NCBI GenBank assembly: GCA_020073385.1
Contig: JAIQFH010000002.1
Coordinates: forward strand, 124,001 to 188,000
Direction of reading: 5' to 3'
Source of the DNA: Terriglobia bacterium
GTDB lineage: Bacteria; Acidobacteriota; Terriglobia; Terriglobales; Acidobacteriaceae
Length of the DNA stretch: 64,000 nucleotides
Of this stretch, positions 1 to 64,000 are shown piece after piece (position 1 is the stretch's first letter; every line of letters begins with the position of its first letter). Both the position numbers and the translations under genes were made by a program. Under the pieces are notes generated by a model. That model was given only the letters and a program-made list of their open reading frames with translations, was not told the origin of the DNA and searched no databases.

Positions 1-1234
1 TACGAGGACAAAGCCGCCAATATAACGGTCATTCACCAAAATCGGCAGGTAGAGCGCCATACCGAGAGCAGGCAAGGCGATAAACAGCCACAATTCCCGC
101 AGACCGGCTACCCACAGACGTCCTCCTAACAAACCAAGGATCAGCACGCACAACACAAGTTCCGGACGCTTGCGGAGCAGCAGGTTGGCTTCGCCAGGGA
201 CGGTCGACTTCAGCACCTCGAACTGAGCTTTCAGATCAAAATGCAGCTTCAATCCCTCGTTCCAATACGTGGGGTCAGTCCACGGAGGATAGGTTCCCAC
301 CACCGGTCCGTCGAACTCGAATACAGGCGGAGATTTCAGCAGTTGCCGCGTCGGATGGACGGGCGTCCCGCTGCCCGGCTTCTCTCCCTGCCAGTTTCTG
401 GGTGAGGTTCGCGGAGACACAAACCATGCATAGTTGGTCCTGCCGGAGTCACCAAACGTGAAACGCCCCTTCTGCACAGAGAGCATCAAGATCAAGGGCG
501 CGCATATGCACCAGAAGATCAGCGCGGCAAGGCCGATGCCGCGCGTCCACCCCGGAGTGGATCGCCGCCAAAGATACGCTCCCACCAGAACCACTAGGCC
601 GAGCGGGAACATGACGGTTTTCGCCCAGTACGAAAGGCCAAGAACCGCGCCGATTAGTACGAACTGCACGAGCCTTGCCCCGGGTTCGAGGCGCAGCAGC
701 ATCGCCACCACAAGACAGAAACAGGCGACCACCAGAAGGTCTGGCCCGACGCTGTAAAGCGATTGCACCTCCAGCGCGATCCACCAGAATATTGAGTATT
801 CCAGCAGAACCAGAGCCCAATCCGGCAAGGCATTACCGATACCAATGGCGGATTCTCGCGAATGTGCCAGAAGCGTGAACAGACAGAAGGTAGCGGAATG
901 CCAGCAGGGCCACCAGGAAAATCCCGAAATTGACGGCGTGAACCAGGGGGAACTCCCACTTCATCGACGGCTTGAGAATCCCGCACACGTTGCCAACCAC
1001 CCACGGATACAGCGGACTCCACCAGGCATTCACTGCATGGGCCCAGTCGCGGTGAAAAAACGAATCGCCCAGATCCAGATACGACATGCCGTCGGGATTC
1101 ATCGCGTAACGGCTCATCCAGGCGTGCAGCAGCCCAAGCAGGACACTCGTCCCTAGAAGCGCCGCATCCAGGGACGACACGGAGACAAGCCGGAACTCGT
1201 TTTTCTCAGTCGTGGCGGTAGCATCCCGCTTCAT
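1..1234 (-). pseudogene. Polytopic membrane protein, glycosyltransferase-39-like, with internal frameshift (partial)
   Basis: The gene starts at ATG 1234 and reads 133 codons in one frame to a stop at 833. A second frame, open from about position 857 to the window edge without a stop, carries on directly: ALPDWALVLLEYSIFWW, then several hydrophobic segments, a soluble stretch rich in Pro/Thr around 300-420, and more membrane segments. Both parts look like one long multi-pass inner-membrane protein of the kind called mannosyltransferase or GT39-like in Acidobacteriota; the early MNPDGMSYLDLGD segment fits the acidic first loop of that type. The junction lies near 845-860, where one extra or two missing bases would fuse the frames. 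The left end lies outside the window. Whether it is a true pseudogene, a programmed shift or a sequencing error cannot be told. The family assignment is by general appearance only. Confidence 0.55.
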
Positions 1235-1715
1235 ACGTTGCTCCCGCGTCGCAGCCAGCTTGATAAGACTGGATTGCCATCCATTGCACAGTCGGTGGGA
1301 CAGCGACTCGCGCCATTTTTCGGAATCACCAAGCCTCCCTCTGAACGTCTCATCTTAGTCGCTGGCCCCTTATCACGGATGTCCTCGTCTCTTCCATGTG
1401 GCGATGTCGGCGACGCTTCCGACCTTTGGCAGCGATGCGGGAGGCACTCCCATACTCATATGGATACTCGCGCCGCTGTTGATCCCCTTGATGGTTGTGA
1501 TGGCCATAGTCTGCGGAATCAGGGGCGAGGATTGCTCGTGTTGAGAGAATGCCTACTCTCGAACATCGGCCCGCGTAGTTTCGCCTGTGCCTAATTGCCA
1601 GTGCTGACGATCCTCGTGACTTTTCGTAGTCACCTGTCGTGTTTCTCCCGCCGATTCCGTTACTAGACAGTAGAGGCATCAACTCAGCCTCAGGTGCCGA
1701 GAAGGAGATCTGACC
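1235..1715. other. Intergenic region, mostly empty
   Basis: About 480 bases between the divergent genes at 1234 and 1716. Longer frames on both strands here have no protein-like composition. The only item that stands out is a possible 46-codon membrane peptide at 1404-1544, listed separately. No tRNA, terminator or long repeat was seen. Confidence 0.5.
1404..1544 (+). CDS. Possible small single-pass membrane peptide
   Basis: A 46-codon frame begins ATG TCG GCG. It has a Gly/Thr-rich start, then an uninterrupted hydrophobic helix (PILIWILAPLLIPLMVVMAI, about residues 16-35) and a short tail ending GEDCSC with two cysteines. The strongly hydrophobic block within otherwise protein-unlike DNA is the only support. 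There is no good Shine-Dalgarno in front of it, so it could be chance. No family recognised. Confidence 0.25.
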   Translation: MSATLPTFGSDAGGTPILIWILAPLLIPLMVVMAIVCGIRGEDCSC

Positions 1716-2207
1716 ATGTCAAGTTTCGTCTATACAATCGCGCTAGCCTCGGGCAGTTCCAGGTTTGAGGGAATACCGGTCTACGGGTTTGCTCCAGTCG
1801 ACCAAGACCCCGGTAATGACAACTTCAGGGCAAAAAGTCCGCAGGATGTCAGGAACATTGTCTTCCAGGCAGCAGGCGCCCGAGGCCTGACCTTGGCAGT
1901 ACCCTACCCGGAGGTCTACAAGTACTTCAATCCAACGACTCAATACGAAACCCTGACGATATTCCCCAACGACAAGCCCGACGATCAATTCAACACCATC
2001 GGCGACACTTACACCTTCGATTCCATAGTCGTCGGCTCCAGCGCACCCATGGATTTTGGCACATTCAAAGTGTCGCCCAGGGAATTGCAGTGGGTCTACT
2101 CTTTCGGGGTGAAAAACCTGAAAAACAAATACGGAACCGATGTCCCGGGAGTGATCGCCATGGTCAGGCCATTCGCTGTGAAACTTGGCTTCGACCAACT
2201 GAGGTAG
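1716..2207 (+). CDS. Hypothetical protein
   Basis: 163 residues with ordinary soluble composition and no signal peptide or membrane segment. The start is well supported by a strong AGGAG a few bases upstream of ATG 1716 (gagaaggagatctgaccatg). The protein is rich in aromatic residues and in short Pro/Asp/Asn turns, which suggests a beta-rich fold. I do not recognise a family or catalytic motif. It stands alone: the upstream neighbour is divergent and the downstream one is convergent. Confidence 0.6.
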   Translation: MSSFVYTIALASGSSRFEGIPVYGFAPVDQDPGNDNFRAKSPQDVRNIVFQAAGARGLTLAVPYPEVYKYFNPTTQYETLTIFPNDKPDDQFNTIGDTYTFDSIVVGSSAPMDFGTFKVSPRELQWVYSFGVKNLKNKYGTDVPGVIAMVRPFAVKLGFDQLR

Positions 2208-2298
2208 TTCCCTCTGCTCGGTCTACAAAGTTCTTCGCAGGCCGAACGCTGGCGGCGGCGACTTTCGATTGACCTAGGGAGTAACTGGCAAAAGGGAA

Positions 2299-2775
2299 TT
2301 ATTCTTCGAACATCGGGACCTGCCGCTGATCCTCCGCGGCGCGGCGTTGCCGACGGGTGGTTCCGATCACGGCCAGCACGGTCAGTGATTCCAGCGCTGT
2401 GCGCGGAACGAAGATGCGCTGTGTGTTCGAGCGTTGGTCGGGAGGATTCACGAGATATCCCTCCGGCGTGCTCTGCAGCAAGTCGGCGGGCATTAAGCCT
2501 TCCAGCACTTCACTGTCTTTGAAGCGCAGGCGCACCCATAATCCCTCGGCACGTGGGCGGGAAGTGAACGTCTTGCGCGTGAGTGATTCTGCTTCTCCGA
2601 ATTCGCGAACGAAGTAGACACCCTTAATCTCGCGCAGATCGACCGAGATCACCGTCCCGGAGGTGTTCAGAACCTCCACCTTGCCCTCGCTGACGATTTG
2701 CGCCGGCGAAACATATCCCGAGACCGAGTCGCGGTCCATCTTCCGGACGATAACTTTCTTGTGCGTAGAAGGCAT
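2299..2775 (-). CDS. Conserved acidobacterial-type protein of unknown function
   Basis: The likely product has 158 residues starting MPSTHKKVIVRKMDRDSV. The frame stays open further upstream, but that extension has poor composition and crosses an inverted repeat, so I prefer ATG 2775. The protein shows alternating beta-strand character (SVSGYVSPA, GTVISVDLREIKGVYFVREF), a basic centre (LTRKTFTSRPRAEGLWVRLRF) and a conserved-looking NTQRIFVPRTALESL stretch before a charged end. I recall near-identical proteins across Terriglobia, annotated as hypothetical or DUF, but cannot name the family with certainty. The fold suggests a small binding barrel in the cytoplasm. There is no good Shine-Dalgarno; instead an inverted repeat begins 7 bases upstream of the start. 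Confidence 0.7.
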   Translation of the reverse strand: MPSTHKKVIVRKMDRDSVSGYVSPAQIVSEGKVEVLNTSGTVISVDLREIKGVYFVREFGEAESLTRKTFTSRPRAEGLWVRLRFKDSEVLEGLMPADLLQSTPEGYLVNPPDQRSNTQRIFVPRTALESLTVLAVIGTTRRQRRAAEDQRQVPMFEE

Positions 2776-2781
2776 GGCAAA

Positions 2782-2880
2782 GCAGGCGTCAGGCGTCGGC
2801 AAAACTGTTGCCGGGTGGCTCGGACTACAAAGCATCAGGTTGCCGCGATCCTCTACAAACTCGATTTTCCTGACGCCTGC
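2782..2880. repeat. Inverted repeat directly upstream of the 2775 start codon
   Basis: GCAGGCGTCAGG at 2782-2793 is perfectly inverted as CCTGACGCCTGC at 2869-2880, with a 75-base loop. The proximal arm is 7 bases from the ATG at 2775 (minus strand), so it would occupy the leader of that mRNA. The same CAGGCGTCAGGCGTCGG-like sequence recurs in part at 34664 and 57782, which points to a dispersed repeat. Confidence 0.6.
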
Positions 2881-3161
2881 ACCCCGATTCTCGCACTTTT
2901 CTCCCATAAACTCCCGGAATCCCTCTTGGCAGTAGCCAAAATATAAACGTTGTGTTATTTTCTTGAGTTTGCCGGAGAGATTCCATTCTGTATAAGTAGT
3001 TGGTAGTAGGCCACTTGCGTGCTGGTGGCTCAAGGTCGGATCGTGTCGCATGGCTCGACCTGTGGAAATATTGTGGAAATCTCGGCAAATCGGACCCTCC
3101 CCCTTGCGATTCGCGCTATCGAATCGCGTTGGCCAAGGGCCTGACAGCCGCTTGAAAGCCA

Positions 3162-4718
3162 ATGGCTGATTACATTTACACAATGGAACTCCGGCTGACC
3201 CCGGACCAACTAAAGGGCGTCGGCCTCGTGCAAGATGTAGCCCGCGCGGCGGGCATGAATCTTTACCTGACGGGCGGGGCCATCCGCGACATCATCAGCG
3301 GATTCACCATCCGCGACCTCGACTTCACCGTCCAGGGCAGTCCCCTCAAACTGCAGAAGGACTTCGAAAAGGCGGGCGCCAAGATTACCGCCGTCGAAGA
3401 GGACACCCGCACTATCTTTCTCGCCTTGCCCGGCAATGCCCGCGCCGAAGTCAGCATGGCGCGCACCGAGAAGTACGAGAAGACGGGTAAGCCTCCCCTC
3501 GTGATGCCGTCGACCATCCACGAGGATCTGCGCCGCCGCGACTTCACCGTCAATGCCATGGCCCTGTCTCTCAACGAGGGTTCGCGCGGGCTGCTGCTCG
3601 ATCCCTTCAACGGCGTGGCCGACATCGAAGCCAAGCTGATTCGTATTCTGCATAATTATGCATTCCTGGAAGACCCTTCGCGGCTGATTCGCGCTACCCG
3701 CTTTGCGGCGCGCTTCCACTGGCCATTGGAAGAGCGCACTCAGGCCCGATACGACGCCGCCAAAGAAGGGAAGTACATCGACCATATTCTGAAGTCTTCG
3801 ATTGGGCATGAGATCGGGGCACTAGCGCACGAAGACGATCCCCTGCACGTGGTGAAGATGCTCGAGAAAGAAGGCTGGCTCGAGATCCTGCACGACAAGT
3901 GGACGTCGGCAAAAGTCGACACCAACGGCATCACCGCGCTGATGAAGACGCGGCAGCAGATGGTCGATCTCGGCTACACGCCCGACGCTGGGCCGGCGGT
4001 AATGTATTTCCTGACCTCGCACTTCTCCGACAAGGACGTCAGTGATATTCAGAAGTTGATCCCGCGCGAGGACCTGGTCGAAGCCTGGCGCGACATCGAA
4101 GATCACGCCAAGGAATTGGCGAAGCGGTTGATGGGAAAAGAGGCGGCGACGCCTTCGCGAACCTGGCAACTACTGTCGTCGGCGCGTCCCGAGATGGTAC
4201 TGTTCCTCGCGGTCACGGCGAAGCAGCAATCCGTTGAGCAGAAGATCAAGAATTATCTGACCAAGTGGCGGCAGGTGCAGCAGAAGATTCCGTTGCCCGA
4301 GATGACAGAGTTGCTGATCACACCGCAGTTGCCGATCTATCCCAAGCTGGCACACGATGTGTTCATGCTGCTGCTCGATGGCAAGCTGCGCTCGCGCACC
4401 GAGACGCTGAAATTCCTGAAACCGTTTGCGCCGCCTCCACCGCCTCCGCCCCCGGCGCCGCGCCGAGGACGCGCGGCCAAACTCGCCGCACAGCCGACGG
4501 CTAAGCCGGGAGCGCCCCAGCCTGCTGCAAAGGGGGGGAAGAAGGGGAAAGTTGCGGCTGCGCCAGCGCCTCCGGCACCTGCGAAGCCTGAATCGAAAGT
4601 GCAGGAAAAAGCCAAGGCGGCGAAGCCGAAAGCTGCACCGCCGAAGGCCGCCGCTAAGCCGGCATCGAAATCCGCGAAGAAGCCCGCCGCGAAAAAACCT
4701 AAGCAGAAGCGGAAGTAG
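3162..4718 (+). CDS. cca: CCA tRNA nucleotidyltransferase / poly(A) polymerase family, with long basic C-terminal tail
   Basis: Class II nucleotidyltransferase that adds or repairs the 3' CCA end of tRNA in the cytoplasm. The head domain shows YLTGGAIRDIISG (residues 35-47), the metal-binding RDLDF (Asp52 and Asp54), the RRDFTVNAMAL motif (125-135) and the LEDPSRLIRATRFAARF block (about 169-185) of the CCA/PAP family. The neck and body follow to about residue 420. The last ~95 residues are an odd low-complexity tail: a poly-Pro run, then Ala/Pro/Lys-rich sequence resembling a histone H1-type tail. An internal start at ATG 3183 (MELRL) is possible and neither start has a clear Shine-Dalgarno. 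CCA-adding activity cannot be told from poly(A) polymerase activity on sequence alone. Confidence 0.9.
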   Translation: MADYIYTMELRLTPDQLKGVGLVQDVARAAGMNLYLTGGAIRDIISGFTIRDLDFTVQGSPLKLQKDFEKAGAKITAVEEDTRTIFLALPGNARAEVSMARTEKYEKTGKPPLVMPSTIHEDLRRRDFTVNAMALSLNEGSRGLLLDPFNGVADIEAKLIRILHNYAFLEDPSRLIRATRFAARFHWPLEERTQARYDAAKEGKYIDHILKSSIGHEIGALAHEDDPLHVVKMLEKEGWLEILHDKWTSAKVDTNGITALMKTRQQMVDLGYTPDAGPAVMYFLTSHFSDKDVSDIQKLIPREDLVEAWRDIEDHAKELAKRLMGKEAATPSRTWQLLSSARPEMVLFLAVTAKQQSVEQKIKNYLTKWRQVQQKIPLPEMTELLITPQLPIYPKLAHDVFMLLLDGKLRSRTETLKFLKPFAPPPPPPPPAPRRGRAAKLAAQPTAKPGAPQPAAKGGKKGKVAAAPAPPAPAKPESKVQEKAKAAKPKAAPPKAAAKPASKSAKKPAAKKPKQKRK

Positions 4719-4915
4719 ATCGCGCACGTGATCGCCGTTTGGCGCCGACGGCAAACGTCGTGGCGACGCGCGGAAACCGAAATCCAAGTGTGATCGCAAT
4801 CACGTTTTCCAGTGATGCAAGGCATCGTCTTTTCGTACCTCCCCGCACAGACTGAGATAGCAGAAGTCCGTGCCGCCTGGGCGGTGTTGAACGCACCCCA
4901 GGCCGGGGGTGCTGT

Positions 4916-5485
4916 ATGAGCGTAACCGTGATCACCATCATCATTGCCGTTCTCGTGCTGGCAGTCGCGCTTTTGGTCTTTCGCGCCGTCCCTGGAGTGC
5001 GCGCATACTTTAAATTTCGTGGCAAACGTCTGGTGACATGTCCCGAGACAAAGGAACCCGAAGCCGTGGACGTAGCCGCTGGCGAAGCGGCACTGGGAGC
5101 CTTCTTCAATGAGCCCACTCTCCGGCTGCAAGAGTGTTCCCGCTGGCCTGAGCGGCAGGACTGCGGCCAGGACTGCCTGTCGCAGATTGAAGCCGACCCG
5201 CAGAACTGCCTGGTGTGGAACATCGTGGCGAAGTGGTATGAAGGAAAAAACTGCGTATTCTGCCACAAACCGTTCGGGCCACTGCATCATCTCGATCACG
5301 CCCCCGCGCTGCTGGGCCCGGATTTCAAGACGTCGGAGTGGAAAGAGGTGAATCCGCAGGATCTGCCAAGAATCTTCTCTACATATCAGCCCGTCTGCTG
5401 GAATTGTCACGTCACCGAGACCTTCCGCCGCCTGCACCCCAAGCTGGTGACCGATCGTCCTCTCGAAGCGAAACGCGTCCGGTAG
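4916..5485 (+). CDS. Membrane-anchored Cys-rich protein with two CXXCH motifs
   Basis: 189 residues. One N-terminal membrane helix (about residues 3-23) is followed by a soluble domain with many cysteines: an early TCPET, CSRWPERQDCGQDC near the middle, CVFCHKPF, and CWNCH close to the end. Spacing and context (paired CXXC knuckles, VTETFRRLHPKLVTDRP end) suggest a zinc-ribbon-like metal site, and I recall similar proteins in Acidobacteriota. Two of the pairs nevertheless have the form CXXCH used for covalent heme c, so a membrane-bound c-type cytochrome cannot be excluded. The protein lies 197 bases after cca on the same strand. Function unknown. Confidence 0.65.
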   Translation: MSVTVITIIIAVLVLAVALLVFRAVPGVRAYFKFRGKRLVTCPETKEPEAVDVAAGEAALGAFFNEPTLRLQECSRWPERQDCGQDCLSQIEADPQNCLVWNIVAKWYEGKNCVFCHKPFGPLHHLDHAPALLGPDFKTSEWKEVNPQDLPRIFSTYQPVCWNCHVTETFRRLHPKLVTDRPLEAKRVR

Positions 5486-5883
5486 CCACGGCGGGACAAA
5501 AGACACGCAGAGAACATCGCAGGTCTCGTAAGCGCGGAGAAATTCCCTTCGCCAATCCTCCGCGGTCATCCCATACAGTTTCAAAGCCGAATTCCTGGCG
5601 GGCTGCGGAAAAATTCTCTTTCGCTCGGTCTTTGGGTAGGGCACGACTTCAGAGGTTGCGGAAAAACTCCTGAATGCCGGTGGTAACGTGGAAGAGCGGC
5701 GCTTTAGCGCCGCGTAAAGCCTCTTCAGTCGTTGCCACTAAGTCGTTGAGAATGAGACCGCGCTTTGAGCGTCTGAGTGCAGTCTTGCCCGTTCGGCGGC
5801 TTTTTCAGCAGCCTGCTGAGAGAGGGCTTCGGCAATCATGCATTTTCTTGGAAGCACCCCTGGCAGGACTTACGACCGAACTC
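5486..5883. other. Intergenic region between convergent genes, with a REP-like palindrome
   Basis: No convincing gene. The region separates two convergent genes and carries the palindrome at 5686-5719, listed separately. The rest shows no recognisable feature. Confidence 0.5.
5686..5719. repeat. REP-like palindrome, GAAGAGCGGCGCTTTAGCGC family
   Basis: GCGGCGCT (5696-5703), TT, AGCGCCGC (5706-5713) form a perfect 8-bp stem, preceded by GTGGAAGA and followed by GTAAAG. A near-identical unit occurs at about 36019-36050, and a related one (GTGGAAGAGCGGCGAGC) at 35984-36000. All lie in intergenic DNA. Confidence 0.7.
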
Positions 5884-6813
5884 TCATGGGTGTCGATGGA
5901 GTACGTGCGTCGCGATATCGGGCCAGTACTCGCGAAATACATTCGTTAGAGCATCGCGGCCCATCGCCCAGCCGAACCTCACAGCGAGCGCTCCGACGGT
6001 GCGGTCGGCCTTGGGGTAGTAGGTGGTGGAAATACCTTGCGCCATGGCGCGGCCGAAGACTTCCGAGGCGTTAAAGGTATTCTTCCCGTGGTAGTCCGGA
6101 GTAATCAGGATTCTCGTCGCAGCATAGACTCCCCGCTTCAGGAAGGGTCCCTCACCCTTCGCATAGTAGCGCTCGTCCTCATGCAGTACACTTGGCAGCG
6201 CAAAAATGACGAGATAATTGCCATCGGTTTTGTCCACAAAACCACGCCAGTAGTATCTGCCAAATCCGGCCACACCTTCGCCCAGTGCCGGATGCGCATC
6301 GCTCGTCTCGGCCAGCAGCGACGTGATCCCTACGAAGACGAAGGATGAGTAGTCGAAGCTGTTCTTGGTAGCAAGGACAAAAGCCTGCTTGGGTGTGGGC
6401 GGAGGAGGCATGGCGCCCGCGCTTACGGCGCGGAAGTTGGGCATCACTCCCAGAATCCTCTTAGGCTGTTGCTTGGAAGGGGCAACCGATTTGTTAGCGG
6501 TTTCGACGGCAGCGGCAATCGCGCCGGCAGAAGTGGGCGATTCTGTCATCGTTGCCGATGGCGTTTGTGGCGCAGTCGTTTGCGATGAAGAGTCTTGAGC
6601 TGCAGCGGGTGTGTCCGATGGTTTCTCTGCAGGCGCGCTGGGCGTCGTTGCTGGCTCCTGGGCTCGGCTCAACAGAGGCAGCATCCACACGAGCGCGACA
6701 AAGACAGCAGTGCTAATTGAAAACTTTGTAAACAAGAATCCCCCCGAAACAATCCTTCCCCATCTGAAATTGCGATTTGTGTCTATTGTACTGGTTCGAC
6801 CAGATGCCACCAC
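5884..6813 (-). CDS. Exported conserved protein of unknown function
   Basis: Up to 309 residues. A hydrophobic signal sequence ending LLSRAQE leads to a Pro/Ala/Thr/Ser-rich linker (to about residue 120), then a folded domain with many aromatic residues (SFDYSSFVFVGI, GRYYWRGFVDKTDGNYLV, DERYYAKGEG) that may associate with the outer membrane. ATG 6813 leaves a long polar stretch before the signal; TTG 6735, preceded by GGGGGA, gives a classical signal peptide and may be the real start. It is the last gene of the minus-strand block of metal-uptake genes, 20 bases behind the permease if ATG 6813 is used, so it may be cotranscribed. No family is recognised beyond resemblance to other acidobacterial exported proteins. 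Confidence 0.7.
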   Translation of the reverse strand: MVASGRTSTIDTNRNFRWGRIVSGGFLFTKFSISTAVFVALVWMLPLLSRAQEPATTPSAPAEKPSDTPAAAQDSSSQTTAPQTPSATMTESPTSAGAIAAAVETANKSVAPSKQQPKRILGVMPNFRAVSAGAMPPPPTPKQAFVLATKNSFDYSSFVFVGITSLLAETSDAHPALGEGVAGFGRYYWRGFVDKTDGNYLVIFALPSVLHEDERYYAKGEGPFLKRGVYAATRILITPDYHGKNTFNASEVFGRAMAQGISTTYYPKADRTVGALAVRFGWAMGRDALTNVFREYWPDIATHVLHRHP

Positions 6814-6833
6814 AGTCGTCGGTTCCGTCTCTC

Positions 6834-7721
6834 TCAGCGTTCCTGAACGACCCGGTCTTTAGGATTTTCAGCCGAAGCCGCGCCCGCCAACGCGCGTGCC
6901 TCCCGGCCGTGAAAGAACAGCAGGTGCACCAGGAACATGGCGATGAGCACCGCGCCAAAGGTGCAGACGATGGTCGCACCCGTAGGAAGGTCGAGTAGCA
7001 CGGAAAAGTACACTCCGAGCGCCGAAACCAAGGTACCCATGGTCCAGCCAATCGCGAGGCGTGGGCCCACCCGGTCGGCGAAGAGCATGGCTCCCACAGA
7101 CGGAACAATCAGATAACAGAAGACCAGCAACACGCCGGCGATCGCGACCGATGAGGTCACGACAAAGCCGAACGAAGCGTAGAAAAGAAAATCCCAGAAA
7201 CGGATACTGATGCCCTGCGCCTCAGCCTGTTCCGGATCGGTGGAGATCAAAAGAAATCTGCGGCGGAAAATGTAGTGAAAGACGCCCATCCCGCCGTAAA
7301 GCAGGGCGGTTTTCAGAACGTCATAGCGCGATACCGCCAGGATGTTGCCGACGAGCATGTCCTTGAGGTGTTCGGTTTCGCCGGTGGCCTTGCTCATGGC
7401 AAGGATCGCCGCCGCCGAGGCCACAGCGTACGCAATTCCGATGAACGCTTCCTGCGGGATATGTCCGCGGCGAGTCCGGGCGAATGCAAAGACCCCAGCG
7501 CCCACGAAGGTGAAGGCCAAGCTCAGCCAGTACGCGCCGAGTCCGTGCGGATCCATGCCGGCCAGAATCGCCACCGTCGCACCCAGTGCCGCAATCTGTG
7601 CCAGCGCAAGGTCCACAAAGATGACCCCGCGCTCTACCACATGCACGCCAAGATAGGCATGTATGCCAGTCAAAATCAGGCTGGCCATGAACGGCCACAG
7701 CAGAAATGGCAGAATCTCCAT
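6834..7721 (-). CDS. znuB: Metal ABC transporter permease, ZnuB/MntB type
   Basis: 295 residues with 8-9 hydrophobic helices, the usual size and topology of the ABC-3 family permeases that import Zn2+ or Mn2+ across the inner membrane. Family features include the early GVHVVERGVIFVDLALAQIA segment, the cytoplasmic EAQGISIRFWDFLFYASFGF block that contacts the ATPase, and VLLVFCYLIVPSVGA near the end. It lies 14 bases after the binding-protein gene on the same strand and plainly belongs with it. No ATPase gene is present in the block, so the ATPase must come from elsewhere if the system works. Metal specificity is inferred, not shown. Confidence 0.9.
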   Translation of the reverse strand: MEILPFLLWPFMASLILTGIHAYLGVHVVERGVIFVDLALAQIAALGATVAILAGMDPHGLGAYWLSLAFTFVGAGVFAFARTRRGHIPQEAFIGIAYAVASAAAILAMSKATGETEHLKDMLVGNILAVSRYDVLKTALLYGGMGVFHYIFRRRFLLISTDPEQAEAQGISIRFWDFLFYASFGFVVTSSVAIAGVLLVFCYLIVPSVGAMLFADRVGPRLAIGWTMGTLVSALGVYFSVLLDLPTGATIVCTFGAVLIAMFLVHLLFFHGREARALAGAASAENPKDRVVQER

Positions 7722-7735
7722 AGTCTTCCTTTTGC

Positions 7736-8656
7736 CTACTGGAATCCCTTCTTGATCAAGTCGATATCGTAATCGAAGAGCTCAAAGTAATTTGTCACCT
7801 GCTTCTCTCCTCCTACTGAGGGGAGATATACCAGTACTTTGGCTCCGGTTGCCGACCCAATACTGTTCGGCGTCTTCAAATCAAAGTAAGGCTCAACCAG
7901 AACCAGCCTGCAATTCTCGCGCTTCATCAGTCCGATCAGTTCGATGGTGTGACTCGGCGTTGGTGGAATACCGGGCCGCGGCTCCACATATCCGATCACA
8001 TCCAGGTGAAAGTGCCTGGCGAAGTTGGTGAAGGAATTGTGATAGGTCACAACTTTTCGCCCGCGATAGGGAGCCATCTCCGCGTCCCACTTCTGCTCAG
8101 CCGCAGTCAGGCGCTTGTCGAAATCCTGGAATCGCTCCTGAAAATAGGCTGAGTCCGCAGGATCGATTTCTCCCAACTTTCCCGCAATGCCCTTGGCCAC
8201 CCGGCGCCCGTTGTCAGGGTCGAGCCAATAATGCGGATTTCCCAGAGGGTGCACGTCGCCCATAGCGCGGGTAACGACGCCTTGGGGGATCTCCAGAATT
8301 TCCGCGAACTGTGACGCGTCGAGATATCCGGCCGCTCCCACCTGCACGCGTGGATTACCGCTTTGCGTGATCAGCGGCGGCAGCCAGCCAATCTCCAGCT
8401 GAAGCCCAACGACAATCAGCAAATCCGCCTGCCGCAGTTTCAGCAGGAAGCTAGGCTTGGCCTCGACAAAGTGCGGATCCTGATAGCCCTTCGCGATCGC
8501 TTCCACATTGATGCGGTCGCCACCCACTTCCTGTGCCAGCGCAGCCATGTCCGTCGTTGCCGTGACTACGTTGAGCTTTTTGGCCGAGGCCAGTGTCGGA
8601 AACAGCAGCACACCGGCTGCAATGAGACTCACGAAAAGACGTTTCCCTTTATGCAT
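7736..8656 (-). CDS. znuA: Metal ABC transporter substrate-binding protein, ZnuA-like
   Basis: 306 residues with an N-terminal signal (LFVSLIAAGVLLFPTLASA) and the cluster A-I fold of Zn/Mn-binding periplasmic proteins. Likely metal ligands are the His of DPHFVEAKP, the His residues around GDVHPLGNPHYWLDP, the His of FARHFHLD, and an acidic residue near the C-terminus. The His-rich loop seen in many ZnuA proteins is absent. The 9-14 base gaps to the upstream barrel gene and downstream permease indicate cotranscription. It would deliver periplasmic zinc or manganese to the 6834-7721 permease. Zinc is my preference because of the receptor and His-rich peptide upstream. Confidence 0.9.
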   Translation of the reverse strand: MHKGKRLFVSLIAAGVLLFPTLASAKKLNVVTATTDMAALAQEVGGDRINVEAIAKGYQDPHFVEAKPSFLLKLRQADLLIVVGLQLEIGWLPPLITQSGNPRVQVGAAGYLDASQFAEILEIPQGVVTRAMGDVHPLGNPHYWLDPDNGRRVAKGIAGKLGEIDPADSAYFQERFQDFDKRLTAAEQKWDAEMAPYRGRKVVTYHNSFTNFARHFHLDVIGYVEPRPGIPPTPSHTIELIGLMKRENCRLVLVEPYFDLKTPNSIGSATGAKVLVYLPSVGGEKQVTNYFELFDYDIDLIKKGFQ

Positions 8657-8665
8657 TCCAGTCTC

Positions 8666-10030
8666 CTAAAACGGATGCGCTCCGTGAGCGCCCAATGAGA
8701 AGATCAACTGCATCAGAAACTCGTGGCTGTCGCGGTTCTCAGCGTAATGCGTGAAACGATACTCGCCGCGAAGCTGGCTGAACTCGCTCGGCCAGTACGT
8801 CAGGGTCGCGGCGGCGCCCTTGTCGGTCAGATTGTCGAAGCGGCTGCGGTCGGAATAGTCGAACCGCCCACCGCCAAACCAACGACGCCCGAACTGGTAA
8901 TCCGCCGAGGTATAGAAACCGAACGCCCGCTGCTCCACCGGAAACTGCTGCCGCTGGCTCCAGATCAACTCAGTCCGTCCGACAAACGAATGGTAGATGG
9001 ACCTTCGCAAGGGCTTCCAGCGCAGAGTCGCGTCAGCGCCGTAGAGTTGGGTGACAAAATCGCCAGTGGACCCGTTCAGTAGCATTGCATCGTTGTGCCC
9101 ACGCGCGTACGAGAGTCCGAGATCCAAGTTCGTCGATTCCGTCAGGTCCTTATATCCTCTTAGATGCGCCACTGTACTTACATCGCTTCGATTCGCCGCC
9201 GTGAACACGTCGGCCGAGTCGCCGCGAAATACCTGCCCCGTTGCCTCCAGGAAGATGCCCTTGGGAGCCGGGAGAATGCGCTCGACAGAGAACCCGGCGT
9301 CATCAATGCCGTCCTCCCCACCGACCAGGTTCGTACTCACCAGCGGACGGTCCACCCAGGGCAGCACGTGATTGTGCATCATGTTGACCTTACCAAATGC
9401 AGACCGCATCTTGCCGACTTTCGCCACGAATCCCCCGGGCAGTGCCGTGAAGGTAATGTAGCCTTCTTCGAGATTGACGCCTTCCTCACCGAACGACATA
9501 AAGAAATCGCCACGCGCGTAAGGGTCGATGATCGCCTGCAGGCCGATCTCAGACTCATGCATCTGCAGCGACGGGAAGGGCTGCAAGGTTGCCAGAGGCG
9601 GAGTGTTGGTGTTGCCGGCAGCCCCAATGAAATCGCCGATCACGCTGACGTCTGGATTCAGCGCCTTGGCAGCCGAGGATGCGCCCCCGTAGTTCGGAAG
9701 ATTGCCTCCTGTGCTTGTCACCTGCGACTGTCCTTGGACCGGAGACGTCTCAGCTGGGGGAACCGGCACTTGTGGCTGAGCCTGAGCTGCAGCGGGTTCG
9801 GCCGGAGGCGCAGCTGCAGGTTGCGACTCGGCAGCTGGCTGAGCTGGAGCCGGCGGCGTGCTCTGCAGCATTCGCACCTTTCCTTCGAGCGCGATCAGCC
9901 GGTCTTCCAGGTCGCGGACCTTTTGCTCCAACGCCGCGTTCTGCGCGGCCAGATCCGGTGCGTTTGTCTGCTGGCCCCAAACAGGAATACAGAACACCGC
10001 GATGAACACCCCAACCATCCCCGTTTTCAT
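8666..10030 (-). CDS. Outer-membrane beta-barrel protein in the metal-uptake operon
   Basis: 454 residues. A signal peptide (MVGVFIAVFCIPVWGQ) is followed by a short coiled coil (QNAALEQKVRDLEDRLIALE, about residues 30-55), a Pro/Ala/Gln-rich linker to about 110, and a C-terminal half with alternating strands typical of a porin-like barrel, ending in a terminal Phe (HGAHPF). Barrels of this layout sit next to Zn-type ABC importers in several Gram-negative groups, where they are thought to help metal cross the outer membrane. Placement between the TonB receptor and znuA supports that role here. The His residues at the extreme C-terminus are notable. The exact family was not identified. Confidence 0.75.
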   Translation of the reverse strand: MKTGMVGVFIAVFCIPVWGQQTNAPDLAAQNAALEQKVRDLEDRLIALEGKVRMLQSTPPAPAQPAAESQPAAAPPAEPAAAQAQPQVPVPPAETSPVQGQSQVTSTGGNLPNYGGASSAAKALNPDVSVIGDFIGAAGNTNTPPLATLQPFPSLQMHESEIGLQAIIDPYARGDFFMSFGEEGVNLEEGYITFTALPGGFVAKVGKMRSAFGKVNMMHNHVLPWVDRPLVSTNLVGGEDGIDDAGFSVERILPAPKGIFLEATGQVFRGDSADVFTAANRSDVSTVAHLRGYKDLTESTNLDLGLSYARGHNDAMLLNGSTGDFVTQLYGADATLRWKPLRRSIYHSFVGRTELIWSQRQQFPVEQRAFGFYTSADYQFGRRWFGGGRFDYSDRSRFDNLTDKGAAATLTYWPSEFSQLRGEYRFTHYAENRDSHEFLMQLIFSLGAHGAHPF

Positions 10031-10080
10031 TTTGCCTTCCTCCAGCCCAAAGCTGTGAATCGAAGTGCTTTCTGAGCCCC

Positions 10081-12762
10081 TCAGAAATGAAAGCCGATCT
10101 CCGCTGTAATCGTTCGCGGGGTCAGGTAATGCGTACCGCTGAAAGTGGAAAGAAAATTGTAAAGCGCATGCGTATTCATGAGGTTGATGGCCGTAACCTG
10201 CAAGCTCACTTTGTACCTGTCGCCCTTGAGCAGATTGTCATGCCCGAGTGCCAGGTCAAACACATGCCGCGGAGCAATCCGCGGCGGATTCTTATCGTCG
10301 TTTTCGGTTCCAGGCGCGGGAATGCTGACCAGGCTCGACGAGAATTGCGACCCCGGACAAGTCGCGGGTAGCGCGGCCGTCGGCGTGGCACGTTGTCCGT
10401 TACAAATCAGTCCTGCCTGGAGCTGCTGATCTGCGGTAAGTCCACTCAGGTTGACTTGGAAATTGGGATTGGCGGGATCGCTCGATGCCGCAAACGGTAC
10501 TGACCCGGCGACCAGCCCGCTGTCATACCGCCAGTTGAATCCGACCCATGGCCCGCGTTTCCACGGCTGATATTGCAGGTGAGTAGTCTGATTGAACCTC
10601 TCGTCGTGATCAATGCGGAACACGCCACCGGGTGCGGATGGAACGGCACCCGCCCCTCCCAACTGCGGTAGAAAGAAGCGCGCGGAGACGCTCGAGAACA
10701 CCATCAGGGCCGAAAAGCCGTGGAAATCCGGCACACTGACACGTCCGGCAAAACCTGGGATCTTCGAGTTGTGCCACTCGATGGGGAAAGTGATCGGCGT
10801 GGCGCCAAGAATGCTGAAGTCGTACGCGTTATGCGTGTACTTCCATATGTATTCACCTGAAAATACCAGATACTTTCCTGCCGCCTGCTGAATCCCCGCA
10901 TGGAATTCATTGCGCCAGCCGGGACTCAGCGGATTCGTTCCTGCCGCCGCGCAACCCAGCAGTGGATTCAGGACCGCATTTGCGCAACCGGAACTGGCAA
11001 CCACGAGATTTTCGTTGAAAGGAGTCTCCAGAACACGCGCGTACGATGTCCGAAGCACCGTGTTGCTCCCTTTGATTTTGTACGCGACTCCGACCCGCGG
11101 CTCGGCTTCCCGATGCGAAACCAGGCCATTGTAAAAGTCTCCGCGCAGTCCGAGGTTGAGAGACCAGTTTCCCTTGGTAATCGCGTCCTGCGCATACATC
11201 GACAATTCTTTGACATCGGTGTGTCCATGAAAGCCATACAAACTGCCACCCCGCGTCAGATCGTACGGAAGCAAATCGGAACAAGGTGCATCGAGTGCCA
11301 TGCCAGTCGCCGCTTTGTAACAGGGATTCCCGTTCGCATCAGTGAGCGAAGGAAGGAACGTCGGGTCCACAATCCCCAGGCTGTCGTTCTCGGTAAGGAA
11401 CGTCTGCTGGTACACGGCTCCCGCTTTCACGTTATGAATGCCCTTTACATACGAAACGCTGGCACGCAGGCCGGCATTGGTCAGAGTCCGATCCTGGCCG
11501 GCAGTTTCAGCTTGCAGGCCCGGCGACAAGTCTGCGAACGGATTACCGCTCGGATAGTAGTCATAGTGATCGCGCCGCACGAACGCGCCAACATTCAAGA
11601 TGGACGATGAATTCAACACCCGGATCCACGAAGGAGCGACGTTGAACGTTTTGATCTGCGAGCGCTGGTCGGCAGTGCCCACCAGTTTGCCGTCGGGACC
11701 AAGTCCGCCATTGTCGACCGTCACGCCGTTCCAGGCGGTGGCATTCTGCGCGTCAAACGAGTTCGGCGTCTGAAACCACGAGCGGGTGTAACCCACATTC
11801 AAGTGAACGGAATCGGCTGACGAGAGCTGATAGTCGACGCGGTCAAAGAGATTCTCTTCGTTCCCCTTGTCATGCATCACCGCAAACTCCGGCGGATCGA
11901 GGAAGCGCCCGGTATTCAATCCACTGGCGAGAAAGAAGTTCCCCCAGTTCTTGCCGCCGTAGGCGATATCGAAGGCGGCGTTTGAAGTCCCAAACGATCC
12001 ATAGGATGTTGTCAGACTGCCGTGAGGAGTGGTCACCCCCTGACCGGAGCGCGTTGTCACGTTAATCACCACGCTGGTCTTGTCGCCGTATTCGGCCGGC
12101 GGTGCCCCCGAAACCACTTCCAGAGACTCAACCGAATCCAGCGGAATCTGGTTTGAGAACACCTTGCTCTGCTGATCGGTGATCGGCTGATTGTCCACCA
12201 CAAAGGAATTTTCCGCGTGGTCCCCCAGTCCGTGAAACAAACCGTTCGAGTCCGCCGAAATGCCTGGAGTGGATAGCGTCACCAGGGAACTGACCTGCGA
12301 TGTGGAGCTTTCCAGAGGAAGTTTGTCGAACAAACTCTTATCCACATCCGTGTGAAACGTGGGATCGTTCTCGATCAGGTCACCCGCTCCTTCCACCGTG
12401 ACCTGTGTAGTCGATCCCTGGATCTGCAACGTAATAGGAAGATTCACCGGCACAACCGAGCGCGCTTCCACGTCTTTCGCATAAGCGGCAAATCCCGCGG
12501 CGGTCACCGACAGGTGATACGGGTTGAACGGGACATTCGAGAACTCGAACGTGCCAGAATCGTTGGTGGTTGTAGACCGCTCAAACCCGCTGACTGGGTT
12601 GCGAATTTGGACCGTCGCATTGGGCACGACGGCGCCGGTCGGATCGGTAATCGCCCCATGAATCGAGCCGGAATTTCCGGTGGACTGCGCTCCGGCCACG
12701 GTGGCCGCAAGCCAAAATGCTCCGGCCAGCGCGGCGGCATACACCTGACGACATCTCAGCAT
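10081..12762 (-). CDS. TonB-dependent receptor with carboxypeptidase-regulatory-like N-terminal domain
   Basis: 893 residues. A signal peptide (AALAGAFWLAATVAGAQ) precedes an Ig-like carboxypeptidase-regulatory domain (SIHGAITDPTGAVVPNATVQ and FEFSNVPFNPYHLSVTAAGF, about residues 30-115), then a plug domain (SFVVDNQPITDQQSKVF, EVVSGAPPAEYGDKTSVVIN, about 160-250) and a long beta barrel ending ITAEIGFHF with the terminal aromatic. It would import a ligand across the outer membrane using TonB energy. Many acidobacterial proteins of this type take up carbohydrates, but this one is placed 50 bases upstream of a metal-uptake barrel and ABC genes on the same strand, so metal or metallophore uptake is the better guess. 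Confidence 0.9.
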   Translation of the reverse strand: MLRCRQVYAAALAGAFWLAATVAGAQSTGNSGSIHGAITDPTGAVVPNATVQIRNPVSGFERSTTTNDSGTFEFSNVPFNPYHLSVTAAGFAAYAKDVEARSVVPVNLPITLQIQGSTTQVTVEGAGDLIENDPTFHTDVDKSLFDKLPLESSTSQVSSLVTLSTPGISADSNGLFHGLGDHAENSFVVDNQPITDQQSKVFSNQIPLDSVESLEVVSGAPPAEYGDKTSVVINVTTRSGQGVTTPHGSLTTSYGSFGTSNAAFDIAYGGKNWGNFFLASGLNTGRFLDPPEFAVMHDKGNEENLFDRVDYQLSSADSVHLNVGYTRSWFQTPNSFDAQNATAWNGVTVDNGGLGPDGKLVGTADQRSQIKTFNVAPSWIRVLNSSSILNVGAFVRRDHYDYYPSGNPFADLSPGLQAETAGQDRTLTNAGLRASVSYVKGIHNVKAGAVYQQTFLTENDSLGIVDPTFLPSLTDANGNPCYKAATGMALDAPCSDLLPYDLTRGGSLYGFHGHTDVKELSMYAQDAITKGNWSLNLGLRGDFYNGLVSHREAEPRVGVAYKIKGSNTVLRTSYARVLETPFNENLVVASSGCANAVLNPLLGCAAAGTNPLSPGWRNEFHAGIQQAAGKYLVFSGEYIWKYTHNAYDFSILGATPITFPIEWHNSKIPGFAGRVSVPDFHGFSALMVFSSVSARFFLPQLGGAGAVPSAPGGVFRIDHDERFNQTTHLQYQPWKRGPWVGFNWRYDSGLVAGSVPFAASSDPANPNFQVNLSGLTADQQLQAGLICNGQRATPTAALPATCPGSQFSSSLVSIPAPGTENDDKNPPRIAPRHVFDLALGHDNLLKGDRYKVSLQVTAINLMNTHALYNFLSTFSGTHYLTPRTITAEIGFHF

Positions 12763-12842
12763 GATTTCCTCCTAGGTTGAACGGCGAATAGGGCATGAGT
12801 TCGAGCGTAGGCGTCGAACTCTATGACAGATGGACTGATTCC

Positions 12843-13115
12843 CTAGACAACCTCAGGAGGACCGCGAATGCCGGCGTCGGAGAAATCAAGCCGCGTATTC
12901 GCCAGAACAAGTTCTTCTTGCTGCAGGCCGACCTCGGCGAACACGGGAGTGGCATTGCCGGAAAGGGCTGCCGGGCTGGCGCTGTGCGCCGCCACGCAGA
13001 TCAAGCAGGATGCGGAATCCGTCTGGTTCGGGTGGTTATGGGTCGACTCCGCAGCCACCGTCCATAACATCAGGGACAGGCAGAGCCAAGCCGACCATCG
13101 TACCCAGACACGCAT
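12843..13115 (-). CDS. Small exported His/Cys protein at the head of the metal operon
   Basis: 90 residues. The N-terminus is a signal peptide (VRWSAWLCLSLMLWTVAA), followed by ESTHNHPNQTDSASCLICVA and AHSASP: two His in a HNH cluster, a CXXC pair and another His, which resembles a metal-binding site. DUF2946-like proteins have the same layout, but I would not assign that family firmly. It is the first gene of the minus-strand block, 80 bases before the receptor. A periplasmic metal chaperone role is an inference from the ligand-type residues and neighbours. Confidence 0.6.
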   Translation of the reverse strand: MRVWVRWSAWLCLSLMLWTVAAESTHNHPNQTDSASCLICVAAHSASPAALSGNATPVFAEVGLQQEELVLANTRLDFSDAGIRGPPEVV

Positions 13116-13151
13116 AGGTTTCCCGCTTTGGGATTAGATTGCTTAGAGCTT

Positions 13152-13162
13152 ATAACGGTTAT
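13152..13162. promoter_or_regulatory. Palindrome upstream of the metal operon, possible Zur/Fur-family operator
   Basis: ATAACGGTTAT is an inverted repeat (ATAAC-G-GTTAT) set in TTATAACGGTTATC, 37 bases upstream of the first gene of the metal-uptake block. Its AT-rich ends recall Zur/Fur-type operators, and TATAAG-like sequence on the minus strand overlaps it. This is suggestive only. Confidence 0.3.
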
Positions 13163-13266
13163 CCGCAACGCGGCAACTTCAGACAAGTTACTATAGGCAG
13201 GGGAGCGATTGGCCGATCGCCATCCATCAACACCTTATATCCCTATATCCCTTAAAGCGAGGCGAC

Positions 13267-13518
13267 ATGGCAGAACCGAGTTACGAGGAACTCAAAGCAA
13301 AGCTGGCTCAACTGGAAAAGGAAGTCGAAACCAAGAAACGCAGCGGGGACCTGATTTTCAAGGTCGGAGAGAAGGGTGGCGTCAGCGTCTACGGCTTGGG
13401 CCGCTTTCCGGTCACGTTGTACTACGAGCAGTGGAACCGCCTGCTGGGCGCCGCGAACGAGATCAAGGCGTTCATGGAAGAGAACAAGTCGAAGCTCAAA
13501 CTCAAAGAGCAAGGTTAG
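13267..13518 (+). CDS. Small conserved cytoplasmic protein
   Basis: 83 residues. A short coiled coil (EELKAKLAQLEKEVETKKRS) is followed by a compact conserved stretch, EKGGVSVYGLGRFPVTLYYE, and a helical end rich in Lys and Glu. I recall the SVYGLGRFPVTLY signature from small unannotated proteins in many bacteria. No function is known to me. ATG 13267 follows an AGCGAGG-type Shine-Dalgarno. It stands alone, divergent from the metal-uptake block. Confidence 0.75.
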   Translation: MAEPSYEELKAKLAQLEKEVETKKRSGDLIFKVGEKGGVSVYGLGRFPVTLYYEQWNRLLGAANEIKAFMEENKSKLKLKEQG

Positions 13519-13536
13519 GTTCGTTCCAAGTTCTGA

Positions 13537-13613
13537 AACCACAACGGACACGAAGTACCACGAAGGTCTGAGCCCAAGCTGTTCCTTCGTGCACCTTCGT
13601 GTCCTTTGTGGTT
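13537..13613. repeat. Long intergenic inverted repeat, CCAC-AAGGACAC type
   Basis: The arms 13537-13566 (AACCACAACGGACACGAAG, continuing to CACGAAGG) and 13584-13613 (CCTTCGTGCACC, continuing to CTTTGTGGTT) pair almost completely. It follows the small gene at 13267-13518 and could act as a transcription stop or mRNA stabiliser. It belongs to the same family as 32175-32246. Confidence 0.75.
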
Positions 13614-13697
13614 GAAGCCGTACGCCCTTCCATTGAGATAGAATTTCAGCCCTTGGCCCTTCCAGTCTCTGGTTCGATTCCAGTTAGGTGACAAAAA

Positions 13698-16154
13698 ATG
13701 ACAAAGAAATTACTCGCGCTAGCGTCCGCCGCAGTGCTAGTAGGACTCATCGCGAGTCTCGGTTCGTCAGTTCTGGCTGCGAACTCCGGACCGCGAGCCA
13801 TGATCACGCAGCCCATTGACAATGCCCAAACCGTTACGCTCTACGGCAACACGCGTCCTGAAGCCAGTGCCAATCACGATCGCGGGCGCGTCGCTGACAC
13901 CTTCCCGTTGCATCACATGCTGCTGCAGTTGAAGCGCGCGCCCGAGGCCGAAAGCGCCTTCGAGGCCTATATCGATTCGCTCACAGACAAGACTTCTCCA
14001 AATTTCCGCCACTGGATCACCGCGGCCGAGCAGGGAGACCAGTTCGGCGTAGCCCAGCAGGACATCGACGCCATCAGCGGCTGGCTGCGCTCCCAGGGAT
14101 TCACCGTCGGCCACGTCTATCCCAACCACATGGTTATCGATTTCTCCGGAACCGCGGGCCAGATTCGTAGCGCGTTCCACACCGAGATTCACAGTCTGCA
14201 GGTGGGCGGCACGCAGCACATCGCCAACATGAGCGATCCGCAGATTCCGGCCGCCCTCGCGCCCGCCATCCACGGTGTGGTCTCGATGCACGACTTCCGT
14301 CCGCAGGCCTATCACAAACTTAGAACCGACTTCACTTTCGCCGGCTGCGGCACCAATTGTTACGCGTTGGTGCCGGAAGACTTCCAGACGATTTACAACC
14401 TGACTCCGCTCTATACCGCTGGCATCACTGGCACCGGTCAGACCGTTGCGGTAGTGGAAGACACCAACTCGTTCGGTTCCGACTGGGCAAATTATCAGAA
14501 GAAATTCAGTCTCACCTCGTTCGGCGGCAAGCTGACAACCGTGCATCCGAACTCGGCAGGGAACTGCACTAATCCCGGCACCAACCCAGACGACGTAGAA
14601 GCCGATCTCGACGTCGAGATGGTAACCGCCGCAGCGCCGGGCGCCACAGTCGAGGTGATCTCCTGCAGTGACACAACCACCACATTCGGCGGGCTGATCG
14701 CGATGCAGAACATCATTAGCGCAGGCAGTCCACCGCCCATCATCAGCATGAGTTATGGCGAGTGCGAAGTCGTCAACGGAGCCGCGGCCAACGCCGCCTT
14801 CAACGCAGCCTTTCAGTCGGCCGCTGCGGCTGGTGTGTCGGTGTTTACCTCTGCCGGCGATAATGGACCTTCGACCTGTGCCCGCTTGTTCACCAATGGA
14901 GATAGTTGGGCCTTTCCCGGCATTGGAATTACGGGTTGGGGTGAGAGCCAGTACACCGTTTCCGTAGGCGGAACGGATTTCGAGGATCTCTACAACGCCC
15001 TCAAAGGCGGAGTCGCGCAGAGCACCTATTGGAACTCCACGAACGACGCCAAGTTCGGCTCGGCCAAGTCCTATATTCCCGAAATTCCCTGGAACGATTC
15101 CTGCGCCAGTTACCTTGTCTACAACGTCGAAGGCTACAACTCTCCAACCGGGACCGCGGGCTTCTGCAACAGCACCACCGGCGCCAACTTCCTGAGCACG
15201 ATTGCCGGTGGAGGCGGGCCCAGCGGTTGCTACACCGGAACCGGCAATCAGAACTTTGCCTATACCGAGAACACCAACTGCGCCGGCTACCCAAAGCCGA
15301 CTTGGCAGAAGGGGATATTCGGCAACCCGGCGGACACCGTGCGCGATGTCCCCGACGTCTCATTGTTCGGCAGCAACGGCATCTGGGGCCACTTCATCAT
15401 GATCTGCTACTCTGACGCGGCCAACGGTGGGACGCCCTGTACCGGCGCTCCCAGCGGATGGGTCGGCATCGGAGGAACTTCTGCATCAGCGCCGTTGATG
15501 GCCGCCATTCAGGCCCTGGTCAACCAACACTGGAGCATCCGCGCCGGCAATCCGAATCCAACCTACTACTCGATCGCTAAGACCGAGTTCGGGACCAAGG
15601 GCAACACGTCCTGCTACTCGATCAACGAGACGTCAGGGAACAGTTGCGTGTTTAACGATGTCACGCAGGGCGATATCGACGTGAATTGCCAATACAACGG
15701 CACCGTCTATAGAGCGGATTGTTATCGTCCCTCGGGCACGAACGGCGCCATCAGCACGCAGAAGATCACAAGCCTGAAGTTAAACAAGGGCGGATCGGGC
15801 TTCACCTCGACGCCGGTCTGCGCCATTACCGTTCCCAATAACAAGTCGAGGTACACCTCGCCTACCGGCACCGCGATTTACGCGGGCGGCACGCAGGCCA
15901 AATGCACCGCGACGATGTCTGGCGGCGTGGTCGCCGCAGTGACGCTTACCAACGCCGGCAGCGGATACACCGGCGTCCCCAAATGCACGATCTCAGGCGG
16001 GGGAGGGAAGGGCGCTACATGCACCGCGACGATTACGCCGACCACGGGCGCGAACTCATATCAGCCCGCATTCGGCGCAACTCCCGGCTGGGACATGGCC
16101 ACCGGCCTCGGCAGCGTCAATGCCTTCAACCTGGTCATGAATAGCGCCTGGTAG
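13698..16154 (+). CDS. S53 family peptidase (pro-kumamolisin / sedolisin)
   Basis: 818 residues: signal peptide (LLALASAAVLVGLIASLGSS), a prodomain of about 180 residues (FPLHHMLLQLKRAPEAESAF, ASPNFRHWIT-type motif, AFHTEIHSL), then the subtilisin-like catalytic domain. The acidic pair of sedolisins is visible as Glu301 and Asp305 in DDVEADLDVEM, the oxyanion Asp in SAGDNG, and the nucleophile Ser595 in GGTSASAPLMAAI; the usual SGTSAS here has Gly in place of the first Ser. About 200 further residues carry two Gly/Thr-rich repeats (GGSGFTSTPVCAIT and GSGYTGVPKCTIS), probably an Ig-like or adhesive add-on. Secreted acid endopeptidase; many paralogues are usual in Acidobacteriota. Confidence 0.92.
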   Translation: MTKKLLALASAAVLVGLIASLGSSVLAANSGPRAMITQPIDNAQTVTLYGNTRPEASANHDRGRVADTFPLHHMLLQLKRAPEAESAFEAYIDSLTDKTSPNFRHWITAAEQGDQFGVAQQDIDAISGWLRSQGFTVGHVYPNHMVIDFSGTAGQIRSAFHTEIHSLQVGGTQHIANMSDPQIPAALAPAIHGVVSMHDFRPQAYHKLRTDFTFAGCGTNCYALVPEDFQTIYNLTPLYTAGITGTGQTVAVVEDTNSFGSDWANYQKKFSLTSFGGKLTTVHPNSAGNCTNPGTNPDDVEADLDVEMVTAAAPGATVEVISCSDTTTTFGGLIAMQNIISAGSPPPIISMSYGECEVVNGAAANAAFNAAFQSAAAAGVSVFTSAGDNGPSTCARLFTNGDSWAFPGIGITGWGESQYTVSVGGTDFEDLYNALKGGVAQSTYWNSTNDAKFGSAKSYIPEIPWNDSCASYLVYNVEGYNSPTGTAGFCNSTTGANFLSTIAGGGGPSGCYTGTGNQNFAYTENTNCAGYPKPTWQKGIFGNPADTVRDVPDVSLFGSNGIWGHFIMICYSDAANGGTPCTGAPSGWVGIGGTSASAPLMAAIQALVNQHWSIRAGNPNPTYYSIAKTEFGTKGNTSCYSINETSGNSCVFNDVTQGDIDVNCQYNGTVYRADCYRPSGTNGAISTQKITSLKLNKGGSGFTSTPVCAITVPNNKSRYTSPTGTAIYAGGTQAKCTATMSGGVVAAVTLTNAGSGYTGVPKCTISGGGGKGATCTATITPTTGANSYQPAFGATPGWDMATGLGSVNAFNLVMNSAW

Positions 16155-16389
16155 TCGCTATACCTGTCACATATGCGGTCTTGAAAGAACGGCGCGGGCG
16201 ACGATCTTCGAGCGTTTCTACGCCTCCGAGATCTCGATCATTTACCTGGATCGATGGATCCTCGGATGATAGCCGCGCCGTAGCAACGCGGCACTCTTGT
16301 CACCACGGCATCCTCTCGTGCATCTGATCGTCATGTGATTTTTGGAACCCTCACTCGTATCGCTACCGTGCGTGGTGAGGTCTAAAGGC

Positions 16390-17355
16390 ATGACGATTCG
16401 AAACTCTCAAAAGAGACTCGCGGCAAAGGGATGTGCAATCTTGCCACTCCGCCTAATGGTCGGGTTCGGCTTTGCTGCCCATGGGTACGCGAAGCTCAGC
16501 CGCGGGCCCGAGCATTTCGCCGCTATTCTTGCCGCCATTGGGGTTCCTCGGCCACATGTTATGGCTTGGGTGACGTCAGTTGTTGAATTCGTCGGTGGCA
16601 TTAGCCTCATGCTTGGAGCGTTTGTTCTCCCACTCACTCTCCCACTGGCGCTCGTTATGCTGACTGCACTGTTCAGCGTTCACCTTCAGTACGGGTTTTC
16701 GTCAATCCGGCTCAAGGCAGTAAGCGCTTCGGGTGCGGAATTTGGCCCCATAGGCTATGAGATGAATCTTCTCTACATAGCCGGGCTGCTGACACTGGCA
16801 TTAGGCGGGTCAGGAGCGCTGTCAATCGATCGTTACCTGGCGACTAAAGGCGAGGCTCGAACACCTGCGCCCGGATCGCCTTCCGACTCGTTGTCGGATA
16901 TTTGCATCAGGCTCGCTCAGTTGTCGGATCGCGACCAACTGGTGCGCTTGCGTGAGGCCCTGTGGCCCAAGACTCCCGCCGAGGAACATGCCCGAGAACT
17001 GACGATGATTCTCGAAGGCAAGCCTGTGGTAACGCTGCCGCTCATCATTTTGATAGCCGAAGCGAGTAATCGAGACTTAGCTGCTTTCCTCGAAGTCGAC
17101 TTGCGTTCCCACGCGGATGGCTGCAACCCGTCGCGCCCGGTGGGCTATATCGAGGGATGGTACGTAGCTGAGAACTATCGACACCAGGGGATAGGCAGGA
17201 AACTTCTGGCCAAGGCAGAAGACTGGGCACGCAGCCAGGGTTGCGTTGAGATAGCGTCGGACACGTGGATCGACAATGAAGTGTCGCAACGCGTGCACGA
17301 GGCGCTGGGATACGAAGTGGTGGACCGCTGTGTGCATTACCGCAAGACCTTGTGA
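16390..17355 (+). CDS. Fusion of DoxX membrane domain and AAC(6')-type N-acetyltransferase
   Basis: 321 residues from ATG 16390 (GAGG upstream; a TTG start at 16342 is less likely). Residues ~1-155 are a four-helix DoxX-type membrane domain (LPLRLMVGFGFAAHGYAKL, then GPEHFAAILAAIGVP). Residues ~165-321 are a complete GNAT domain very like aminoglycoside 6'-N-acetyltransferases: LREALWPKTPAEEHARELT, GYIEGWYVAENYRHQGIGRK (acetyl-CoA loop R/Q-x-x-G-I-G), EIASDTWIDNEVSQRVHEAL and a final HYRKTL. Such enzymes acetylate the 6'-amine of aminoglycosides, but for a chromosomal fused copy the natural substrate is unknown. There is no frameshift between the halves, and the spacer is about 15 residues rich in Pro/Ser. 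Both halves are complete. Confidence 0.85.
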   Translation: MTIRNSQKRLAAKGCAILPLRLMVGFGFAAHGYAKLSRGPEHFAAILAAIGVPRPHVMAWVTSVVEFVGGISLMLGAFVLPLTLPLALVMLTALFSVHLQYGFSSIRLKAVSASGAEFGPIGYEMNLLYIAGLLTLALGGSGALSIDRYLATKGEARTPAPGSPSDSLSDICIRLAQLSDRDQLVRLREALWPKTPAEEHARELTMILEGKPVVTLPLIILIAEASNRDLAAFLEVDLRSHADGCNPSRPVGYIEGWYVAENYRHQGIGRKLLAKAEDWARSQGCVEIASDTWIDNEVSQRVHEALGYEVVDRCVHYRKTL

Positions 17356-17862
17356 CATGCCCAGCGGCCCAGCCTCAACGACGTACGTCAAGCACAACAG
17401 GCTACCTTCTTGAATACCGTTGGATTCAACCCTCAAGCAGATCGTTGGGTGCATGCGATTTAAGGCCTTCATCATAACGGCCCACCCGGTTGTTTTACCG
17501 CCAGACGGGCATCCGCAGCTTTTGGGTAAACCGGAATCTAGAGATTCACTTCACATCCGAAAACCGGCCTGCCAAGGACAGCATTCCCAAGGACTTCGTA
17601 CGGCACGACCCGAATTGAAACTACGTTGGGGGGCAGGTCCTTGCTTCCGGCGAGAGCCTGCCGGATTGGTAGCTGGAGAAAACCTCGCCGTAGCACTGAA
17701 AATCCCGGCATTCTGGCGAAGAAACGGATCAAACTTGGGCTAACGCCTCGTTACAACGGTTATGCTTGCCCGCCACTCGGGCGGAGACTGCAAATCGAGC
17801 CGACCACATTTCAGGTTTGTTACGACACCTATACAATTCTTCCACAAGATATGAGGTGGAAA
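17356..17862. other. Intergenic region, nothing firm seen
   Basis: About 500 bases between two plus-strand genes. The frame of the downstream gene stays open back to a TTG at 17626, but that extension has no domain and precedes a better start. No repeat, RNA gene or clear promoter was recognised. Confidence 0.4.
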
Positions 17863-19131
17863 ATGGGTCGTGACGATGGGGGCGATGTGGAGAGCGGCTC
17901 ACACCGAAAAAGTGACGGATTGGGAACGCGGAAAGGTTCAAGGCGTGAATTTCTCACCTCGCTTACGGTCTTGGGACTGAGTACAGCCGTTCCCGAATCG
18001 TTGCTGGCGCCAGGTTTCGCCAAGGGAGCCAAGCGGCCTAGCCAAACGCAGAAGGAGTTTCGAGTATGGGTATGGGCCGACGCTCACGTGGGTACCGATA
18101 AGAAAAACGGCCGAGACAGCTTGGCTGAAGCAATTCGCCAATCGGAATCCCCATTCGGCTTCGACTGGGATATGGCGCTTGATTTGGGCGATGTGTCGGG
18201 CGAGCAAGGCACACCGAAGGACGCCGAAGGGGAGGAACTGGTGCGCCAATTCGGCGTACTGAAGCGGCATCGTCGCGAGCAAATCTACGACTTGTCAGGC
18301 AATCACGACCGAAGTGGTCTCGATGAACCGCCAGCTTGGTGGTGGCGAAAGTGGATCGACCCTACGGGCGAACACACGGAGTTCTCGCATGTAGACGCAG
18401 CCAAACGGCCATTTCCCATTGACGGAACGTGGGAACGGTATTCCTTCCGAGCCGGGAATCTTCTTTTCCTGATGATGAGCGACATCAACGAACCGACGCA
18501 GAAAGTCGGACGGGGGACTCTCGGAGGAAATCCCGGTGGCGTGGTGAGTGGCGAGACCTTTCGCTGGTGGAAACGAATGGTCGAGGAGAACCCATCGTCG
18601 ATCATTGTCAGTGCGCATCACTACGTTCTCAAGGACACGACCGTCGCGTCTGGCGAGTGGGAGGGGATGCAGCGCGAGAAGGACGGCAGGTGGAAACCCC
18701 GGTACCACGGTTACTTTCCGCAGGGCACGCCGCAGGGTGCGTCATTCCTTTACTGGGTGGACAGTAAGCCAGACTCTGGCGCGTTCGAGAAGGTCCTGGA
18801 GGCGGTCCCAGCGCGCGTTGACCTTTGGCTCGGAGCACACACCCATACCAATCCCGACGACACATACGGCGGGAAATCGCACATCGAGCGGCGATGGGGG
18901 ACGACCTTTATCAACGCGAGCGGCCTTACCAAGTATCATGGCGCACCAGGAACCGGGGTGCCGAGGAGCTGGCTGCTGACATTCAACGACGGAAGTAACG
19001 AGGTCATGGCCCGATGCTATCTCCACAGCGATGAGTACGCCAAGCAGGGTTGGTACCCGAAAGCGGGCCGCGTGATTAAGTTATCGAAGCCATTCAAGGT
19101 GCCCTCCGCAAATCGTGGCGCGTCAGGTTAG
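17863..19131 (+). CDS. Secreted metallophosphoesterase with Tat signal
   Basis: 422 residues from ATG 17863, chosen because AGGTGG stands 3 bases before it. The N-terminus carries a twin-arginine signal, GSRREFLTSLTVLGLSTAVP, so folded export is expected. The calcineurin-like metal sites appear in order: WADAHVG (Asp/His), DLGDVSGEQG (Asp), SGNHDRSG (Asn-His), SAHHYVLKD (His) and GAHTHTNPDD (His-x-His). It would hydrolyse a phosphate monoester or diester outside the cytoplasm; the substrate cannot be told. It stands alone, with convergent ankyrin gene downstream. Confidence 0.85.
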   Translation: MGRDDGGDVESGSHRKSDGLGTRKGSRREFLTSLTVLGLSTAVPESLLAPGFAKGAKRPSQTQKEFRVWVWADAHVGTDKKNGRDSLAEAIRQSESPFGFDWDMALDLGDVSGEQGTPKDAEGEELVRQFGVLKRHRREQIYDLSGNHDRSGLDEPPAWWWRKWIDPTGEHTEFSHVDAAKRPFPIDGTWERYSFRAGNLLFLMMSDINEPTQKVGRGTLGGNPGGVVSGETFRWWKRMVEENPSSIIVSAHHYVLKDTTVASGEWEGMQREKDGRWKPRYHGYFPQGTPQGASFLYWVDSKPDSGAFEKVLEAVPARVDLWLGAHTHTNPDDTYGGKSHIERRWGTTFINASGLTKYHGAPGTGVPRSWLLTFNDGSNEVMARCYLHSDEYAKQGWYPKAGRVIKLSKPFKVPSANRGASG

Positions 19132-19303
19132 CAAGCCCAAACGGCACGGGACGCACTTCCGCAACATCCGCAACATCACTATGGGACAGGAGTAAAATCG
19201 CAGATGAAAGCGTAGATGACGTACCCCATAGCACTCACCAACCCCGAGTTACAATCGTTTTCCTGATGCTTACTTGTGCTATCGTCCCACGTCGAGCGGC
19301 CAA

Positions 19304-20779
19304 CTACATCACCAGCGAGCGCAGGTATTCTTGCACCTCGATCTGCCCAAAGTATTGCGCGCCTCCTTCGGCTGTTGAGTGGTAGAGATCGTCTTTGATG
19401 GATCGATCCGCGCCACGCTCCGCCAGAAGCTCCACCATCGGCATGTGTCCGTATTGAGCGGCCATGTGAAGCGCGGTAACGCCTTGACCGTGCGTCAATC
19501 CTCCGAAGGTACCCTTCTGGTTGATGTTGGCACCGTGATCCAACAACCATGAGGCGGCCTCTGTGCGGTTGCATGCTGCCGCCCAGATCAGCGGAGTACC
19601 TCGATAGGGGTCGGCGTCGAGCCGCGCGCCGGCTCGTGACAGACGCTCCAAAACGCTTACGCGATTGCTCTTGCACGCCCACACCAGCGCTTCGTCGAGT
19701 ATCTCCTGCGGATCTGTCGAGGGCTGCCACTCCGGGAACCCGCTGTGCGGCCGATAGAAACCTCGGGCAGCGCCGGCCTCGGGTGTCAGGGAGCGGTTGC
19801 CGCTAAAGCAAGCCTCCACCAATTCGAGGATGCCCAGCCCAGCCGCAGCGCGAAGATTGTTTGGGGACACTGCATAGCGTCCCAGCAGATCAGCGATCTC
19901 GCGATGGCCCCAGAACAGCGCAGTGATCAGCGGAGTGCCGCCTGCGCCGTGTGCCTCGGCATCCAGGGCCGCGCCTTTCGCATGCAAGAGGCTCGCAATC
20001 TCCTGCTTGTTCGAGTACGCAGCTTGATGGAGCGGCGTCCAGCCGCGATCATTTGCATCGTTCACGTCGGCACCTGCCGCCAGCAGCGCCTCGATCGCCG
20101 ACATACCGCCTATCCAGCCCGGCTTGCCGGCGAAGCTGACGGCAAGATTCAGCAGCGTGTTGCCATTTGTCCCGCGCTCATTTGCCAAGCTGGGATTTGC
20201 TCGCAGCAAAGCCTCGAATCCGGTAACGTCACCCGAGTGCAGTGCGCTAAAGGCCGCCATGAACGGTTCGGTAGTTGCGACGTCCGTTCTGGATGCCAAC
20301 AGATTGACCCGGCTTATCAAGTCATCCCAGGTCTCGAACCCGTGCTCGCGTGCGTAGACTAGCCGGGCGTCTTCCTCGGTGAATGGAGCGAGTCGAATCT
20401 CCTCGTCCGTCCAATCCGCAAAGCGCGGATGCCATTCACGGATCTGTTCCAACGCCGCCGGGCCGGCCGATTGGCGCGTTCGCAATAAGCCATGAACCCG
20501 ATCGGTGATCCATGCCACATTAGCGACGAACAAACGCGTGTGGCGGGAACGCGAAGACGGCTCGGCGTAGGCCTTCAACTTGGGCCAACTGGCGAACCCC
20601 TGCTCGCGAGCCAGCACGAACTGCGCATCGTGCAGAGCTGCGAGTTGTCGCGCGGATACTTCGTCTACCGTGGTCCAACGGCTATGGTGGTGGCGCAGGC
20701 GAGAAATTGCATCTTGGTTTCCAGCGCGAATTGCCCGCAAGAGTTCGCGCGCCTGCTTCTTCTGCTGTTCGAGATTCAA
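19304..20779 (-). CDS. Ankyrin-repeat protein
   Basis: 491 residues without signal peptide or membrane helix. The N-terminal ~170 residues are helical (KKQARELLRAIRAGNQDAIS, REQGFASWPKLKAYA, YAREHGFETWDDLI), a segment often placed before ankyrin arrays in soil bacteria. Ankyrin units follow from about residue 175: GNTLLNLAVSFAG, RGWTPLHQAAYSNKQEIASL, GGTPLITALFWGHREIADLL, GTPLIWAAACNRTEAASWLL and GVTALHMAAQYGHMPMVELL. It is likely a cytoplasmic protein-binding scaffold. Its partner is unknown and the neighbours give no hint. Confidence 0.88.
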   Translation of the reverse strand: MNLEQQKKQARELLRAIRAGNQDAISRLRHHHSRWTTVDEVSARQLAALHDAQFVLAREQGFASWPKLKAYAEPSSRSRHTRLFVANVAWITDRVHGLLRTRQSAGPAALEQIREWHPRFADWTDEEIRLAPFTEEDARLVYAREHGFETWDDLISRVNLLASRTDVATTEPFMAAFSALHSGDVTGFEALLRANPSLANERGTNGNTLLNLAVSFAGKPGWIGGMSAIEALLAAGADVNDANDRGWTPLHQAAYSNKQEIASLLHAKGAALDAEAHGAGGTPLITALFWGHREIADLLGRYAVSPNNLRAAAGLGILELVEACFSGNRSLTPEAGAARGFYRPHSGFPEWQPSTDPQEILDEALVWACKSNRVSVLERLSRAGARLDADPYRGTPLIWAAACNRTEAASWLLDHGANINQKGTFGGLTHGQGVTALHMAAQYGHMPMVELLAERGADRSIKDDLYHSTAEGGAQYFGQIEVQEYLRSLVM

Positions 20780-21126
20780 GACTCCTCCTTCGTATGCCTG
20801 GTCCGCATGTCAGGCGAAAGAGGATCGACCCGGAGGTGATGTCTCAACGAGGCAGGTGGGCGCAGCCCTTTCCGCGGACAGGACGCGTCCTGCACGCGTC
20901 TCGGGTGAGTGTACCAAAAGTCGAGGATCCCTGCGGAGTCAACCCTCGATGAACAGAGTTGGCTCAGTCTCTTCCGCGTCTTCATTGTTGTGCATGGTCG
21001 ACAGCCAACACAAAATCGTGATCGCTCTTTGACCCTATGGACCGGGTTTTGAATGCAATTCCTGCAAACAACAGTTGAAGATTAAATTTCTCGTTTGCTC
21101 GTGACCGAACTAGTACCGGTTAGGGC
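20780..21126. other. Intergenic region, nothing firm seen
   Basis: About 350 bases between two minus-strand genes. It should hold the ankyrin promoter. The end near 21050-21110 is AT-richer, but I cannot mark a promoter or terminator with confidence. Confidence 0.4.
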
Positions 21127-22386
21127 CTAGCTTGGCCGCTGTGCTGTGTTTTCGATCAGTGCGCTTGGGTATCGCTCTCTCGAGGTCAGGAGGATCCAGT
21201 CGATTAACGGCGTCGTCATAAGGGTTGTGGCGAGGGCCATGATCACCATCATGGAGAACAACGTCGGGGAGAGAATATGCAAGTCGAGTCCCACATTGAG
21301 GATGACAAGCTCAACCAGTCCCCTGGTGTTCACCAGGACTCCCACTGCCAGCGACTCGCGCCACGACATCCCGCTTCCGCGGACGATCACTGCACTTACA
21401 ACGAGCTTGCTTCCCACCGCTACCATCACGATGAGGCCGCAGAGCAACCAGAGTTCAACGCTGTTTAGCAGCCCGATACTGGTGCGGAGACCGGTGTAGG
21501 CGAAGAAGAGCGGCAACAACACGACCAGGGTTACTGATTCCAGCCGGTTCCGTAGCTCCTCCTCGAGTTTGCCGCCCTTGGGCATCACGATCCCCGCCAG
21601 AAAGGCGCCGAATAAGGCATGAACCGCCAGCGCCTCGGTTACCCAAACGGATAACAGTAGCAGGATCATGGTCGCCCCAAACCGGCCGAGGCCCGGTGCA
21701 TCTCTCGCGGGAAGCCAACGGCGTAACGCCGGGCGGACCAGGAATACCATCGCGAGAATGTATCCGCCAAGCGCCGCGAAGCGCATGGGTAGCGGAGTCT
21801 GGCTCGCCTCCGGACGCGCGATCACAGTGATGACGGCGAGGAGGCACCAAGCAGTAATATCGTCGAACGCCGCACACGAGATGGCAAACACCCCCACCCG
21901 GGTGTGCATTAGTTTGCAATCGGCTAGAATGCGCGCCAGAACAGGGAAGGCGGTAATGCTCATCGCCGCTCCCAAAAACAGCACGAACGGCAGCCTCGGA
22001 GCACCGTTGCCCAGACGTGGATAGAGTCCCCACGCTAGAACTCCCCCGAGCAGGAAAGGCGCCACGATACTCGCCTGGCTGGCTGCGATGACCACTCTGG
22101 TAGACCCCCGAAGAGATCCCGGCCGAACTTCAAGACCTACCAGGAACATGAACAGGACGAGACCCAGCTGGCTAAGCGCATACAGCGCCTCGAGGCCTCC
22201 TGCGGGAAACAGGCCGTTCATGATTGCAGGGGAAATTCTGCCCAGTAAGGATGGACCCAACAGGATGCCGGCAGCCATCTCGCCCATCACTGCGGGCTGG
22301 CCGATGAACCGGAACGCCGCCGCCATCAGTCTGGCGGCTGTCAGGATCACGACCATCTGGAGAAACAGCAGTTTCAGTTCAGGCAT
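21127..22386 (-). CDS. Cation:proton antiporter, CPA2 (Kef/NapA-like) family
   Basis: 419 residues, nearly all hydrophobic, with about 12 membrane helices. Typical CPA2 pieces are GQPAVMGEMAAGILLGPSLL in helix 2, GLVLFMFLVGLEVRPGSLRG, a central SCAAFDDITAWCLLAVIT with the acidic ion-binding pair (DD), and LVELVILNVGLDL near the end. There is no C-terminal TrkA-N domain, so it resembles the short NapA/KefB-like Na+ or K+/H+ exchangers. It acts in the inner membrane in pH or ion homeostasis. Isolated gene; a CRP-type palindrome lies about 235 bases upstream. Confidence 0.9.
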   Translation of the reverse strand: MPELKLLFLQMVVILTAARLMAAAFRFIGQPAVMGEMAAGILLGPSLLGRISPAIMNGLFPAGGLEALYALSQLGLVLFMFLVGLEVRPGSLRGSTRVVIAASQASIVAPFLLGGVLAWGLYPRLGNGAPRLPFVLFLGAAMSITAFPVLARILADCKLMHTRVGVFAISCAAFDDITAWCLLAVITVIARPEASQTPLPMRFAALGGYILAMVFLVRPALRRWLPARDAPGLGRFGATMILLLLSVWVTEALAVHALFGAFLAGIVMPKGGKLEEELRNRLESVTLVVLLPLFFAYTGLRTSIGLLNSVELWLLCGLIVMVAVGSKLVVSAVIVRGSGMSWRESLAVGVLVNTRGLVELVILNVGLDLHILSPTLFSMMVIMALATTLMTTPLIDWILLTSRERYPSALIENTAQRPS

Positions 22387-22619
22387 CGCCCCACTCCAAC
22401 TTGCGGGACGCTCGTTTTCCAGTCATATTCGAGTCACGCTACCGCATGGGCAGGGACGATGTATTCCGGCCAAGTGGGCGTTCATCATACCCTAACCGGA
22501 GCCGACACTGCCGCCGTACCGGGGGGATGTTCGGCTCTGTCCCATTCAACCCATTTTTCCAACAGCCCGAGTTGTATCTTTGAATTGTTGAAATATGGCC
22601 ATTTCACGCAATAACCGGT

Positions 22620-22635
22620 TGTGACAAAGATCACT
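22620..22635. promoter_or_regulatory. CRP-type palindrome (near consensus)
   Basis: TGTGACAAAGATCACT fits TGTGA-N6-TCACA with one mismatch at the last base. It lies between the antiporter gene (start 22386, minus) and the small membrane protein at 22850 (plus), so it could serve either. It is one of four such sites in the window. Confidence 0.45.
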
Positions 22636-22702
22636 GACAACAGAGGTGAAAAACGCTTTTAATAGGGATCGGAGGAATCAAAACTGAATACCTCTGAATT
22701 GG

Positions 22703-22764
22703 GCCCGGTCCCGCTTAGAAGCAGTCGTATCGTTCAGCCGCCGCTCGGCGGCTAGGGACCGGGC
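22703..22764. ncRNA. Compact branched inverted-repeat element, possible structured RNA
   Basis: A perfect 10-bp outer stem, GCCCGGTCCC (22703-22712) with GGGACCGGGC (22755-22764), encloses two inner hairpins: GCTTAGAAGC (22713-22722) and AGCCGCCG-CT-CGGCGGCT (22736-22753). Outer and inner stems abut almost without unpaired bases, as in a three-way junction. No gene covers it. It may be a small RNA, the leader of the gene at 22850, or a miniature mobile palindrome. Strand is not determined. Confidence 0.4.
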
Positions 22765-22849
22765 TTCTAGTGCTTCGGGCGAGGTGTTCCGAACCCCAAG
22801 CAAGCGGGAATCGGCTTGCACTTGGGTTGGAATCGGGCTGAGGTGGCTC

Positions 22850-23119
22850 ATGACCCTAACTGTCGTGGCGGTGCTGTTCGGAGTTTCCGCAATTGGTCTG
22901 ATCGTCCTTCTCATCTACAAGAGCACACTCACGATGCACAGGGATGACCAGTTGTTTCTGGATGACGCGAGCTCGCACATGCACGCCGAGCAGACGGAAC
23001 TATTGGCCAAGGTCAACCGGCTTACGATCCCGTTGCGCGTGTGTAGCATCGGGTCTGGCGTGTTTCTTCTGTTACTCGTTGCGATGTTGATCTACCAGAA
23101 ACTGAACGAACTCCAGTAG
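22850..23119 (+). CDS. Small membrane protein, two helices
   Basis: 89 residues from ATG 22850, preferred to a GTG at 22784 because GAGGTGG lies just upstream. Helix one (TVVAVLFGVSAIGLIVLLIY) is followed by a polar stretch (MHRDDQLFLDDASSHMHAEQ) and helix two (VCSIGSGVFLLLLVAMLIY). I recall similar short proteins in Terriglobia, all without known function. The gene stands alone. Confidence 0.65.
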   Translation: MTLTVVAVLFGVSAIGLIVLLIYKSTLTMHRDDQLFLDDASSHMHAEQTELLAKVNRLTIPLRVCSIGSGVFLLLLVAMLIYQKLNELQ

Positions 23120-23488
23120 CATCGAACGCAGGGACTCGCGTCGTCCAGCCAACAACCTTGCGTTGTGCAAGGCGGCGCCACTTAGCTCGTACCGATTTTT
23201 ATAGAACTTCCTCCTCACTGGCGTAACATCGCGGTCACACTCAAATACCCCTCAATGAGCGCGCTTGAATACCATTACGTCTGGCGGCACTTCTACGTAG
23301 CTCCCGTCGAACCGTACGTTGCGAAGATGAACGAGTGAAATTGACGCCTGTTAGCGAGAGTTAGCTTCCCGATTGCCCTTACGTCATCCTCTAGGAGCTA
23401 GATCCGATGCAACAAGGTTGTTGGTTTCAGTCGCCCTCAATGATCTTTATCTTCGACAACGGAACGCAATCCGGAGCACAATGACCGG
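23120..23488. other. Intergenic region, nothing firm seen
   Basis: About 370 bases between two plus-strand genes. It must contain the promoter of the large permease gene at 23489, but no convincing -35/-10 pair, repeat or small gene was recognised. Confidence 0.4.
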
Positions 23489-25840
23489 ATGTTCCAGGAT
23501 GTCAAGTACGCGCTTCGGTTTTGGGCGAACCGTCCATGGCAGACAGGATTTGCTATCGCCGCCCTGGCCATAGGCATCGGTGCAAACACAGGCGTGTTCA
23601 GCGTGGTCAATGCATTGCTACTGCGCTCCCTTCCGTTTCGCGAGCCGGACCGCCTGGCCCTTACACATGAGTTCATTCCACCACACGATACCGCAAAGCT
23701 GTTTCATAAGTGGACTCAGCAGAGTACATATCTCGCCGACGCCGCGCTATTTGAGGAATTTGATGTGAACTTCGGCGGGATGCGCGTCGCCAGCCGCGCG
23801 CACGTAGCCCAGACGTCTTGGAATTTTTTCTCTGTGCTCGGCGCACAGCCGGTATTAGGACGTGGCTTCGCTTCACAGGATGAGGTGGACGCGACGGGTT
23901 TTGGCTTGCCGGGACGCAATGCAGTGGCGGTAATCGGTTACGGTCTTTGGCAACAGCTCTTCGGTGCTCATCCAAAGGCTCTCGGCGCGATTATCCGAGT
24001 CGACGGACATCCACTTACCGTGATAGGCGTTGCGCCTCCGGGATTTGATTTTCCAGGCAGGGCTGTTCTGTGGAAGCCCGCAGCGTTCAGCCCCGGCAAC
24101 AACGGTTGGGCGACCATCGCGCGACTGAAGCCAAATATTCCCTGGGCGCAGGCCCGTGCCGCCTTTGCCATAGAGGCAAGACACCTGTCGCCGAATCAGG
24201 AAGGGCCCGAAGACTTCCGCCCGAGCATTACCTCGCTTCGGGACGCACTTGCGGGCTCAGCGAAGAACGCCTCGCTCATAGTTATGGGCGCAGTGGTATT
24301 GGTTCTACTGATTGCCTGCACGAATATTGCGAACAGTTTGACCGCTCACACAGCCGATCGCATGCCGGAGTTGTGCATACGCTCCGCCCTGGGAGCAAGT
24401 GGTGGGCGCCTGGCACGCCAGTTGTTCACCGAGTGCCTGCTCCTGTCTTTCGTTGCAACTCTGGCCGGACTTGCTGTCGCTTATTGGACAACGTCGATCG
24501 CGGCGAAGGTCGAGCCCCCAACTCTCACCGAACGATCTTATTCAATCCTCGATGCACGTGTTCTGGCATTTACAGTAATCGTCTCGATAGTGACTGCTTT
24601 GATGTTTGGCATCTTGCCATCCTTATACCTGGGCCGCGTCCACGCCTTGCGAGCACGCAGTTCCAGCCGGTCTCATGGCTCACGACTGGTTCGCGAAATC
24701 TTGGTCGGCACACAGATCATGCTCACGATCATTCTTCTTGCGGGGTCGGTGTCGTTGGGCCGGGCATTCGTTCACTTGATGAGAATCGACCGCGGCTATG
24801 ATGTGAAACAAGTGGTCACTGTAAGCGTCTCGCTGGACGGAACGACACATCAGCTGAATAAGAGGCAGCTTCCTTACTTCGAGCAGGTACTGGATAGGAT
24901 TCGCCGCCTTCCCGGAGTTCGTACCGCAAGTGCGACAGAATTCCTTCCCCTGTACGCATCGGCATTTGTCGGAGGGCCCTTTGGGCTGGATGGACGTCCG
25001 GCTGCGCGCAATTCCACGATGGTTCCGGTCATGGCTGAATACTTCGAGACGATGGGCGCGAGAATTCTCTACGGTCGGGAGTTCTCGGAGGCCGAAATCC
25101 ACTCCGGCGCGAGAGTCGCGGTAGTCAATCAGCGATTCGCTGCGGGGTTCGGCGCCCCGCAGGACGCTATAGATCATCAACTCACGAATGGGAGTGATAG
25201 TTGGAGAATCGTTGGTGTCGTGAAGGGCATGGAGTACGAGACTGATCCGACCACTGCACACGGGAATGAGGTATTCATACCGTCGACAAACCCAGGCAGC
25301 TTCTTCTCGACGTTTGTCGTGCGCGTGGATGGCCGGGCGGAAGACCGCCTCGCTGAGGTTCGCGACGTTATCCAATCGGTAGATCCACAAGTTCCTGTAT
25401 TCGGTGCGAAAACCATGGAGCAGCGGCTCGCCGAAGTCTTCGCCGCCCCAAAGTTCTTCCGGACCGCCGTGTCGTTCTTCGCCGGATTCGCACTGCTGTT
25501 AGCTGTAATCGGTATCTACGGCATCGTGTCTTATGCTGTGGTCCAGAGGACACAGGAAATGGGAATACGGTTAGCCTTGGGTACAACTCCGCTCCGACTC
25601 CGTGGCATGCTATTGCGGCAGGGACTGCTAATGGTTGTGGCCAGTGCGATTCCCGGAATAGCCGGAGCACAACTCTCGGAGCGCTTTCTCGAGGCCCTGA
25701 TCGATGGGGCAACGCCAATTGGCCTGGGAACCTCGGCAGGACTGATTTTCCTGCTCGCTCTCGTCGCTTCGACGAGTATCTGGTCCGCCAGTCGTCGCAT
25801 CGCAAGATTCGATATCACGACCATTCTGCGTTCTGAGTAA
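23489..25840 (+). CDS. ADOP-type double FtsX permease (MacB-like)
   Basis: 783 residues with two MacB/FtsX permease halves in tandem. Residues ~1-210: first helix (FAIAALAIGIGANTGVFSVV) and MacB periplasmic core (VLGRGF, VIGYGLWQQLFGAHPKALG, VIGVAPPGFDFPG). Residues ~250-400: three helices. Then a second core (FSEAEIHSGARVAVVNQRFA) and a last three-helix FtsX block (FAGFALLLAVIGIYGIVSYA, TQEMGIRLALGTTPLRLRGM). This is the acidobacterial duplicated orphan permease family: no ABC ATPase gene accompanies it, and here too it stands alone. The substrate is unknown; MacB relatives couple ATP hydrolysis to export or periplasmic work. Confidence 0.92.
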   Translation: MFQDVKYALRFWANRPWQTGFAIAALAIGIGANTGVFSVVNALLLRSLPFREPDRLALTHEFIPPHDTAKLFHKWTQQSTYLADAALFEEFDVNFGGMRVASRAHVAQTSWNFFSVLGAQPVLGRGFASQDEVDATGFGLPGRNAVAVIGYGLWQQLFGAHPKALGAIIRVDGHPLTVIGVAPPGFDFPGRAVLWKPAAFSPGNNGWATIARLKPNIPWAQARAAFAIEARHLSPNQEGPEDFRPSITSLRDALAGSAKNASLIVMGAVVLVLLIACTNIANSLTAHTADRMPELCIRSALGASGGRLARQLFTECLLLSFVATLAGLAVAYWTTSIAAKVEPPTLTERSYSILDARVLAFTVIVSIVTALMFGILPSLYLGRVHALRARSSSRSHGSRLVREILVGTQIMLTIILLAGSVSLGRAFVHLMRIDRGYDVKQVVTVSVSLDGTTHQLNKRQLPYFEQVLDRIRRLPGVRTASATEFLPLYASAFVGGPFGLDGRPAARNSTMVPVMAEYFETMGARILYGREFSEAEIHSGARVAVVNQRFAAGFGAPQDAIDHQLTNGSDSWRIVGVVKGMEYETDPTTAHGNEVFIPSTNPGSFFSTFVVRVDGRAEDRLAEVRDVIQSVDPQVPVFGAKTMEQRLAEVFAAPKFFRTAVSFFAGFALLLAVIGIYGIVSYAVVQRTQEMGIRLALGTTPLRLRGMLLRQGLLMVVASAIPGIAGAQLSERFLEALIDGATPIGLGTSAGLIFLLALVASTSIWSASRRIARFDITTILRSE

Positions 25841-26025
25841 CGTGTGGTGGTACTGGCAAGTCAGTTCTCGATGGCGATGCCTGGAAGCCCTGCACATTTC
25901 CAGCGCGCGGTCGACAATGTAGAAACAGTCCCTCAGTTAGCGCAAAATCCCCACGCGCATTTACCCCCGGTCGGGGGCCGAGCGTAGAGGCCCGTTCTCA
26001 ACAGTCTGTCCGAGACGGCCTTCTG

Positions 26026-26048
26026 AGCCCATCCGGGCTGTTCTTTTT
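26026..26048 (+). terminator. Probable rho-independent terminator
   Basis: AGCCC (26026-26030), ATCC, GGGCT (26035-26039), then GTTCTTTTT. A short GC stem followed by a T tract, about 190 bases past the ADOP gene and in its orientation. Confidence 0.5.
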
Positions 26049-26079
26049 GCCAATGAGTAGGGTCTCGCGGCGTCGGCTC

Positions 26080-26706
26080 CTAGGGGAGCATGCCGATCGC
26101 CACAGTGTTGGTGCGCATGTGGGTCATGTAACCCACATCGCCCTTTTGTGGGTCCACTTTTGTTGCTTTCTGAGAGCCTAACTTTCTCGCAATCTTGTCT
26201 CTGGCGTCGCTGTTGTCGGGCCCGCCTTCCGTAAAGACGTAAGTCACCCGGTCCGCATTCCGATTCACGAAGTGCGTGTAGAAATCCCCAACGGTGGCGT
26301 TTCCCATCCAGATGTCAACCAGAAAAATGGCCGAAAACTTGTTGGCATAAGCTTTGTCGCCGAGAAGGCCCATGCCAGGCAAATAGCCGCCAGAGAAGAG
26401 ATACAGGATCTGCTGAGACGGCGCGAACCTCTGGTCCTGTGCATTCACCAGAGCGTCAAAGGCTTTTGAACCGTTCACGTGACGCGGGGGGAGCGAAACG
26501 AAGATGTGAAACCGCTCTTTCAAGGCATTCATGTAGTTCCACATGTAAACGTCACTTTGAACCGGTTTGTCTTCATCTTTGTTCCGCTTAATTCCATCCA
26601 TTTGGCTAGGCTTTACAGCGATGCCGCCAAACACCACCAGCAATGGAAGATCCGGCTTGTTGGCAACCCAGAGCTTCCCGTAGCCTGGTATATCGATATC
26701 ACTCAT
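26080..26706 (-). CDS. Hypothetical protein, possible alpha/beta-hydrolase-like fold
   Basis: 208 residues from ATG 26706, chosen because AAGAGAAGAAGC precedes it; ATG 26763 would add 19 residues of poor composition. The order strand (LPLLVVFGGIAVKP), HIFVSLPPRHVNGSKAF, QQILYLFSGGYLPGMGLLGD, FSAIFLVDIWMGNATVGDF and RVTYVFTEGGPDNSDARD suggests an alpha/beta-hydrolase-like sheet with FSGGYLPG in the place of a nucleophile elbow, but the usual Ser is not clearly in G-x-S-x-G form. I do not recognise the family. No helpful neighbours. Confidence 0.6.
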   Translation of the reverse strand: MSDIDIPGYGKLWVANKPDLPLLVVFGGIAVKPSQMDGIKRNKDEDKPVQSDVYMWNYMNALKERFHIFVSLPPRHVNGSKAFDALVNAQDQRFAPSQQILYLFSGGYLPGMGLLGDKAYANKFSAIFLVDIWMGNATVGDFYTHFVNRNADRVTYVFTEGGPDNSDARDKIARKLGSQKATKVDPQKGDVGYMTHMRTNTVAIGMLP

Positions 26707-27078
26707 GTTGCTTCTTCTCTTTCTCGGGGGCGAGATATTGTACGCTAATCGATTCCACTCCACTCATATTCCTTGGCGGCGGAATCTGGGCCATCGGCTC
26801 ACCGCCACCGGATACAGTGTTTCCCACAGGGTCCTACCGGAAATACCTAATGTAGTTTTCACCTGCGGAGGGTAATCCTCTAAAGCCTATTCTGCTGGAT
26901 CAGTCATTTTTGGGTACGGGTTTGGAACATTCCGGTCTGTTGCTGTTCTACACGGGTCTGACTGTAGTCAAAGTTTGTGGGCCATGTAGAAGTGTGAAGT
27001 ACAAAGAACGGTTCGGATCACGCGATGCAAGAGTCGGATCAGAGTACGAAGTGCAACCACGTTTCCCAGGAGAGCGAC
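26707..27078. other. Intergenic region between divergent genes
   Basis: About 370 bases that must hold both divergent promoters. No clear -10/-35 pair, repeat or small gene was recognised. Confidence 0.4.
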
Positions 27079-27450
27079 ATGCGCGATGTGTACGAAGTTC
27101 TGCGAGCCAAAGAAATTCTCATCGAGCAACTCCGTCGAGAGATCGAAGCTCTGCGGTTGGTAGCTCCGCTACTGAACGATGACGGAGATAATGGATCGCT
27201 CGAAAATACGCCAGGTAGTCGAACGCAGTCAGATGCTCAGAGCCTTCGCTCGATAAGGCGCCTCGTCAGAGCACGCCTGCCCAAGGAATCAGATCGCGAA
27301 AGCGCGATGGTTACAGAAGAGGCAACGGTCGTCACCGCTCAGAAAATGTCCGGGCGCCTGAAACGACTGGCTCGACCAGTGCTGGATGCCGTTAATTCTA
27401 TAGCCAGCGAGCCGAAGGACAGGTTGGATACCGCTGAAAGAGCCAGTTGA
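27079..27450 (+). CDS. Small helical protein of unknown function
   Basis: 123 residues from ATG 27079 with AGGAG 6-10 bases upstream; an ATG at 27025 in frame has no such signal. The N-terminus DVYEVLRAKEILIEQLRREI then EALRLVAPLL is a heptad-like coiled coil, the type I recall from small acidobacterial proteins beginning this way. The rest is polar and basic, likely disordered. No membrane helix or catalytic motif. The metallophosphoesterase at 27532 follows after 81 bases on the same strand. Confidence 0.65.
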   Translation: MRDVYEVLRAKEILIEQLRREIEALRLVAPLLNDDGDNGSLENTPGSRTQSDAQSLRSIRRLVRARLPKESDRESAMVTEEATVVTAQKMSGRLKRLARPVLDAVNSIASEPKDRLDTAERAS

Positions 27451-27531
27451 GGGCGATGCCCAAAACACCGTTCCCTTGCCCCCTATTCCTTTCCGGAATC
27501 CCGGCGCACCCTTTCGGAATCCAATCTGTCG

Positions 27532-28638
27532 ATGCGCCACAGAAAGACTTTCATCACCTTCATCGCCGTCGTTCAGAGTGTTCTATTTCTAGCCCATTAT
27601 TTTCTCTACCAGACATGGACCTTTCGCCACGTACCGGGTAATCCACGCGCGCTGGCAGCGACGCTTGGCCTGCTGTCGATCAGCTTCGTGGTTGCGTCGG
27701 TCTTGGCCTTCTCCTACACCAGCGGACCAGTGCGCGTGCTCTATAAAGGCGCAGCCGCGTGGATGGGCCTGCTGAGTTTCCTGTTTCTCGGGGCGATCTG
27801 CTCCTGGATGCTGCTCGGAATCGCAACCTTGGCTGACGTGGGAATCGACTTTCACCGGATGGTGGAAGTTCTGTTCGCGCTCGCCGTCGCGCTCGGATTG
27901 TATGGAATCTGGAACGCTAACTGGACCCGCATCACTCGGGCGCGGGTCAGGCTGCAGAACCTGCCCGATATCTGGCGCGGGCGTAAAGCGGCGCTCATCA
28001 GTGACGTGCATCTGGGGCACGTGCGCAATCGTGGATTCTTGCAGCGCCTGATTTCCGCGGTGCTCAAGGAAGAGCCTGACCTGATCTTTATCGCCGGAGA
28101 TCTGTTTGACGGCACCGCCATCGATGCCCACAAAGCCGCGGAACCGCTGAGTCAATTGACCGCGCCCCATGGCGTCTACTTCGTCGCCGGCAATCACGAG
28201 CAATTCGGCGACGACAGCAAATATCTGAATGCCATCGCCGCCACCGGAGTTCGCGTCCTCAAAAATGAACGAGTGAACGTCGAGGGATTACAGATCGTGG
28301 GAGTCCCGTACCGAGATGCTGCGACCAATGGAGGGCTGGCTTCAGCATTGCGCCGCGTCCCGCTCGACAAAGAGCGTGCCAGCATTCTCCTGACCCACGC
28401 TCCCGACGATCCCGCAGCCGCCGAAGCACTCGGGTTCTCATTGCAGTTATCCGGACACACTCACCTGGGGCAGTTCATTCCGTGGAGCTGGATGGCCCGC
28501 CGAGTCTATCGGCAGTTTGTGTATGGGCTCAGTCGCATCGGGAAGATGCAAGTGTTCACCTCCAGCGGAGCAGGTACCTGGGGACCGCCGCTGCGCCTCG
28601 GCTCGAACCCCGAAATCGTGATGCTCGAGTTCGAATAA
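27532..28638 (+). CDS. Membrane-anchored metallophosphoesterase, YkuE/YaeI type
   Basis: 368 residues. Four hydrophobic helices occupy residues ~8-130 (FITFIAVVQSVLFLAHYFLY, LAATLGLLSISFVVASVLAF, MGLLSFLFLGAICSWMLLGI, VLFALAVALGLYGIW). The calcineurin-type catalytic domain follows with SDVHLGHVRN (Asp-His), AGDLFDG (Asp), AGNHEQFGDD (Asn-His), LTHAPDD (His) and LSGHTHLGQF (His-x-His). This arrangement matches the YkuE/YaeI/MPE family of membrane-facing phosphoesterases, some of which act on lipids or nucleotides; the substrate here is unknown. Confidence 0.88.
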   Translation: MRHRKTFITFIAVVQSVLFLAHYFLYQTWTFRHVPGNPRALAATLGLLSISFVVASVLAFSYTSGPVRVLYKGAAAWMGLLSFLFLGAICSWMLLGIATLADVGIDFHRMVEVLFALAVALGLYGIWNANWTRITRARVRLQNLPDIWRGRKAALISDVHLGHVRNRGFLQRLISAVLKEEPDLIFIAGDLFDGTAIDAHKAAEPLSQLTAPHGVYFVAGNHEQFGDDSKYLNAIAATGVRVLKNERVNVEGLQIVGVPYRDAATNGGLASALRRVPLDKERASILLTHAPDDPAAAEALGFSLQLSGHTHLGQFIPWSWMARRVYRQFVYGLSRIGKMQVFTSSGAGTWGPPLRLGSNPEIVMLEFE

Positions 28639-28890
28639 CGTCCGGCGTCTCGCCAGCTCTGGTGCGGCCGTCCTGCTTCATAGGTGTCAAAGAGGTCTTG
28701 CGGGAAGTTGACCCTTCCGGCTGCTTGGGGGCCGGCAGCTCCCGAGTCGCCCACAAACCGGCAGAGCCTTTTCTTTCGCTGTCCATGAGGAGTTTTGGTG
28801 CCTGAGCTAACGCTGACTATCCAGAACTTGTCTGGAGATCATTTCCGCATACGATGCCACCGCAGAGTAGACTGCTTGCTGAGGTCAAAC

Positions 28891-29505
28891 ATGAAGGCAA
28901 AAGCAGTCCGGCGTCTGGTTACTACAGTGGCGGTAGTGCTGGTTGGATTCTGCGGTTCGTTCGCTCAATCAAATCCATCCAATGGAATTCCAGGTTCAGA
29001 GTTCAATGCCAAGCCCCTGCTGTTGGAAAAGAGTGAAGGAGAGCTGCGGACTCGCCGCATTCACAGTGATGCCAGTGTTCCCGCGTCCTCGCAGTTCCTA
29101 CTCAAGGTCAGCCCGAAAAACAACGGCTCTCAGCATCTGGTTGCTGGGACCGAGAACCTTGCCCCAGGGGCGACTTTACCGAAGCACCGGCATTTGACCC
29201 AAGATGAAATCGTGCTGATCCACAGCGGAACGGCGCACGTATGGCTCGGAGACCAGGAGCGCGATCTCCATGCGGGGGGACTTGTGTTTATTCCGGCCAA
29301 TACATGGGTAAGCGCGAAGAACATTGGTACCGAACCGATCAGCCTGACTTTCGTGTTCTCAGCACCTGGATTCGAGGATGCGATGCGATGCAATTCTGTG
29401 CCAGCCGGTGAAACGCCCACGCCGATCACCCCGGAGCAGCAGAGAGACTGCGCCCACCTGGGACACGCCGAAAGCGCGAGCAGGCCAGAAGAGGCCAAGA
29501 AATGA
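28891..29505 (+). CDS. Exported cupin-domain protein
   Basis: 204 residues from ATG 28891, with GAGG in GAGGTCAAAC just before it; a TTG at 28795 gives an implausible N-terminus. A signal peptide (LVTTVAVVLVGFCGSFAQ) precedes one cupin barrel: motif 1 GATLPKHRHLTQDEIVLIHS (His/His/Glu metal ligands), then GTAHVWLG, and motif 2 GGLVFIPANTWVSAKNIG, in which the usual His is not evident. After it comes a Cys-containing tail. A single-domain periplasmic or secreted cupin; enzyme or binder cannot be told. Same strand as the MBL gene 139 bases downstream. Confidence 0.8.
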   Translation: MKAKAVRRLVTTVAVVLVGFCGSFAQSNPSNGIPGSEFNAKPLLLEKSEGELRTRRIHSDASVPASSQFLLKVSPKNNGSQHLVAGTENLAPGATLPKHRHLTQDEIVLIHSGTAHVWLGDQERDLHAGGLVFIPANTWVSAKNIGTEPISLTFVFSAPGFEDAMRCNSVPAGETPTPITPEQQRDCAHLGHAESASRPEEAKK

Positions 29506-29644
29506 ACTACACAAGCGTCTTTATTGGTAGTGAGTGACCACGCACAACGCGCGTCCGAAGAGCATGTCTCTCTGAGTTTGATGCAACGGATCACGCACTC
29601 AACAGGTCTGTTGCAACCGCCGGTTTCAAACGCGAGATAACGTC

Positions 29645-30628
29645 ATGAGTACAAAACGGCAAAAGCATTGTGCTAAGGGATTAACGGTTTTGTTTCTCTT
29701 CGCCTGGTACGGTTTCGCACAGGCTCCAAGAAAAGAAACATCCAAGACGCAAATCGTTCTCCTTGGTACCGGCACTCCCGCGCCGGACCCGGAGCATTCC
29801 GGACCGTCTACCGCCATTGTCGTCAACGGTACTCCGTATCTCGTTGATTTTGGCACCGGGGTCGTCAGGCAGGCTGCGGCTGCTCGCAAGAAAGGCGTCC
29901 AAGGATTGGAGCCAGTAAACCTCAGGATCGCCTTTCTCACCCACCTCCATTCCGATCACACGCTCGGCTTCCCGGACCTGATTCTGACGCCTTGGGTTGT
30001 GGGAAGGAAGGAACCACTTGAGGTCTATGGCCCTCCAGGAACCAGCGCCATGGCGGAGCATATCCTCAAAGCGTACGGGGAGGACATTAACATCAGGACT
30101 GGAGTCAAGATCGGCACCGGCGACATGGAACATTCCAATTCTGCCGGGTACAAAGTGAACGTGCACGAGATTCTGCCGGGTGTCGTTTTCAAGGACCAAA
30201 ACGTGACGGTGACGGCCTTTGCCGTACATCACGGCAAGTGGGCCCATGCCTACGGTTATCGGTTCGAGACTCCAGACCGGACCATCGTGATCTCAGGTGA
30301 TACCGCTCCAGACGTAGCCATTCTGGATAACTGCCACAGATGTGACGTGCTGATTCATGAAGTCTACACACAAGCGTCGTTCGACATGGTCTCTCCGGAG
30401 TGGAAGCAATACAGGTTGGCGTATCACACATCCTCGAAGGAACTGGCCGAGATGGCCACCAAAGCGAAGCCTGGGTTGCTGATCCTTGACCATCGAGCGA
30501 ATCCAGGCTGCGGTCAAATGCGCACCCAAGAGTGCGTCCAGGCTGGAAGTGAAGAGCAACTGCTAAAAGAGGTTCGTCAAGGCTACAGTGGTAAAGTTGT
30601 CGCCGGGCATGATCTTGACGTTTACTGA
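29645..30628 (+). CDS. Exported MBL-fold metallohydrolase, RNase Z/arylsulfatase-like subgroup
   Basis: 327 residues. A hydrophobic N-terminal segment (LTVLFLFAWYGFAQAP) indicates export. The metallo-beta-lactamase fold begins at QIVLLGTGTPAPDPEHSGPS with the metal motif FLTHLHSDHTLGFPD (His-x-His-x-Asp-His). Later ligands are FAVHHGKWAHAYGYRF, VISGDTAPDVAILDNC with the Asp, and VVAGHDLDVY near the end. The LGTGTPAPDP start and SGDT element point to the tRNase Z/arylsulfatase/AHL-lactonase-like subgroup rather than to a true beta-lactamase. The substrate is unknown; export argues against tRNA processing. Confidence 0.85.
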   Translation: MSTKRQKHCAKGLTVLFLFAWYGFAQAPRKETSKTQIVLLGTGTPAPDPEHSGPSTAIVVNGTPYLVDFGTGVVRQAAAARKKGVQGLEPVNLRIAFLTHLHSDHTLGFPDLILTPWVVGRKEPLEVYGPPGTSAMAEHILKAYGEDINIRTGVKIGTGDMEHSNSAGYKVNVHEILPGVVFKDQNVTVTAFAVHHGKWAHAYGYRFETPDRTIVISGDTAPDVAILDNCHRCDVLIHEVYTQASFDMVSPEWKQYRLAYHTSSKELAEMATKAKPGLLILDHRANPGCGQMRTQECVQAGSEEQLLKEVRQGYSGKVVAGHDLDVY

Positions 30629-30756
30629 TGCCAAATAGGCGTCCACGGGTTCCAATCTGGTTGACGGACCGACCGGAAGCAGTTTTCAATCCAGGCTAAG
30701 CAAGTCCCGCTCCCGTACCCCGGGCGAAAGCGGCGAAAATGCCTGGTCACAAGAGC

Positions 30757-30774
30757 CTGTGATTTAAATCACAG
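30757..30774. promoter_or_regulatory. Perfect CRP-type palindrome upstream of citrate synthase
   Basis: CTGTGATTTAAATCACAG is a perfect 18-base palindrome containing TGTGA-N6-TCACA, the CRP/FNR-superfamily consensus. Its centre lies about 79 bases before the gltA start codon and just upstream of the promoter proposed at 30781-30810. Confidence 0.7.
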
Positions 30775-30780
30775 ATCGAT

Positions 30781-30810
30781 TTGAGTAACGGACATAGGCT
30801 CGGCTATGCT
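30781..30810 (+). promoter_or_regulatory. Probable gltA promoter
   Basis: TTGAGT (30781-30786) and TATGCT (30805-30810) with an 18-base spacer form a plausible sigma-70 promoter. The CRP-type palindrome just upstream would be centred near -51 of the predicted transcript start. Confidence 0.45.
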
Positions 30811-30844
30811 TGTTTCAATCGCGCTCGCGTAAAGGCGGACACCC

Positions 30845-32167
30845 ATGCCAGAGAACACACTCACCATCACCGACAATCGCACCAATAAGAGCTATACGGT
30901 TCCGGTGGAGAACGGAACGATCCGGGCCATGGACTTGCGCCAGATCAAGACCGGTCCTGACGATTTCGGACTGATGACTTACGATCCGGCCTACATCAAT
31001 ACGGCCTCGTGCAAGAGCAGCATCACCTACATCGACGGAGACAAGGGCATCCTGCGTTATCGCGGATACCCCATCGAAGTTCTGGCGGAACGCTGCACCT
31101 TCCTGGAAGTGGCGTATTTGCTCATGTTCGGCGAGTTGCCCACCGAGAAGGAACTGAACACCTGGGTCTACGACGTCACGCACCACACCATGTTGCACGA
31201 AACCACCAAGAAATTCATGGAGGGTTTCCGGTACTCCGCGCATCCGATGTCGATGTTCGTGAGCACGATTGCGGCGCTGTCCAGTGTGTATCCCGACGCG
31301 AAGCTGGTGCGCAGTCCCGCCGACCGCATGCATCAGATCATTCGCCTCATCGGCAAAGTGCCGTCAATCGCGGCCATGTCGTACCGCCACAACGTGGGAT
31401 TCCCCTATGTGTATCCCGATAACGATCTCAGCTACACCGAGAATTTCATGAACATGTTGTGGAAGATGGTCGAGCCCAAATATGTCGCCCATCCGGCAAT
31501 TTCTCGCGCGCTCGACATTCTCTTTATTCTGCATGCCGACCACGAGCAGAATTGCAGCACCAGTGCAATGCGGTCGGTGGGAAGCTCGGAAACCGACCCC
31601 TATCTCGCCGTCGCCTCAGCGGCATCGGCACTGGCCGGCCCGTTGCACGGCGGCGCTAACGAAGAAGTGCTGAAGATGCTTGAGGAAATCGGAACCAAAG
31701 ACAACGTTCCCGCTTACATCAAGCGCGTCAAGGACGGACACTTCAAGCTGATGGGATTCGGACACCGCATCTATAAGAATTACGATCCGAGGGCGAAAAT
31801 CATCCGCTGGTGCGCCGAGCAGGTCTTCGAAGTCACGGGCCGCAGTCCCAAACTCGATATCGCTCTCGAACTGGAACGGATCGCGCTCGAAGACGAGTAT
31901 TTCGTGAAGCGCAAACTTTATCCCAACGTCGACTTCTACTCCGGGATCATGTATCAGGCGATGGGCTTCCGGCCGGAGATGTTCACGGTGCTGTTCGCGA
32001 TTCCGCGAACCGCAGGCTGGCTGGCGCAATGGGAAGAGCTGATGAAGGATCCGGAGCAGAAGATCGCGCGCCCGCGGCAGGTCTATCTCGGACCCGGCGA
32101 AAGGGAATTCGTTCCCATCGACAAGCGAGTGCCGGTGCCGATTCCGGCGGAATATCCTGCTCACTAA
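30845..32167 (+). CDS. gltA: Citrate synthase, type I
   Basis: 440 residues, the usual length of the hexameric type I enzyme that condenses oxaloacetate and acetyl-CoA to citrate in the TCA cycle. Visible family blocks: LRYRGYPIEVLAERCTFLEV, LHADHEQNCSTSAMRSVGSS (active-site His), GPLHGGANEEVLKML, MGFGHRIYKNYDPRAKI (active-site His) and the Asp region FYSGIMYQAMGF followed by TVLFAIPRTAGWLAQW. The start has AAAGG upstream. Single-gene transcript, controlled by the CRP-type site and promoter just upstream; a large hairpin closes it downstream. Confidence 0.97.
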   Translation: MPENTLTITDNRTNKSYTVPVENGTIRAMDLRQIKTGPDDFGLMTYDPAYINTASCKSSITYIDGDKGILRYRGYPIEVLAERCTFLEVAYLLMFGELPTEKELNTWVYDVTHHTMLHETTKKFMEGFRYSAHPMSMFVSTIAALSSVYPDAKLVRSPADRMHQIIRLIGKVPSIAAMSYRHNVGFPYVYPDNDLSYTENFMNMLWKMVEPKYVAHPAISRALDILFILHADHEQNCSTSAMRSVGSSETDPYLAVASAASALAGPLHGGANEEVLKMLEEIGTKDNVPAYIKRVKDGHFKLMGFGHRIYKNYDPRAKIIRWCAEQVFEVTGRSPKLDIALELERIALEDEYFVKRKLYPNVDFYSGIMYQAMGFRPEMFTVLFAIPRTAGWLAQWEELMKDPEQKIARPRQVYLGPGEREFVPIDKRVPVPIPAEYPAH

Positions 32168-32174
32168 AAGCAAT

Positions 32175-32246
32175 AACCACGAAGGACACTAAGGTACACG
32201 AAGCGAAATCGAGTTTCCTTCGTGTACCTTAGTGTCCTTTGTGGTT
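32175..32246. repeat. Long inverted repeat after gltA, probable transcript end
   Basis: 29-base arms 32175-32203 and 32218-32246 (AACCACGAAGGACACTAAGG... and ...CTTAGTGTCCTTTGTGGTT) pair with a single mismatch around a 14-base loop. It lies between convergent genes, 8 bases from the gltA stop, and could end transcription from both sides. Same family as 13537-13613. Confidence 0.8.
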
Positions 32247-32256
32247 AACGCAGTTT

Positions 32257-32490
32257 CTATGCTGCGTGCTTGGCCAATTCGGCCAGCCGTTCGCGATGAC
32301 GCTCGGGGGAGGTGATGACTTTCATCTGCTGCCAGTCGTACGGGAATTCCTTGCCACAATCGAGACAGGCAACATAGGTTCCGGTCAGAGCGGCGGCCTG
32401 GGGGCGGCGCTTAGCGCGACGAACGGTTACGGGAAAGCTGTAGCGTGCGTGCCTGCAGCCAAAGAAAAAGTTGACCAAGTTTTCAATCAT
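32257..32490 (-). CDS. Small conserved protein with CXXC, unknown function
   Basis: 77 residues. Short basic N-terminal half (FFFGCRHARYSFPVTVRRAK) and a central LTGTYVACLDCGKEFPYDW with a CXXC pair, then a charged helix (SPERHRERLAELAKHA). I recall this TGTYVxCLDCGxEFPYDW signature from small acidobacterial proteins. With only one Cys pair plus the earlier Cys and His, a zinc site is possible. The minus strand is favoured over the longer overlapping plus frame because of this signature. Function unknown. Confidence 0.75.
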   Translation of the reverse strand: MIENLVNFFFGCRHARYSFPVTVRRAKRRPQAAALTGTYVACLDCGKEFPYDWQQMKVITSPERHRERLAELAKHAA

Positions 32491-32752
32491 GACCCCTACC
32501 TTCCATACCTGAGCGTGTATGCCAGTACCTGGGTTATTGTGAGTGATTCCCCCCCCGCCGTTACTTCATCACTCAAATACTTAGATTCATGGATTGTCCA
32601 AAGGGTTTCGGTTTTCGTACAACATGGGGTGCCAGAATAGGAACGCCCTACGTACCTCAGTTGAAAGGATTTACGTCACGCTCGAGCGAACTTTACTGCC
32701 AGTGAATGTCTTTTTCCCAGCTTGCCAATCTAGGGAAAATCATGGATAAAGC

Positions 32753-33313
32753 CTAATTTTTGAACAGCAGTCCGGTCAGGCTTCTGTGAATTGCAGGATG
32801 CTCGGCTACAGTGAAGCCAGCGTTTGCGGAGGCGGACAATTCGGCGGCGAATGCTTCATCACCGACGTGGCCGCGAGGTTCCGCCAACAACACGCGTGCA
32901 TTCTGCTTCGAAGCGCGCGCCACTTCCGCGAAGAAGTGTCCCGTATCAGGCAGTTCGTGAACGACCGCGAAGGCGAGGGTGAAATCGACTTTGCCATCTA
33001 GATCGGCGAGGCCCATGGTGTCCGGCGAGGTCACGCGTGCATCGATGCGATCCATGACGTTCGCCTTGGCGGCACGCCGCTTTAGACTCGCGATCATCTT
33101 TGGTTGCAAGTCGACGGCGATCACTCGACCTGAGGATCCGACGAGGCGCGCGAGGGGAATGGTGAAGAACCCCATGCCGGGGCCAGGTTCCAACACGGTC
33201 ATGCCTTCGTGAACGTAAGGTCTGAGGATTTTTTCGGGATCCTGGCCGAGCCATTTGCGCAAGGGACTCGCCAACAGGTAACCGATCCACCATGGGCACA
33301 CACTATGAGGCAT
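32753..33313 (-). CDS. SAM-dependent methyltransferase, class I
   Basis: 186 residues with the Rossmann-type methyltransferase fold. Motif I is VLEPGPGMGFFTIPLARLVG (SAM-binding G-x-G-x-G), followed by the acidic end of strand 2 in GRVIAVDLQPKMIASL, the DARVTSPDTMGLADLDGKVD region and motif IV FTLAFAVVHELPD. The N-terminus WWIGYLLASPLRKWLGQDPE is typical of a group often annotated UbiE/Arsm-like without proof. The substrate is unknown. A CRP-type palindrome lies 35 bases upstream of the start. Confidence 0.85.
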   Translation of the reverse strand: MPHSVCPWWIGYLLASPLRKWLGQDPEKILRPYVHEGMTVLEPGPGMGFFTIPLARLVGSSGRVIAVDLQPKMIASLKRRAAKANVMDRIDARVTSPDTMGLADLDGKVDFTLAFAVVHELPDTGHFFAEVARASKQNARVLLAEPRGHVGDEAFAAELSASANAGFTVAEHPAIHRSLTGLLFKN

Positions 33314-33347
33314 GGGGAAAATGATATCGCGGGGCGAGAAAAGAGCC

Positions 33348-33363
33348 CGTGATCGAGGTCACT
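33348..33363. promoter_or_regulatory. CRP-type palindrome (imperfect) upstream of the methyltransferase
   Basis: CGTGATCGAGGTCACT matches the GTGA-N6-TCAC core but not the outer bases on both sides. It is preceded by AAGAGCC, as is the perfect site at 30757. It lies 35 bases before the methyltransferase start. Confidence 0.4.
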
Positions 33364-33372
33364 TCGATTGCA

Positions 33373-33468
33373 GATTGTAGATTTCAGATTGAAGAGTTCC
33401 GATCGATTCCGAGTCTCGATTTCCGGCTTTCGTTTGCAGTCGAAATCTGCAATCTGAAATCTGCAATC
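33373..33468. repeat. Inverted repeat, GATTGCAGATTTCAGATTG type
   Basis: GATTGTAGATTTCAGATTG (33373-33391) pairs with CAATCTGAAATCTGCAATC (33450-33468) with one mismatch. The arms are built of a short tandem unit (GATT-GCA-GATTTCA). It lies between the anti-sigma gene's stop and the methyltransferase start. Confidence 0.7.
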
Positions 33469-33478
33469 AGAAATTAGG

Positions 33479-33736
33479 CTACACGCTCTGCGGCCCGCGC
33501 TTCCGTTGCTGCTGGCACTTGGTCATGATGGCGGAACGAAGCCGGCTGCGGAGGTCTTCAGGAAGTTCGTAGAGTTGCGAATCGCGGTAGATTTCGATGG
33601 TCTTCTTGGTTGTGTCGCAAACAACGTAGCAGTTGTGGCACCACGAAAGATGATTTTCCAACTCGCTTTTGGTTTTTTCGTCGAGGACGCCGTCCAGGTA
33701 ACTGGTCAGCTCGCTCAGGAATTCAGAGCATTTCAC
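33479..33736 (-). CDS. Anti-sigma factor with zf-HC2 domain
   Basis: 85 residues. The ZAS-type zinc motif is visible as NHLSWCHNC (His-x3-Cys-x2-Cys), after CSEFLSELTSYLDGVLDEKT. The remainder is a short helical tail without membrane helix, so it is a cytoplasmic anti-sigma factor. GTG start at 33736 overlaps the sigma-factor stop (GTGA), so the two are translationally coupled. Family knowledge: such proteins bind and hold ECF sigma factors and respond to redox or other stress through the zinc site. Confidence 0.85.
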   Translation of the reverse strand: MKCSEFLSELTSYLDGVLDEKTKSELENHLSWCHNCYVVCDTTKKTIEIYRDSQLYELPEDLRSRLRSAIMTKCQQQRKRGPQSV

Positions 33737-34419
33737 TGGTTGCGATCTCCACTCGCCACATCTTTGTTTTTGACATCTTCACCTCTCTCGCCGGCCTTAC
33801 CATCGCCCGGCTCGCGCCGCTGGAAGTAGCGCGACAACCTCTCGCGCAATTGCAGCCGTGCCCGCAACAGGCGAGATTTTACCGCAGGAACGCTCAATTC
33901 GAGCGCCGCTGCCGTTTCCTCCGTCGAGAGACCCTCCACGTCTCTCAGCACAAACACCGTCCGGAAGCCTGGAGGCAGGCCCTGGATCGTCTTGCTCAAG
34001 ATCTCACGTAATTCCGCTTGCGTGTACTGCTGCTCCGGATTCGGGCTCCAGTCCGCGATCTCGCGGGGCAGGGAGTCGTCTTCCGTCTTGATATCTTCGT
34101 CGAGCGATACCGTGCGCTCCGGCTTGCGCCGTCGCAGCTTCATCAACGCTTCGTTGACGGCAATCCGGACCAGCCATGTATAAAATTTCGACTGCTCCTG
34201 GAACTGCTGCAGGTTGCCATAGGCTTTCAGGAACGCTTCCTGCACCACATCTTCCGCATCTTCGCGGTTTTGCGTAATGTGCTGCGCGATCCGGAAAACA
34301 TTGCGGTCGTACCGCCGAACCAGCTCTTCAAACGCTGAGTCGTCGCCCCGCTTGGCTGCCTGAACGAGCGTCAGTTCCTCGCTAACAGGCCCTGCTAGTT
34401 TGTTTTGGATGGCTCCCAT
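33733..34419 (-). CDS. ECF sigma factor, RpoE-like
   Basis: 228 residues. Region 2: DRNVFRIAQHITQNREDAED, VVQEAFLKAYGNLQQF, SKFYTWLVRIAVNEALMKLR. A charged linker follows, then region 4: LPPGFRTVFVLRDVEGLSTE and AVKSRLLRARLQLRERL, the helix-turn-helix that reads the -35 element. It would direct RNA polymerase to stress-response promoters and is controlled by the zf-HC2 protein overlapping its 3' end. The regulon is not known. ATG 34419. Confidence 0.93.
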   Translation of the reverse strand: MGAIQNKLAGPVSEELTLVQAAKRGDDSAFEELVRRYDRNVFRIAQHITQNREDAEDVVQEAFLKAYGNLQQFQEQSKFYTWLVRIAVNEALMKLRRRKPERTVSLDEDIKTEDDSLPREIADWSPNPEQQYTQAELREILSKTIQGLPPGFRTVFVLRDVEGLSTEETAAALELSVPAVKSRLLRARLQLRERLSRYFQRREPGDGKAGERGEDVKNKDVASGDRNQ

Positions 34420-34520
34420 GGTTCAGGCGATGCAGTATTTTCAGCTAAATTAATAAGGCCTTATTCTATCTGTTGGACGGGAATCTGGCGAATCGGGCGG
34501 GAGATCTTCTGTGGCCATCT

Positions 34521-34561
34521 GGGCCCCTGTGGTGAGAACGCTTTTCCCACCACAGGGGCCC
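34521..34561. repeat. Perfect 14-bp inverted repeat
   Basis: GGGCCCCTGTGGTG (34521-34534) and CACCACAGGGGCCC (34548-34561) pair perfectly around a 13-base loop and are followed by ACAGAGGAACACAGAG, a copy of the short tandem unit seen in other intergenic repeats here. No T tract follows. Confidence 0.8.
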
Positions 34562-34739
34562 ACAGAGGAACACAGAGAAAAGAAAGAAGCTCTGATTCTG
34601 CGATTCCCGAGTTCGAGATGAACCATCTTCGCGGACGAACCCGGTGTCAAGATGAACAATCCTGACGCCTGCGATCCTCCCGTTAATCCTCAGGGGATTG
34701 CTATAGAATCGGAATTCGACGTCGCCGTACCCGGGCGAA

Positions 34740-34759
34740 CAGGGTACTTCGGTACCCTG
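34740..34759. other. UUCG-tetraloop hairpin before the GAF gene
   Basis: CAGGGTAC-TTCG-GTACCCTG: an 8-bp perfect stem closed by a TTCG loop, about 100 bases upstream of ATG 34860 and just ahead of the TATAAT at 34781. Confidence 0.55.
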
Positions 34760-34859
34760 CTAAGGGTGTGACAGTACCCCTATAATCTGCAATCAGGGCA
34801 GTGTCCTTTCGGTCGATGAGATAAGGGTTGGTCGTTGACATAAAAATGGTTCTCTGAGA

Positions 34860-35978
34860 ATGAGCAAGGAACTCCAAGAAATCGTCGAGCGTGCCGTAGC
34901 GCAGGCTCTGGAACGGCAGCTCCCAAAGCTGCAAGCGGAGTTGGTCAAGTGCGTCCTGGCGGAACTTCCCGCGCCGGCAGCGGCTGCCGAAGCGGGCGCC
35001 CCGGGTCCCATGCCCAGTGGGCTGGTGCAGGCGATCGCCGGTATTCATGCGGGCAGCACGCAAAAAGAGATCCTGAGAGCCCTGTTGGATGCGGGCACAT
35101 CTTACGCCTCGCGTGTCGCTCTGTTCGTGGTAAGGGGAGGAGCCGCCAGCGGATGGCAGGCTCGCGGCTTGGGTGACAGTGATCTGATCAAAGATTTCCC
35201 GCTCGATCTGACGATGGGGCCTGGATCGCATGCCTATCAGAATCGCGTCGCAACTCCGGCCAACATCGCCGAAATGGATCGCCGCTTTGTAAGAGAGTTT
35301 GGTGGTCCCGCGAACGAGCAGATCGTGATCCTGCCGCTCGTGCTCAAAGATAAAGTCGCCGCGCTGCTCTACGCTGATGGCGGCACGGAGAACCTGCTCG
35401 ATGCCGGTTCTCTCGAAGTTCTGGTGATGGCGACCAGCGCATGGCTGGAAGTGGCCTCGCTGCGCAAGCAGGCGCAACAGAGGGAAATGGTCGAGCCCGC
35501 ACCCAGCATGGAACCGCCAGCGGCGGCGCCGGCACCGGTGCAGACGGTCAGTTCGTTTGCTGATCCGTTCGCTGCTCATACTCCGAAACACATTGACAGG
35601 GCGCCCGAGCCCGAGCCGGCCGCCGAGGTTGTCGAAGTGGCGGCTTCCGCGGCTGCGGCGAGCGCCGCCGCCGCACCGGCTGCCGATCCGTTCGCTGGAT
35701 TGTCGCCCGAAGACGCGGACACTCATCGCAAGGCGCAGCGTTTCGCGCGGCTTCTGGTCGATGAAATCAAGCTCTATAATCAGGCGAAGGTTAACGAAGG
35801 CCGCCGCAACAAGGATCTGTACGATCGCCTGAAGGAAGACATCGACAAGAGCCGCACGACGTTCCAGAAGCGCTACGGCAGTACGGTGGCGGCGAGCGGC
35901 GATTATTTCCAGAAGGAAGTGGTTCGCAGCCTGGCAGAAGACGATTTCTCAGTAATGGGCGCGAACTTCAGGAAGTAA
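34860..35978 (+). CDS. GAF-domain protein with coiled-coil ends, unknown role
   Basis: 372 residues. The N-terminal helix (LQEIVERAVAQALERQLPKL) is followed by a GAF-like domain at about residues 55-205 (SYASRVALFVVRGGAASGWQ, FPLDLTMGPGSHAYQNRVAT, EQIVILPLVLKDKVAALLYA, LEVLVMATSAWLEVASLRKQ). A Pro/Ala-rich linker (about 215-285) leads to a helical C-terminal domain (THRKAQRFARLLVDEIKLYN, DLYDRLKEDIDKSRTTFQKR). No kinase, cyclase or output domain is present. Cytoplasmic; I recall similar proteins in Terriglobia without assigned function. It follows divergently from the ECF sigma gene. Confidence 0.75.
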   Translation: MSKELQEIVERAVAQALERQLPKLQAELVKCVLAELPAPAAAAEAGAPGPMPSGLVQAIAGIHAGSTQKEILRALLDAGTSYASRVALFVVRGGAASGWQARGLGDSDLIKDFPLDLTMGPGSHAYQNRVATPANIAEMDRRFVREFGGPANEQIVILPLVLKDKVAALLYADGGTENLLDAGSLEVLVMATSAWLEVASLRKQAQQREMVEPAPSMEPPAAAPAPVQTVSSFADPFAAHTPKHIDRAPEPEPAAEVVEVAASAAAASAAAAPAADPFAGLSPEDADTHRKAQRFARLLVDEIKLYNQAKVNEGRRNKDLYDRLKEDIDKSRTTFQKRYGSTVAASGDYFQKEVVRSLAEDDFSVMGANFRK

Positions 35979-35983
35979 CAGTG

Positions 35984-36075
35984 GTGGAAGAGCGGCGAGC
36001 GAGCCGCGAGTAGCAAACGTGGAAGAGCGGCGGTTTAGCGCCGCGTAAGCGTGTTGAACGATCGGGCTTTAGCCC
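35984..36075. repeat. REP-like cluster: two GTGGAAGAGCGGCG units and a GGGCTTTAGCCC palindrome
   Basis: GTGGAAGAGCGGCG occurs at about 35984 and again at 36019, where it continues GGTTTAGCGCCGCGTAAG as at 5686. GGGCTTTAGCCC (36064-36075) is a perfect 12-base palindrome of the same style. They fill the gap between the GAF gene and the transglycosylase gene. Confidence 0.75.
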
Positions 36076-36144
36076 CTGTGGGCGTTCTCAGGTATTACAG
36101 GTTCTGGTTGGCGCGTCTCCGCGCATCAAATAAAAGTGGTTCGA

Positions 36145-38544
36145 ATGGGTCTCAAGCTGTGGTGGGTGCTCGCTCTCGCGGGCGTATGCGGGATTCCGGG
36201 CAATGCGCATCCTGTTGCGCTGAACCATCCCCAGCAATCGACCAATCCTGCAGCTTCCGATTCGCCTGACAAACAGGCTCCGACTGCGCCGAAGACTTCG
36301 CCGCCAAAAACTGAACCCGACCAATCTGGAGCGAAGACTCCGCCGAAGAAATCCACAACCAAGGCTGGAGCGAAGAAAACCGGTTCCGCACGAGCTACCG
36401 CATCAAAGAGGAGGAAGAGAAGGCCGGTTTCTCCGCGGGTGCGCCGCATTCGGCAGGCCTTCGTTGCCTCCACCACGTTGCGCCCCATGGCGCAGCAACT
36501 GATACAGGACCGCACGCCCGCCGCCTATGCCGGGGTTGAAGCCTACGCCCGCGCCCACTCCAAAGAAGACGCCGGAGCGCTGGCTTGGCTCGTCGTGGGA
36601 TACGCCCATTTCATCGACAAGGACTACGCCAAAGCCATCGAGCCACTGAACCGCGCCAAGCCCATGGCCGGGGATCTCGGCGACTACATCGCGTACTATC
36701 TCGGCACCTGCTATCTCCAGACCGGGCACCAGGCAGAAGGGATGGCAGCGCTGGCGAACTTTGAGACGACCTATCCCGATTCGTTGCTCATTCGCGATGC
36801 ACACCTGAGCTACGCAAACGCACTGCTGAGCGAAGGACGCGCCTCCGAAGCCGCTGAGCTTCTTGAGAAGAGCCGGCTGCCCGCGCGCTCCGATATCGAG
36901 CTTGCGGTCGGCAAAGCCTACGCGGCATTAGGGCAGGGCACGAAAGCTTCCGACGCGCTGGGGAACGTCTACTACAACATGCCTACTTCGGCGGAAGCCG
37001 ACGCGGCCTATACGGAACTGAAGAAGCTTTCGATTGCTACCCAGCCGACCGCGGCCCAACGCAAGACGCGCGCTGATCTCCTGATGAAAGGCAGACGTTT
37101 CAGTGATGCGGCGGACGAGTATCGCGAACTTGCGAGCCACGCGACGTCGGCGGACCGTCCCGCAGCCGAACTGGCTCTGGCCGATGCCTTGCACCGCAGC
37201 GGTCGCAACCGCGAAGCCAAGGCCGAACTCTCAACGTTGGTAGGTGCGACTCCTGAACAGAACGCGCAGCGGTTTTATATTCTCGGCGAGGTCGCATGGG
37301 CCTCGGATCAGAATGAACTGTTCTATCAGCTCGTCGATCAGCTTCGTCAGATGGCGCCTACCAGTTCGTGGCTGGAGTCGGCGCTGCTGTCGGTCGCGAA
37401 TCTTCACCTTGTCCATCACGAATACGACCAGGCGCTCGATGCCTTCCGCGAATTGCAGCAGCGCTTTCCGAAGGGGTCCAGAGCTTCTTACGCTCACTGG
37501 AAGGCCGCGTGGCTGACGTTGCGCATGGGCCGAAACGATGAGGCCAAGAAGCTGTTTGAGGAGCAGATTGCAGCTTATCCCGGGGGCAATGAGGCGAACG
37601 CCGCGCTCTATTGGCGGGCCCGGCTTGCCGAAGAGGACAACGATCCGGCGATGGCGCGGGCCTTCTATCAAAAGCTGTCGGACCGGTACCGCAACTATTA
37701 CTACGCAGAGTTAGCTCGGCAGAGAATGAAAAAGCTTCCCGCGGGATCGGACCCGCCGGGAGAATATCCCTTGCTCGATCGCATTCCTCCGCTGGAGCAC
37801 GGGGAAAAGATTACGTTGTCGGAAGCTCCGCCCGACGATCTGCGTTACCAGAAGGCCAAGCTTCTCGGTAATGGAGGTCTGATCGATCTTGCCGTGCGCG
37901 AACTCGACAAAGCCGCCAGCGATGATGAGGACAGAAGCTGGGCTCCGGCGGAGACTGCGCAGCTCTACACCGACACCGGCCACTACGATCGCGCCATCGA
38001 AGTGATGAAGCGCTCCGTGCCGAGCTATTTTGCCGTGGACATCCCGACGCTGCCGCGCGAGTACTGGGACGCGCTCTTTCCGCGTCCGTACTGGGCAGAC
38101 CTGAAGAAATTTTCCGTCGCTAACGGACTCGATCCGTACCTGGTTGCGTCGCTGATTCGGCAGGAGTCTGAATTCAACCCGGTTGCCGTATCGCGCGCGA
38201 ACGCTGTAGGACTGATGCAGTTGCTTCCCCGGACCGGCAAGTTAGTTGCTCATCAGGTAGCGATGAAGCGCTACAACCCCAGCCAGCTCTATACCGCACC
38301 CGTGAATCTGGAACTGGGCACCCGCTACTTCCGTGGCATGGTCGACCAATTCGGAGGATCGTTTGAGCAGGCGCTGGCCGCCTACAACGCGGGTTCCGAT
38401 CGCGTCGAGGAGTGGATGGGGCAGGGCAAGTATCGCGACGCAGCGGAGTTCGTGGAGTCGATTCCATTCACCGAGACGCGCGAGTACGTGCAGGCCATCA
38501 TGCGCAACGCGACTGTGTACCGGCAGCTTTACGGGGCGCCTTAG
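36145..38544 (+). CDS. slt: Soluble lytic murein transglycosylase with TPR-like repeats
   Basis: 799 residues from ATG 36145 (GTG 36136 is three codons earlier). A signal peptide (LWWVLALAGVCGIPGNAHP) and a Pro/Lys-rich linker lead into a long helical superstructure of TPR-type repeats (YDQALDAFRELQQRFPKGSR and others). The C-terminal SLT domain has the catalytic Glu674 in IRQESEFNP, then AVGLMQLLPRTGKLV and AAYNAGSDRVEEWM. This is the Slt70 layout: it cleaves the MurNAc-GlcNAc bond of peptidoglycan with formation of 1,6-anhydro ends in the periplasm. The end of the protein (RQLYG) fits Slt as well. Confidence 0.92.
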   Translation: MGLKLWWVLALAGVCGIPGNAHPVALNHPQQSTNPAASDSPDKQAPTAPKTSPPKTEPDQSGAKTPPKKSTTKAGAKKTGSARATASKRRKRRPVSPRVRRIRQAFVASTTLRPMAQQLIQDRTPAAYAGVEAYARAHSKEDAGALAWLVVGYAHFIDKDYAKAIEPLNRAKPMAGDLGDYIAYYLGTCYLQTGHQAEGMAALANFETTYPDSLLIRDAHLSYANALLSEGRASEAAELLEKSRLPARSDIELAVGKAYAALGQGTKASDALGNVYYNMPTSAEADAAYTELKKLSIATQPTAAQRKTRADLLMKGRRFSDAADEYRELASHATSADRPAAELALADALHRSGRNREAKAELSTLVGATPEQNAQRFYILGEVAWASDQNELFYQLVDQLRQMAPTSSWLESALLSVANLHLVHHEYDQALDAFRELQQRFPKGSRASYAHWKAAWLTLRMGRNDEAKKLFEEQIAAYPGGNEANAALYWRARLAEEDNDPAMARAFYQKLSDRYRNYYYAELARQRMKKLPAGSDPPGEYPLLDRIPPLEHGEKITLSEAPPDDLRYQKAKLLGNGGLIDLAVRELDKAASDDEDRSWAPAETAQLYTDTGHYDRAIEVMKRSVPSYFAVDIPTLPREYWDALFPRPYWADLKKFSVANGLDPYLVASLIRQESEFNPVAVSRANAVGLMQLLPRTGKLVAHQVAMKRYNPSQLYTAPVNLELGTRYFRGMVDQFGGSFEQALAAYNAGSDRVEEWMGQGKYRDAAEFVESIPFTETREYVQAIMRNATVYRQLYGAP

Positions 38545-38994
38545 CTTCCGCGCACGAACTTCTTTCGCCACGGATTTACGCGGATTCACACGGATCAGAT
38601 TCTTGATAAGCATTAGGGTGGGTACTCTTGGGAGATTGAAGTCAAGAGGCCTGCGGCGGGCTTCTGCACCATTCCTGGTGCACGCATCCAGAAGGCGCTC
38701 ATTCCACGTCGGTTACAGCCTCAGGGGCTGTGTAAAATAAAACCGGCAAGTGTATTGTAATCAACGATATACATTTCATAGTTAAACCGATTTAACTTGC
38801 CAGTAGGGAGCGGTTGCGGTTTTGCCATCCAACAGGTTCACCTCACCCCGAAAGGCGTCATACGCAGGTTCCTATGCGTCGTGGGTGGCATTCCTCGAAA
38901 CGACCGGCTCACCATTCGCGAGATCGCTTTGTTCACATCCGACGGAACGAATCCAACGTCTTCGGCGTACTTCCTTGCAGAGGGAGGTGTGCCC
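38545..38994. other. Intergenic region with nested palindromes
   Basis: No gene. Contains a half-copy of a CCACGGATTTACGCGGATTC repeat near 38568, an AT-rich stretch with nested palindromes at 38745-38801, and the promoter region of the exported protein at 38995. The frame open from TTG 38797 is not considered coding. Confidence 0.45.
38745..38801. promoter_or_regulatory. Nested palindromes, possible operator
   Basis: GGCAAGT (38745-38751) is inverted as ACTTGCC (38795-38801). Inside, AGTTAAA-CCGA-TTTAACT (38780-38797) forms a perfect 7-bp stem with a central CG, as in LacI-family-type operators. About 200 bases before ATG 38995. Confidence 0.35.
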
Positions 38995-39573
38995 ATGAGA
39001 ACCACGTTGGCCTTGCTACTCCTCAGCGCCGCTTTCGTTTCTGCTCAGGACGCGAAAATCGAAGAACTTGGAAAGAGCCCGGTTGAGGCCAAGTTTGTCT
39101 CCGGAGGCCGTATCCGCATGGATCTTTGTTCCAGCGGGATTGAGATCGTGGGCACGGACAACTCCCAGGTCCGCGTGTCGTACCATCCGGAGCGCGACAG
39201 CGTGCGGGTGCGCCTGCAGATCTCCGGTGATCGCGCCGACCTCAGGCTGACCGGATGCTCGCATAACAACTTCCAGGCGCGGATCGAGATCCCGAAATCG
39301 TCCGCCCTGTACGTGCGCATGCTTGCCGGGCAGCTCGATGTGCGGGAGGTCACGGGCGACAAGGATGTCGAACTTAGTTTCGGCCAGCTCAACCTGGATG
39401 TGGGCAAGACCGAGCAGTACGCGCGCGTGGACGCATCGGTGAACAGCGGGCAGATCGAAGCGTCCGCGTTCGACGTCTCCAAAGGAGGGCTGTTCCGCTC
39501 GTTCGACCAACGAGGGCCCGGGAAGTACCGGCTGCATGCCCACGTCGGAGCGGGCCAGTTGGATCTTCGCTAG
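38995..39573 (+). CDS. Exported DUF4097-like beta-rich protein
   Basis: 192 residues from ATG 38995, supported by GGGAGGTG just upstream; the frame's earlier TTG start adds 66 poor residues. A signal peptide (TLALLLLSAAFVSAQ) precedes repeated short strands ending in hydrophobic-polar alternation (GRIRMDLCSSGIEIVGTDNS, KDVELSFGQLNLDVGKTE, VNSGQIEASAFDVSKGGLF, HAHVGAGQLDLR). The pattern resembles DUF4097/DUF2807 beta-helix-type putative adhesins. Located in the periplasm or cell surface. The neighbours give no further clue. Confidence 0.7.
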   Translation: MRTTLALLLLSAAFVSAQDAKIEELGKSPVEAKFVSGGRIRMDLCSSGIEIVGTDNSQVRVSYHPERDSVRVRLQISGDRADLRLTGCSHNNFQARIEIPKSSALYVRMLAGQLDVREVTGDKDVELSFGQLNLDVGKTEQYARVDASVNSGQIEASAFDVSKGGLFRSFDQRGPGKYRLHAHVGAGQLDLR

Positions 39574-39627
39574 AAGTTCTTAAATATTTCTTGCCCAGAG
39601 TCCGAAGGATTCGAGGAATCTTGTGGA

Positions 39628-39789
39628 GACAGCCGCCTTCGGCTGTCCGGCCACGCGAGCGGCCGTCCTTGCGCTTGCACCGGAAATTAAAGCTCACATA
39701 TATCGAGTAGGGAAGGAACGGCTTCTAGGCGACAGTAGCAGGCACAAATAGTCGCCCTTCGGGCGACGGACAGCCGAAGGCGGCTGTCC
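39628..39789. repeat. Inverted pair of REP-like hairpins between convergent genes
   Basis: GACAGCCG-CCTT-CGGCTGTC (39628-39647) recurs inverted as GGACAGCCG-AAGG-CGGCTGTCC (39768-39789), each flanked by the same TTGTGG/CCACAA edge. GTCGCCC-TTC-GGGCGAC (39751-39767) directly precedes the second. They lie between convergent genes and may end transcription on both sides. Confidence 0.75.
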
Positions 39790-39815
39790 CCACAAAATCT
39801 CTAAGGTCGCGAACT

Positions 39816-40316
39816 CTAGGTGGCGCTTGTGGTCTTCGGGTGGCCGAAGATGATTTCCAGCACCAGCAGGCTTGCTCCAACCACAATCGCGCTGTCGGCG
39901 AGATTGAACACCGGCCACTGATACTGCTTCACGTAAAACAACAGGAAATCGACGACGCGGCCGCTGGCCACGCGATCCCATAGATTTCCAACCGCCCCGC
40001 CGAGGATCAGTGAGAGCGCAATTCCGATCATCGTTAGAGCGCGCGACTGCCTCCACAGCAGCACCGATACCACGATCATTGCGATCACCGAGAAGCCGAT
40101 CAGCATCGCCGTCTTCCAGTGCGAGGGAGAGTCGGCGAAGAGGCTGAAAGCGGCGCCGGTGTTTTCGGTGTGCGTGATGCGGAAGAAGCCGGGGATGATT
40201 TGGATGTGGGTGTACATCGCGATGTGGGCAGCGACCAGTCGCTTCGTCCAGCGGTCGAGCAGCACGACGAAGAGTGCGAGAAGAAAATGTGTGGCGCGCG
40301 CCGAGTTGTTGGTCAT
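39816..40316 (-). CDS. lspA: Lipoprotein signal peptidase (signal peptidase II)
   Basis: 166 residues from ATG 40316, the normal length; the frame's earlier start falls in a repeat. Four membrane helices and the family blocks are clear: LFVVLLDRWTKRLVAAHI, ITHTENTGAAFSLF, GGAVGNLWDRVASGRVVDFL (first catalytic Asp in VVDFL) and FNLADSAIVVGA (second Asp). It removes signal peptides from prolipoproteins in the inner membrane after lipid attachment. It lies downstream of ileS on the same strand, the classic ileS-lspA order, though 163 bases of repeat-bearing DNA separate the two. Confidence 0.95.
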   Translation of the reverse strand: MTNNSARATHFLLALFVVLLDRWTKRLVAAHIAMYTHIQIIPGFFRITHTENTGAAFSLFADSPSHWKTAMLIGFSVIAMIVVSVLLWRQSRALTMIGIALSLILGGAVGNLWDRVASGRVVDFLLFYVKQYQWPVFNLADSAIVVGASLLVLEIIFGHPKTTSAT

Positions 40317-40394
40317 CGATGGAGTTTTTGTTCTCAGTGTTTTCAGCGACTCAGCTCTTCTCAGCGATCTCGGCGGAAGTGCTCGGCGTTCTCT

Positions 40395-40438
40395 GCGGTT
40401 TGAGCTTTCTGCGGAGACCAGCAAAAAGCTTGAACCGC
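40395..40438. repeat. Inverted repeat between ileS and lspA
   Basis: GCGGTTTGAGCTTT (40395-40408) and AAAGCTTGAACCGC (40425-40438) pair with two mismatches. Surrounding short units (CTCAGCGATCTCGGCGGA, GATCGCAGAGGACGCGGAG) also pair outwards. Same general style as the repeats at 44755 and 55653. Confidence 0.6.
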
Positions 40439-40479
40439 TGAGTTCGCCGAGACTGATCGCAGAGGACGCGGAGAAATGC

Positions 40480-43320
40480 TCAAGCGCCGCCTTCCAGTTC
40501 TTTCAGCACCGCACTGCAGCGCTCACAGACTGTGGGATAGTACTTGTCTTCGCCGACGCGCGTGGAGTAATTCCAGCAGCGTTCGCACTTCGCGCCGTCG
40601 GCCTTCTTCACCTCGACCTTAACGCCACTCGTGCCGTTGCCTGAACCCTGCGCCAGCGTGACTGCGGAGACGATGAACAGATAACGCAACTGGCTGGCGT
40701 AACGTTTCAGAACCGAATATGCAGGATCCGACGCCGTGATGATGAGTTGCGCCTCGACGCTCTTGCCGATTCCCTTGCTGGTCCGTTCCTCTTCCAACGC
40801 TTTCATCACCTGCTCCCGCACGCCGAGTAAAGTGGTCCAGTCTTGCGTGCTCTGAGGATCACTTTCACGCACGGAAGCATCCCCGAAAACATCCCCCGCA
40901 TCCGGGAAGGTCGCGAGGTGCACGCTGTCGGGACGATCTGGGCTCTTCGGCAAATACTGCCAAACCTCCTCACACGTGAAGCTCAGGATCGGCGCCAGCA
41001 TCCGCGTCATCGCTTCGCAGATCCGCCAGGCCGCGGTCTGCGCCGAGCGGCGTCCCAAAGAGTTGGGAGCGTAAGTATAGAGGCGGTCCTTGATGATATC
41101 GAAGTAGAAAGCGCTCAGGTCGACCACGCAGAAATGGATTACGGCCTGGTAGATCTTGTGAAAGGCAAAATCGTCATACCACTTCCGAACGTCGCGAACC
41201 AGGGTCCAGGTCTTACGGAGCATGTACTGGTCCAGCCCATCCATCTTCTCAAACGGCACCGCGTTCGTCTGCGGATCGAAATCGAACAAGTTCCCGAGCG
41301 CGTTCTTGAACAGCTTGTTGCGAATTTCGCGATAGTTCTCTCCTACGCGCTGCATGAGGGCTTCGGAGCCGACAACGTCCTCGCGGAAATCGACGGACGC
41401 GACCCATAGGCGAACGATTTCGCCGCCCAGGCGACTGGAGATGTCGACCGGGTCCACGTCATTGCCGCGCGACTTCGACATGGCCTGGCCTTTTTCGTCG
41501 AGCGTCCATCCAGGCGTGACCACGCCTTTGTACGGAGGCGTCTGGCGCGTACCCATGGCGCAGAGCAGGGAGGACTGGAACCATCCGCGGTACTGATCGC
41601 CGCCTTCGAGATAGAGATCGGAAGGCCAGGGATAGCTGGGCTCGTCATCGATCAGCGCGAGATAGCTCGCGCCGGATTCGAGCCACACGTCGAAGATGTC
41701 AGTTTCTTTCTCGAACTTCGAACCGGCGCAGTGCGGACACGTTGTGCCTGCGGGAAGGATCGTGTCGGATTCCGGAGTGAACCATGCGTCCGCGCCGGAT
41801 TTCCGAAATAACTCGACGACCCTCTGGTTGACCGCCTTGTCGTTGAGCGGCTTGCCGCAACTTTCGCAGAGAAAGACGGCAATGGGCACGCCCCACACAC
41901 GCTGCCGCGAGATGCACCAGTCGGGCCGCGTCTGGATCATGTTGGTCAAGCGCTCTTCGCCCCACGCCGGATCCCACTTCACTTTCTTGATCTCTTCGAG
42001 CGTGCGCGTGCGCAGCGTGTCGTTCTTGCCTGCGCCGCCGGGCATGGGCGTCTCCATCGAGATGAACCACTGCTCGGTGGCGCGGAAGATCACCGGGTTG
42101 TGGCAGCGCCAGCAATGCGGATAGGAGTGCTCGGTCTTTTCAGTGTGCAGCAGCGCGCCGCGTGATCTCACCAGATCGATGATCGGCTGGTTCGCGTCCC
42201 ACACGCGTTTGCCGGTGTACTCCGGCAATCCGTTGCGCAAGATGCCTTTTTCATCGACGTTGCTGGTCGCGTCGAGTCCATACTTCACGCCGGTGATAAA
42301 GTCCTCGGCGCCGTGCGAGGGCGCGGTGTGAACCACGCCGGTTCCGGTGTCCATGGTGACGTAGTCGGCCAGGACTCCGAGAACTTTGCGATCGAGAAAC
42401 GGATGCTGGAAACTCAGGCGCTCAAGTTTGCGTCCGGGAAAATGGGCTAGCGGCTTGGGATCAGCGAGATTGCACTTCGCGGCCACTTCGTTCGCCAGCT
42501 TAGAGGCAACGATATAAACTTCACCGCCGGATTCGAGCGCGACGTACTCCTCGTCAGGATGAAACGCCACAGCCATGGAGGCAGGGAGCGTCCACGGAGT
42601 TGTGGTCCAGATGATGGTTGAAACGTTCTTTCCCGCGAGCGCGGAGTCGATCGTGCCCGGATCATCGAGCAGGCGATACTTCACCCAGACCGTGCTACTG
42701 GTGTGGTTCTCATACTCGACTTCGGCCTCGGCCAGGGCAGTCTCGTCGTGCATGCACCAATAAACCGCACGCAATCCCTTGTAGACGAATCCGTTTTCGT
42801 AAAACGAGAAGAACGTCGACAGTACGACCGACTCGTATTGCGGAGTCATAGTCGCGTAAGGCCGGTCGAATCTTCCGAACACGCCAATGCGCTTGAATTG
42901 TGTCCGCTGCAAGTCGAGATATTTCTGCGCGTACTTGCGGCATTCGGCGCGCACGGCTGACGGCGCCATCTGCAGTTTCTTGCCACCCAGTTCCTTGTCG
43001 ACTTTGATTTCGATGGGCAGGCCGTGGCAATCCCATCCGGGTACATAGGGAGCGTCGAATCCGGCCATGGTTTTGGATTTGACGACGAGATCTTTGAGGC
43101 ACTTATTCATCGCCGTGCCCATGTGGATGGGCCCGCTGGTATAGGGAGGCCCGTCGTGCAGAATGTACTGTGGTGCGCCTTTGCGAGTCTGCCGGATGCG
43201 GTCGTAGATCTTCATCTGCTCCCAGCGTTCCAGAGTTTTGGGCTCGTTCTGGGGCAGGTTGGCCTTCATGGGGAAGGCGGTTTTCGGCAGATTAATCGTC
43301 TTCTTCAGATCGAGTGGCAC
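40480..43320 (-). CDS. ileS: Isoleucyl-tRNA synthetase
   Basis: 946 residues, the normal bacterial size. It charges tRNA-Ile in the cytoplasm and edits valine. Class I motifs: HIGH variant HMGT in YTSGPIHMGTAMNK near residue 66, the WTTTPWTLP editing-domain motif, and KMSKS variant AMSKS in DEKGQAMSKSRGND. The C-terminal zinc module is complete with CERCWNYS and CERCSAVL. The start at ATG 43320 reads MPLDLKKTINLPKTAFPMKA, as expected. It lies upstream of lspA. Confidence 0.97.
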   Translation of the reverse strand: MPLDLKKTINLPKTAFPMKANLPQNEPKTLERWEQMKIYDRIRQTRKGAPQYILHDGPPYTSGPIHMGTAMNKCLKDLVVKSKTMAGFDAPYVPGWDCHGLPIEIKVDKELGGKKLQMAPSAVRAECRKYAQKYLDLQRTQFKRIGVFGRFDRPYATMTPQYESVVLSTFFSFYENGFVYKGLRAVYWCMHDETALAEAEVEYENHTSSTVWVKYRLLDDPGTIDSALAGKNVSTIIWTTTPWTLPASMAVAFHPDEEYVALESGGEVYIVASKLANEVAAKCNLADPKPLAHFPGRKLERLSFQHPFLDRKVLGVLADYVTMDTGTGVVHTAPSHGAEDFITGVKYGLDATSNVDEKGILRNGLPEYTGKRVWDANQPIIDLVRSRGALLHTEKTEHSYPHCWRCHNPVIFRATEQWFISMETPMPGGAGKNDTLRTRTLEEIKKVKWDPAWGEERLTNMIQTRPDWCISRQRVWGVPIAVFLCESCGKPLNDKAVNQRVVELFRKSGADAWFTPESDTILPAGTTCPHCAGSKFEKETDIFDVWLESGASYLALIDDEPSYPWPSDLYLEGGDQYRGWFQSSLLCAMGTRQTPPYKGVVTPGWTLDEKGQAMSKSRGNDVDPVDISSRLGGEIVRLWVASVDFREDVVGSEALMQRVGENYREIRNKLFKNALGNLFDFDPQTNAVPFEKMDGLDQYMLRKTWTLVRDVRKWYDDFAFHKIYQAVIHFCVVDLSAFYFDIIKDRLYTYAPNSLGRRSAQTAAWRICEAMTRMLAPILSFTCEEVWQYLPKSPDRPDSVHLATFPDAGDVFGDASVRESDPQSTQDWTTLLGVREQVMKALEEERTSKGIGKSVEAQLIITASDPAYSVLKRYASQLRYLFIVSAVTLAQGSGNGTSGVKVEVKKADGAKCERCWNYSTRVGEDKYYPTVCERCSAVLKELEGGA

Positions 43321-43681
43321 TCAGTGACATCTCCCAAATGATTGAATCTTTTCATTATAGGGAGCGCGGCAGGGAACGTCCACGCGGCCGGCACAGACGT
43401 AACCAACTGGGAACCACGCAGGAAGTACATGTCTATTCGGAAGCCAGACGGCACAACGAAATGCACTGTAAGAACTGGCCGAGTAGAGTTACAATCTCTT
43501 TAGGATAAGGAAGCTCCGATCCGAAAACGTGGGCGGAACCCGAGAGTGATTTTTCGTCTACAAAATAGGGTCGGATTGGAAGCAACTTGTGGTGAGCGTT
43601 GCTCATCTGTTGTAAAGAGCAGGTTTCAGAGTATTTAGTCCGATTTTTCCGCGCAGGCAGCAAGGACTCCGAACTGGGAAT
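43321..43681. other. Intergenic region between divergent genes
   Basis: About 360 bases that must hold the ileS promoter (minus) and the promoter of the TonB-like gene (plus). No strong palindrome, T-box-like leader or RNA gene was recognised. Confidence 0.45.
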
Positions 43682-44677
43682 ATGGGATCCGAACAACTTA
43701 ATCCGACTGGCCCCGGACCTGAGCCGGAGCTTCACCTGCTCATCACCGACAAGCAGTTCGAAGAGCCGCTGTATCGCTCTCTGTTTCGCGAACTCGACGA
43801 ATTCTTCTTCCCAAAGAAACTGCCGCCACTCAAGCTCGAGTCGAAACCTGCGCCCGTCAAGGACATTTGGGGTTTCTACAATTACAAAAGAAATGGCGTA
43901 CTCGGTTCCACCGGCGTTCACATCCTGCTGGCGGGAATCATTGTGGGAGGAACGCTGCTGGGACGCCACGTGGTGGTGGCTGGCACGAGGCCGCAAGTTA
44001 CCGTGACGCTGATTGCTCCGGATGAATTGCCCGCGCTCAAGCCGGCGAAGACGCAGGTGGGAGGCGGTGGCGGCGGCGGCGATCGCGACGTGTTGCAGGC
44101 CAGCAAGGGCCGGCTTCCCAGATTGTCGATGCAGCAGATTACGCCACCAGCGGCAGTCATTCGAATTCAGAATCCGAAGCTGGCAGTGGAACCCACGATC
44201 GTCGTTCCGCCGCAAGTTCAGTTGGCGTCGAATAACATGCCGAACCTGGGTGATCCCATGTCGCATGCGATGCTGCCCTCGAACGGAACGGGATCTGGTA
44301 GCGGTATCGGTGAGGGCTCAGGCGGCGGTATCGGAAAAGGCATAGGCCCAGGGTACGGTCCGGGCGAAGGCGGCGGCACGGGCGGTGGCATCTTCCGCGT
44401 CGGTGCTGGAGTTTCGCCGCCGAGAGTGATTTATCAGCCTGAGCCGGAGTTCTCTGAAGAAGCCCGCAAGGCCAAGTTCCAGGGAATTTGCACGCTGGCA
44501 TTGGTCGTGGGTGTCGATGGACGGCCCAGCCAGATTCGCGTGCAGTCCAGTCTGGGTATGGGCCTCGATGAGAAGGCCATTGAAGCCGTAAGGAATTGGA
44601 AGTTTGAGCCGGCGATGAAAGACGGGCATCCAGTGCCGGTGCAGATCGCGGTTGAGGTCGACTTCCACCTGTACTGA
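43682..44677 (+). CDS. TonB-family energy transducer
   Basis: 331 residues. A cytoplasmic N-terminus (about 75 residues) precedes one membrane helix (TGVHILLAGIIVGGTLLG). Then comes a Gly/Pro-rich periplasmic spacer (GSGSGIGEGSGGGIGKGIGP) and a C-terminal TonB domain (PEPEFSEEARKAKFQGICTL, VGVDGRPSQIRVQSSLGMGL, IEAVRNWKFEPAMKDGHPVP). It would transmit proton-motive force to outer-membrane receptors such as the one at 10081-12762. No exbB/exbD is adjacent. A long cytoplasmic N-terminus is unlike E. coli TonB but is common in Acidobacteriota TonB-like proteins. Confidence 0.88.
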   Translation: MGSEQLNPTGPGPEPELHLLITDKQFEEPLYRSLFRELDEFFFPKKLPPLKLESKPAPVKDIWGFYNYKRNGVLGSTGVHILLAGIIVGGTLLGRHVVVAGTRPQVTVTLIAPDELPALKPAKTQVGGGGGGGDRDVLQASKGRLPRLSMQQITPPAAVIRIQNPKLAVEPTIVVPPQVQLASNNMPNLGDPMSHAMLPSNGTGSGSGIGEGSGGGIGKGIGPGYGPGEGGGTGGGIFRVGAGVSPPRVIYQPEPEFSEEARKAKFQGICTLALVVGVDGRPSQIRVQSSLGMGLDEKAIEAVRNWKFEPAMKDGHPVPVQIAVEVDFHLY

Positions 44678-44754
44678 GAAAATCGAGTGCATCCGATTGA
44701 GAAGCCTTCTAGCAAGGAGGTTTTGCTCCTCGGCGTGCTCCGCGGAATTTCTCC

Positions 44755-44827
44755 GCGCTCTCTGCGGTTAGCTTTTTCCTTCCATCGTCGTACAGAATCT
44801 TAAACCGCAGAGAGCGCTGAGAACTGC
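44755..44827. repeat. Inverted repeat, GCGCTCTCTGCGGTT type, between convergent genes
   Basis: GCGCTCTCTGCGGTTA (44755-44770) pairs with TAAACCGCAGAGAGCGC (44811-44827). It lies between convergent genes and may end transcription on both sides. The unit CGCAGAGAGCGC is of the same style as the CACAGAGG repeats elsewhere. Confidence 0.7.
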
Positions 44828-44876
44828 CGCCGAGGTCGCCGCGAAAATCTTCTGAGCGTAGCAACCGGACTCCTGA

Positions 44877-45563
44877 TTACCCTGTTCGTCGCAGCACTGC
44901 GTAATGTCCTTCCCACCTTCTCTGGAAACCTAATCGCTCGTAGATCGCGATGGCACGTGCGTTGTCGCTTCTGACGTGCAGGAAGGGTTTCTCTCCGCGT
45001 TCGCGGATCGAGCGCATGACCTCTGTCATCAGCGTGGCGGCATAGCCCTTCCCGAGGTGATCGGGATGGGTACACACCGCGCTGACCTCGGTGTAGCCCG
45101 GGATTTTCATGCGTTCTCCGGCCATCGCAACTAGCTTTCCGCAGTCGCGAATTCCGACGTAATAACCCAGTTCGTGAGTGCGCGGGCCGAAGGGTCCGGG
45201 TTTCGTCAGTGCGGTCAGTTCCTGCATTTCCGGAGAGTCAGGGGCCCCGAGCTCGACGATGTCCGGACGAGCAGAAGAGCTCGGGATGGCATGGCCGTTC
45301 TCGCAAACCATCTGCAACAGCGCGGCTCCGGCGATGTATTCCCATCCGGCTCGCGTCTCGTACGGTTGATCGAGGAACACGGCGGCCGTCCCGTCTGAGC
45401 CGGCCAGTCGAGCCAGAGATGCATAGCCTTCGTTGCTGGGTTGATCGAAGGCGCAGAGGGATGTCACTTCCTGAACGAACCTGCGCGCGTTGTCGCATGA
45501 TTCCGCGAAGTGGGCTTGCCGCGTGGTTAACGCCTGCCAGATGACATTTTCGAGTGGATGCAT
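44877..45563 (-). CDS. GNAT family N-acetyltransferase, FR47-like
   Basis: 228 residues. The first ~110 are helical without motif. The GNAT core follows: LGYYVGIRDCGKLVAMAGER, a strand and the acetyl-CoA loop VCTHPDHLGKGYAATLMTEV (Q/H-x-x-G-x-G-x-A), and FLHVRSDNARAIAIYERLGF before the last strand. This matches FR47-type acetyltransferases that use acetyl-CoA on an amine; the substrate is unknown. Start ATG 45563. No partner genes. Confidence 0.85.
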   Translation of the reverse strand: MHPLENVIWQALTTRQAHFAESCDNARRFVQEVTSLCAFDQPSNEGYASLARLAGSDGTAAVFLDQPYETRAGWEYIAGAALLQMVCENGHAIPSSSARPDIVELGAPDSPEMQELTALTKPGPFGPRTHELGYYVGIRDCGKLVAMAGERMKIPGYTEVSAVCTHPDHLGKGYAATLMTEVMRSIRERGEKPFLHVRSDNARAIAIYERLGFQRRWEGHYAVLRRTG

Positions 45564-45772
45564 GGCATTTCGTGTATTTCCTTTTGATTGGCTTCAGGGC
45601 CCGAAGGACACACTAAATGCGCTGGCAGAGGGTGACTATCCGAATCTTGCGGGGAATCAGAGATGCTCAACGCCGGAAGGCACAACCTCGTGGCGCTTTT
45701 GCTGCGCGGCTAAGAGCCGTGCCCTTTCAAAGCGGGATCAGTGAAGACGAAGGAATTAAATGCGGATGCCTG

Positions 45773-47167
45773 TCATTGTCTCGTGTAACCGTTGCCATCG
45801 AGCCAAACTACGCTTGGATCAGCGGGATCTGTCACGATCATCCGCCGCTCGGTCTTGCCATCTGTGTAAATCAGGGTCAACGTATAACCGTCGATGGCAT
45901 AACGACCACGCTGCGTCGTCGAGGTACCAGAAACTACAGTGGTTGTTCTTGTGCCTGCTGTTTCCACGCGATCGTGGCCTTGCAGGCCGCCACCAGTTGT
46001 GAAGTTGCCTGCGGCATCGAATGTGTAATCACTCCACGCGGCGATGGAGGAGGTTCCTCCCATGCCGGCATTGCCTGTACCAGAGAGGTTGCGATAGGTG
46101 CCGGCGAGAGTGAATCCGCGTGGCAAGCGATCCATGGTTTTAGGAAATGGAAGCTTTCTCCAGCCCTGACTTGATGAAATTTCGATTGTGTTGCCGGTCC
46201 GCCGCCATTTGATCCACTGATCGGGATGGGCAGCTCTATGTGCGTCCAGGCCTCCTTCAAATTTCAGCCCTTCCATGTTGGAAAGAGCATCGCCCGAGCG
46301 AAACAAGACCACAGGTTTTGGACCAAACGTCATCGATCCCCCGACCCCGAAGCTGGCTTTGTTGTCGAATCCGACCGTCTCGATGCTGTCGATAACGCGT
46401 GCCGCAGCGCTCAGGGCGGGCGATGAGGATCCCGCCGGCGGAGCAGAGGCTGGCTTCTTATTGAAGGACAGGCCGGCCGAATTCATCGAAACCAATTCTG
46501 GCGGAGATCCTATAAAGGTCTGGATATAATCCGCTCCGGCTCGCTTCAAGTTGTCGGCAACTTGAGCGTTGGGCGCATTTTTCAGATATTGCTGGACGGT
46601 CAGCAGGAACATCCCGAGGTCCACAAACTCCTCGTACATTTCCTGCTTCTCGATGTTCGAGGCCCTGGCAATGACTGGGTTTGTCGCCAGGGCATTTCGG
46701 ACTTGAGTGATAACTGCACTCGTGGTCGGATCGTCAACGGCCACTCCCGATGCGTTCTGATAACTGCCGACCAGGAAAACGGCGACGGCTCCAGCAAGAT
46801 CATTGTGCGGGATTTTGTAAGTGGCCTCAATTTTTGGATAGGCATCGAGCAGCGCATTGAACAACTGCTCAACTTGTGCCCGCTGACCGGCTGGATATGC
46901 CAAAGCGAGCTTTGACGGAATAGCGGTATGTTGCCCGTTACTTGAAAAAACTATCGCTGCAGCGGCTCCTTTTGCGGTTGTTGCGGTGAGCCTACGTTGA
47001 AATGTGCCCTCCTTCATCAACTGCGCAACCAAAGGACTATCAGCAAGGAAGGACGACGCAGGTGCGCCAAATGAAGCCAGGTCCATAGCCGGAGCCTGGG
47101 ACTGCACACGATGCGCTGTCATCGCGAACGTCACAAGAACTACGAACAACGGCCGGATTCTTTTCAT
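45773..47167 (-). CDS. Exported protein of unknown function with TPR-like helices and a beta end
   Basis: 464 residues. A signal peptide (PLFVVLVTFAMTAHRVQSQ) leads to a helical half (VEQLFNALLDAYPKIEATYK, ITQVRNALATNPVIARASNI, YEEFVDLGMFLLTVQQYLKN), a Pro/Ser linker, then a C-terminal half of repeated short strands (FTLAGTYRNLSGTGNAGMGG, YAIDGYTLTLIYTDGKTERR) that looks like a calycin-type or lipocalin-like fold. It is likely periplasmic or surface-associated. I could not assign a family and no catalytic motif is visible. Isolated, on the minus strand before murI. Confidence 0.7.
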   Translation of the reverse strand: MKRIRPLFVVLVTFAMTAHRVQSQAPAMDLASFGAPASSFLADSPLVAQLMKEGTFQRRLTATTAKGAAAAIVFSSNGQHTAIPSKLALAYPAGQRAQVEQLFNALLDAYPKIEATYKIPHNDLAGAVAVFLVGSYQNASGVAVDDPTTSAVITQVRNALATNPVIARASNIEKQEMYEEFVDLGMFLLTVQQYLKNAPNAQVADNLKRAGADYIQTFIGSPPELVSMNSAGLSFNKKPASAPPAGSSSPALSAAARVIDSIETVGFDNKASFGVGGSMTFGPKPVVLFRSGDALSNMEGLKFEGGLDAHRAAHPDQWIKWRRTGNTIEISSSQGWRKLPFPKTMDRLPRGFTLAGTYRNLSGTGNAGMGGTSSIAAWSDYTFDAAGNFTTGGGLQGHDRVETAGTRTTTVVSGTSTTQRGRYAIDGYTLTLIYTDGKTERRMIVTDPADPSVVWLDGNGYTRQ

Positions 47168-47299
47168 GGCGGATCATGATACCTAACATTCGCAAAGGCC
47201 GGTCGCCCGATTCGCGAATCCAGGTGGCGACATCGAGATGGTGGGGACAGACCCGCTCACAACCTTCCGGGCAGGCTGCCTGGTACGCTATCGCAAGGC

Positions 47300-48145
47300 T
47301 CATTCCTTCAGGTCGACGTGCTCGACGTTCTCGATGGGGAGGCCGAGGAATCGTTGTCCGAGGCGGCGAAACTTTTCGGTGGAATCGGTGGCGAAGAACT
47401 TCAGGCGAGGTGCGGAACGGCGTTCTTCCACACCGGAATCAGAATCCGGCAGCAGTTCCTGGAAGTGGGTGGAAACGGCCCGAGCGGTTGATTCGGCGGA
47501 ATCGACGATGCTGACGTGAGCTGGTGCCACGCGACGCAGCAGAGACTTCAACAACGGATAGTGCGTGCAGCCAAGCACCATCGTGTCGGCATCGTGGAAT
47601 CCATCGGCAAACGCTTCCGCGAGGTAGATCTGCGCGACCTGTTCGGTGACCGAATGCTCAACCCAGCCCTCTTCGACGAGCGGAACGAGCAGGGGACAGG
47701 CCTTCTCGCGCGCCTGCAGGCCTCGGTTCTCGAGTGCTTTCCGGTAGGCATGACTACTGACGGTAGCTTCGGTTCCGATGACGACAACCTTGCGATTCTT
47801 TGTGGCGGAGGATGCGGCCTCGGCACCGGGTTCGACGACTCCTACGACGGGGACATGCGCTGCGGCGCAGATTCTGTCGAGAGCCAGAGCGGTTGCGGTG
47901 TTGCAGGCGATCACCAGCAACTGGGCGCCTTGGGATTCGAGAAAGTGCGACGCCTCGACTGCGTAACGCGCAACGGTCTCGACCGATTTGGAGCCATAGG
48001 GAAGGCGGGCCGTGTCGCCGAAATAGGCGTATTCAGCGTCGGGCACGACTTCAAGTAAAGCTTTAAGGACGGTAAGGCCGCCGAAGCCGGAGTCGAATAC
48101 GCCGATTGTTGGACGACGGGTCGTATTCAGGATTTTCGTGTGCAC
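47300..48145 (-). CDS. murI: Glutamate racemase
   Basis: 281 residues from GTG 48145; the frame is open much further upstream, but that would cross the VapB gene and extend far beyond family length. It interconverts L- and D-glutamate for peptidoglycan. Family motifs: GVFDSGFGGLTVLK, the AYFGDTARLPYGSKS block, LLVIACNTATALAL with the first catalytic Cys, and MVLGCTHYPLL with the second. Start region overlaps the palindrome at 48134-48162, so transcription may interact with the VapBC operator. The start is inferred from length and family, not from a clear Shine-Dalgarno. Confidence 0.93.
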   Translation of the reverse strand: MHTKILNTTRRPTIGVFDSGFGGLTVLKALLEVVPDAEYAYFGDTARLPYGSKSVETVARYAVEASHFLESQGAQLLVIACNTATALALDRICAAAHVPVVGVVEPGAEAASSATKNRKVVVIGTEATVSSHAYRKALENRGLQAREKACPLLVPLVEEGWVEHSVTEQVAQIYLAEAFADGFHDADTMVLGCTHYPLLKSLLRRVAPAHVSIVDSAESTARAVSTHFQELLPDSDSGVEERRSAPRLKFFATDSTEKFRRLGQRFLGLPIENVEHVDLKE

Positions 48146-48162
48146 GAAATTAGTGTACACTA
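48134..48162. promoter_or_regulatory. Palindromic operators in the murI/vapBC divergent region
   Basis: TTTCGTG-TG-CACGAAA (48134-48149) and the perfect palindrome TAGTGTACACTA (48151-48162) lie side by side just before the antitoxin start and across the murI start. The GTGTACAC core is common in VapB-type autoregulated operators. Confidence 0.55.
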
Positions 48163-48167
48163 TTCTT

Positions 48168-48389
48168 GTGAAGAATATCACTCTAAGCGCCGATGAGCAT
48201 CTGATCGAGCGGGCACGCCAGACTGCACGAACAGAACGTCGCACGCTGAACGACGCTTTTCGCGAATGGCTTGAAGAGTACACCTCGCGCAACGGGGATC
48301 TCGAGCAACACGATCGACTCATGAACCGGCTTCGCGGGCACGTGGTTGCAGGCCGAAAGTTCACTCGCGAAGAAATGAATGAACGATAG
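48168..48389 (+). CDS. vapB: VapB-type antitoxin, ribbon-helix-helix
   Basis: 73 residues from GTG 48168 (an ATG at 48138 lies in frame but inside the palindrome). The N-terminal strand NITLSADEHLIERARQTART followed by RRTLNDAFREWLEEYTS is a MetJ/Arc-type ribbon-helix-helix, which would bind the palindromes just upstream and repress its own operon. The rest (HDRLMNRLRGHVVAGRKFTR) would wrap the toxin. The stop overlaps the toxin start by 11 bases, a common sign of translational coupling. Confidence 0.85.
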   Translation: MKNITLSADEHLIERARQTARTERRTLNDAFREWLEEYTSRNGDLEQHDRLMNRLRGHVVAGRKFTREEMNER

Positions 48390-48801
48390 CTTTTTCCTCG
48401 ACACCAACGTGTTCGTCTATAACTTCGACGCGCGCGAGCCGGCGAAGACGCAGCGTGCGTCGGAGTTGATTCGCAGCGCTGTCGGCAGCAAAAGAGGGGT
48501 GGTGAGTTATCAAGTGGTGCAGGAATTTTTCAACATCGCGCTCACCCGCTTCGCCAAACCATTCTCAGTTCGCGAAGCTGAGGATTATCTATCGCTGACA
48601 TTCAAGCCCATTCTCGCAGTGCATTCTTCACCGCGACTGTTTCTAGAGGCTTTGCACATCCAAGCGCAACATCAGTTCTCCTGGTACGACGCATTAATCG
48701 TCGCGGCGGCGCAGCAGGCGAATTGTTCGATCTTGTACACCGAGGACATGCAACACGGACGGCGAATCGGCGAACTCAGGATCGAGAATCCCTTCCGTTG
48801 A
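48379..48801 (+). CDS. vapC: VapC-type PIN-domain toxin (predicted ribonuclease)
   Basis: 140 residues with the acidic residues of a PIN nuclease: Asp8 in SFFLDTNVFVYNFD, the mid-chain Glu in YQVVQEFFNIALTRF, Asp in FSWYDALIVAAAQQ, and Asp in LYTEDMQHGRR. Such toxins cleave tRNA or rRNA and are held inactive by the antitoxin. The pair stands alone between murI and the GH39 gene. Confidence 0.9.
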   Translation: MNDSFFLDTNVFVYNFDAREPAKTQRASELIRSAVGSKRGVVSYQVVQEFFNIALTRFAKPFSVREAEDYLSLTFKPILAVHSSPRLFLEALHIQAQHQFSWYDALIVAAAQQANCSILYTEDMQHGRRIGELRIENPFR

Positions 48802-48852
48802 CTCCTTCTACGGCCGCATGCAGGGACTGAAATTCTGCCGTAGAGTGTTCTC

Positions 48853-50346
48853 ATGCAAATTCGGATACTGGTGGTTTCGGCGGTTTGCCTCTTGACGATC
48901 TCTATCCAGGCGCAAGACTCAATTGAAAGGGTAAGCATCGATGCGCATGCTCCGCGCCGTCCGTTTCCTCACTTCTGGGAGCAGATGTTCGGCTCGGGAC
49001 GCGCGATCCTGACGCTGCGCGAAAGCTATCGCAGCGATCTGCGCGAGGTGAAGAAGGTCACGGAATTCCGCTACGTGCGGTTCCATAACATTCTTCACGA
49101 TGAAGATGGCGTTTACGACGAAGACGAGCAGGGCAATCCGATCTACAACTTTTCCTATGTAGACCAGATCTACGACGGGCTGTTGGCGAATGGTGTGCGC
49201 CCGTTTGTTGAGATCAGCTTTATGCCGAAGAAGTTGGCAGCGCGGCAGGATGTGCACCCGTTCTGGTACAAGCAGATCGTTTCGCCACCCAAGGATTATG
49301 CAAAGTGGGATGCGCTGATGCGGGCGCTGGCGCAGCATCTGATTGACCGCTACGGAATTGATGAGGTCGCACAGTGGTATTTCGAAGTGTGGAACGAGCC
49401 GAACATCGATTTCTGGACGGGAGAGCCGAAGCAGGCGACCTACTTCGAGCTCTACGATCACACGGCGCGCGCGCTGAAGGCGGTGAATTCGAGGCTGCGC
49501 GTGGGCGGTCCGGCGACATCGTCGGCGCACTGGGTCGACGATTTCATCAGGCATGCAGCTGCGGCGAATGTTCCGATCGATTTCATCTCGAGCCACAGCT
49601 ACGGCGACGACACGGTCGAGGATTTGTTCGGGACCCACGAGGACATTCCGATGGATCAGCGTGTCTGCCGGTCGATCAGGAAAGTGCACGACCAGATCGA
49701 GGCGTCGGCTCGTCCCAATCTGCCATTGATGTGGACGGAGTGGAATGTGCCTTCGTTCGGGCCGCTGCATGCGCGGGATACGGAGTATGTAGGTGCGGCG
49801 CTGGCCGACGATATCCGCCAGTGTGATGGGCTGGTGAAGATGGTGTCGTTCTGGACGTTCAGTGACGTGTTCGAGGAGAACGGGCCGAAACGCGAACCGT
49901 TTGACGGCGGCTTCGGGCTGATTGCGATGGGCGGGATCAAGAAGCCGAGTTACACGGGATTTGCGGTGCTGCACAAACTGGGGCAGGAGAGGATTGCACA
50001 GGATGCGTCGAATGTGCTGGTCACGCGCAGAGCGGACAGTAAGTTAGTGATCGCGGCGTGGAATCTCGTGGACCCGGGCCGGAAGGGAAGTGCTGAGAGC
50101 ATCGAGTTCGACATCAGCGGAGTGACGCCGAATGCTGCAGTGTTAGTGACTCGCGCTGATGCTGAGCATGGGAATAGTCTGGCCGCGTACAGGCGGATGG
50201 GAAGCCCGACTTACCCCACTCGGAAGCAGGTGGCTGAAATCAATCAGGTCGTTGAGCAGTCCAAGCCGGAGGAATTGCATCTGACACACGGCGCGATCAA
50301 GCTCTCTGTGCCTGTGAATGGAATTGTGCTGCTGGAACTGAAGTAG
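48853..50346 (+). CDS. Glycoside hydrolase family 39 (beta-xylosidase/iduronidase-like)
   Basis: 497 residues: a signal peptide (ILVVSAVCLLTISIQAQ), then a GH39-type TIM barrel. Catalytic residues by family pattern are the acid/base Glu182 in YFEVWNEPNIDFWTG and the nucleophile Glu296 in LMWTEWNVPSFG. Other typical pieces are FRYVRFHNILHDE, VRPFVEISFMPKKLA and FISSHSYGDD. A C-terminal beta-sandwich follows from about residue 400. Secreted or periplasmic enzyme that releases terminal sugars from plant or bacterial polysaccharide. It stands alone, so the substrate cannot be inferred from neighbours. Confidence 0.9.
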   Translation: MQIRILVVSAVCLLTISIQAQDSIERVSIDAHAPRRPFPHFWEQMFGSGRAILTLRESYRSDLREVKKVTEFRYVRFHNILHDEDGVYDEDEQGNPIYNFSYVDQIYDGLLANGVRPFVEISFMPKKLAARQDVHPFWYKQIVSPPKDYAKWDALMRALAQHLIDRYGIDEVAQWYFEVWNEPNIDFWTGEPKQATYFELYDHTARALKAVNSRLRVGGPATSSAHWVDDFIRHAAAANVPIDFISSHSYGDDTVEDLFGTHEDIPMDQRVCRSIRKVHDQIEASARPNLPLMWTEWNVPSFGPLHARDTEYVGAALADDIRQCDGLVKMVSFWTFSDVFEENGPKREPFDGGFGLIAMGGIKKPSYTGFAVLHKLGQERIAQDASNVLVTRRADSKLVIAAWNLVDPGRKGSAESIEFDISGVTPNAAVLVTRADAEHGNSLAAYRRMGSPTYPTRKQVAEINQVVEQSKPEELHLTHGAIKLSVPVNGIVLLELK

Positions 50347-50407
50347 GTTCACCACAGAGGGCACAGAGGTTCACAGGGGCAAACTCTCGCGATGGAAACA
50401 TTACGTT

Positions 50408-51652
50408 TTATTTTGATCGTACGGCTTCTACCAACCTTGCTCCGGCTGAGGCCGAGACCCCGCAGCACGGGCCGGGTGGAATCGGGGCTCCGTGAGGGCA
50501 CGTGCGGGGATGGCCCAGGAAGGTACAGATCTTGTCGGTGGCCTCGGGCGACAGGATGTGTTCGAACTTGCAAGCCTGTTCCTCGATTTCCGTCTCGCTG
50601 TCCATGGCGAGACTGTCGGTAAAAAGGCGCTCGGCAAGGCGATGACGGCGAATGATGCTGCCGGCGCGCTCGCGTCCGCGCGGGGTCAGCTCGACGATCA
50701 GGGTGCCGTCTCCGGATGAGGCGGCTACGGGCTTCAGCGCCTCGTGGCAGGGATTCACAAACGGTTTGTGATCGTGCGCTTCTGGTGGATGGGGAGCGGA
50801 AACCACCAGTCCCAATTCGATCATCTTTTCGATCGCGAGGCTCACCGGCAATGCGCCGTGGACTTCCATGCGCTCGACTTCCGCGATTTCCCCGTTTTCG
50901 GCGAGCACCCAAAGCTCTTCCAGAACCTCATCCAGTTGCTCTTCATCCGCCATCGAGAAGATTTCTTGCGAGGCGATCTTTCCGTGATGCAGCTCAATGC
51001 GGCGATCGGCGAGCCGCGCAACTACGGGGTCGTGGGTCACCATGACGATCGTGCGGCCTTGCTGATGAAACTCGCGCAGCAGGCGCAGGACGATTTCTTC
51101 ATTCTGCGCGTCGAGATTGCCGGTAGGCTCATCGGCGAGAATGATCCTCGGATCGTTGATCAGGGCGCGCGCGATGCACACCCGCTGCTGCTCGCCGCCG
51201 GAAAGCTGGGATGGCAAATGATGCGCCCGATCTCCCAGTCCTACGCGCGTCAAAGCTTCGACGGCTTCCTTCTGGTCGGTCATGCTGTGGAAGTACTGCG
51301 CCAGCATGATGTTTTCGACGGCGGTAAGGAAGGGGATCAAGTGAAACTGCTGGAAGATGAATCCGATTTTCTCGGCCCGTACGCGATTCAATTCGGCGGC
51401 GGAAATGCCCGCGACGTTCTGGCCGTCGAGCCAAATCTCGCCGGACGACGGACGATCAAGGCACCCAATCAGGTTGACCAGCGTCGATTTCCCCGAGCCC
51501 GACGGACCCATGATCGACAGCCATTCGCCCTGAGCCACGTGCAACGAGATGTGGTCGAGCGCATGGATCGAGCCGGCGCCGTTGTCCTTGCCCGTGCCAT
51601 TGCCCGACTCTTTGGCGGGATAAAGTTTGGTGACGTTCTTGATCTGAATCAT
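50408..51652 (-). CDS. ABC ATPase fused to a DtxR/MntR-type metal-dependent repressor domain
   Basis: 414 residues. Residues 1-232 are a LolD/MacB-type ABC ATPase: Walker [10 protein letters not shown] (49-57), signature LSGGEQQR (150-157), Walker B ILADEP (171-176), H-loop His207. Residues ~235-390 are a DtxR-like module: a winged helix ([20 protein letters not shown], then [17 protein letters not shown]), an insert of about 30 residues with His and Cys (287-303), and the metal-binding/dimerisation segment [52 protein letters not shown]. Ligand positions of DtxR present are His337, Glu341, Cys361, Glu364 and His365. It is the last gene of the iron operon and starts 1 base after the permease stop. 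It probably drives the two permeases; a direct DNA-binding role is inference. Confidence 0.9.
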
Positions 51653-51653
51653 T

Positions 51654-52847
51654 TCACTCGCCCCTCAGTATGACCGCAGGCTGCACGCGTCGCAACAGAG
51701 AGATCGGCAGAATTGCCGAAATCAGAGTTACTGCCATGCTACCCGCCAATACGATCGGCAGCACGCCCATGCGCGGCACGACCGGAGCGTGGAAATTCGC
51801 GCGGCCGATCCAGGCGGCGATGCCAATGCCGACCAGAAATCCAATCATCGCACCGGTCGCACCCAGAGCGGCGGCTTCAGCGGCGAAGAATCCGTTGAGC
51901 AGGCGTTCGGATGCCCCCAGGGCTTTCATGATGGCAAAGTCGCGACGGCGGTCGAAGACCCATCCCATGAGGGTGGAGAGCACGCAGAGTGCTGCGGTGA
52001 GAATGATCAGCGCGGCGGCTGCCAACAACGTGGCTCGAGTTTTGCCCAGCACGCGCGCTTCGCCTTCCATGATCTGTCGAACGGGACGGACTTCGGCGGC
52101 AGGAATGGCCTGCGCGAGCTGAGTCATGACTGCCGCAACTTCCGCTGCAGAACCGCTGGCGGCGACTTCAATCGTGGATGGTTGCACGCCCGCCCAAGAG
52201 ATGAAGTCGGCGAGCGAAACGTAAAGTCGGCTATCTTCGGCCGCGCCCGTTTGTACGGTCCCTGCCGGAGTAACGTGCAACTTCCTGCCCTGAAAACTCA
52301 GATCGAATGGCTGATTCTTCGGCGAAACCAAAGGCAAAGCTCGGACGCCGACCAATACTGGGTGCTCCACCTCTCCCCGGTTTTGGGAGAGGTGAGGATT
52401 TTCTGTTGCCGGCCAAGCGCTCACCGACCACCAGTGGTCCAGTTGCTTCACGCGATCAAACTCGACACCGGCAACCACGATCGGCTGGCCGTCAGCCGTT
52501 CGGGCTACGACTAATCCAAACGGCGCTGCGATGCCGCGTCCCGCGAGCGCGGAATCGACTTGTGCGAGAGTTCCGTCGGGAAGGGAAGCGCCATCCTTTC
52601 CAACCAGGATGATGTTCGCGCCGTAATTGCGAAACTCGCGCTGCAGCTTAGCCTGGACGTCGACGTATAGATTGAGCATGGCCGTTGCGACTGCAGCCGC
52701 GACGACCATGGCAAACAATGCGGAGGCCGCACGGCCGCGGCGCAGGACCGCGGCACGCACCAGCATGCGCAGGAACATCGAGGTATGCGGAGCGTGGGCC
52801 CGGGTAGCCGCAAGATCCCGCGCCTGATGAGACATAGGTGCGCTCAC
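51654..52847 (-). CDS. FtsX/MacB-type ABC permease of the iron operon (second)
   Basis: 397 residues with the MacB layout: a first helix (LFAMVVAAAVATAMLNLYV), a periplasmic core of about 200 residues (FRNYGANIILVGKDG, APFGLVVARTADGQPIVVAG), and three C-terminal helices (LLAAAALIILTAALCVLSTL, MGWVFDRRRDFAIMKALGAS, LAGSMAVTLISAILPISLLR). It starts within the previous permease gene (ATGA overlap at 52844-52847). It would form a heterodimer with the 52844-54109 permease driven by the ATPase. The two are paralogues but clearly distinct. Confidence 0.9.
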   Translation of the reverse strand: MSAPMSHQARDLAATRAHAPHTSMFLRMLVRAAVLRRGRAASALFAMVVAAAVATAMLNLYVDVQAKLQREFRNYGANIILVGKDGASLPDGTLAQVDSALAGRGIAAPFGLVVARTADGQPIVVAGVEFDRVKQLDHWWSVSAWPATENPHLSQNRGEVEHPVLVGVRALPLVSPKNQPFDLSFQGRKLHVTPAGTVQTGAAEDSRLYVSLADFISWAGVQPSTIEVAASGSAAEVAAVMTQLAQAIPAAEVRPVRQIMEGEARVLGKTRATLLAAAALIILTAALCVLSTLMGWVFDRRRDFAIMKALGASERLLNGFFAAEAAALGATGAMIGFLVGIGIAAWIGRANFHAPVVPRMGVLPIVLAGSMAVTLISAILPISLLRRVQPAVILRGE

Positions 52848-54109
52848 AGTTCACCTCGCAGGGCGAATACCGGATCAAGGCTGACGGCACGCCGGATGGC
52901 CATCGCGCTTCCGGCAAAAGTGACGATCACGGCGATGGCGAGGATCACCGGCAAGAGCACGGGAGAAATCGAAATCTGGGAATTGAAGATCGAGTGGCCG
53001 ATTTGATGGGCGAGAGCCGAGCCAATTCCAAAACCTACGGCACCGCCGATCAAGGCCATCAATGCCGCCTCGGCGAAGAACACTGAGGCCACGGCGAGCT
53101 TTCCTGCGCCCAGTGCTTTCATCAAACCGACCTCAGCGCGTCGTTCGAAGATGGCCGTCGCCATCGCGGCGGATACGGCGAGTCCAGACGCGAACAACGC
53201 CGCGAGCGTAATCAGAAAGATCAGGCCTTCGATGCGTGTCAGCACCGCGCCTTCGTTCTGCGCGACCTGGCGAATCTGCTCGGCGTGGGAGTGTGACATG
53301 GCTTCGGTGAGCTGCAACGCGATCGCCTGCGGGTACGGCGTGCAATACCAGCGGTCGTAGATCGCTCCGGACAAGCTCTTGGGATCGCGGCGGGCGAAGG
53401 CATCTTCCGGCTTGGTGAGGGCGCTGACGTAGACGCGCTTTACGGCGTCGGGCTTGCCAAGGATTTCTTGCGCCAGGCTCAGGGGCGCGATCACTTCGTC
53501 GTCCTCTGCGCCGCCAGTCGAGAGAATCCCATCAATGCGGCACTGGCGGCCAGAGATCGTAATCGTATTGCCGGGTTTCTGGTTGAGTTTGGCGGCCAGT
53601 CGTTCGCCAATCAGAACGTCGCGTGAATTGTCGTCCGGCCACGCACCCGAGACCTTCCACCAGGGATAGAGAGTCTTGGCTCCGGTGACGAATTCTTCAT
53701 TTCCGTAGGAGACCTTCTTAGCGAAGTAGGTTCCCGTTAAGGTGACATCCTGCGGTTTTCCTTCATGCGGAATCGCAGCGCTCACGGGAAGGATGGGGGC
53801 AAATCCGACAATGTTGTTGTGCCAGAAGATCCCCTTGATCTTGGGAAGGTCAGCTTCGCTGAGGAATGCGCCGTCGGTGGGCGGCTTCAAGTTGACTCCA
53901 CCGATTTCCACGTCTAGGGAATCTTCCTGCGGAGTAACGACGAGATTCGCGCCAATCGTCCGCAGTTCGCGGTTGATTTTGTCGCCGATATCGGTGGCGA
54001 CGGCGATCATGGCCGTGGCTACGGTGACGCCAAGGGTAATCGCGGCTCCGGCCAGGACCTTGCGCCGCTTCTGCCGCCGGAAGGATTCGTATACGAGTCG
54101 GACGAACAT
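52844..54109 (-). CDS. FtsX/MacB-type ABC permease of the iron operon (first)
   Basis: 421 residues with an N-terminal helix (LAGAAITLGVTVATAMIAVA), a periplasmic MacB-like core (RTIGANLVVTPQEDSLDVEI, WWKVSGAWPDDNSRDVLIGE, GRQCRIDGILSTGGAEDDEV) and the FtsX helices (FLITLAALFASGLAVSAAMA, FERRAEVGLMKALGAGKLAV). ATG 54109 is 3 bases after the FTR1 stop. In the Campylobacter p19 and FetMP type loci, such permease pairs accompany FTR1 and DUF2318 in iron uptake. Confidence 0.9.
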   Translation of the reverse strand: MFVRLVYESFRRQKRRKVLAGAAITLGVTVATAMIAVATDIGDKINRELRTIGANLVVTPQEDSLDVEIGGVNLKPPTDGAFLSEADLPKIKGIFWHNNIVGFAPILPVSAAIPHEGKPQDVTLTGTYFAKKVSYGNEEFVTGAKTLYPWWKVSGAWPDDNSRDVLIGERLAAKLNQKPGNTITISGRQCRIDGILSTGGAEDDEVIAPLSLAQEILGKPDAVKRVYVSALTKPEDAFARRDPKSLSGAIYDRWYCTPYPQAIALQLTEAMSHSHAEQIRQVAQNEGAVLTRIEGLIFLITLAALFASGLAVSAAMATAIFERRAEVGLMKALGAGKLAVASVFFAEAALMALIGGAVGFGIGSALAHQIGHSIFNSQISISPVLLPVILAIAVIVTFAGSAMAIRRAVSLDPVFALRGEL

Positions 54110-54112
54110 CGG

Positions 54113-55366
54113 TTACTGTTGCGCGAACATGCGGCTTCCGCCCGCGATGTCGGCCTCCTGAATGATGATGGCGTCGGCGGTCTGCGTGGCTTTCAGCGGC
54201 ACCGGATTGCAGCCACCTGCCGTGCCTACGGACTGCGGATTAATCGGAGCGGCGCAGTTCTTGCAGATCACTTCGTTGCCTTTCTTGTAGAAGCCCACCG
54301 CGCCGCAGATTTCGCAGGCGTCGAATACCGTGGCGATCTTGCCGTCGGGTTTCTGATAAAGCCAGAAGCGGACTGGAGTTCCGTTCTCCTTCGCCTGGTA
54401 ACGGTGCAGATCGCCGTCGGCGACCTGCGAGAGCGGAATCTTTATTTCGCCGTTGGTGAATGTGACTTCTGTAGCGGGCGACAGCGCGCTGACATTCTTG
54501 GTGTAAACGAATTCGAGAGTGACCATGGCGATCAGCAGGAAGGAGAACGTATAGACCGATCCCATCCAGAGACGCTCGCGGCGGGCCGTCCACTCGGCCT
54601 TGCGGCGCTCTGCCGAGGATGCCGAGGCATCGAGAGCAGGCGCGCGACGCTTGGCCTCAAACAGCACCATCAGGGCGGCCATAGCGAAGATGGTGACAAA
54701 GAAGAACCAGTCGTTGCTGACGATGGGACCAATGATGGCCATCTCGCGCTTGGAAGAGGCAATGAAGCCGCTTTCGGAGAGCTCGTGCAGGCCGGAGATG
54801 ATCAGCTGAGCCGCCACTAAAAACATGATCGCGGTCGTGACCCGGAAGAACTTCTGCAGGTTGACGCGCACGCTGCCCTTCACAAAGATCACACCAAAGG
54901 CGATCGCAGCGATCAGGCCGAGCAAGGTTCCCAGGAAGCTCATCAATTCGGTGGAGTTCAGGCTGACACCGGCCAGGATGAGCACCGTCTCTGCACCTTC
55001 ACGGAGCACCATGAGGAAGATGAAGATGAACAGGCCGAACCACGCATCGTTTCCTGCGAGCAGGCCGACTTTGCCTTCGATCTCACCCTTCATCTTGCGG
55101 CCGGTCTTCATCATAAAAACGACCATCGTCACGACGAAGAAAGCGGCGACCAACTGAACCCAGCCCTCAAACACGTCTTCGTTCAGGTGGGCACGGGAGA
55201 TCACGACGGCGACTCCGATGCTTCCCAGAAACGCCGCCCCCAGGGCGGCATAGACGGTCTTGCGCAGCTCTGCGCGCCCGATCTTGGTCAGGTAGGCCAG
55301 GGTGATGCCGACGATCAGTGCTGCCTCGACCCCCTCGCGCAGGGTGATGATGAACGCCTGTAACAT
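54113..55366 (-). CDS. FTR1-family iron permease fused to DUF2318
   Basis: 417 residues. The first ~285 are a multi-helix iron permease with both FTR1/EfeU signatures: REGVEA (Arg10-Ala15) and REGAET (Arg122-Thr127), whose Glu residues carry ferric iron. After a last helix comes a C-terminal DUF2318 domain: GEIKIPLSQVADGDLHRYQA, FWLYQKPDGKIATVF, then CEICGAV, ICKNCAAPI and GGCNPVP. The cysteines probably hold an iron-sulfur or other metal centre. FTR1 and DUF2318 are separate proteins in Campylobacter. It is the first gene of the operon, with a Fur-like box and a CRP-type site upstream. No P19/FetP gene follows. Confidence 0.93.
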   Translation of the reverse strand: MLQAFIITLREGVEAALIVGITLAYLTKIGRAELRKTVYAALGAAFLGSIGVAVVISRAHLNEDVFEGWVQLVAAFFVVTMVVFMMKTGRKMKGEIEGKVGLLAGNDAWFGLFIFIFLMVLREGAETVLILAGVSLNSTELMSFLGTLLGLIAAIAFGVIFVKGSVRVNLQKFFRVTTAIMFLVAAQLIISGLHELSESGFIASSKREMAIIGPIVSNDWFFFVTIFAMAALMVLFEAKRRAPALDASASSAERRKAEWTARRERLWMGSVYTFSFLLIAMVTLEFVYTKNVSALSPATEVTFTNGEIKIPLSQVADGDLHRYQAKENGTPVRFWLYQKPDGKIATVFDACEICGAVGFYKKGNEVICKNCAAPINPQSVGTAGGCNPVPLKATQTADAIIIQEADIAGGSRMFAQQ

Positions 55367-55480
55367 GCCTTAGATCTCGTTCCTTCCTGAACTTAACTCT
55401 TCGGATGTGCTGCGACCCGCCCGGCATCGGGAGGTATCGGGAAAGCCATCGAAAGAGCAGTTTTCAGGCCCGGATGATTT

Positions 55481-55504
55481 TGAAAATGAATTTCAATTTC
55501 AATT
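55481..55504. promoter_or_regulatory. Fur-like AT-rich repeat upstream of the iron operon
   Basis: TGAAAATGAATTTCA (55481-55495) is a 7-1-7 inverted repeat with one mismatch and resembles the Fur box core TGATAATNATTATCA. It is followed by a second TTTCAATT unit. It lies about 115 bases before the FTR1 start and would overlap a promoter read on the minus strand. Confidence 0.5.
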
Positions 55505-55557
55505 GTAAGGATATGCTTCTGCGGCTAAAACCGTCAATCCGGACCCTCACAACCACG

Positions 55558-55573
55558 TGTGATTAGGATCACA
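55558..55573. promoter_or_regulatory. CRP-type palindrome upstream of the iron operon
   Basis: TGTGATTAGGATCACA is an exact match to TGTGA-N6-TCACA, and the symmetry extends outward to CGTGTGA...TCACACG (55556-55575). It is about 190 bases upstream of the FTR1 start. Confidence 0.6.
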
Positions 55574-55652
55574 CGGTAGGATTTCCGGCCTGAATGGGGA
55601 TCGGGAAGTCATCGGAACGTAGCCCCCCCTGGGACTGGCTTCCTCTGCAGTC

Positions 55653-55710
55653 CTCTGTGACCTCGGTGGTGGGCAGACGACTCAGAGGATTCACCACAGA
55701 GGTCACAGAG
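55653..55710. repeat. Inverted repeat, CTCTGTGACCTCGGTGGTG type
   Basis: CTCTGTGACCTCGGTGGTG (55653-55671) and CACCACAGAGGTCACAGAG (55692-55710) pair with one mismatch. It lies between the M48 gene's stop and the iron-operon promoter region. Same style as the other CACAGAGG repeats. Confidence 0.75.
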
Positions 55711-55772
55711 GGCCACAGACGAAACTCAACTGCACCAAGTCAAAATCCCGACCCTGAGCATCTCACAATCGA

Positions 55773-56927
55773 TTAATGGACGAGAGTCATCAGGCTGCGT
55801 AGATTGCCTGTGCCACGGTCGGTATCTTCCTGCGGGGCACGGCGCAGGACTGGGGCCCTTGGATCCTCGTCTTCTCCGTGGCGACGCAACTGCACGGGAC
55901 CCTGGAGCGATAGGAGTCTCTCCTTGATGTCCTGAAATTCGTTGGTGTCGACGATGTAATCCTTGCGGCCGGGAAGGAACGTGGTGATCTCCAATTGCAA
56001 GCGGCGAATGCGGTCTTCCAGGAGTGGATAGTTCGAGAACCCGCGGGCTACTTGCGAATGGAAGGGCAGCTTGCTGGCGAAATGATAGCCGGGAATCTTG
56101 GCAAACATCGCCGCCCGGCCTGCCTCCATGGCATGCAGTTTTTCGAGAGCGGACAGCAGTGCTTCGGGGTCGTATCCCGCGGTGTATGCGTATTCGATGC
56201 CGAGCAGGTCGGCCTCATACTCGGAATCGCGGCTGAACTTCTTTACCGAGAGAGGGCCAGCCACCCCGCCGGCATCTTCCAGAACTATGCCCACCGGGCC
56301 GGCCAACAAAGAAAGGGAACCGGTAAAGCCGTACAGATTCTTGCGCGTAAGGGCACGAGTGGCGTGACGGGCGGCGACGTGGGCGATCTCGTGGGCCATG
56401 ACGCCGGCGAGTTCCGCTTCACTGTCGGCAGCGAAGATGAGAGCGCTATCCACGTAAAGAAAGCCGCCGGGAAGGCCGTAGGCGCGTGGGATCTCGCTGG
56501 AATCGATGAGCCTTACGGTGAAGGGAATCTCCGCATCGGAGTTGCGGACGATCTTCTGGGCGAGGCGGTTTACGTAATCGTTCAGGACGGGGTCGTTGAC
56601 GATACGGGAACCGCGGTCGAACGAGGCAGCCAGATTCTCTCCCAATTGGCGCTCGCGCTTCAGGGAGTAGATGTTGAATCCGCGGCCGATGCCCCGGTGA
56701 CCGATGCGGTTCACGTCGTATTTCGCAATCTTCTTGGGATCTTCCGGGCGCACCGGGTCCTTTTGCTGCGTAGTGTCAATGGAATCTTCGTCGGGGTCCG
56801 AAGTCGGCGTCTGCGCATTCGCGCAAATGGCAGCGAGGAGAACGGCGAATACGCACAGAAGGTTGAAAGAAGTTTCCCGGTGGCGGCTTACATCGAGAGC
56901 GGAACAGGATCGCATGGCCCACCCCAT
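55773..56927 (-). CDS. Exported M48-family zinc metallopeptidase
   Basis: 384 residues. After a signal peptide (FNLLCVFAVLLAAICANAQ) the peptidase domain shows SAALIF-type strand and AGVMAHEIAHVAARHATRAL with the zinc motif HEIAH, then the third ligand Glu in SEYEADLLGIEYAYTAGYDP. This is the M48 (BepA/YfgC-like or Oma1-like) layout, though without the C-terminal TPR of BepA. It probably acts on outer-membrane or periplasmic proteins. Start ATG 56927. It is followed downstream by the iron-operon repeats and preceded by the SprT-like gene. Confidence 0.88.
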   Translation of the reverse strand: MGWAMRSCSALDVSRHRETSFNLLCVFAVLLAAICANAQTPTSDPDEDSIDTTQQKDPVRPEDPKKIAKYDVNRIGHRGIGRGFNIYSLKRERQLGENLAASFDRGSRIVNDPVLNDYVNRLAQKIVRNSDAEIPFTVRLIDSSEIPRAYGLPGGFLYVDSALIFAADSEAELAGVMAHEIAHVAARHATRALTRKNLYGFTGSLSLLAGPVGIVLEDAGGVAGPLSVKKFSRDSEYEADLLGIEYAYTAGYDPEALLSALEKLHAMEAGRAAMFAKIPGYHFASKLPFHSQVARGFSNYPLLEDRIRRLQLEITTFLPGRKDYIVDTNEFQDIKERLLSLQGPVQLRRHGEDEDPRAPVLRRAPQEDTDRGTGNLRSLMTLVH

Positions 56928-57023
56928 CTGGGAGAGGCGAGGATTTTACAACGGGTTCAGGAATTCTGGGAACGAAAAATGCGCCAGATGGCCTAATTCC
57001 CGCGGCTTTTGGAGTATCGAGGA

Positions 57024-57710
57024 TTACAGGCGCTTCAGGAAGGCATTGGCCTCTGCCACTCGCGGGAAGAGCTTTTCCTCTGCCTGAAACTCCGACGAGT
57101 GGACGCAACGGCGGCTGCCACGCAGCTTCACGGGATGCTTCAGGTGGAGCATCTCGTGGTAGACGATGTATTCCAGCACGTACCGCGGCATGGCGGGATG
57201 ATCAAAGATGCGACTGATGATAATGGCATTGTGGGCGGGGTCGTAGTGGCCAAGAATGCGGCGGGTCTTGGTCTGGCTCCAACTCATCCGGGGCCGGGCC
57301 ATCAGACCGTGGAAGAAGCGGGTGTTCAGGTCTTCGAAGATGGTGTCGAGATCATAGAAGTGGCCGCGGGGCGAGCGCAGCAGCTTGCGGCCTCGCATCT
57401 GGCGGACCAGGTGGGCCTTGCGGACGATCTCGTGGCTGGCGACATATTTGCGATAGCGGGCGGCATAGCCGCGGTCGATGGGGCGGCGGTAGATCTTAGC
57501 CAACAGAATGTGCGCGATGGCCTTCAACACCGGCTCGGGCGCGCCTTCCAGCAGGTCTGAGAGGCGAACCAGCAGGCGGCCGTCGCGCAACCGGATGGTG
57601 TTGTTGACGTTGGCGAAGGCGAAGAACTCGATTTTCAGTTCGGGCGGGGAAGTGTGGGGACGAAGTTCGCAGTAAGTTTCCTGGAAGATTTCGAGAAGGC
57701 CGGGGCGCAC
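57024..57710 (-). CDS. SprT-like metalloprotease
   Basis: 228 residues from GTG 57710. The C-terminal half is SprT-like: LNTRFFHGLMARPRMSWS, a strand block (RRILGHYDPAHNAIIISRIF), the zinc motif YIVYHEMLHLKHP (His-Glu-x-x-His) and HSSEFQAEEKLFP, the downstream His and Glu region. The N-terminal ~100 residues are an extra helical domain (PEPVLKAIAHILLAKIYRRP). Cytoplasmic; the substrate is unknown. 96 bases before the M48 gene on the same strand. Confidence 0.82.
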   Translation of the reverse strand: MRPGLLEIFQETYCELRPHTSPPELKIEFFAFANVNNTIRLRDGRLLVRLSDLLEGAPEPVLKAIAHILLAKIYRRPIDRGYAARYRKYVASHEIVRKAHLVRQMRGRKLLRSPRGHFYDLDTIFEDLNTRFFHGLMARPRMSWSQTKTRRILGHYDPAHNAIIISRIFDHPAMPRYVLEYIVYHEMLHLKHPVKLRGSRRCVHSSEFQAEEKLFPRVAEANAFLKRL

Positions 57711-57766
57711 GGTGAGCGTAGATTAGCACGGGCAGTGGTGCTCGGGCGTCGGACCTCAGCCCTCGG

Positions 57767-57818
57767 GACCTCAGGCATCCGGCGTCAGGCGTCGAGCCTC
57801 AACCCAATGCCTGAGGTC
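57767..57818. repeat. Inverted repeat, GACCTCAGGCAT type
   Basis: GACCTCAGGCAT (57767-57778) and ATGCCTGAGGTC (57807-57818) pair perfectly. The loop contains GGCGTCAGGCGTCGAG, matching the repeat arms at 2782-2880. It lies between the SprT-like gene's start and the next gene's stop. Confidence 0.75.
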
Positions 57819-57845
57819 CGAGGTCTAGGGTCTGAGCGCCGCCCG

Positions 57846-58409
57846 CTACTCCGGGCTCACACCTGTTCCCTTTGAGGGGTTCTTGATCAATCTCTTGTGT
57901 TTTGCCAGCTCTTCCTGGTCTTCCAGCAGCTTGCGATGATCCTCCACGGAACTGTCGACGGTTTCGATCGCATTATTCAGAACGAATTCGTACTGCTGTG
58001 CCTCGGCTCCGGGGACGTTGGCCGCGTCTTTCAGGGCGCGCAGCTTGGCCTGGAATTCGGTATCGGCCTCAACGATGAGCTTGAGGGGTTTGCGGATGTC
58101 GTTTTTACGGTCGACGTACGTGTCGATGTTGTCGTTCAGTTCGTCGTAGAGAAGCTGGAAGTCGTCGAGCAGGTCGTGCGTCTGCTTAGCGCGGTCTTTG
58201 GTCTTGGGGTCGCTTCTGATCTCTTCCATCTTGACCAAGCGGGAGCGCGCAAACTGCAGGTAGAGGGGCAGGCGCAACTTCGGCTCCCAGCTAGTGTCGC
58301 GTACCTGATTAATCTCCGCCTGAGTCAGGGGATCGCGATGTCGCTGCGCGAATGCCATGGCTGGAATGAACATCAACAACAGTCCACACACTAGACGGGA
58401 TAGTTTCAT
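57846..58409 (-). CDS. Small exported helical protein, unknown function
   Basis: 187 residues. A signal peptide (LVCGLLLMFIPAMAFAQ) and long helices with charged character (FQLLYDELNDNIDTYVDRKN, DTEFQAKLRALKDAANVPGA, VDSSVEDHRKLLEDQEELAK). It begins inside the previous gene (4-base overlap at 58406-58409), so both are cotranscribed and probably act together. Their likely home is the periplasm. No family recognised; similar pairs are known to me from Terriglobia. Confidence 0.75.
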   Translation of the reverse strand: MKLSRLVCGLLLMFIPAMAFAQRHRDPLTQAEINQVRDTSWEPKLRLPLYLQFARSRLVKMEEIRSDPKTKDRAKQTHDLLDDFQLLYDELNDNIDTYVDRKNDIRKPLKLIVEADTEFQAKLRALKDAANVPGAEAQQYEFVLNNAIETVDSSVEDHRKLLEDQEELAKHKRLIKNPSKGTGVSPE

Positions 58410-58948
58410 TTGGCACCTTTAGGAAACATGGCCGCGAGCAAATCGTCGCGCACGCGCTCGAGGTGTTTGATCGCTTCTTTTAGCGGTCCTTGTTCCTCGC
58501 GGCCGACCACGTGTAGCAGATCATTCAATTTGCGCGTCATAGAGCGGATGGCGATTTCCGTTCGTTTTTGATGCTTGTGGGACTGAAGGGAGTAGTCGCG
58601 TGCGAGTTCAGAGAAAGCCACCACATCGGTCAAACTTGTCTGTGCCTTTTCGATGTCGTCGGCGGTGTATTGCTTGTTAGCCGCGTTCAGTTGCTTCTCC
58701 GCGATCTCCAGGCAAATCTTGGCCTTGTCGCCTACATTCGCTGCAGAAACACGCGCCTTCAGCTCTTCTACCGTGGGTTCCGTCCGGGCGGTTGCCGTAC
58801 TTCCGGCGAGGACGATAGCCAGCAGGAAGACGTTCGATAGCAGCCGGCGAAGCCGTGAGTCTGGGGCTGGAGGGGCCTGATACCCAGAAGGGCGCTTCGA
58901 CTTCGGTTGACCTGAACCTTCGAACGGTCGTGAGAAAATCCCCACCAT
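58406..58948 (-). CDS. Small exported helical protein, partner of the 57846 gene
   Basis: 180 residues from ATG 58948; the frame runs on upstream but with poor composition, and no good Shine-Dalgarno fixes the start. A signal or anchor segment (LSNVFLLAIVLAGSTATAR) is followed by helices (VEELKARVSAANVGDKAKIC, ADDIEKAQTSLTDVVAFSEL, LKEAIKHLERVRDDLLAAMF). Overlapping stop/start with the next gene indicates coupling. Function unknown; a helical bundle in the periplasm is likely. Confidence 0.65.
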   Translation of the reverse strand: MVGIFSRPFEGSGQPKSKRPSGYQAPPAPDSRLRRLLSNVFLLAIVLAGSTATARTEPTVEELKARVSAANVGDKAKICLEIAEKQLNAANKQYTADDIEKAQTSLTDVVAFSELARDYSLQSHKHQKRTEIAIRSMTRKLNDLLHVVGREEQGPLKEAIKHLERVRDDLLAAMFPKGAK

Positions 58949-59097
58949 GTCACAGAAAACGCGACAAGGATGGGGCACCCTCTGGAGTTTAATCGCCGAG
59001 CCAGTCCCATTCGCGGACGAAGACACAGAGTCCCGTCGCGAGCCTACCGCGCACTCTACTGAAGCATGCACCCCAAGCATGATCCGATATCCACGAC

Positions 59098-60492
59098 TTA
59101 CTTCTTCGGTTCGAGAGCAATCAACCGATGTTTCGCTTGCCACTCCTGATCAGGATACTTCCCGTTCGCCCCTTCGAGGAAGAGGTGATAGTTTGCCACC
59201 GCCTGTTTGACATCCCGAAGATGGTCGTACGCTGTTGCCCTGAGGAAATAGGTGATGGGAATTTCCTTGAGGAGTTTCGAGCGCGCGTCCAGTGCTTTTA
59301 ACGTCAAGGCATAGTCTTTGTTCTCGCTGGCCGCGAATGCCAGATCACCGTAGGCAGGTCCCAGGTCTGGCTTGAGTTTTACGGCGGTCAGCAACTCCTT
59401 TTGCGCGTCGGGAAACTTCTTCTGGCGCAGCAGGGCTTGGCCGAGTTCGTGGTGCAGTTCGGCATCGTCGGGATGAGCGGACAGGAGCGCCCGATATTCC
59501 GCCTCGGCCTTCTCCGGCTTCCCGGCGGCGGTGTAGAGCTCGGCCAGATCGCGTTGCACGGAAACGTCGGCCGGCGCCAGTTTGGCGGCGGTCTCGAGTT
59601 CGGCGATCGCATCATCAGGCTTGCTGTCCGCGGCGAGGATGCGGCCCAACTGAACGTGGGCGGCGACAAGTTCCGGACGCGCTGCGACCAGCTTCCGCAA
59701 TGCGGCGGCAGCCTCGGGGAAGCGGCGGCCACGCATGTAGATGTTGGCGAGCCCCGTGATCGCGTCCGAGGATGCCGGATCCAGGGCGAGCGCCTGTTTG
59801 TATTCGCTTTCAGCGTCGGAGAATTGGTTCTGTTTTTCCAGCAAGAGTCCGGCGGAGAGGTGCGGCTCGGGATCTTTGGGCTGCAAGGTGGCTGCCTGGC
59901 GATATGCGCCAACTGCCTCGTCGGGCTTTGGAAGTTCGAGAACATGGGCCAGAGAGATCCAGGCCCGGGCTTTACCTTCGGCCACGTGGCTTGTGGGCTT
60001 CAGTTGAGTGGCGGCGCGCAGGAATTGCTCGGCATCCGGCTGGTCGGATTTGGCAAGCTGCAGGCCGAGGTTCAGGTTCGATTCGAAAACGTCAGGTTTG
60101 GCGGATACGGACTTGCGGTAGGCAGCAATGGACTCGTCGGTTTTGCCAAGCGCATTCTCGACGAATCCGAGATCAAACCAGGCGACGTAGTTGCTGGGGT
60201 CCGTCTCGACTGCCTTCCGCAGAAGCACTTCGGCTTCGGCATAGTTCTTGGCCTGGATCAGTGCTTCCGCCTTGGTGAGTTCGGGGGATGGCGCTTCTGC
60301 CTCGGAAACCGTGGTGTGCCGAGTGGTCTGGCCGGGTTTGCGGTGCTGCTGGCTCGACGAGGAGTCCTGCGAAGTTTGCGATTGACCGGCGGTATCGCCC
60401 GAGAGCGCCAGTAATCCCGAGGCCGCACAAATAAAGACAACTGCGAAGATTCGGCTAGCCACGCCCATTCGAGCCTGATGCTCCGTTGCCAT
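59098..60492 (-). CDS. Exported TPR-repeat protein
   Basis: 464 residues with a signal peptide (IFAVVFICAASGLLALSGD) and a low-complexity Ser/Gln/Thr region, then a long series of TPR units from about residue 70 (AEVLLRKAVETDPSNYVAWF, DAEQFLRAATQLKPTSHVAE, SDAESEYKQALALDPASSDA, EAAAALRKLVAARPELVAAH, ADDSKP-type turns). The array probably forms a periplasmic scaffold for protein-protein contact. It starts within the 3' end of uvrA (38 bases; 14 if ATG 60468 is used), so it is likely cotranscribed with it, though a functional link is unclear. Confidence 0.85.
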   Translation of the reverse strand: MATEHQARMGVASRIFAVVFICAASGLLALSGDTAGQSQTSQDSSSSQQHRKPGQTTRHTTVSEAEAPSPELTKAEALIQAKNYAEAEVLLRKAVETDPSNYVAWFDLGFVENALGKTDESIAAYRKSVSAKPDVFESNLNLGLQLAKSDQPDAEQFLRAATQLKPTSHVAEGKARAWISLAHVLELPKPDEAVGAYRQAATLQPKDPEPHLSAGLLLEKQNQFSDAESEYKQALALDPASSDAITGLANIYMRGRRFPEAAAALRKLVAARPELVAAHVQLGRILAADSKPDDAIAELETAAKLAPADVSVQRDLAELYTAAGKPEKAEAEYRALLSAHPDDAELHHELGQALLRQKKFPDAQKELLTAVKLKPDLGPAYGDLAFAASENKDYALTLKALDARSKLLKEIPITYFLRATAYDHLRDVKQAVANYHLFLEGANGKYPDQEWQAKHRLIALEPKK

Positions 60493-63418
60493 TCAGTACC
60501 CGCGCCAGATATTTGCCCGTGTACGAACCGGGCAACTTGGCAATCGCCTCCGGAGGCCCAACGCCGACGATCTTTCCGCCACGATTTCCGCCCTCGGGGC
60601 CCAAGTCGATGACCCAGTCGGCGGTCTTGATGACTTCCAGATTGTGCTCGATGACCACAATCGAGCCCCCTGCTTCAATCAGACGGCGAAAGGCGGCCAG
60701 GAGTTTGCTGACGTCGTCAAAATGCAGTCCGGTCGTGGGCTCGTCGAAGATATAAAGCAGGCGGCGCTTGATCTTTTCTCCGCCTCCGCCGGATCTGCCG
60801 GCTTCGCGCGTGGCGGGTTGAAGGTGGGCGGCCAGTTTCATGCGCTGAGCTTCGCCGCCGGAGAGCGTGGTTGCCGATTGACCCAGCCGCAGGTATCCGA
60901 GACCGACTTCCTCGAGCGACCGCAGCTTTTCGGTGACCTTGGGGGCCTCAGCGAAGAACTTCAGGGCTTCTTTGACCGTGAGGTTGAGGACCTCGTGGAT
61001 GTTCTTGCCGCGGTAGCGCACCTCGAGCACCTGGGGCTTGTAGCGGGTGCCTTTGCATTCTTCGCAGATCAACTCGACATCGGCGAGGAACTGCATTTCG
61101 ACGGTGACGGTGCCATCTCCCTGACAGACCTCGCAACGGCCGCCGGGAATGTTGAAGGAGAAATGTCCGGCGCTGAAGCCGCGTTTCTTGGCCTCGGGCA
61201 GGGAAGCGAAGAGGTCGCGAATGGCGTCGAAAGCTTTGATGTAGGTCACGGGATTCGAGCGCGGCGTGCGGCCTATCGGAGACTGATCGACGAGAACGAC
61301 CTCGTCGATGTACTGGTCGCCTTCTAAGCTCTCCCAAGTCGCGGAAGTGGTCGTCGCGCTGTTGCCGTTGCCCGACTGCTGCTTGGCTTGCGCCAGGGCC
61401 TTGTAGATCACCTGATGGAGCAGCGTGGACTTGCCGGAGCCCGAGACACCGGTGATCGCTATCAGCATGCCTAACGGAATGTTGATGTCAACGTTCTTCA
61501 GATTGTTGGCGCGGACTCCCTTTACTTTGATCTGCTGCGAGCCCGGCTTGCGCCGCGTGGCTGGCAGTTGAATACGTAGATCTTGAGACAAGTAACGTCC
61601 GGTCAGCGAAGCAGGGTTGTGCAGGATCTCGTCGTAGGTTCCACCGGCGATCAACTTGCCCCCATTCTCGCCCGCGCCGGGGCCGAGATCGAGAATGCGA
61701 TCGGCAGCTTTCATGATGTCGGGGTCGTGCTCGACTACCAGAATCGTATTTCCCAGGTTGCGAAGGTCGTGAAGAATCTTCACCAGCCGATGGGTGTCGC
61801 GCGGGTGCAGGCCGATGGAGGGCTCATCGAGGACGTAGAGCGTGCCGACCAGGCGCGAACCCAGGGACGTCGCGAGTTGAATTCGTTGCGCTTCTCCACC
61901 GGATAGGGTGGAAGAAAGGCGGTCGAGCGTCAGATACTCCAGCCCGACATCGTTCAAGAAGCGCAGGCGCTCCCGAATTTCCTGCAGCAGCTTGTCGGCG
62001 ATCTCCGCTTCCGCCGGGGTCAGCTTTATCTGATCGAAGAATTTCATGGCATCTTCGACCGTCAGCGAGCAGACTTCGCAAAGGTTGCGGCCTTGAATCT
62101 TCACTTGACGCGCTTCCATACGGAGGCGGCTTCCGTTGCACTCGGAGCAGGTGGAATATCCGCGATAGCGACTCAGGAAGACGCGAACGTGGAGCTTGTA
62201 TTTCTTGCGCTCGAGGTGGTTGAAGAATCCGCGCACGCCAAGAAACTTGCCGTCGCCGCTGAGAATGAGATTGCGGTGCTCTTCGGCGAGATCGATCCAC
62301 GCCATATCGAGCGGAATTCCGGCAGCCTTGGCGTAACGCTTCAGGTCGCTGAACAGCGGGCGGTACTTGGGTTTAGTCCAAGGCTCGATTGCGCCATCGC
62401 CCAGGGACTTCAATTTGTCGGGAATGACGAGGTCGAGATCGAAGTCGATGGTGTTGCCGAATCCCTGGCACTTGGGGCAAGCGCCGTAGGGATTGTTGAA
62501 GGAAAAGAGGCGAGGCTCGGGCTCCTCGTAACGGATGCTGCAGAACTTGCACTCGAAGCGCTGGGCGAAGCGAAGTTGTTTTGCGCTTGTACTCTCGTCG
62601 CCGGGAATCTCGAAGATGACCTCTCCGGATTCGCGGTAGGCGGTCTCAATCGCATCGACGACACGCGAACGGGAGTTGGCCGAGACCACGAGGCGGTCGA
62701 CTAGCATGAACACGGGTTGCGCGAAATTGATGTCGAGCAGGGACTCAGGGGTTGAGAACTCAAAGATCTGTCCACCCTGAACCAGGCGGTTGAAGCCCGC
62801 CTTGCGTAAATCGAAGAGGCGAGTTTTCAATGCGTCGGAAAGCGGTTCGTTGCCGGCTTTGCCTGCGGATTTCTTCGATTTTGCTGAACGCGTCGCCTTT
62901 TCGGTAGGCTGCGGAGAGGTCATTCCGGGGCGCTGCAGTGGAAAGACCACCTGCAATCGGGTGCCTGACTCTAACGCTTGAATGGCGTCGGCGACCTCAT
63001 CCACTGTGTCCTTCTTAACCTCGCGGCCACAGTTGATGCAGTAGGTGCGGCCCACGCGCGCAAACAGGAGGCGCAGATAGTCGTAGATCTCGGTGGCGGT
63101 GGCAACGGTGGAACGGGGATTCCTGGTGGTGTTCTTCTGGCGGATCGCAACCGCGGGGGCGATGCCGTCAATCGAGTCGGCGTCGGGCTTTTCAATGCGC
63201 TCCAGGAACTGGCGAGCGTAAGCCGAGAGCGACTCGACGTACCTCCGCTGGCCCTCGGCGTAGATAGTGTCGAAGGCGAGCGACGACTTGCCCGATCCCG
63301 ACACTCCCGTGACCACCGTCAGGGTGTTATGGAGAACCTCAATATCGACATTCTTGAGGTTGTGGACGCGGGCGCCGCGAACAACGATGCTATCTGTCTG
63401 CGTCGGATTAAAGGACAT
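60455..63418 (-). CDS. uvrA: Excinuclease ABC subunit A
   Basis: 987 residues. Two ABC halves: Walker [13 protein letters not shown] near residue 40 and [12 protein letters not shown] near 653, signatures [12 protein letters not shown] and [12 protein letters not shown], and Walker [12 protein letters not shown] and [10 protein letters not shown]. The DNA-binding and zinc modules show [20 protein letters not shown] with CPKCQG, and in the second half CEVCQGDG and CEECKG. It recognises DNA lesions as a dimer and loads UvrB in nucleotide excision repair. Start ATG 63418. Confidence 0.98.
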
Positions 63419-63528
63419 CGAATCTGGGCCGAAACCACGCTGGAGCCAAAGGGCACGCGCTCAGAGGCGTCCAGAGGGACTACTGAATCTTTCTATTATA
63501 CGAGATAACTCGGAGGGCGTGGTCGCCT

Positions 63529-64000
63529 CTACTTGATACCAACGTACACATCCACTTGCAGATTTTGGGGATCGCGCGCGCGTTCGTCGTAGATCTCATA
63601 ATCCGCGCGATAGAGGCGATCTCCACCGACCGCATTTTGGGGCAGGGAGTTGATCTTCATCCAGGTTGCGGGCACGACTTGAGGCGCCGGGCCTTTGTCG
63701 GAAGTAAACACGGCGAACTTACCGCCAGGAATCTTCTTGGCCACCATCCCCTCTGGAACTTCCGCATCTGACGTCACGCGTGCTCCGAGCAGGTAGTTGT
63801 ATTCCCCATTGTGGTCGCTGGCGTAATCGGTATAGACCGCGATGATGGAGGCATCGGCTTTGTTCGGAATTTTGCCAATCAGACCTTCCTGAAAGATTCG
63901 CATCCACTGTTTGCCGATCACGCCATCCGGCGTCATTTCTTTCGCGTTCGAGGTCCGCGCCGCGATGCCGATCACCGTGAACCCATCCTGTGACACGACC
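63529..64000 (-). CDS. GyrI-like effector-binding domain protein (partial, 5' end outside window)
   Basis: At least 155 residues with the SOUL/GyrI-like (AraC effector-binding) fold: [85 protein letters not shown] and the last strand [14 protein letters not shown] at 63996 could be the start, but the reading frame stays open to the window edge and family proteins usually have a few more residues, so it is probably cut. A stand-alone small-molecule-binding protein; no DNA-binding domain is visible in the part present. Confidence 0.75.

Follow-up and report, generated by a model that had tools for sequence, protein, structure and literature searches.

In soil acidobacteria, a gene cluster for iron uptake encodes an ABC ATPase that, as judged from its sequence, ends in a relative of the iron-sensing repressors. 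We propose that the ATPase of this FTR1 importer probably carries in this tail a DtxR-derived, likely DNA-blind iron sensor that brakes ATP hydrolysis when iron is plentiful. The locus lies in an 8.2 Mb genome (140 contigs) whose named close relatives are Acidobacteriota, including Sulfotelmatobacter; coordinates refer to the window, by which we mean the whole 64,000-nucleotide stretch of DNA that was analysed.

An iron-import operon whose last gene is a fusion

Four genes are tightly packed on the minus strand, with all ORFs where the earlier note had placed them, and in the order FTR1-DUF2318/FtsX/FtsX/ATPase the first two lie 3 bp apart, the middle two overlap by 4 bp and the last two are 1 bp apart. 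The genes and the parts of the fused protein are as follows:

54113..55366, minus strand: FTR1-DUF2318 (FtrD-like) iron permease in one chain (ORF and Pfam)
52844..54109, minus strand: permease 1, MacB/FtsX-type (MacB_PCD and FtsX; ORF and Pfam)
51654..52847, minus strand: permease 2, FtsX-type (FtsX; ORF and Pfam)
50408..51652, minus strand: ABC ATPase-DtxR-like sensor fusion, 414 aa, last gene of the operon (ORF and Pfam)
50960..51652, minus strand: nucleotide-binding domain, residues 1-231 (Pfam and structural matches)
50687..50950, minus strand: degenerate acidic winged-helix domain, residues 235-322 (predicted DtxR fold, PF01325 absent)
50702..50791, minus strand: insertion within the wing, residues 288-317 approximately (alignment)
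50462..50686, minus strand: metal-binding domain, residues 323-397 (Pfam and conserved residues)

Both REXXE motifs are present in FTR1, and DUF2318 has five cysteines, arranged as two CXXC motifs plus one. FTR1, DUF2318, two FtsX permeases and an ATPase all stand together here, as in FetMP-type clusters, and the reading of the locus as an iron-import operon with a fused metal-sensor domain is supported. The FetMP-FetABCDEF and FetMP-Fls systems of Campylobacter and E. coli share this gene set and its order, and the plasmid-borne E. coli copies are 40% identical to the first permease of the operon. The FetMP label suggested earlier holds for this core set but not beyond it: here FTR1 and DUF2318 form one chain, P19/FetP (PF10634) gave no match in a search of the whole genome (the control genome, Haloferax volcanii, did give one), and thioredoxin-like FetE/FetF genes were not found after the ATPase at the locus, where the next gene is instead a GH39 glycosidase on the opposite strand (48853-50346).

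The ATPase half and the metal-binding domain

The fused protein is encoded by a single uninterrupted 414-aa frame (50408-51652), and Pfam places ABC_tran (residues 32-177, E 4e-36) and Fe_dep_repr_C (PF02742; residues 323-392, E 8.7e-27, 93.4 bits against a cut-off of 27) in the one chain, bearing out the metal-binding domain that had been proposed at the ATPase C-terminus. Walker A, signature, Walker B and H-loop are all present in the ATPase half; its best structural matches are MJ0796, MacB and LolD, and its closest homologues belong to the same MacB/LolD group. With residues 232-414 as query, 5280 of 7999 scored candidates match at E <= 1e-5, and of the best 120 of these, 117 carry both domains and three (228-337 aa) PF02742 only (precomputed Pfam). 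FTR1, DUF2318, permease and ATPase lie upstream in 76 of 90 other fused loci, the remaining 14 being cut by a contig end. The two-domain homologues and the conserved operon neighbourhood show that the joined frame is genuine, and they rule out an assembly error or a chance joining.

The candidate metal ligands of the fusion are H337, E341, E357, C361, E364 and H365. The DtxR ligands H79, E83, C102, E105 and H106 have their counterparts in H337, E341, C361, E364 and H365 of the fusion, and DtxR H79 and C102 also appear in PDB titles among the fold matches. For this comparison the C-terminal part was folded alone; the fold matches of the whole protein were all ABC ATPases. E341, C361, E364 and H365 are found in all 90 of the other fused proteins and H337 in 86, with glutamine in its place in the other four. 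There is in addition a near-invariant cysteine motif (C376-x8-C385-x10-C396-C397), present in 237 of 240 homologues among the matches listed. Across distant families, the candidate ligands and this motif show a conservation far above that of the remaining C-terminal part.

A winged helix that has kept its predicted fold and lost its signature

The earlier note had described a complete DtxR/MntR-like winged helix. Its fold stands, as a structure prediction of the DtxR/IdeR type, but its sequence family does not: PF01325 does not match the fused protein at E values of 10 or less (HMMER filters drop most matches above 0.1) and likewise none in five other fused proteins, whereas the canonical DtxR of the same genome, used as a control, matches at 46.6 bits. 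Within the insertion in the wing, residues 289-312 have no counterpart in any of the 11 distant fused proteins, and the recognition-helix columns also differ between these 11 and the near fused proteins. The segment is strongly acidic in the fused proteins; the charge comparison covered 18 unfused rows (including L129, which is not beside FeoB) and 21 canonical DtxR rows, the segments being cut by pattern to unequal lengths (52-87 aa for the fused proteins and about 60 for the others), with L123 left out and the L152 segment short. Judged from these features, the DtxR-derived tail has likely lost DNA binding.

The metal-binding domain, the ligand positions and the predicted fold are common to the fusion and to DtxR, IdeR and MntR; the fusion differs from them in being joined to an ATPase, in its acidity, in the loss of the helix-turn-helix signature, in its extra cysteines and in having no third SH3/FeoA domain.

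A Fur-like operator upstream of the operon

Two features are predicted upstream of FTR1-DUF2318:

55481..55502, minus strand: Fur-like operator TTGAAATTGAAATTCATTTTCA, overlapping 7-1-7 repeats (consensus scoring and genome search)
55474..55537, minus strand: two sigma-70-like promoter matches, of which one overlaps the operator (by consensus only)

With up to three mismatches allowed, the 22-bp box recurs at a single further place in the genome, ahead of a fur gene whose start codon lies 29 bp beyond the end of the site. The 15-bp core also precedes the operon in three further genomes (G084, G073 and G121), and in G084 it precedes the fur gene as well; other exact core sites (G000 C68, G084 C1 and C9, G073 C2, G026, G147 and G074 C157) are without clear iron genes by eye. 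Fur-like boxes scoring at least 11 of 14 are present in 45 of 71 upstream regions, the window included, compared with 16 of 1420 shuffles. The box is not universal to fused operons, as nine of the 11 distant ones score 9 or less of 14; these have a Fur-family gene adjoining FTR1 instead, on the same strand in eight and divergent in G192, and L134 and L135, which make up the rest, show box-like sites scoring 10 and 11. We also considered a DtxR-box or an MntR-like operator and rejected both. The DtxR consensus scores 9.48 upstream against 9.89 in shuffles, showing no excess. An AT-rich MntR-like consensus does better than shuffles (11.28 compared with 9.72), but this match coincides with the Fur-like box in the window and in most of the top-scoring rows and was not counted as independent.

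Distribution and a possible single origin

The C-terminal part has matches in 108 of 199 sampled genomes of the phylum, the majority of which are not fusions as judged by score and frame length; flanks were taken for the higher-scoring matches (34 stretches, own genome included). A scan of genome_contigs with query peptides gave 109 loci, of which 80 were taken, all acidobacterial by title. Four of these were left out of the fused count, three that start too near a contig end (L064, L082 and L111) and one whose frame is broken before the domain (L084). The resulting 76, together with 14 from additional genomes, make up the 90 fused loci other than the window itself (91 in all); they contain many close relatives and are not independent, and 11 of them are distant, with 49-57% overall identity. 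Among the homologues listed, eight of nine organism-named proteins are acidobacterial, and the ninth (P0083) is labelled Candidatus Aquilonibacter, a genus of Vulcanimicrobiota, reflecting either transfer or a metagenome bin under the wrong label. A tree was built from 88 metal-binding domains, picked by hand and aligned over 81 columns, with a very long outgroup branch; its 54 fused domains form one clade (99/94), such that one fusion event suffices. A viral origin was also considered and set aside, as no relative of the fusion was found in a scan of viral_contigs.

A sister genus with a plain ATPase

One genus of the same family (g4) retains the operon in 10 genomes. Its ATPase is plain in nine of these, and for the tenth (L194) no ATPase was found within the stretch examined. 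The Fur-like box scores 9 or less of 14 in all 10, and no Fur-like gene of this genus, in a set drawn from eight of the 10 genomes (eleven stretches, not every weak match), matches the C94-type Fur above 32%, compared with 78-88% in G084, G073 and G121. Loss of Fur can explain the missing box; loss of the sensor domain would also fit, if the domain itself reads the box. The genus in effect offers a natural deletion of the sensor domain.

Most unfused relatives examined follow FeoB

The unfused set comprises 19 better-scoring relatives from the phylum sample, some of them near-copies of one another, which are 47-67% identical to the fusion within the metal-binding domain. In all but one (L129), the domain begins 179-521 nt after the end of a FeoB match on that strand, a spacing that leaves space for hardly more than the protein's own N-terminal part. 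All three unfused proteins examined with Pfam end in a FeoA domain. A similar arrangement is seen on the Pelobacter propionicus plasmid pPRO1, where an annotated feoB is followed by a 'metal-dependent transcriptional regulator' with PF02742 and FeoA and without PF01325. These DtxR-FeoA proteins share the cysteine-rich metal-binding domain and the degenerate helix-turn-helix with the fusion, but are separate genes with FeoA at the end, whereas the fusion begins with the ATPase. An acidobacterial FeoB used as query has no match at E <= 1e-30 in 23 of 24 genomes with FTR1-DUF2318 (drawn from 27 with a near-full-length match; G147, G011 and G039 were left out), the exception (G132) having both importer systems and both sensor versions. 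Being fused to the ATPase of an FTR1 system and found after FeoB, the domain accompanies two unrelated kinds of importer.

A proposed brake on the ATPase and its alternatives

The earlier note had left open whether iron would stop the ATPase or repress the operon. The evidence favours the ATPase, given a degenerate, acidic DNA-binding part and an operon that has a Fur-like operator or, in distant relatives, a Fur-family neighbour. A plausible sequence of events is that Fe(II), or an Fe-S cluster on the extra cysteines, would bind the end domain of each of two ATPase copies and pair or lock the two sensor domains, much as DtxR dimers are stabilised by metal. Once locked, these domains would keep the ATPases apart, an effect that methionine has in MetNI and molybdate in ModABC, and FTR1-mediated uptake would halt without waiting for transcription. 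Transcription would be under its own control, exerted by Fur at the operator or by the Fur-family gene adjoining the operon. Iron binding, the change in ATPase activity, its inhibitory sign and domain pairing as the lever are each things we infer. The fusion shares with MetN and ModC a regulatory-type, putatively ligand-binding domain at the C-terminus of an importer ATPase; in MetN and ModC the pair of such domains can hold the ATPases apart, and direct feedback is listed for methionine, molybdate and Mg transporters (PMC10710835, in part). The fusion differs from MetN and ModC in its regulatory fold and its MacB/LolD ABC type, and its ligand would be iron, with inhibition only predicted. Three observations sit less easily with a brake: the winged-helix fold is retained, the joint loss of box and domain in g4 would equally fit a domain that reads the box, and glutamine replaces H337 in the four proteins noted above. 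The contribution of the ABC part to FTR1 transport is itself a matter of proposal: for Campylobacter Fet, a role in supplying reducing power has been put forward (PMC10783030, in part).

The domain might instead be an iron acceptor, or a redox or Fe-S switch, that activates or couples the ATPase in the manner of an accelerator or chaperone. We consider this fairly unlikely, although the near-invariant C376, C385, C396 and C397 come in addition to the DtxR-type ligands, and a redox link has been proposed for DUF2318 and the Fet cluster (PMC10783030, in part). DtxR relatives are sensors, and g4 and E. coli SE15 run the operon with a plain ATPase (231 aa in the SE15 Fet locus, without the sensor domain), suggesting that the domain is dispensable for the basic cycle.

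A working DtxR-type autorepressor, acting at the membrane or after proteolytic release, has a precedent in Chlamydia, where YtgC-YtgR also joins a DtxR-like domain to a transporter subunit. There the fused partner is a permease rather than an ATPase, YtgR is reported to bind DNA and to be released from YtgC, and there are transporter-DtxR fusions by which the operon encoding them is repressed (PMC5599777, in part). By eye, a permease-DtxR fusion also occurs in the same phylum as the present operon (L181). The predicted winged-helix fold and the absence of both box and domain from g4 are compatible with autorepression. We nevertheless regard it as unlikely, because the PF01325 signature is gone from a strongly acidic segment, the recognition-helix columns of the 11 distant fusions are unlike those of the near ones, the box also stands before the fur gene, a Fur-family gene stands beside FTR1 in nine of 11 distant operons, and the DtxR-box is no commoner upstream than in shuffles. 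Finally, a mere dimerisation or stability element left over from gene fusion is highly improbable given how much better the candidate ligands and cysteine motif are conserved than their surroundings, even though the Pfam description of PF02742 includes dimerisation alongside metal binding.

Novelty and meaning

The claim that no protein with this fusion had been described survives for the joining of an ABC ATPase to a DtxR-type domain, for which we found no description in the open-licence literature (most subscription papers and preprints lie outside it). It does not survive for transporter-DtxR fusions as such: permease-DtxR fusions are already known, with fusions orthologous to YtgC-YtgR reported from 11 phyla (PMC5599777, in part), as are ATPases with C-terminal sensor domains. 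Nor did we find a description of the FeoB-linked sister of this DNA-blind-looking domain in the open-licence literature, with queries that were not always exact. For FeoB itself, turnover is directed by FeoC (PMC10710835, in part), and in Bacteroides its G domain is contacted by FeoA (PMC8980893, in part). With the same degenerate helix-turn-helix domain carried on FeoA behind FeoB, the domain looks like a general importer-gating module. It is quite possible, though we hold this less firmly than the brake itself, that a branch of the DtxR family gave up DNA and became a clip-on iron gauge throttling both FTR1 and FeoB importers, perhaps via an Fe-S or Fe-Cys site.

The control of bacterial iron uptake is mostly explained through transcription, by Fur and DtxR. 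If the brake on the FTR1 importer is real, the conversion of a repressor domain into an allosteric brake would clearly exemplify how a transcription factor can become a transporter subunit, and its FeoB-linked version would suggest a role for the FeoA-bearing protein.

A DtxR-like protein encoded beside FeoB

A separate DtxR-like gene lies directly 3' of FeoB in 18 of the 19 acidobacterial loci examined, and a further instance is carried by a Pelobacter plasmid:

Loci L119-L128, L130, L131, L142, L147, L148 and L150-L152: DtxR-like protein after FeoB, acidobacterial
Locus L161, 5839-6498: DtxR-like protein after FeoB, Pelobacter plasmid pPRO1

The helix-turn-helix of this protein is degenerate, its cysteine motif is of the same kind as that in the ATPase fusion, and in those tested the C-terminal part is a FeoA domain. 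The pPRO1 protein is annotated as a transcriptional regulator; a role as a partner of FeoB is possibly an alternative.

Other fusions and distribution

In another acidobacterium (locus L181, genome G015, contig C34) an ABC-3-type permease, assigned by eye, is joined to a DtxR-like domain, an architecture that resembles YtgCR; its helix-turn-helix segment has a charge of +2. The fused homologue P0083 shows 87% identity over its C-terminal part and carries the organism label Candidatus Aquilonibacter (Vulcanimicrobiota), reflecting either gene transfer or a mislabelled bin.

Surroundings of the iron operon

Copies of a short dispersed repeat, TTCACCACAGAGGNCACAGAGG, lie on both sides of the operon, and some copies form inverted pairs. 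Across the genome there are 129 matches (≤2 mismatches, both strands), as against 0 for a reversed-pattern control. A protein with a PIN domain (PF01850) comes after an 83-aa reading frame that matches nothing in Pfam; the two resemble a toxin-antitoxin pair.

Window 50348-50369, 55652-55673 and 55690-55711: TTCACCACAGAGGNCACAGAGG copies near the operon
Window 48138-48801: 83-aa reading frame, then PIN-domain protein
Window 47300-48364: glutamate racemase-like gene, adjoining the putative pair

The FTR1 operon across genomes

The FTR1 operon and FeoB seldom share a genome: in 23 of the 24 FTR1-operon genomes tested, FeoB gave no match at E ≤ 1e-30. In the sister genus g4 (G036, G049, G061, G094, G103, G112, G147, G155, G163 and G195), the sensor domain and the Fur-like box have apparently been lost jointly, with the FTR1 operon retained; the C94-type Fur also appears to have been lost, in the eight genomes checked.
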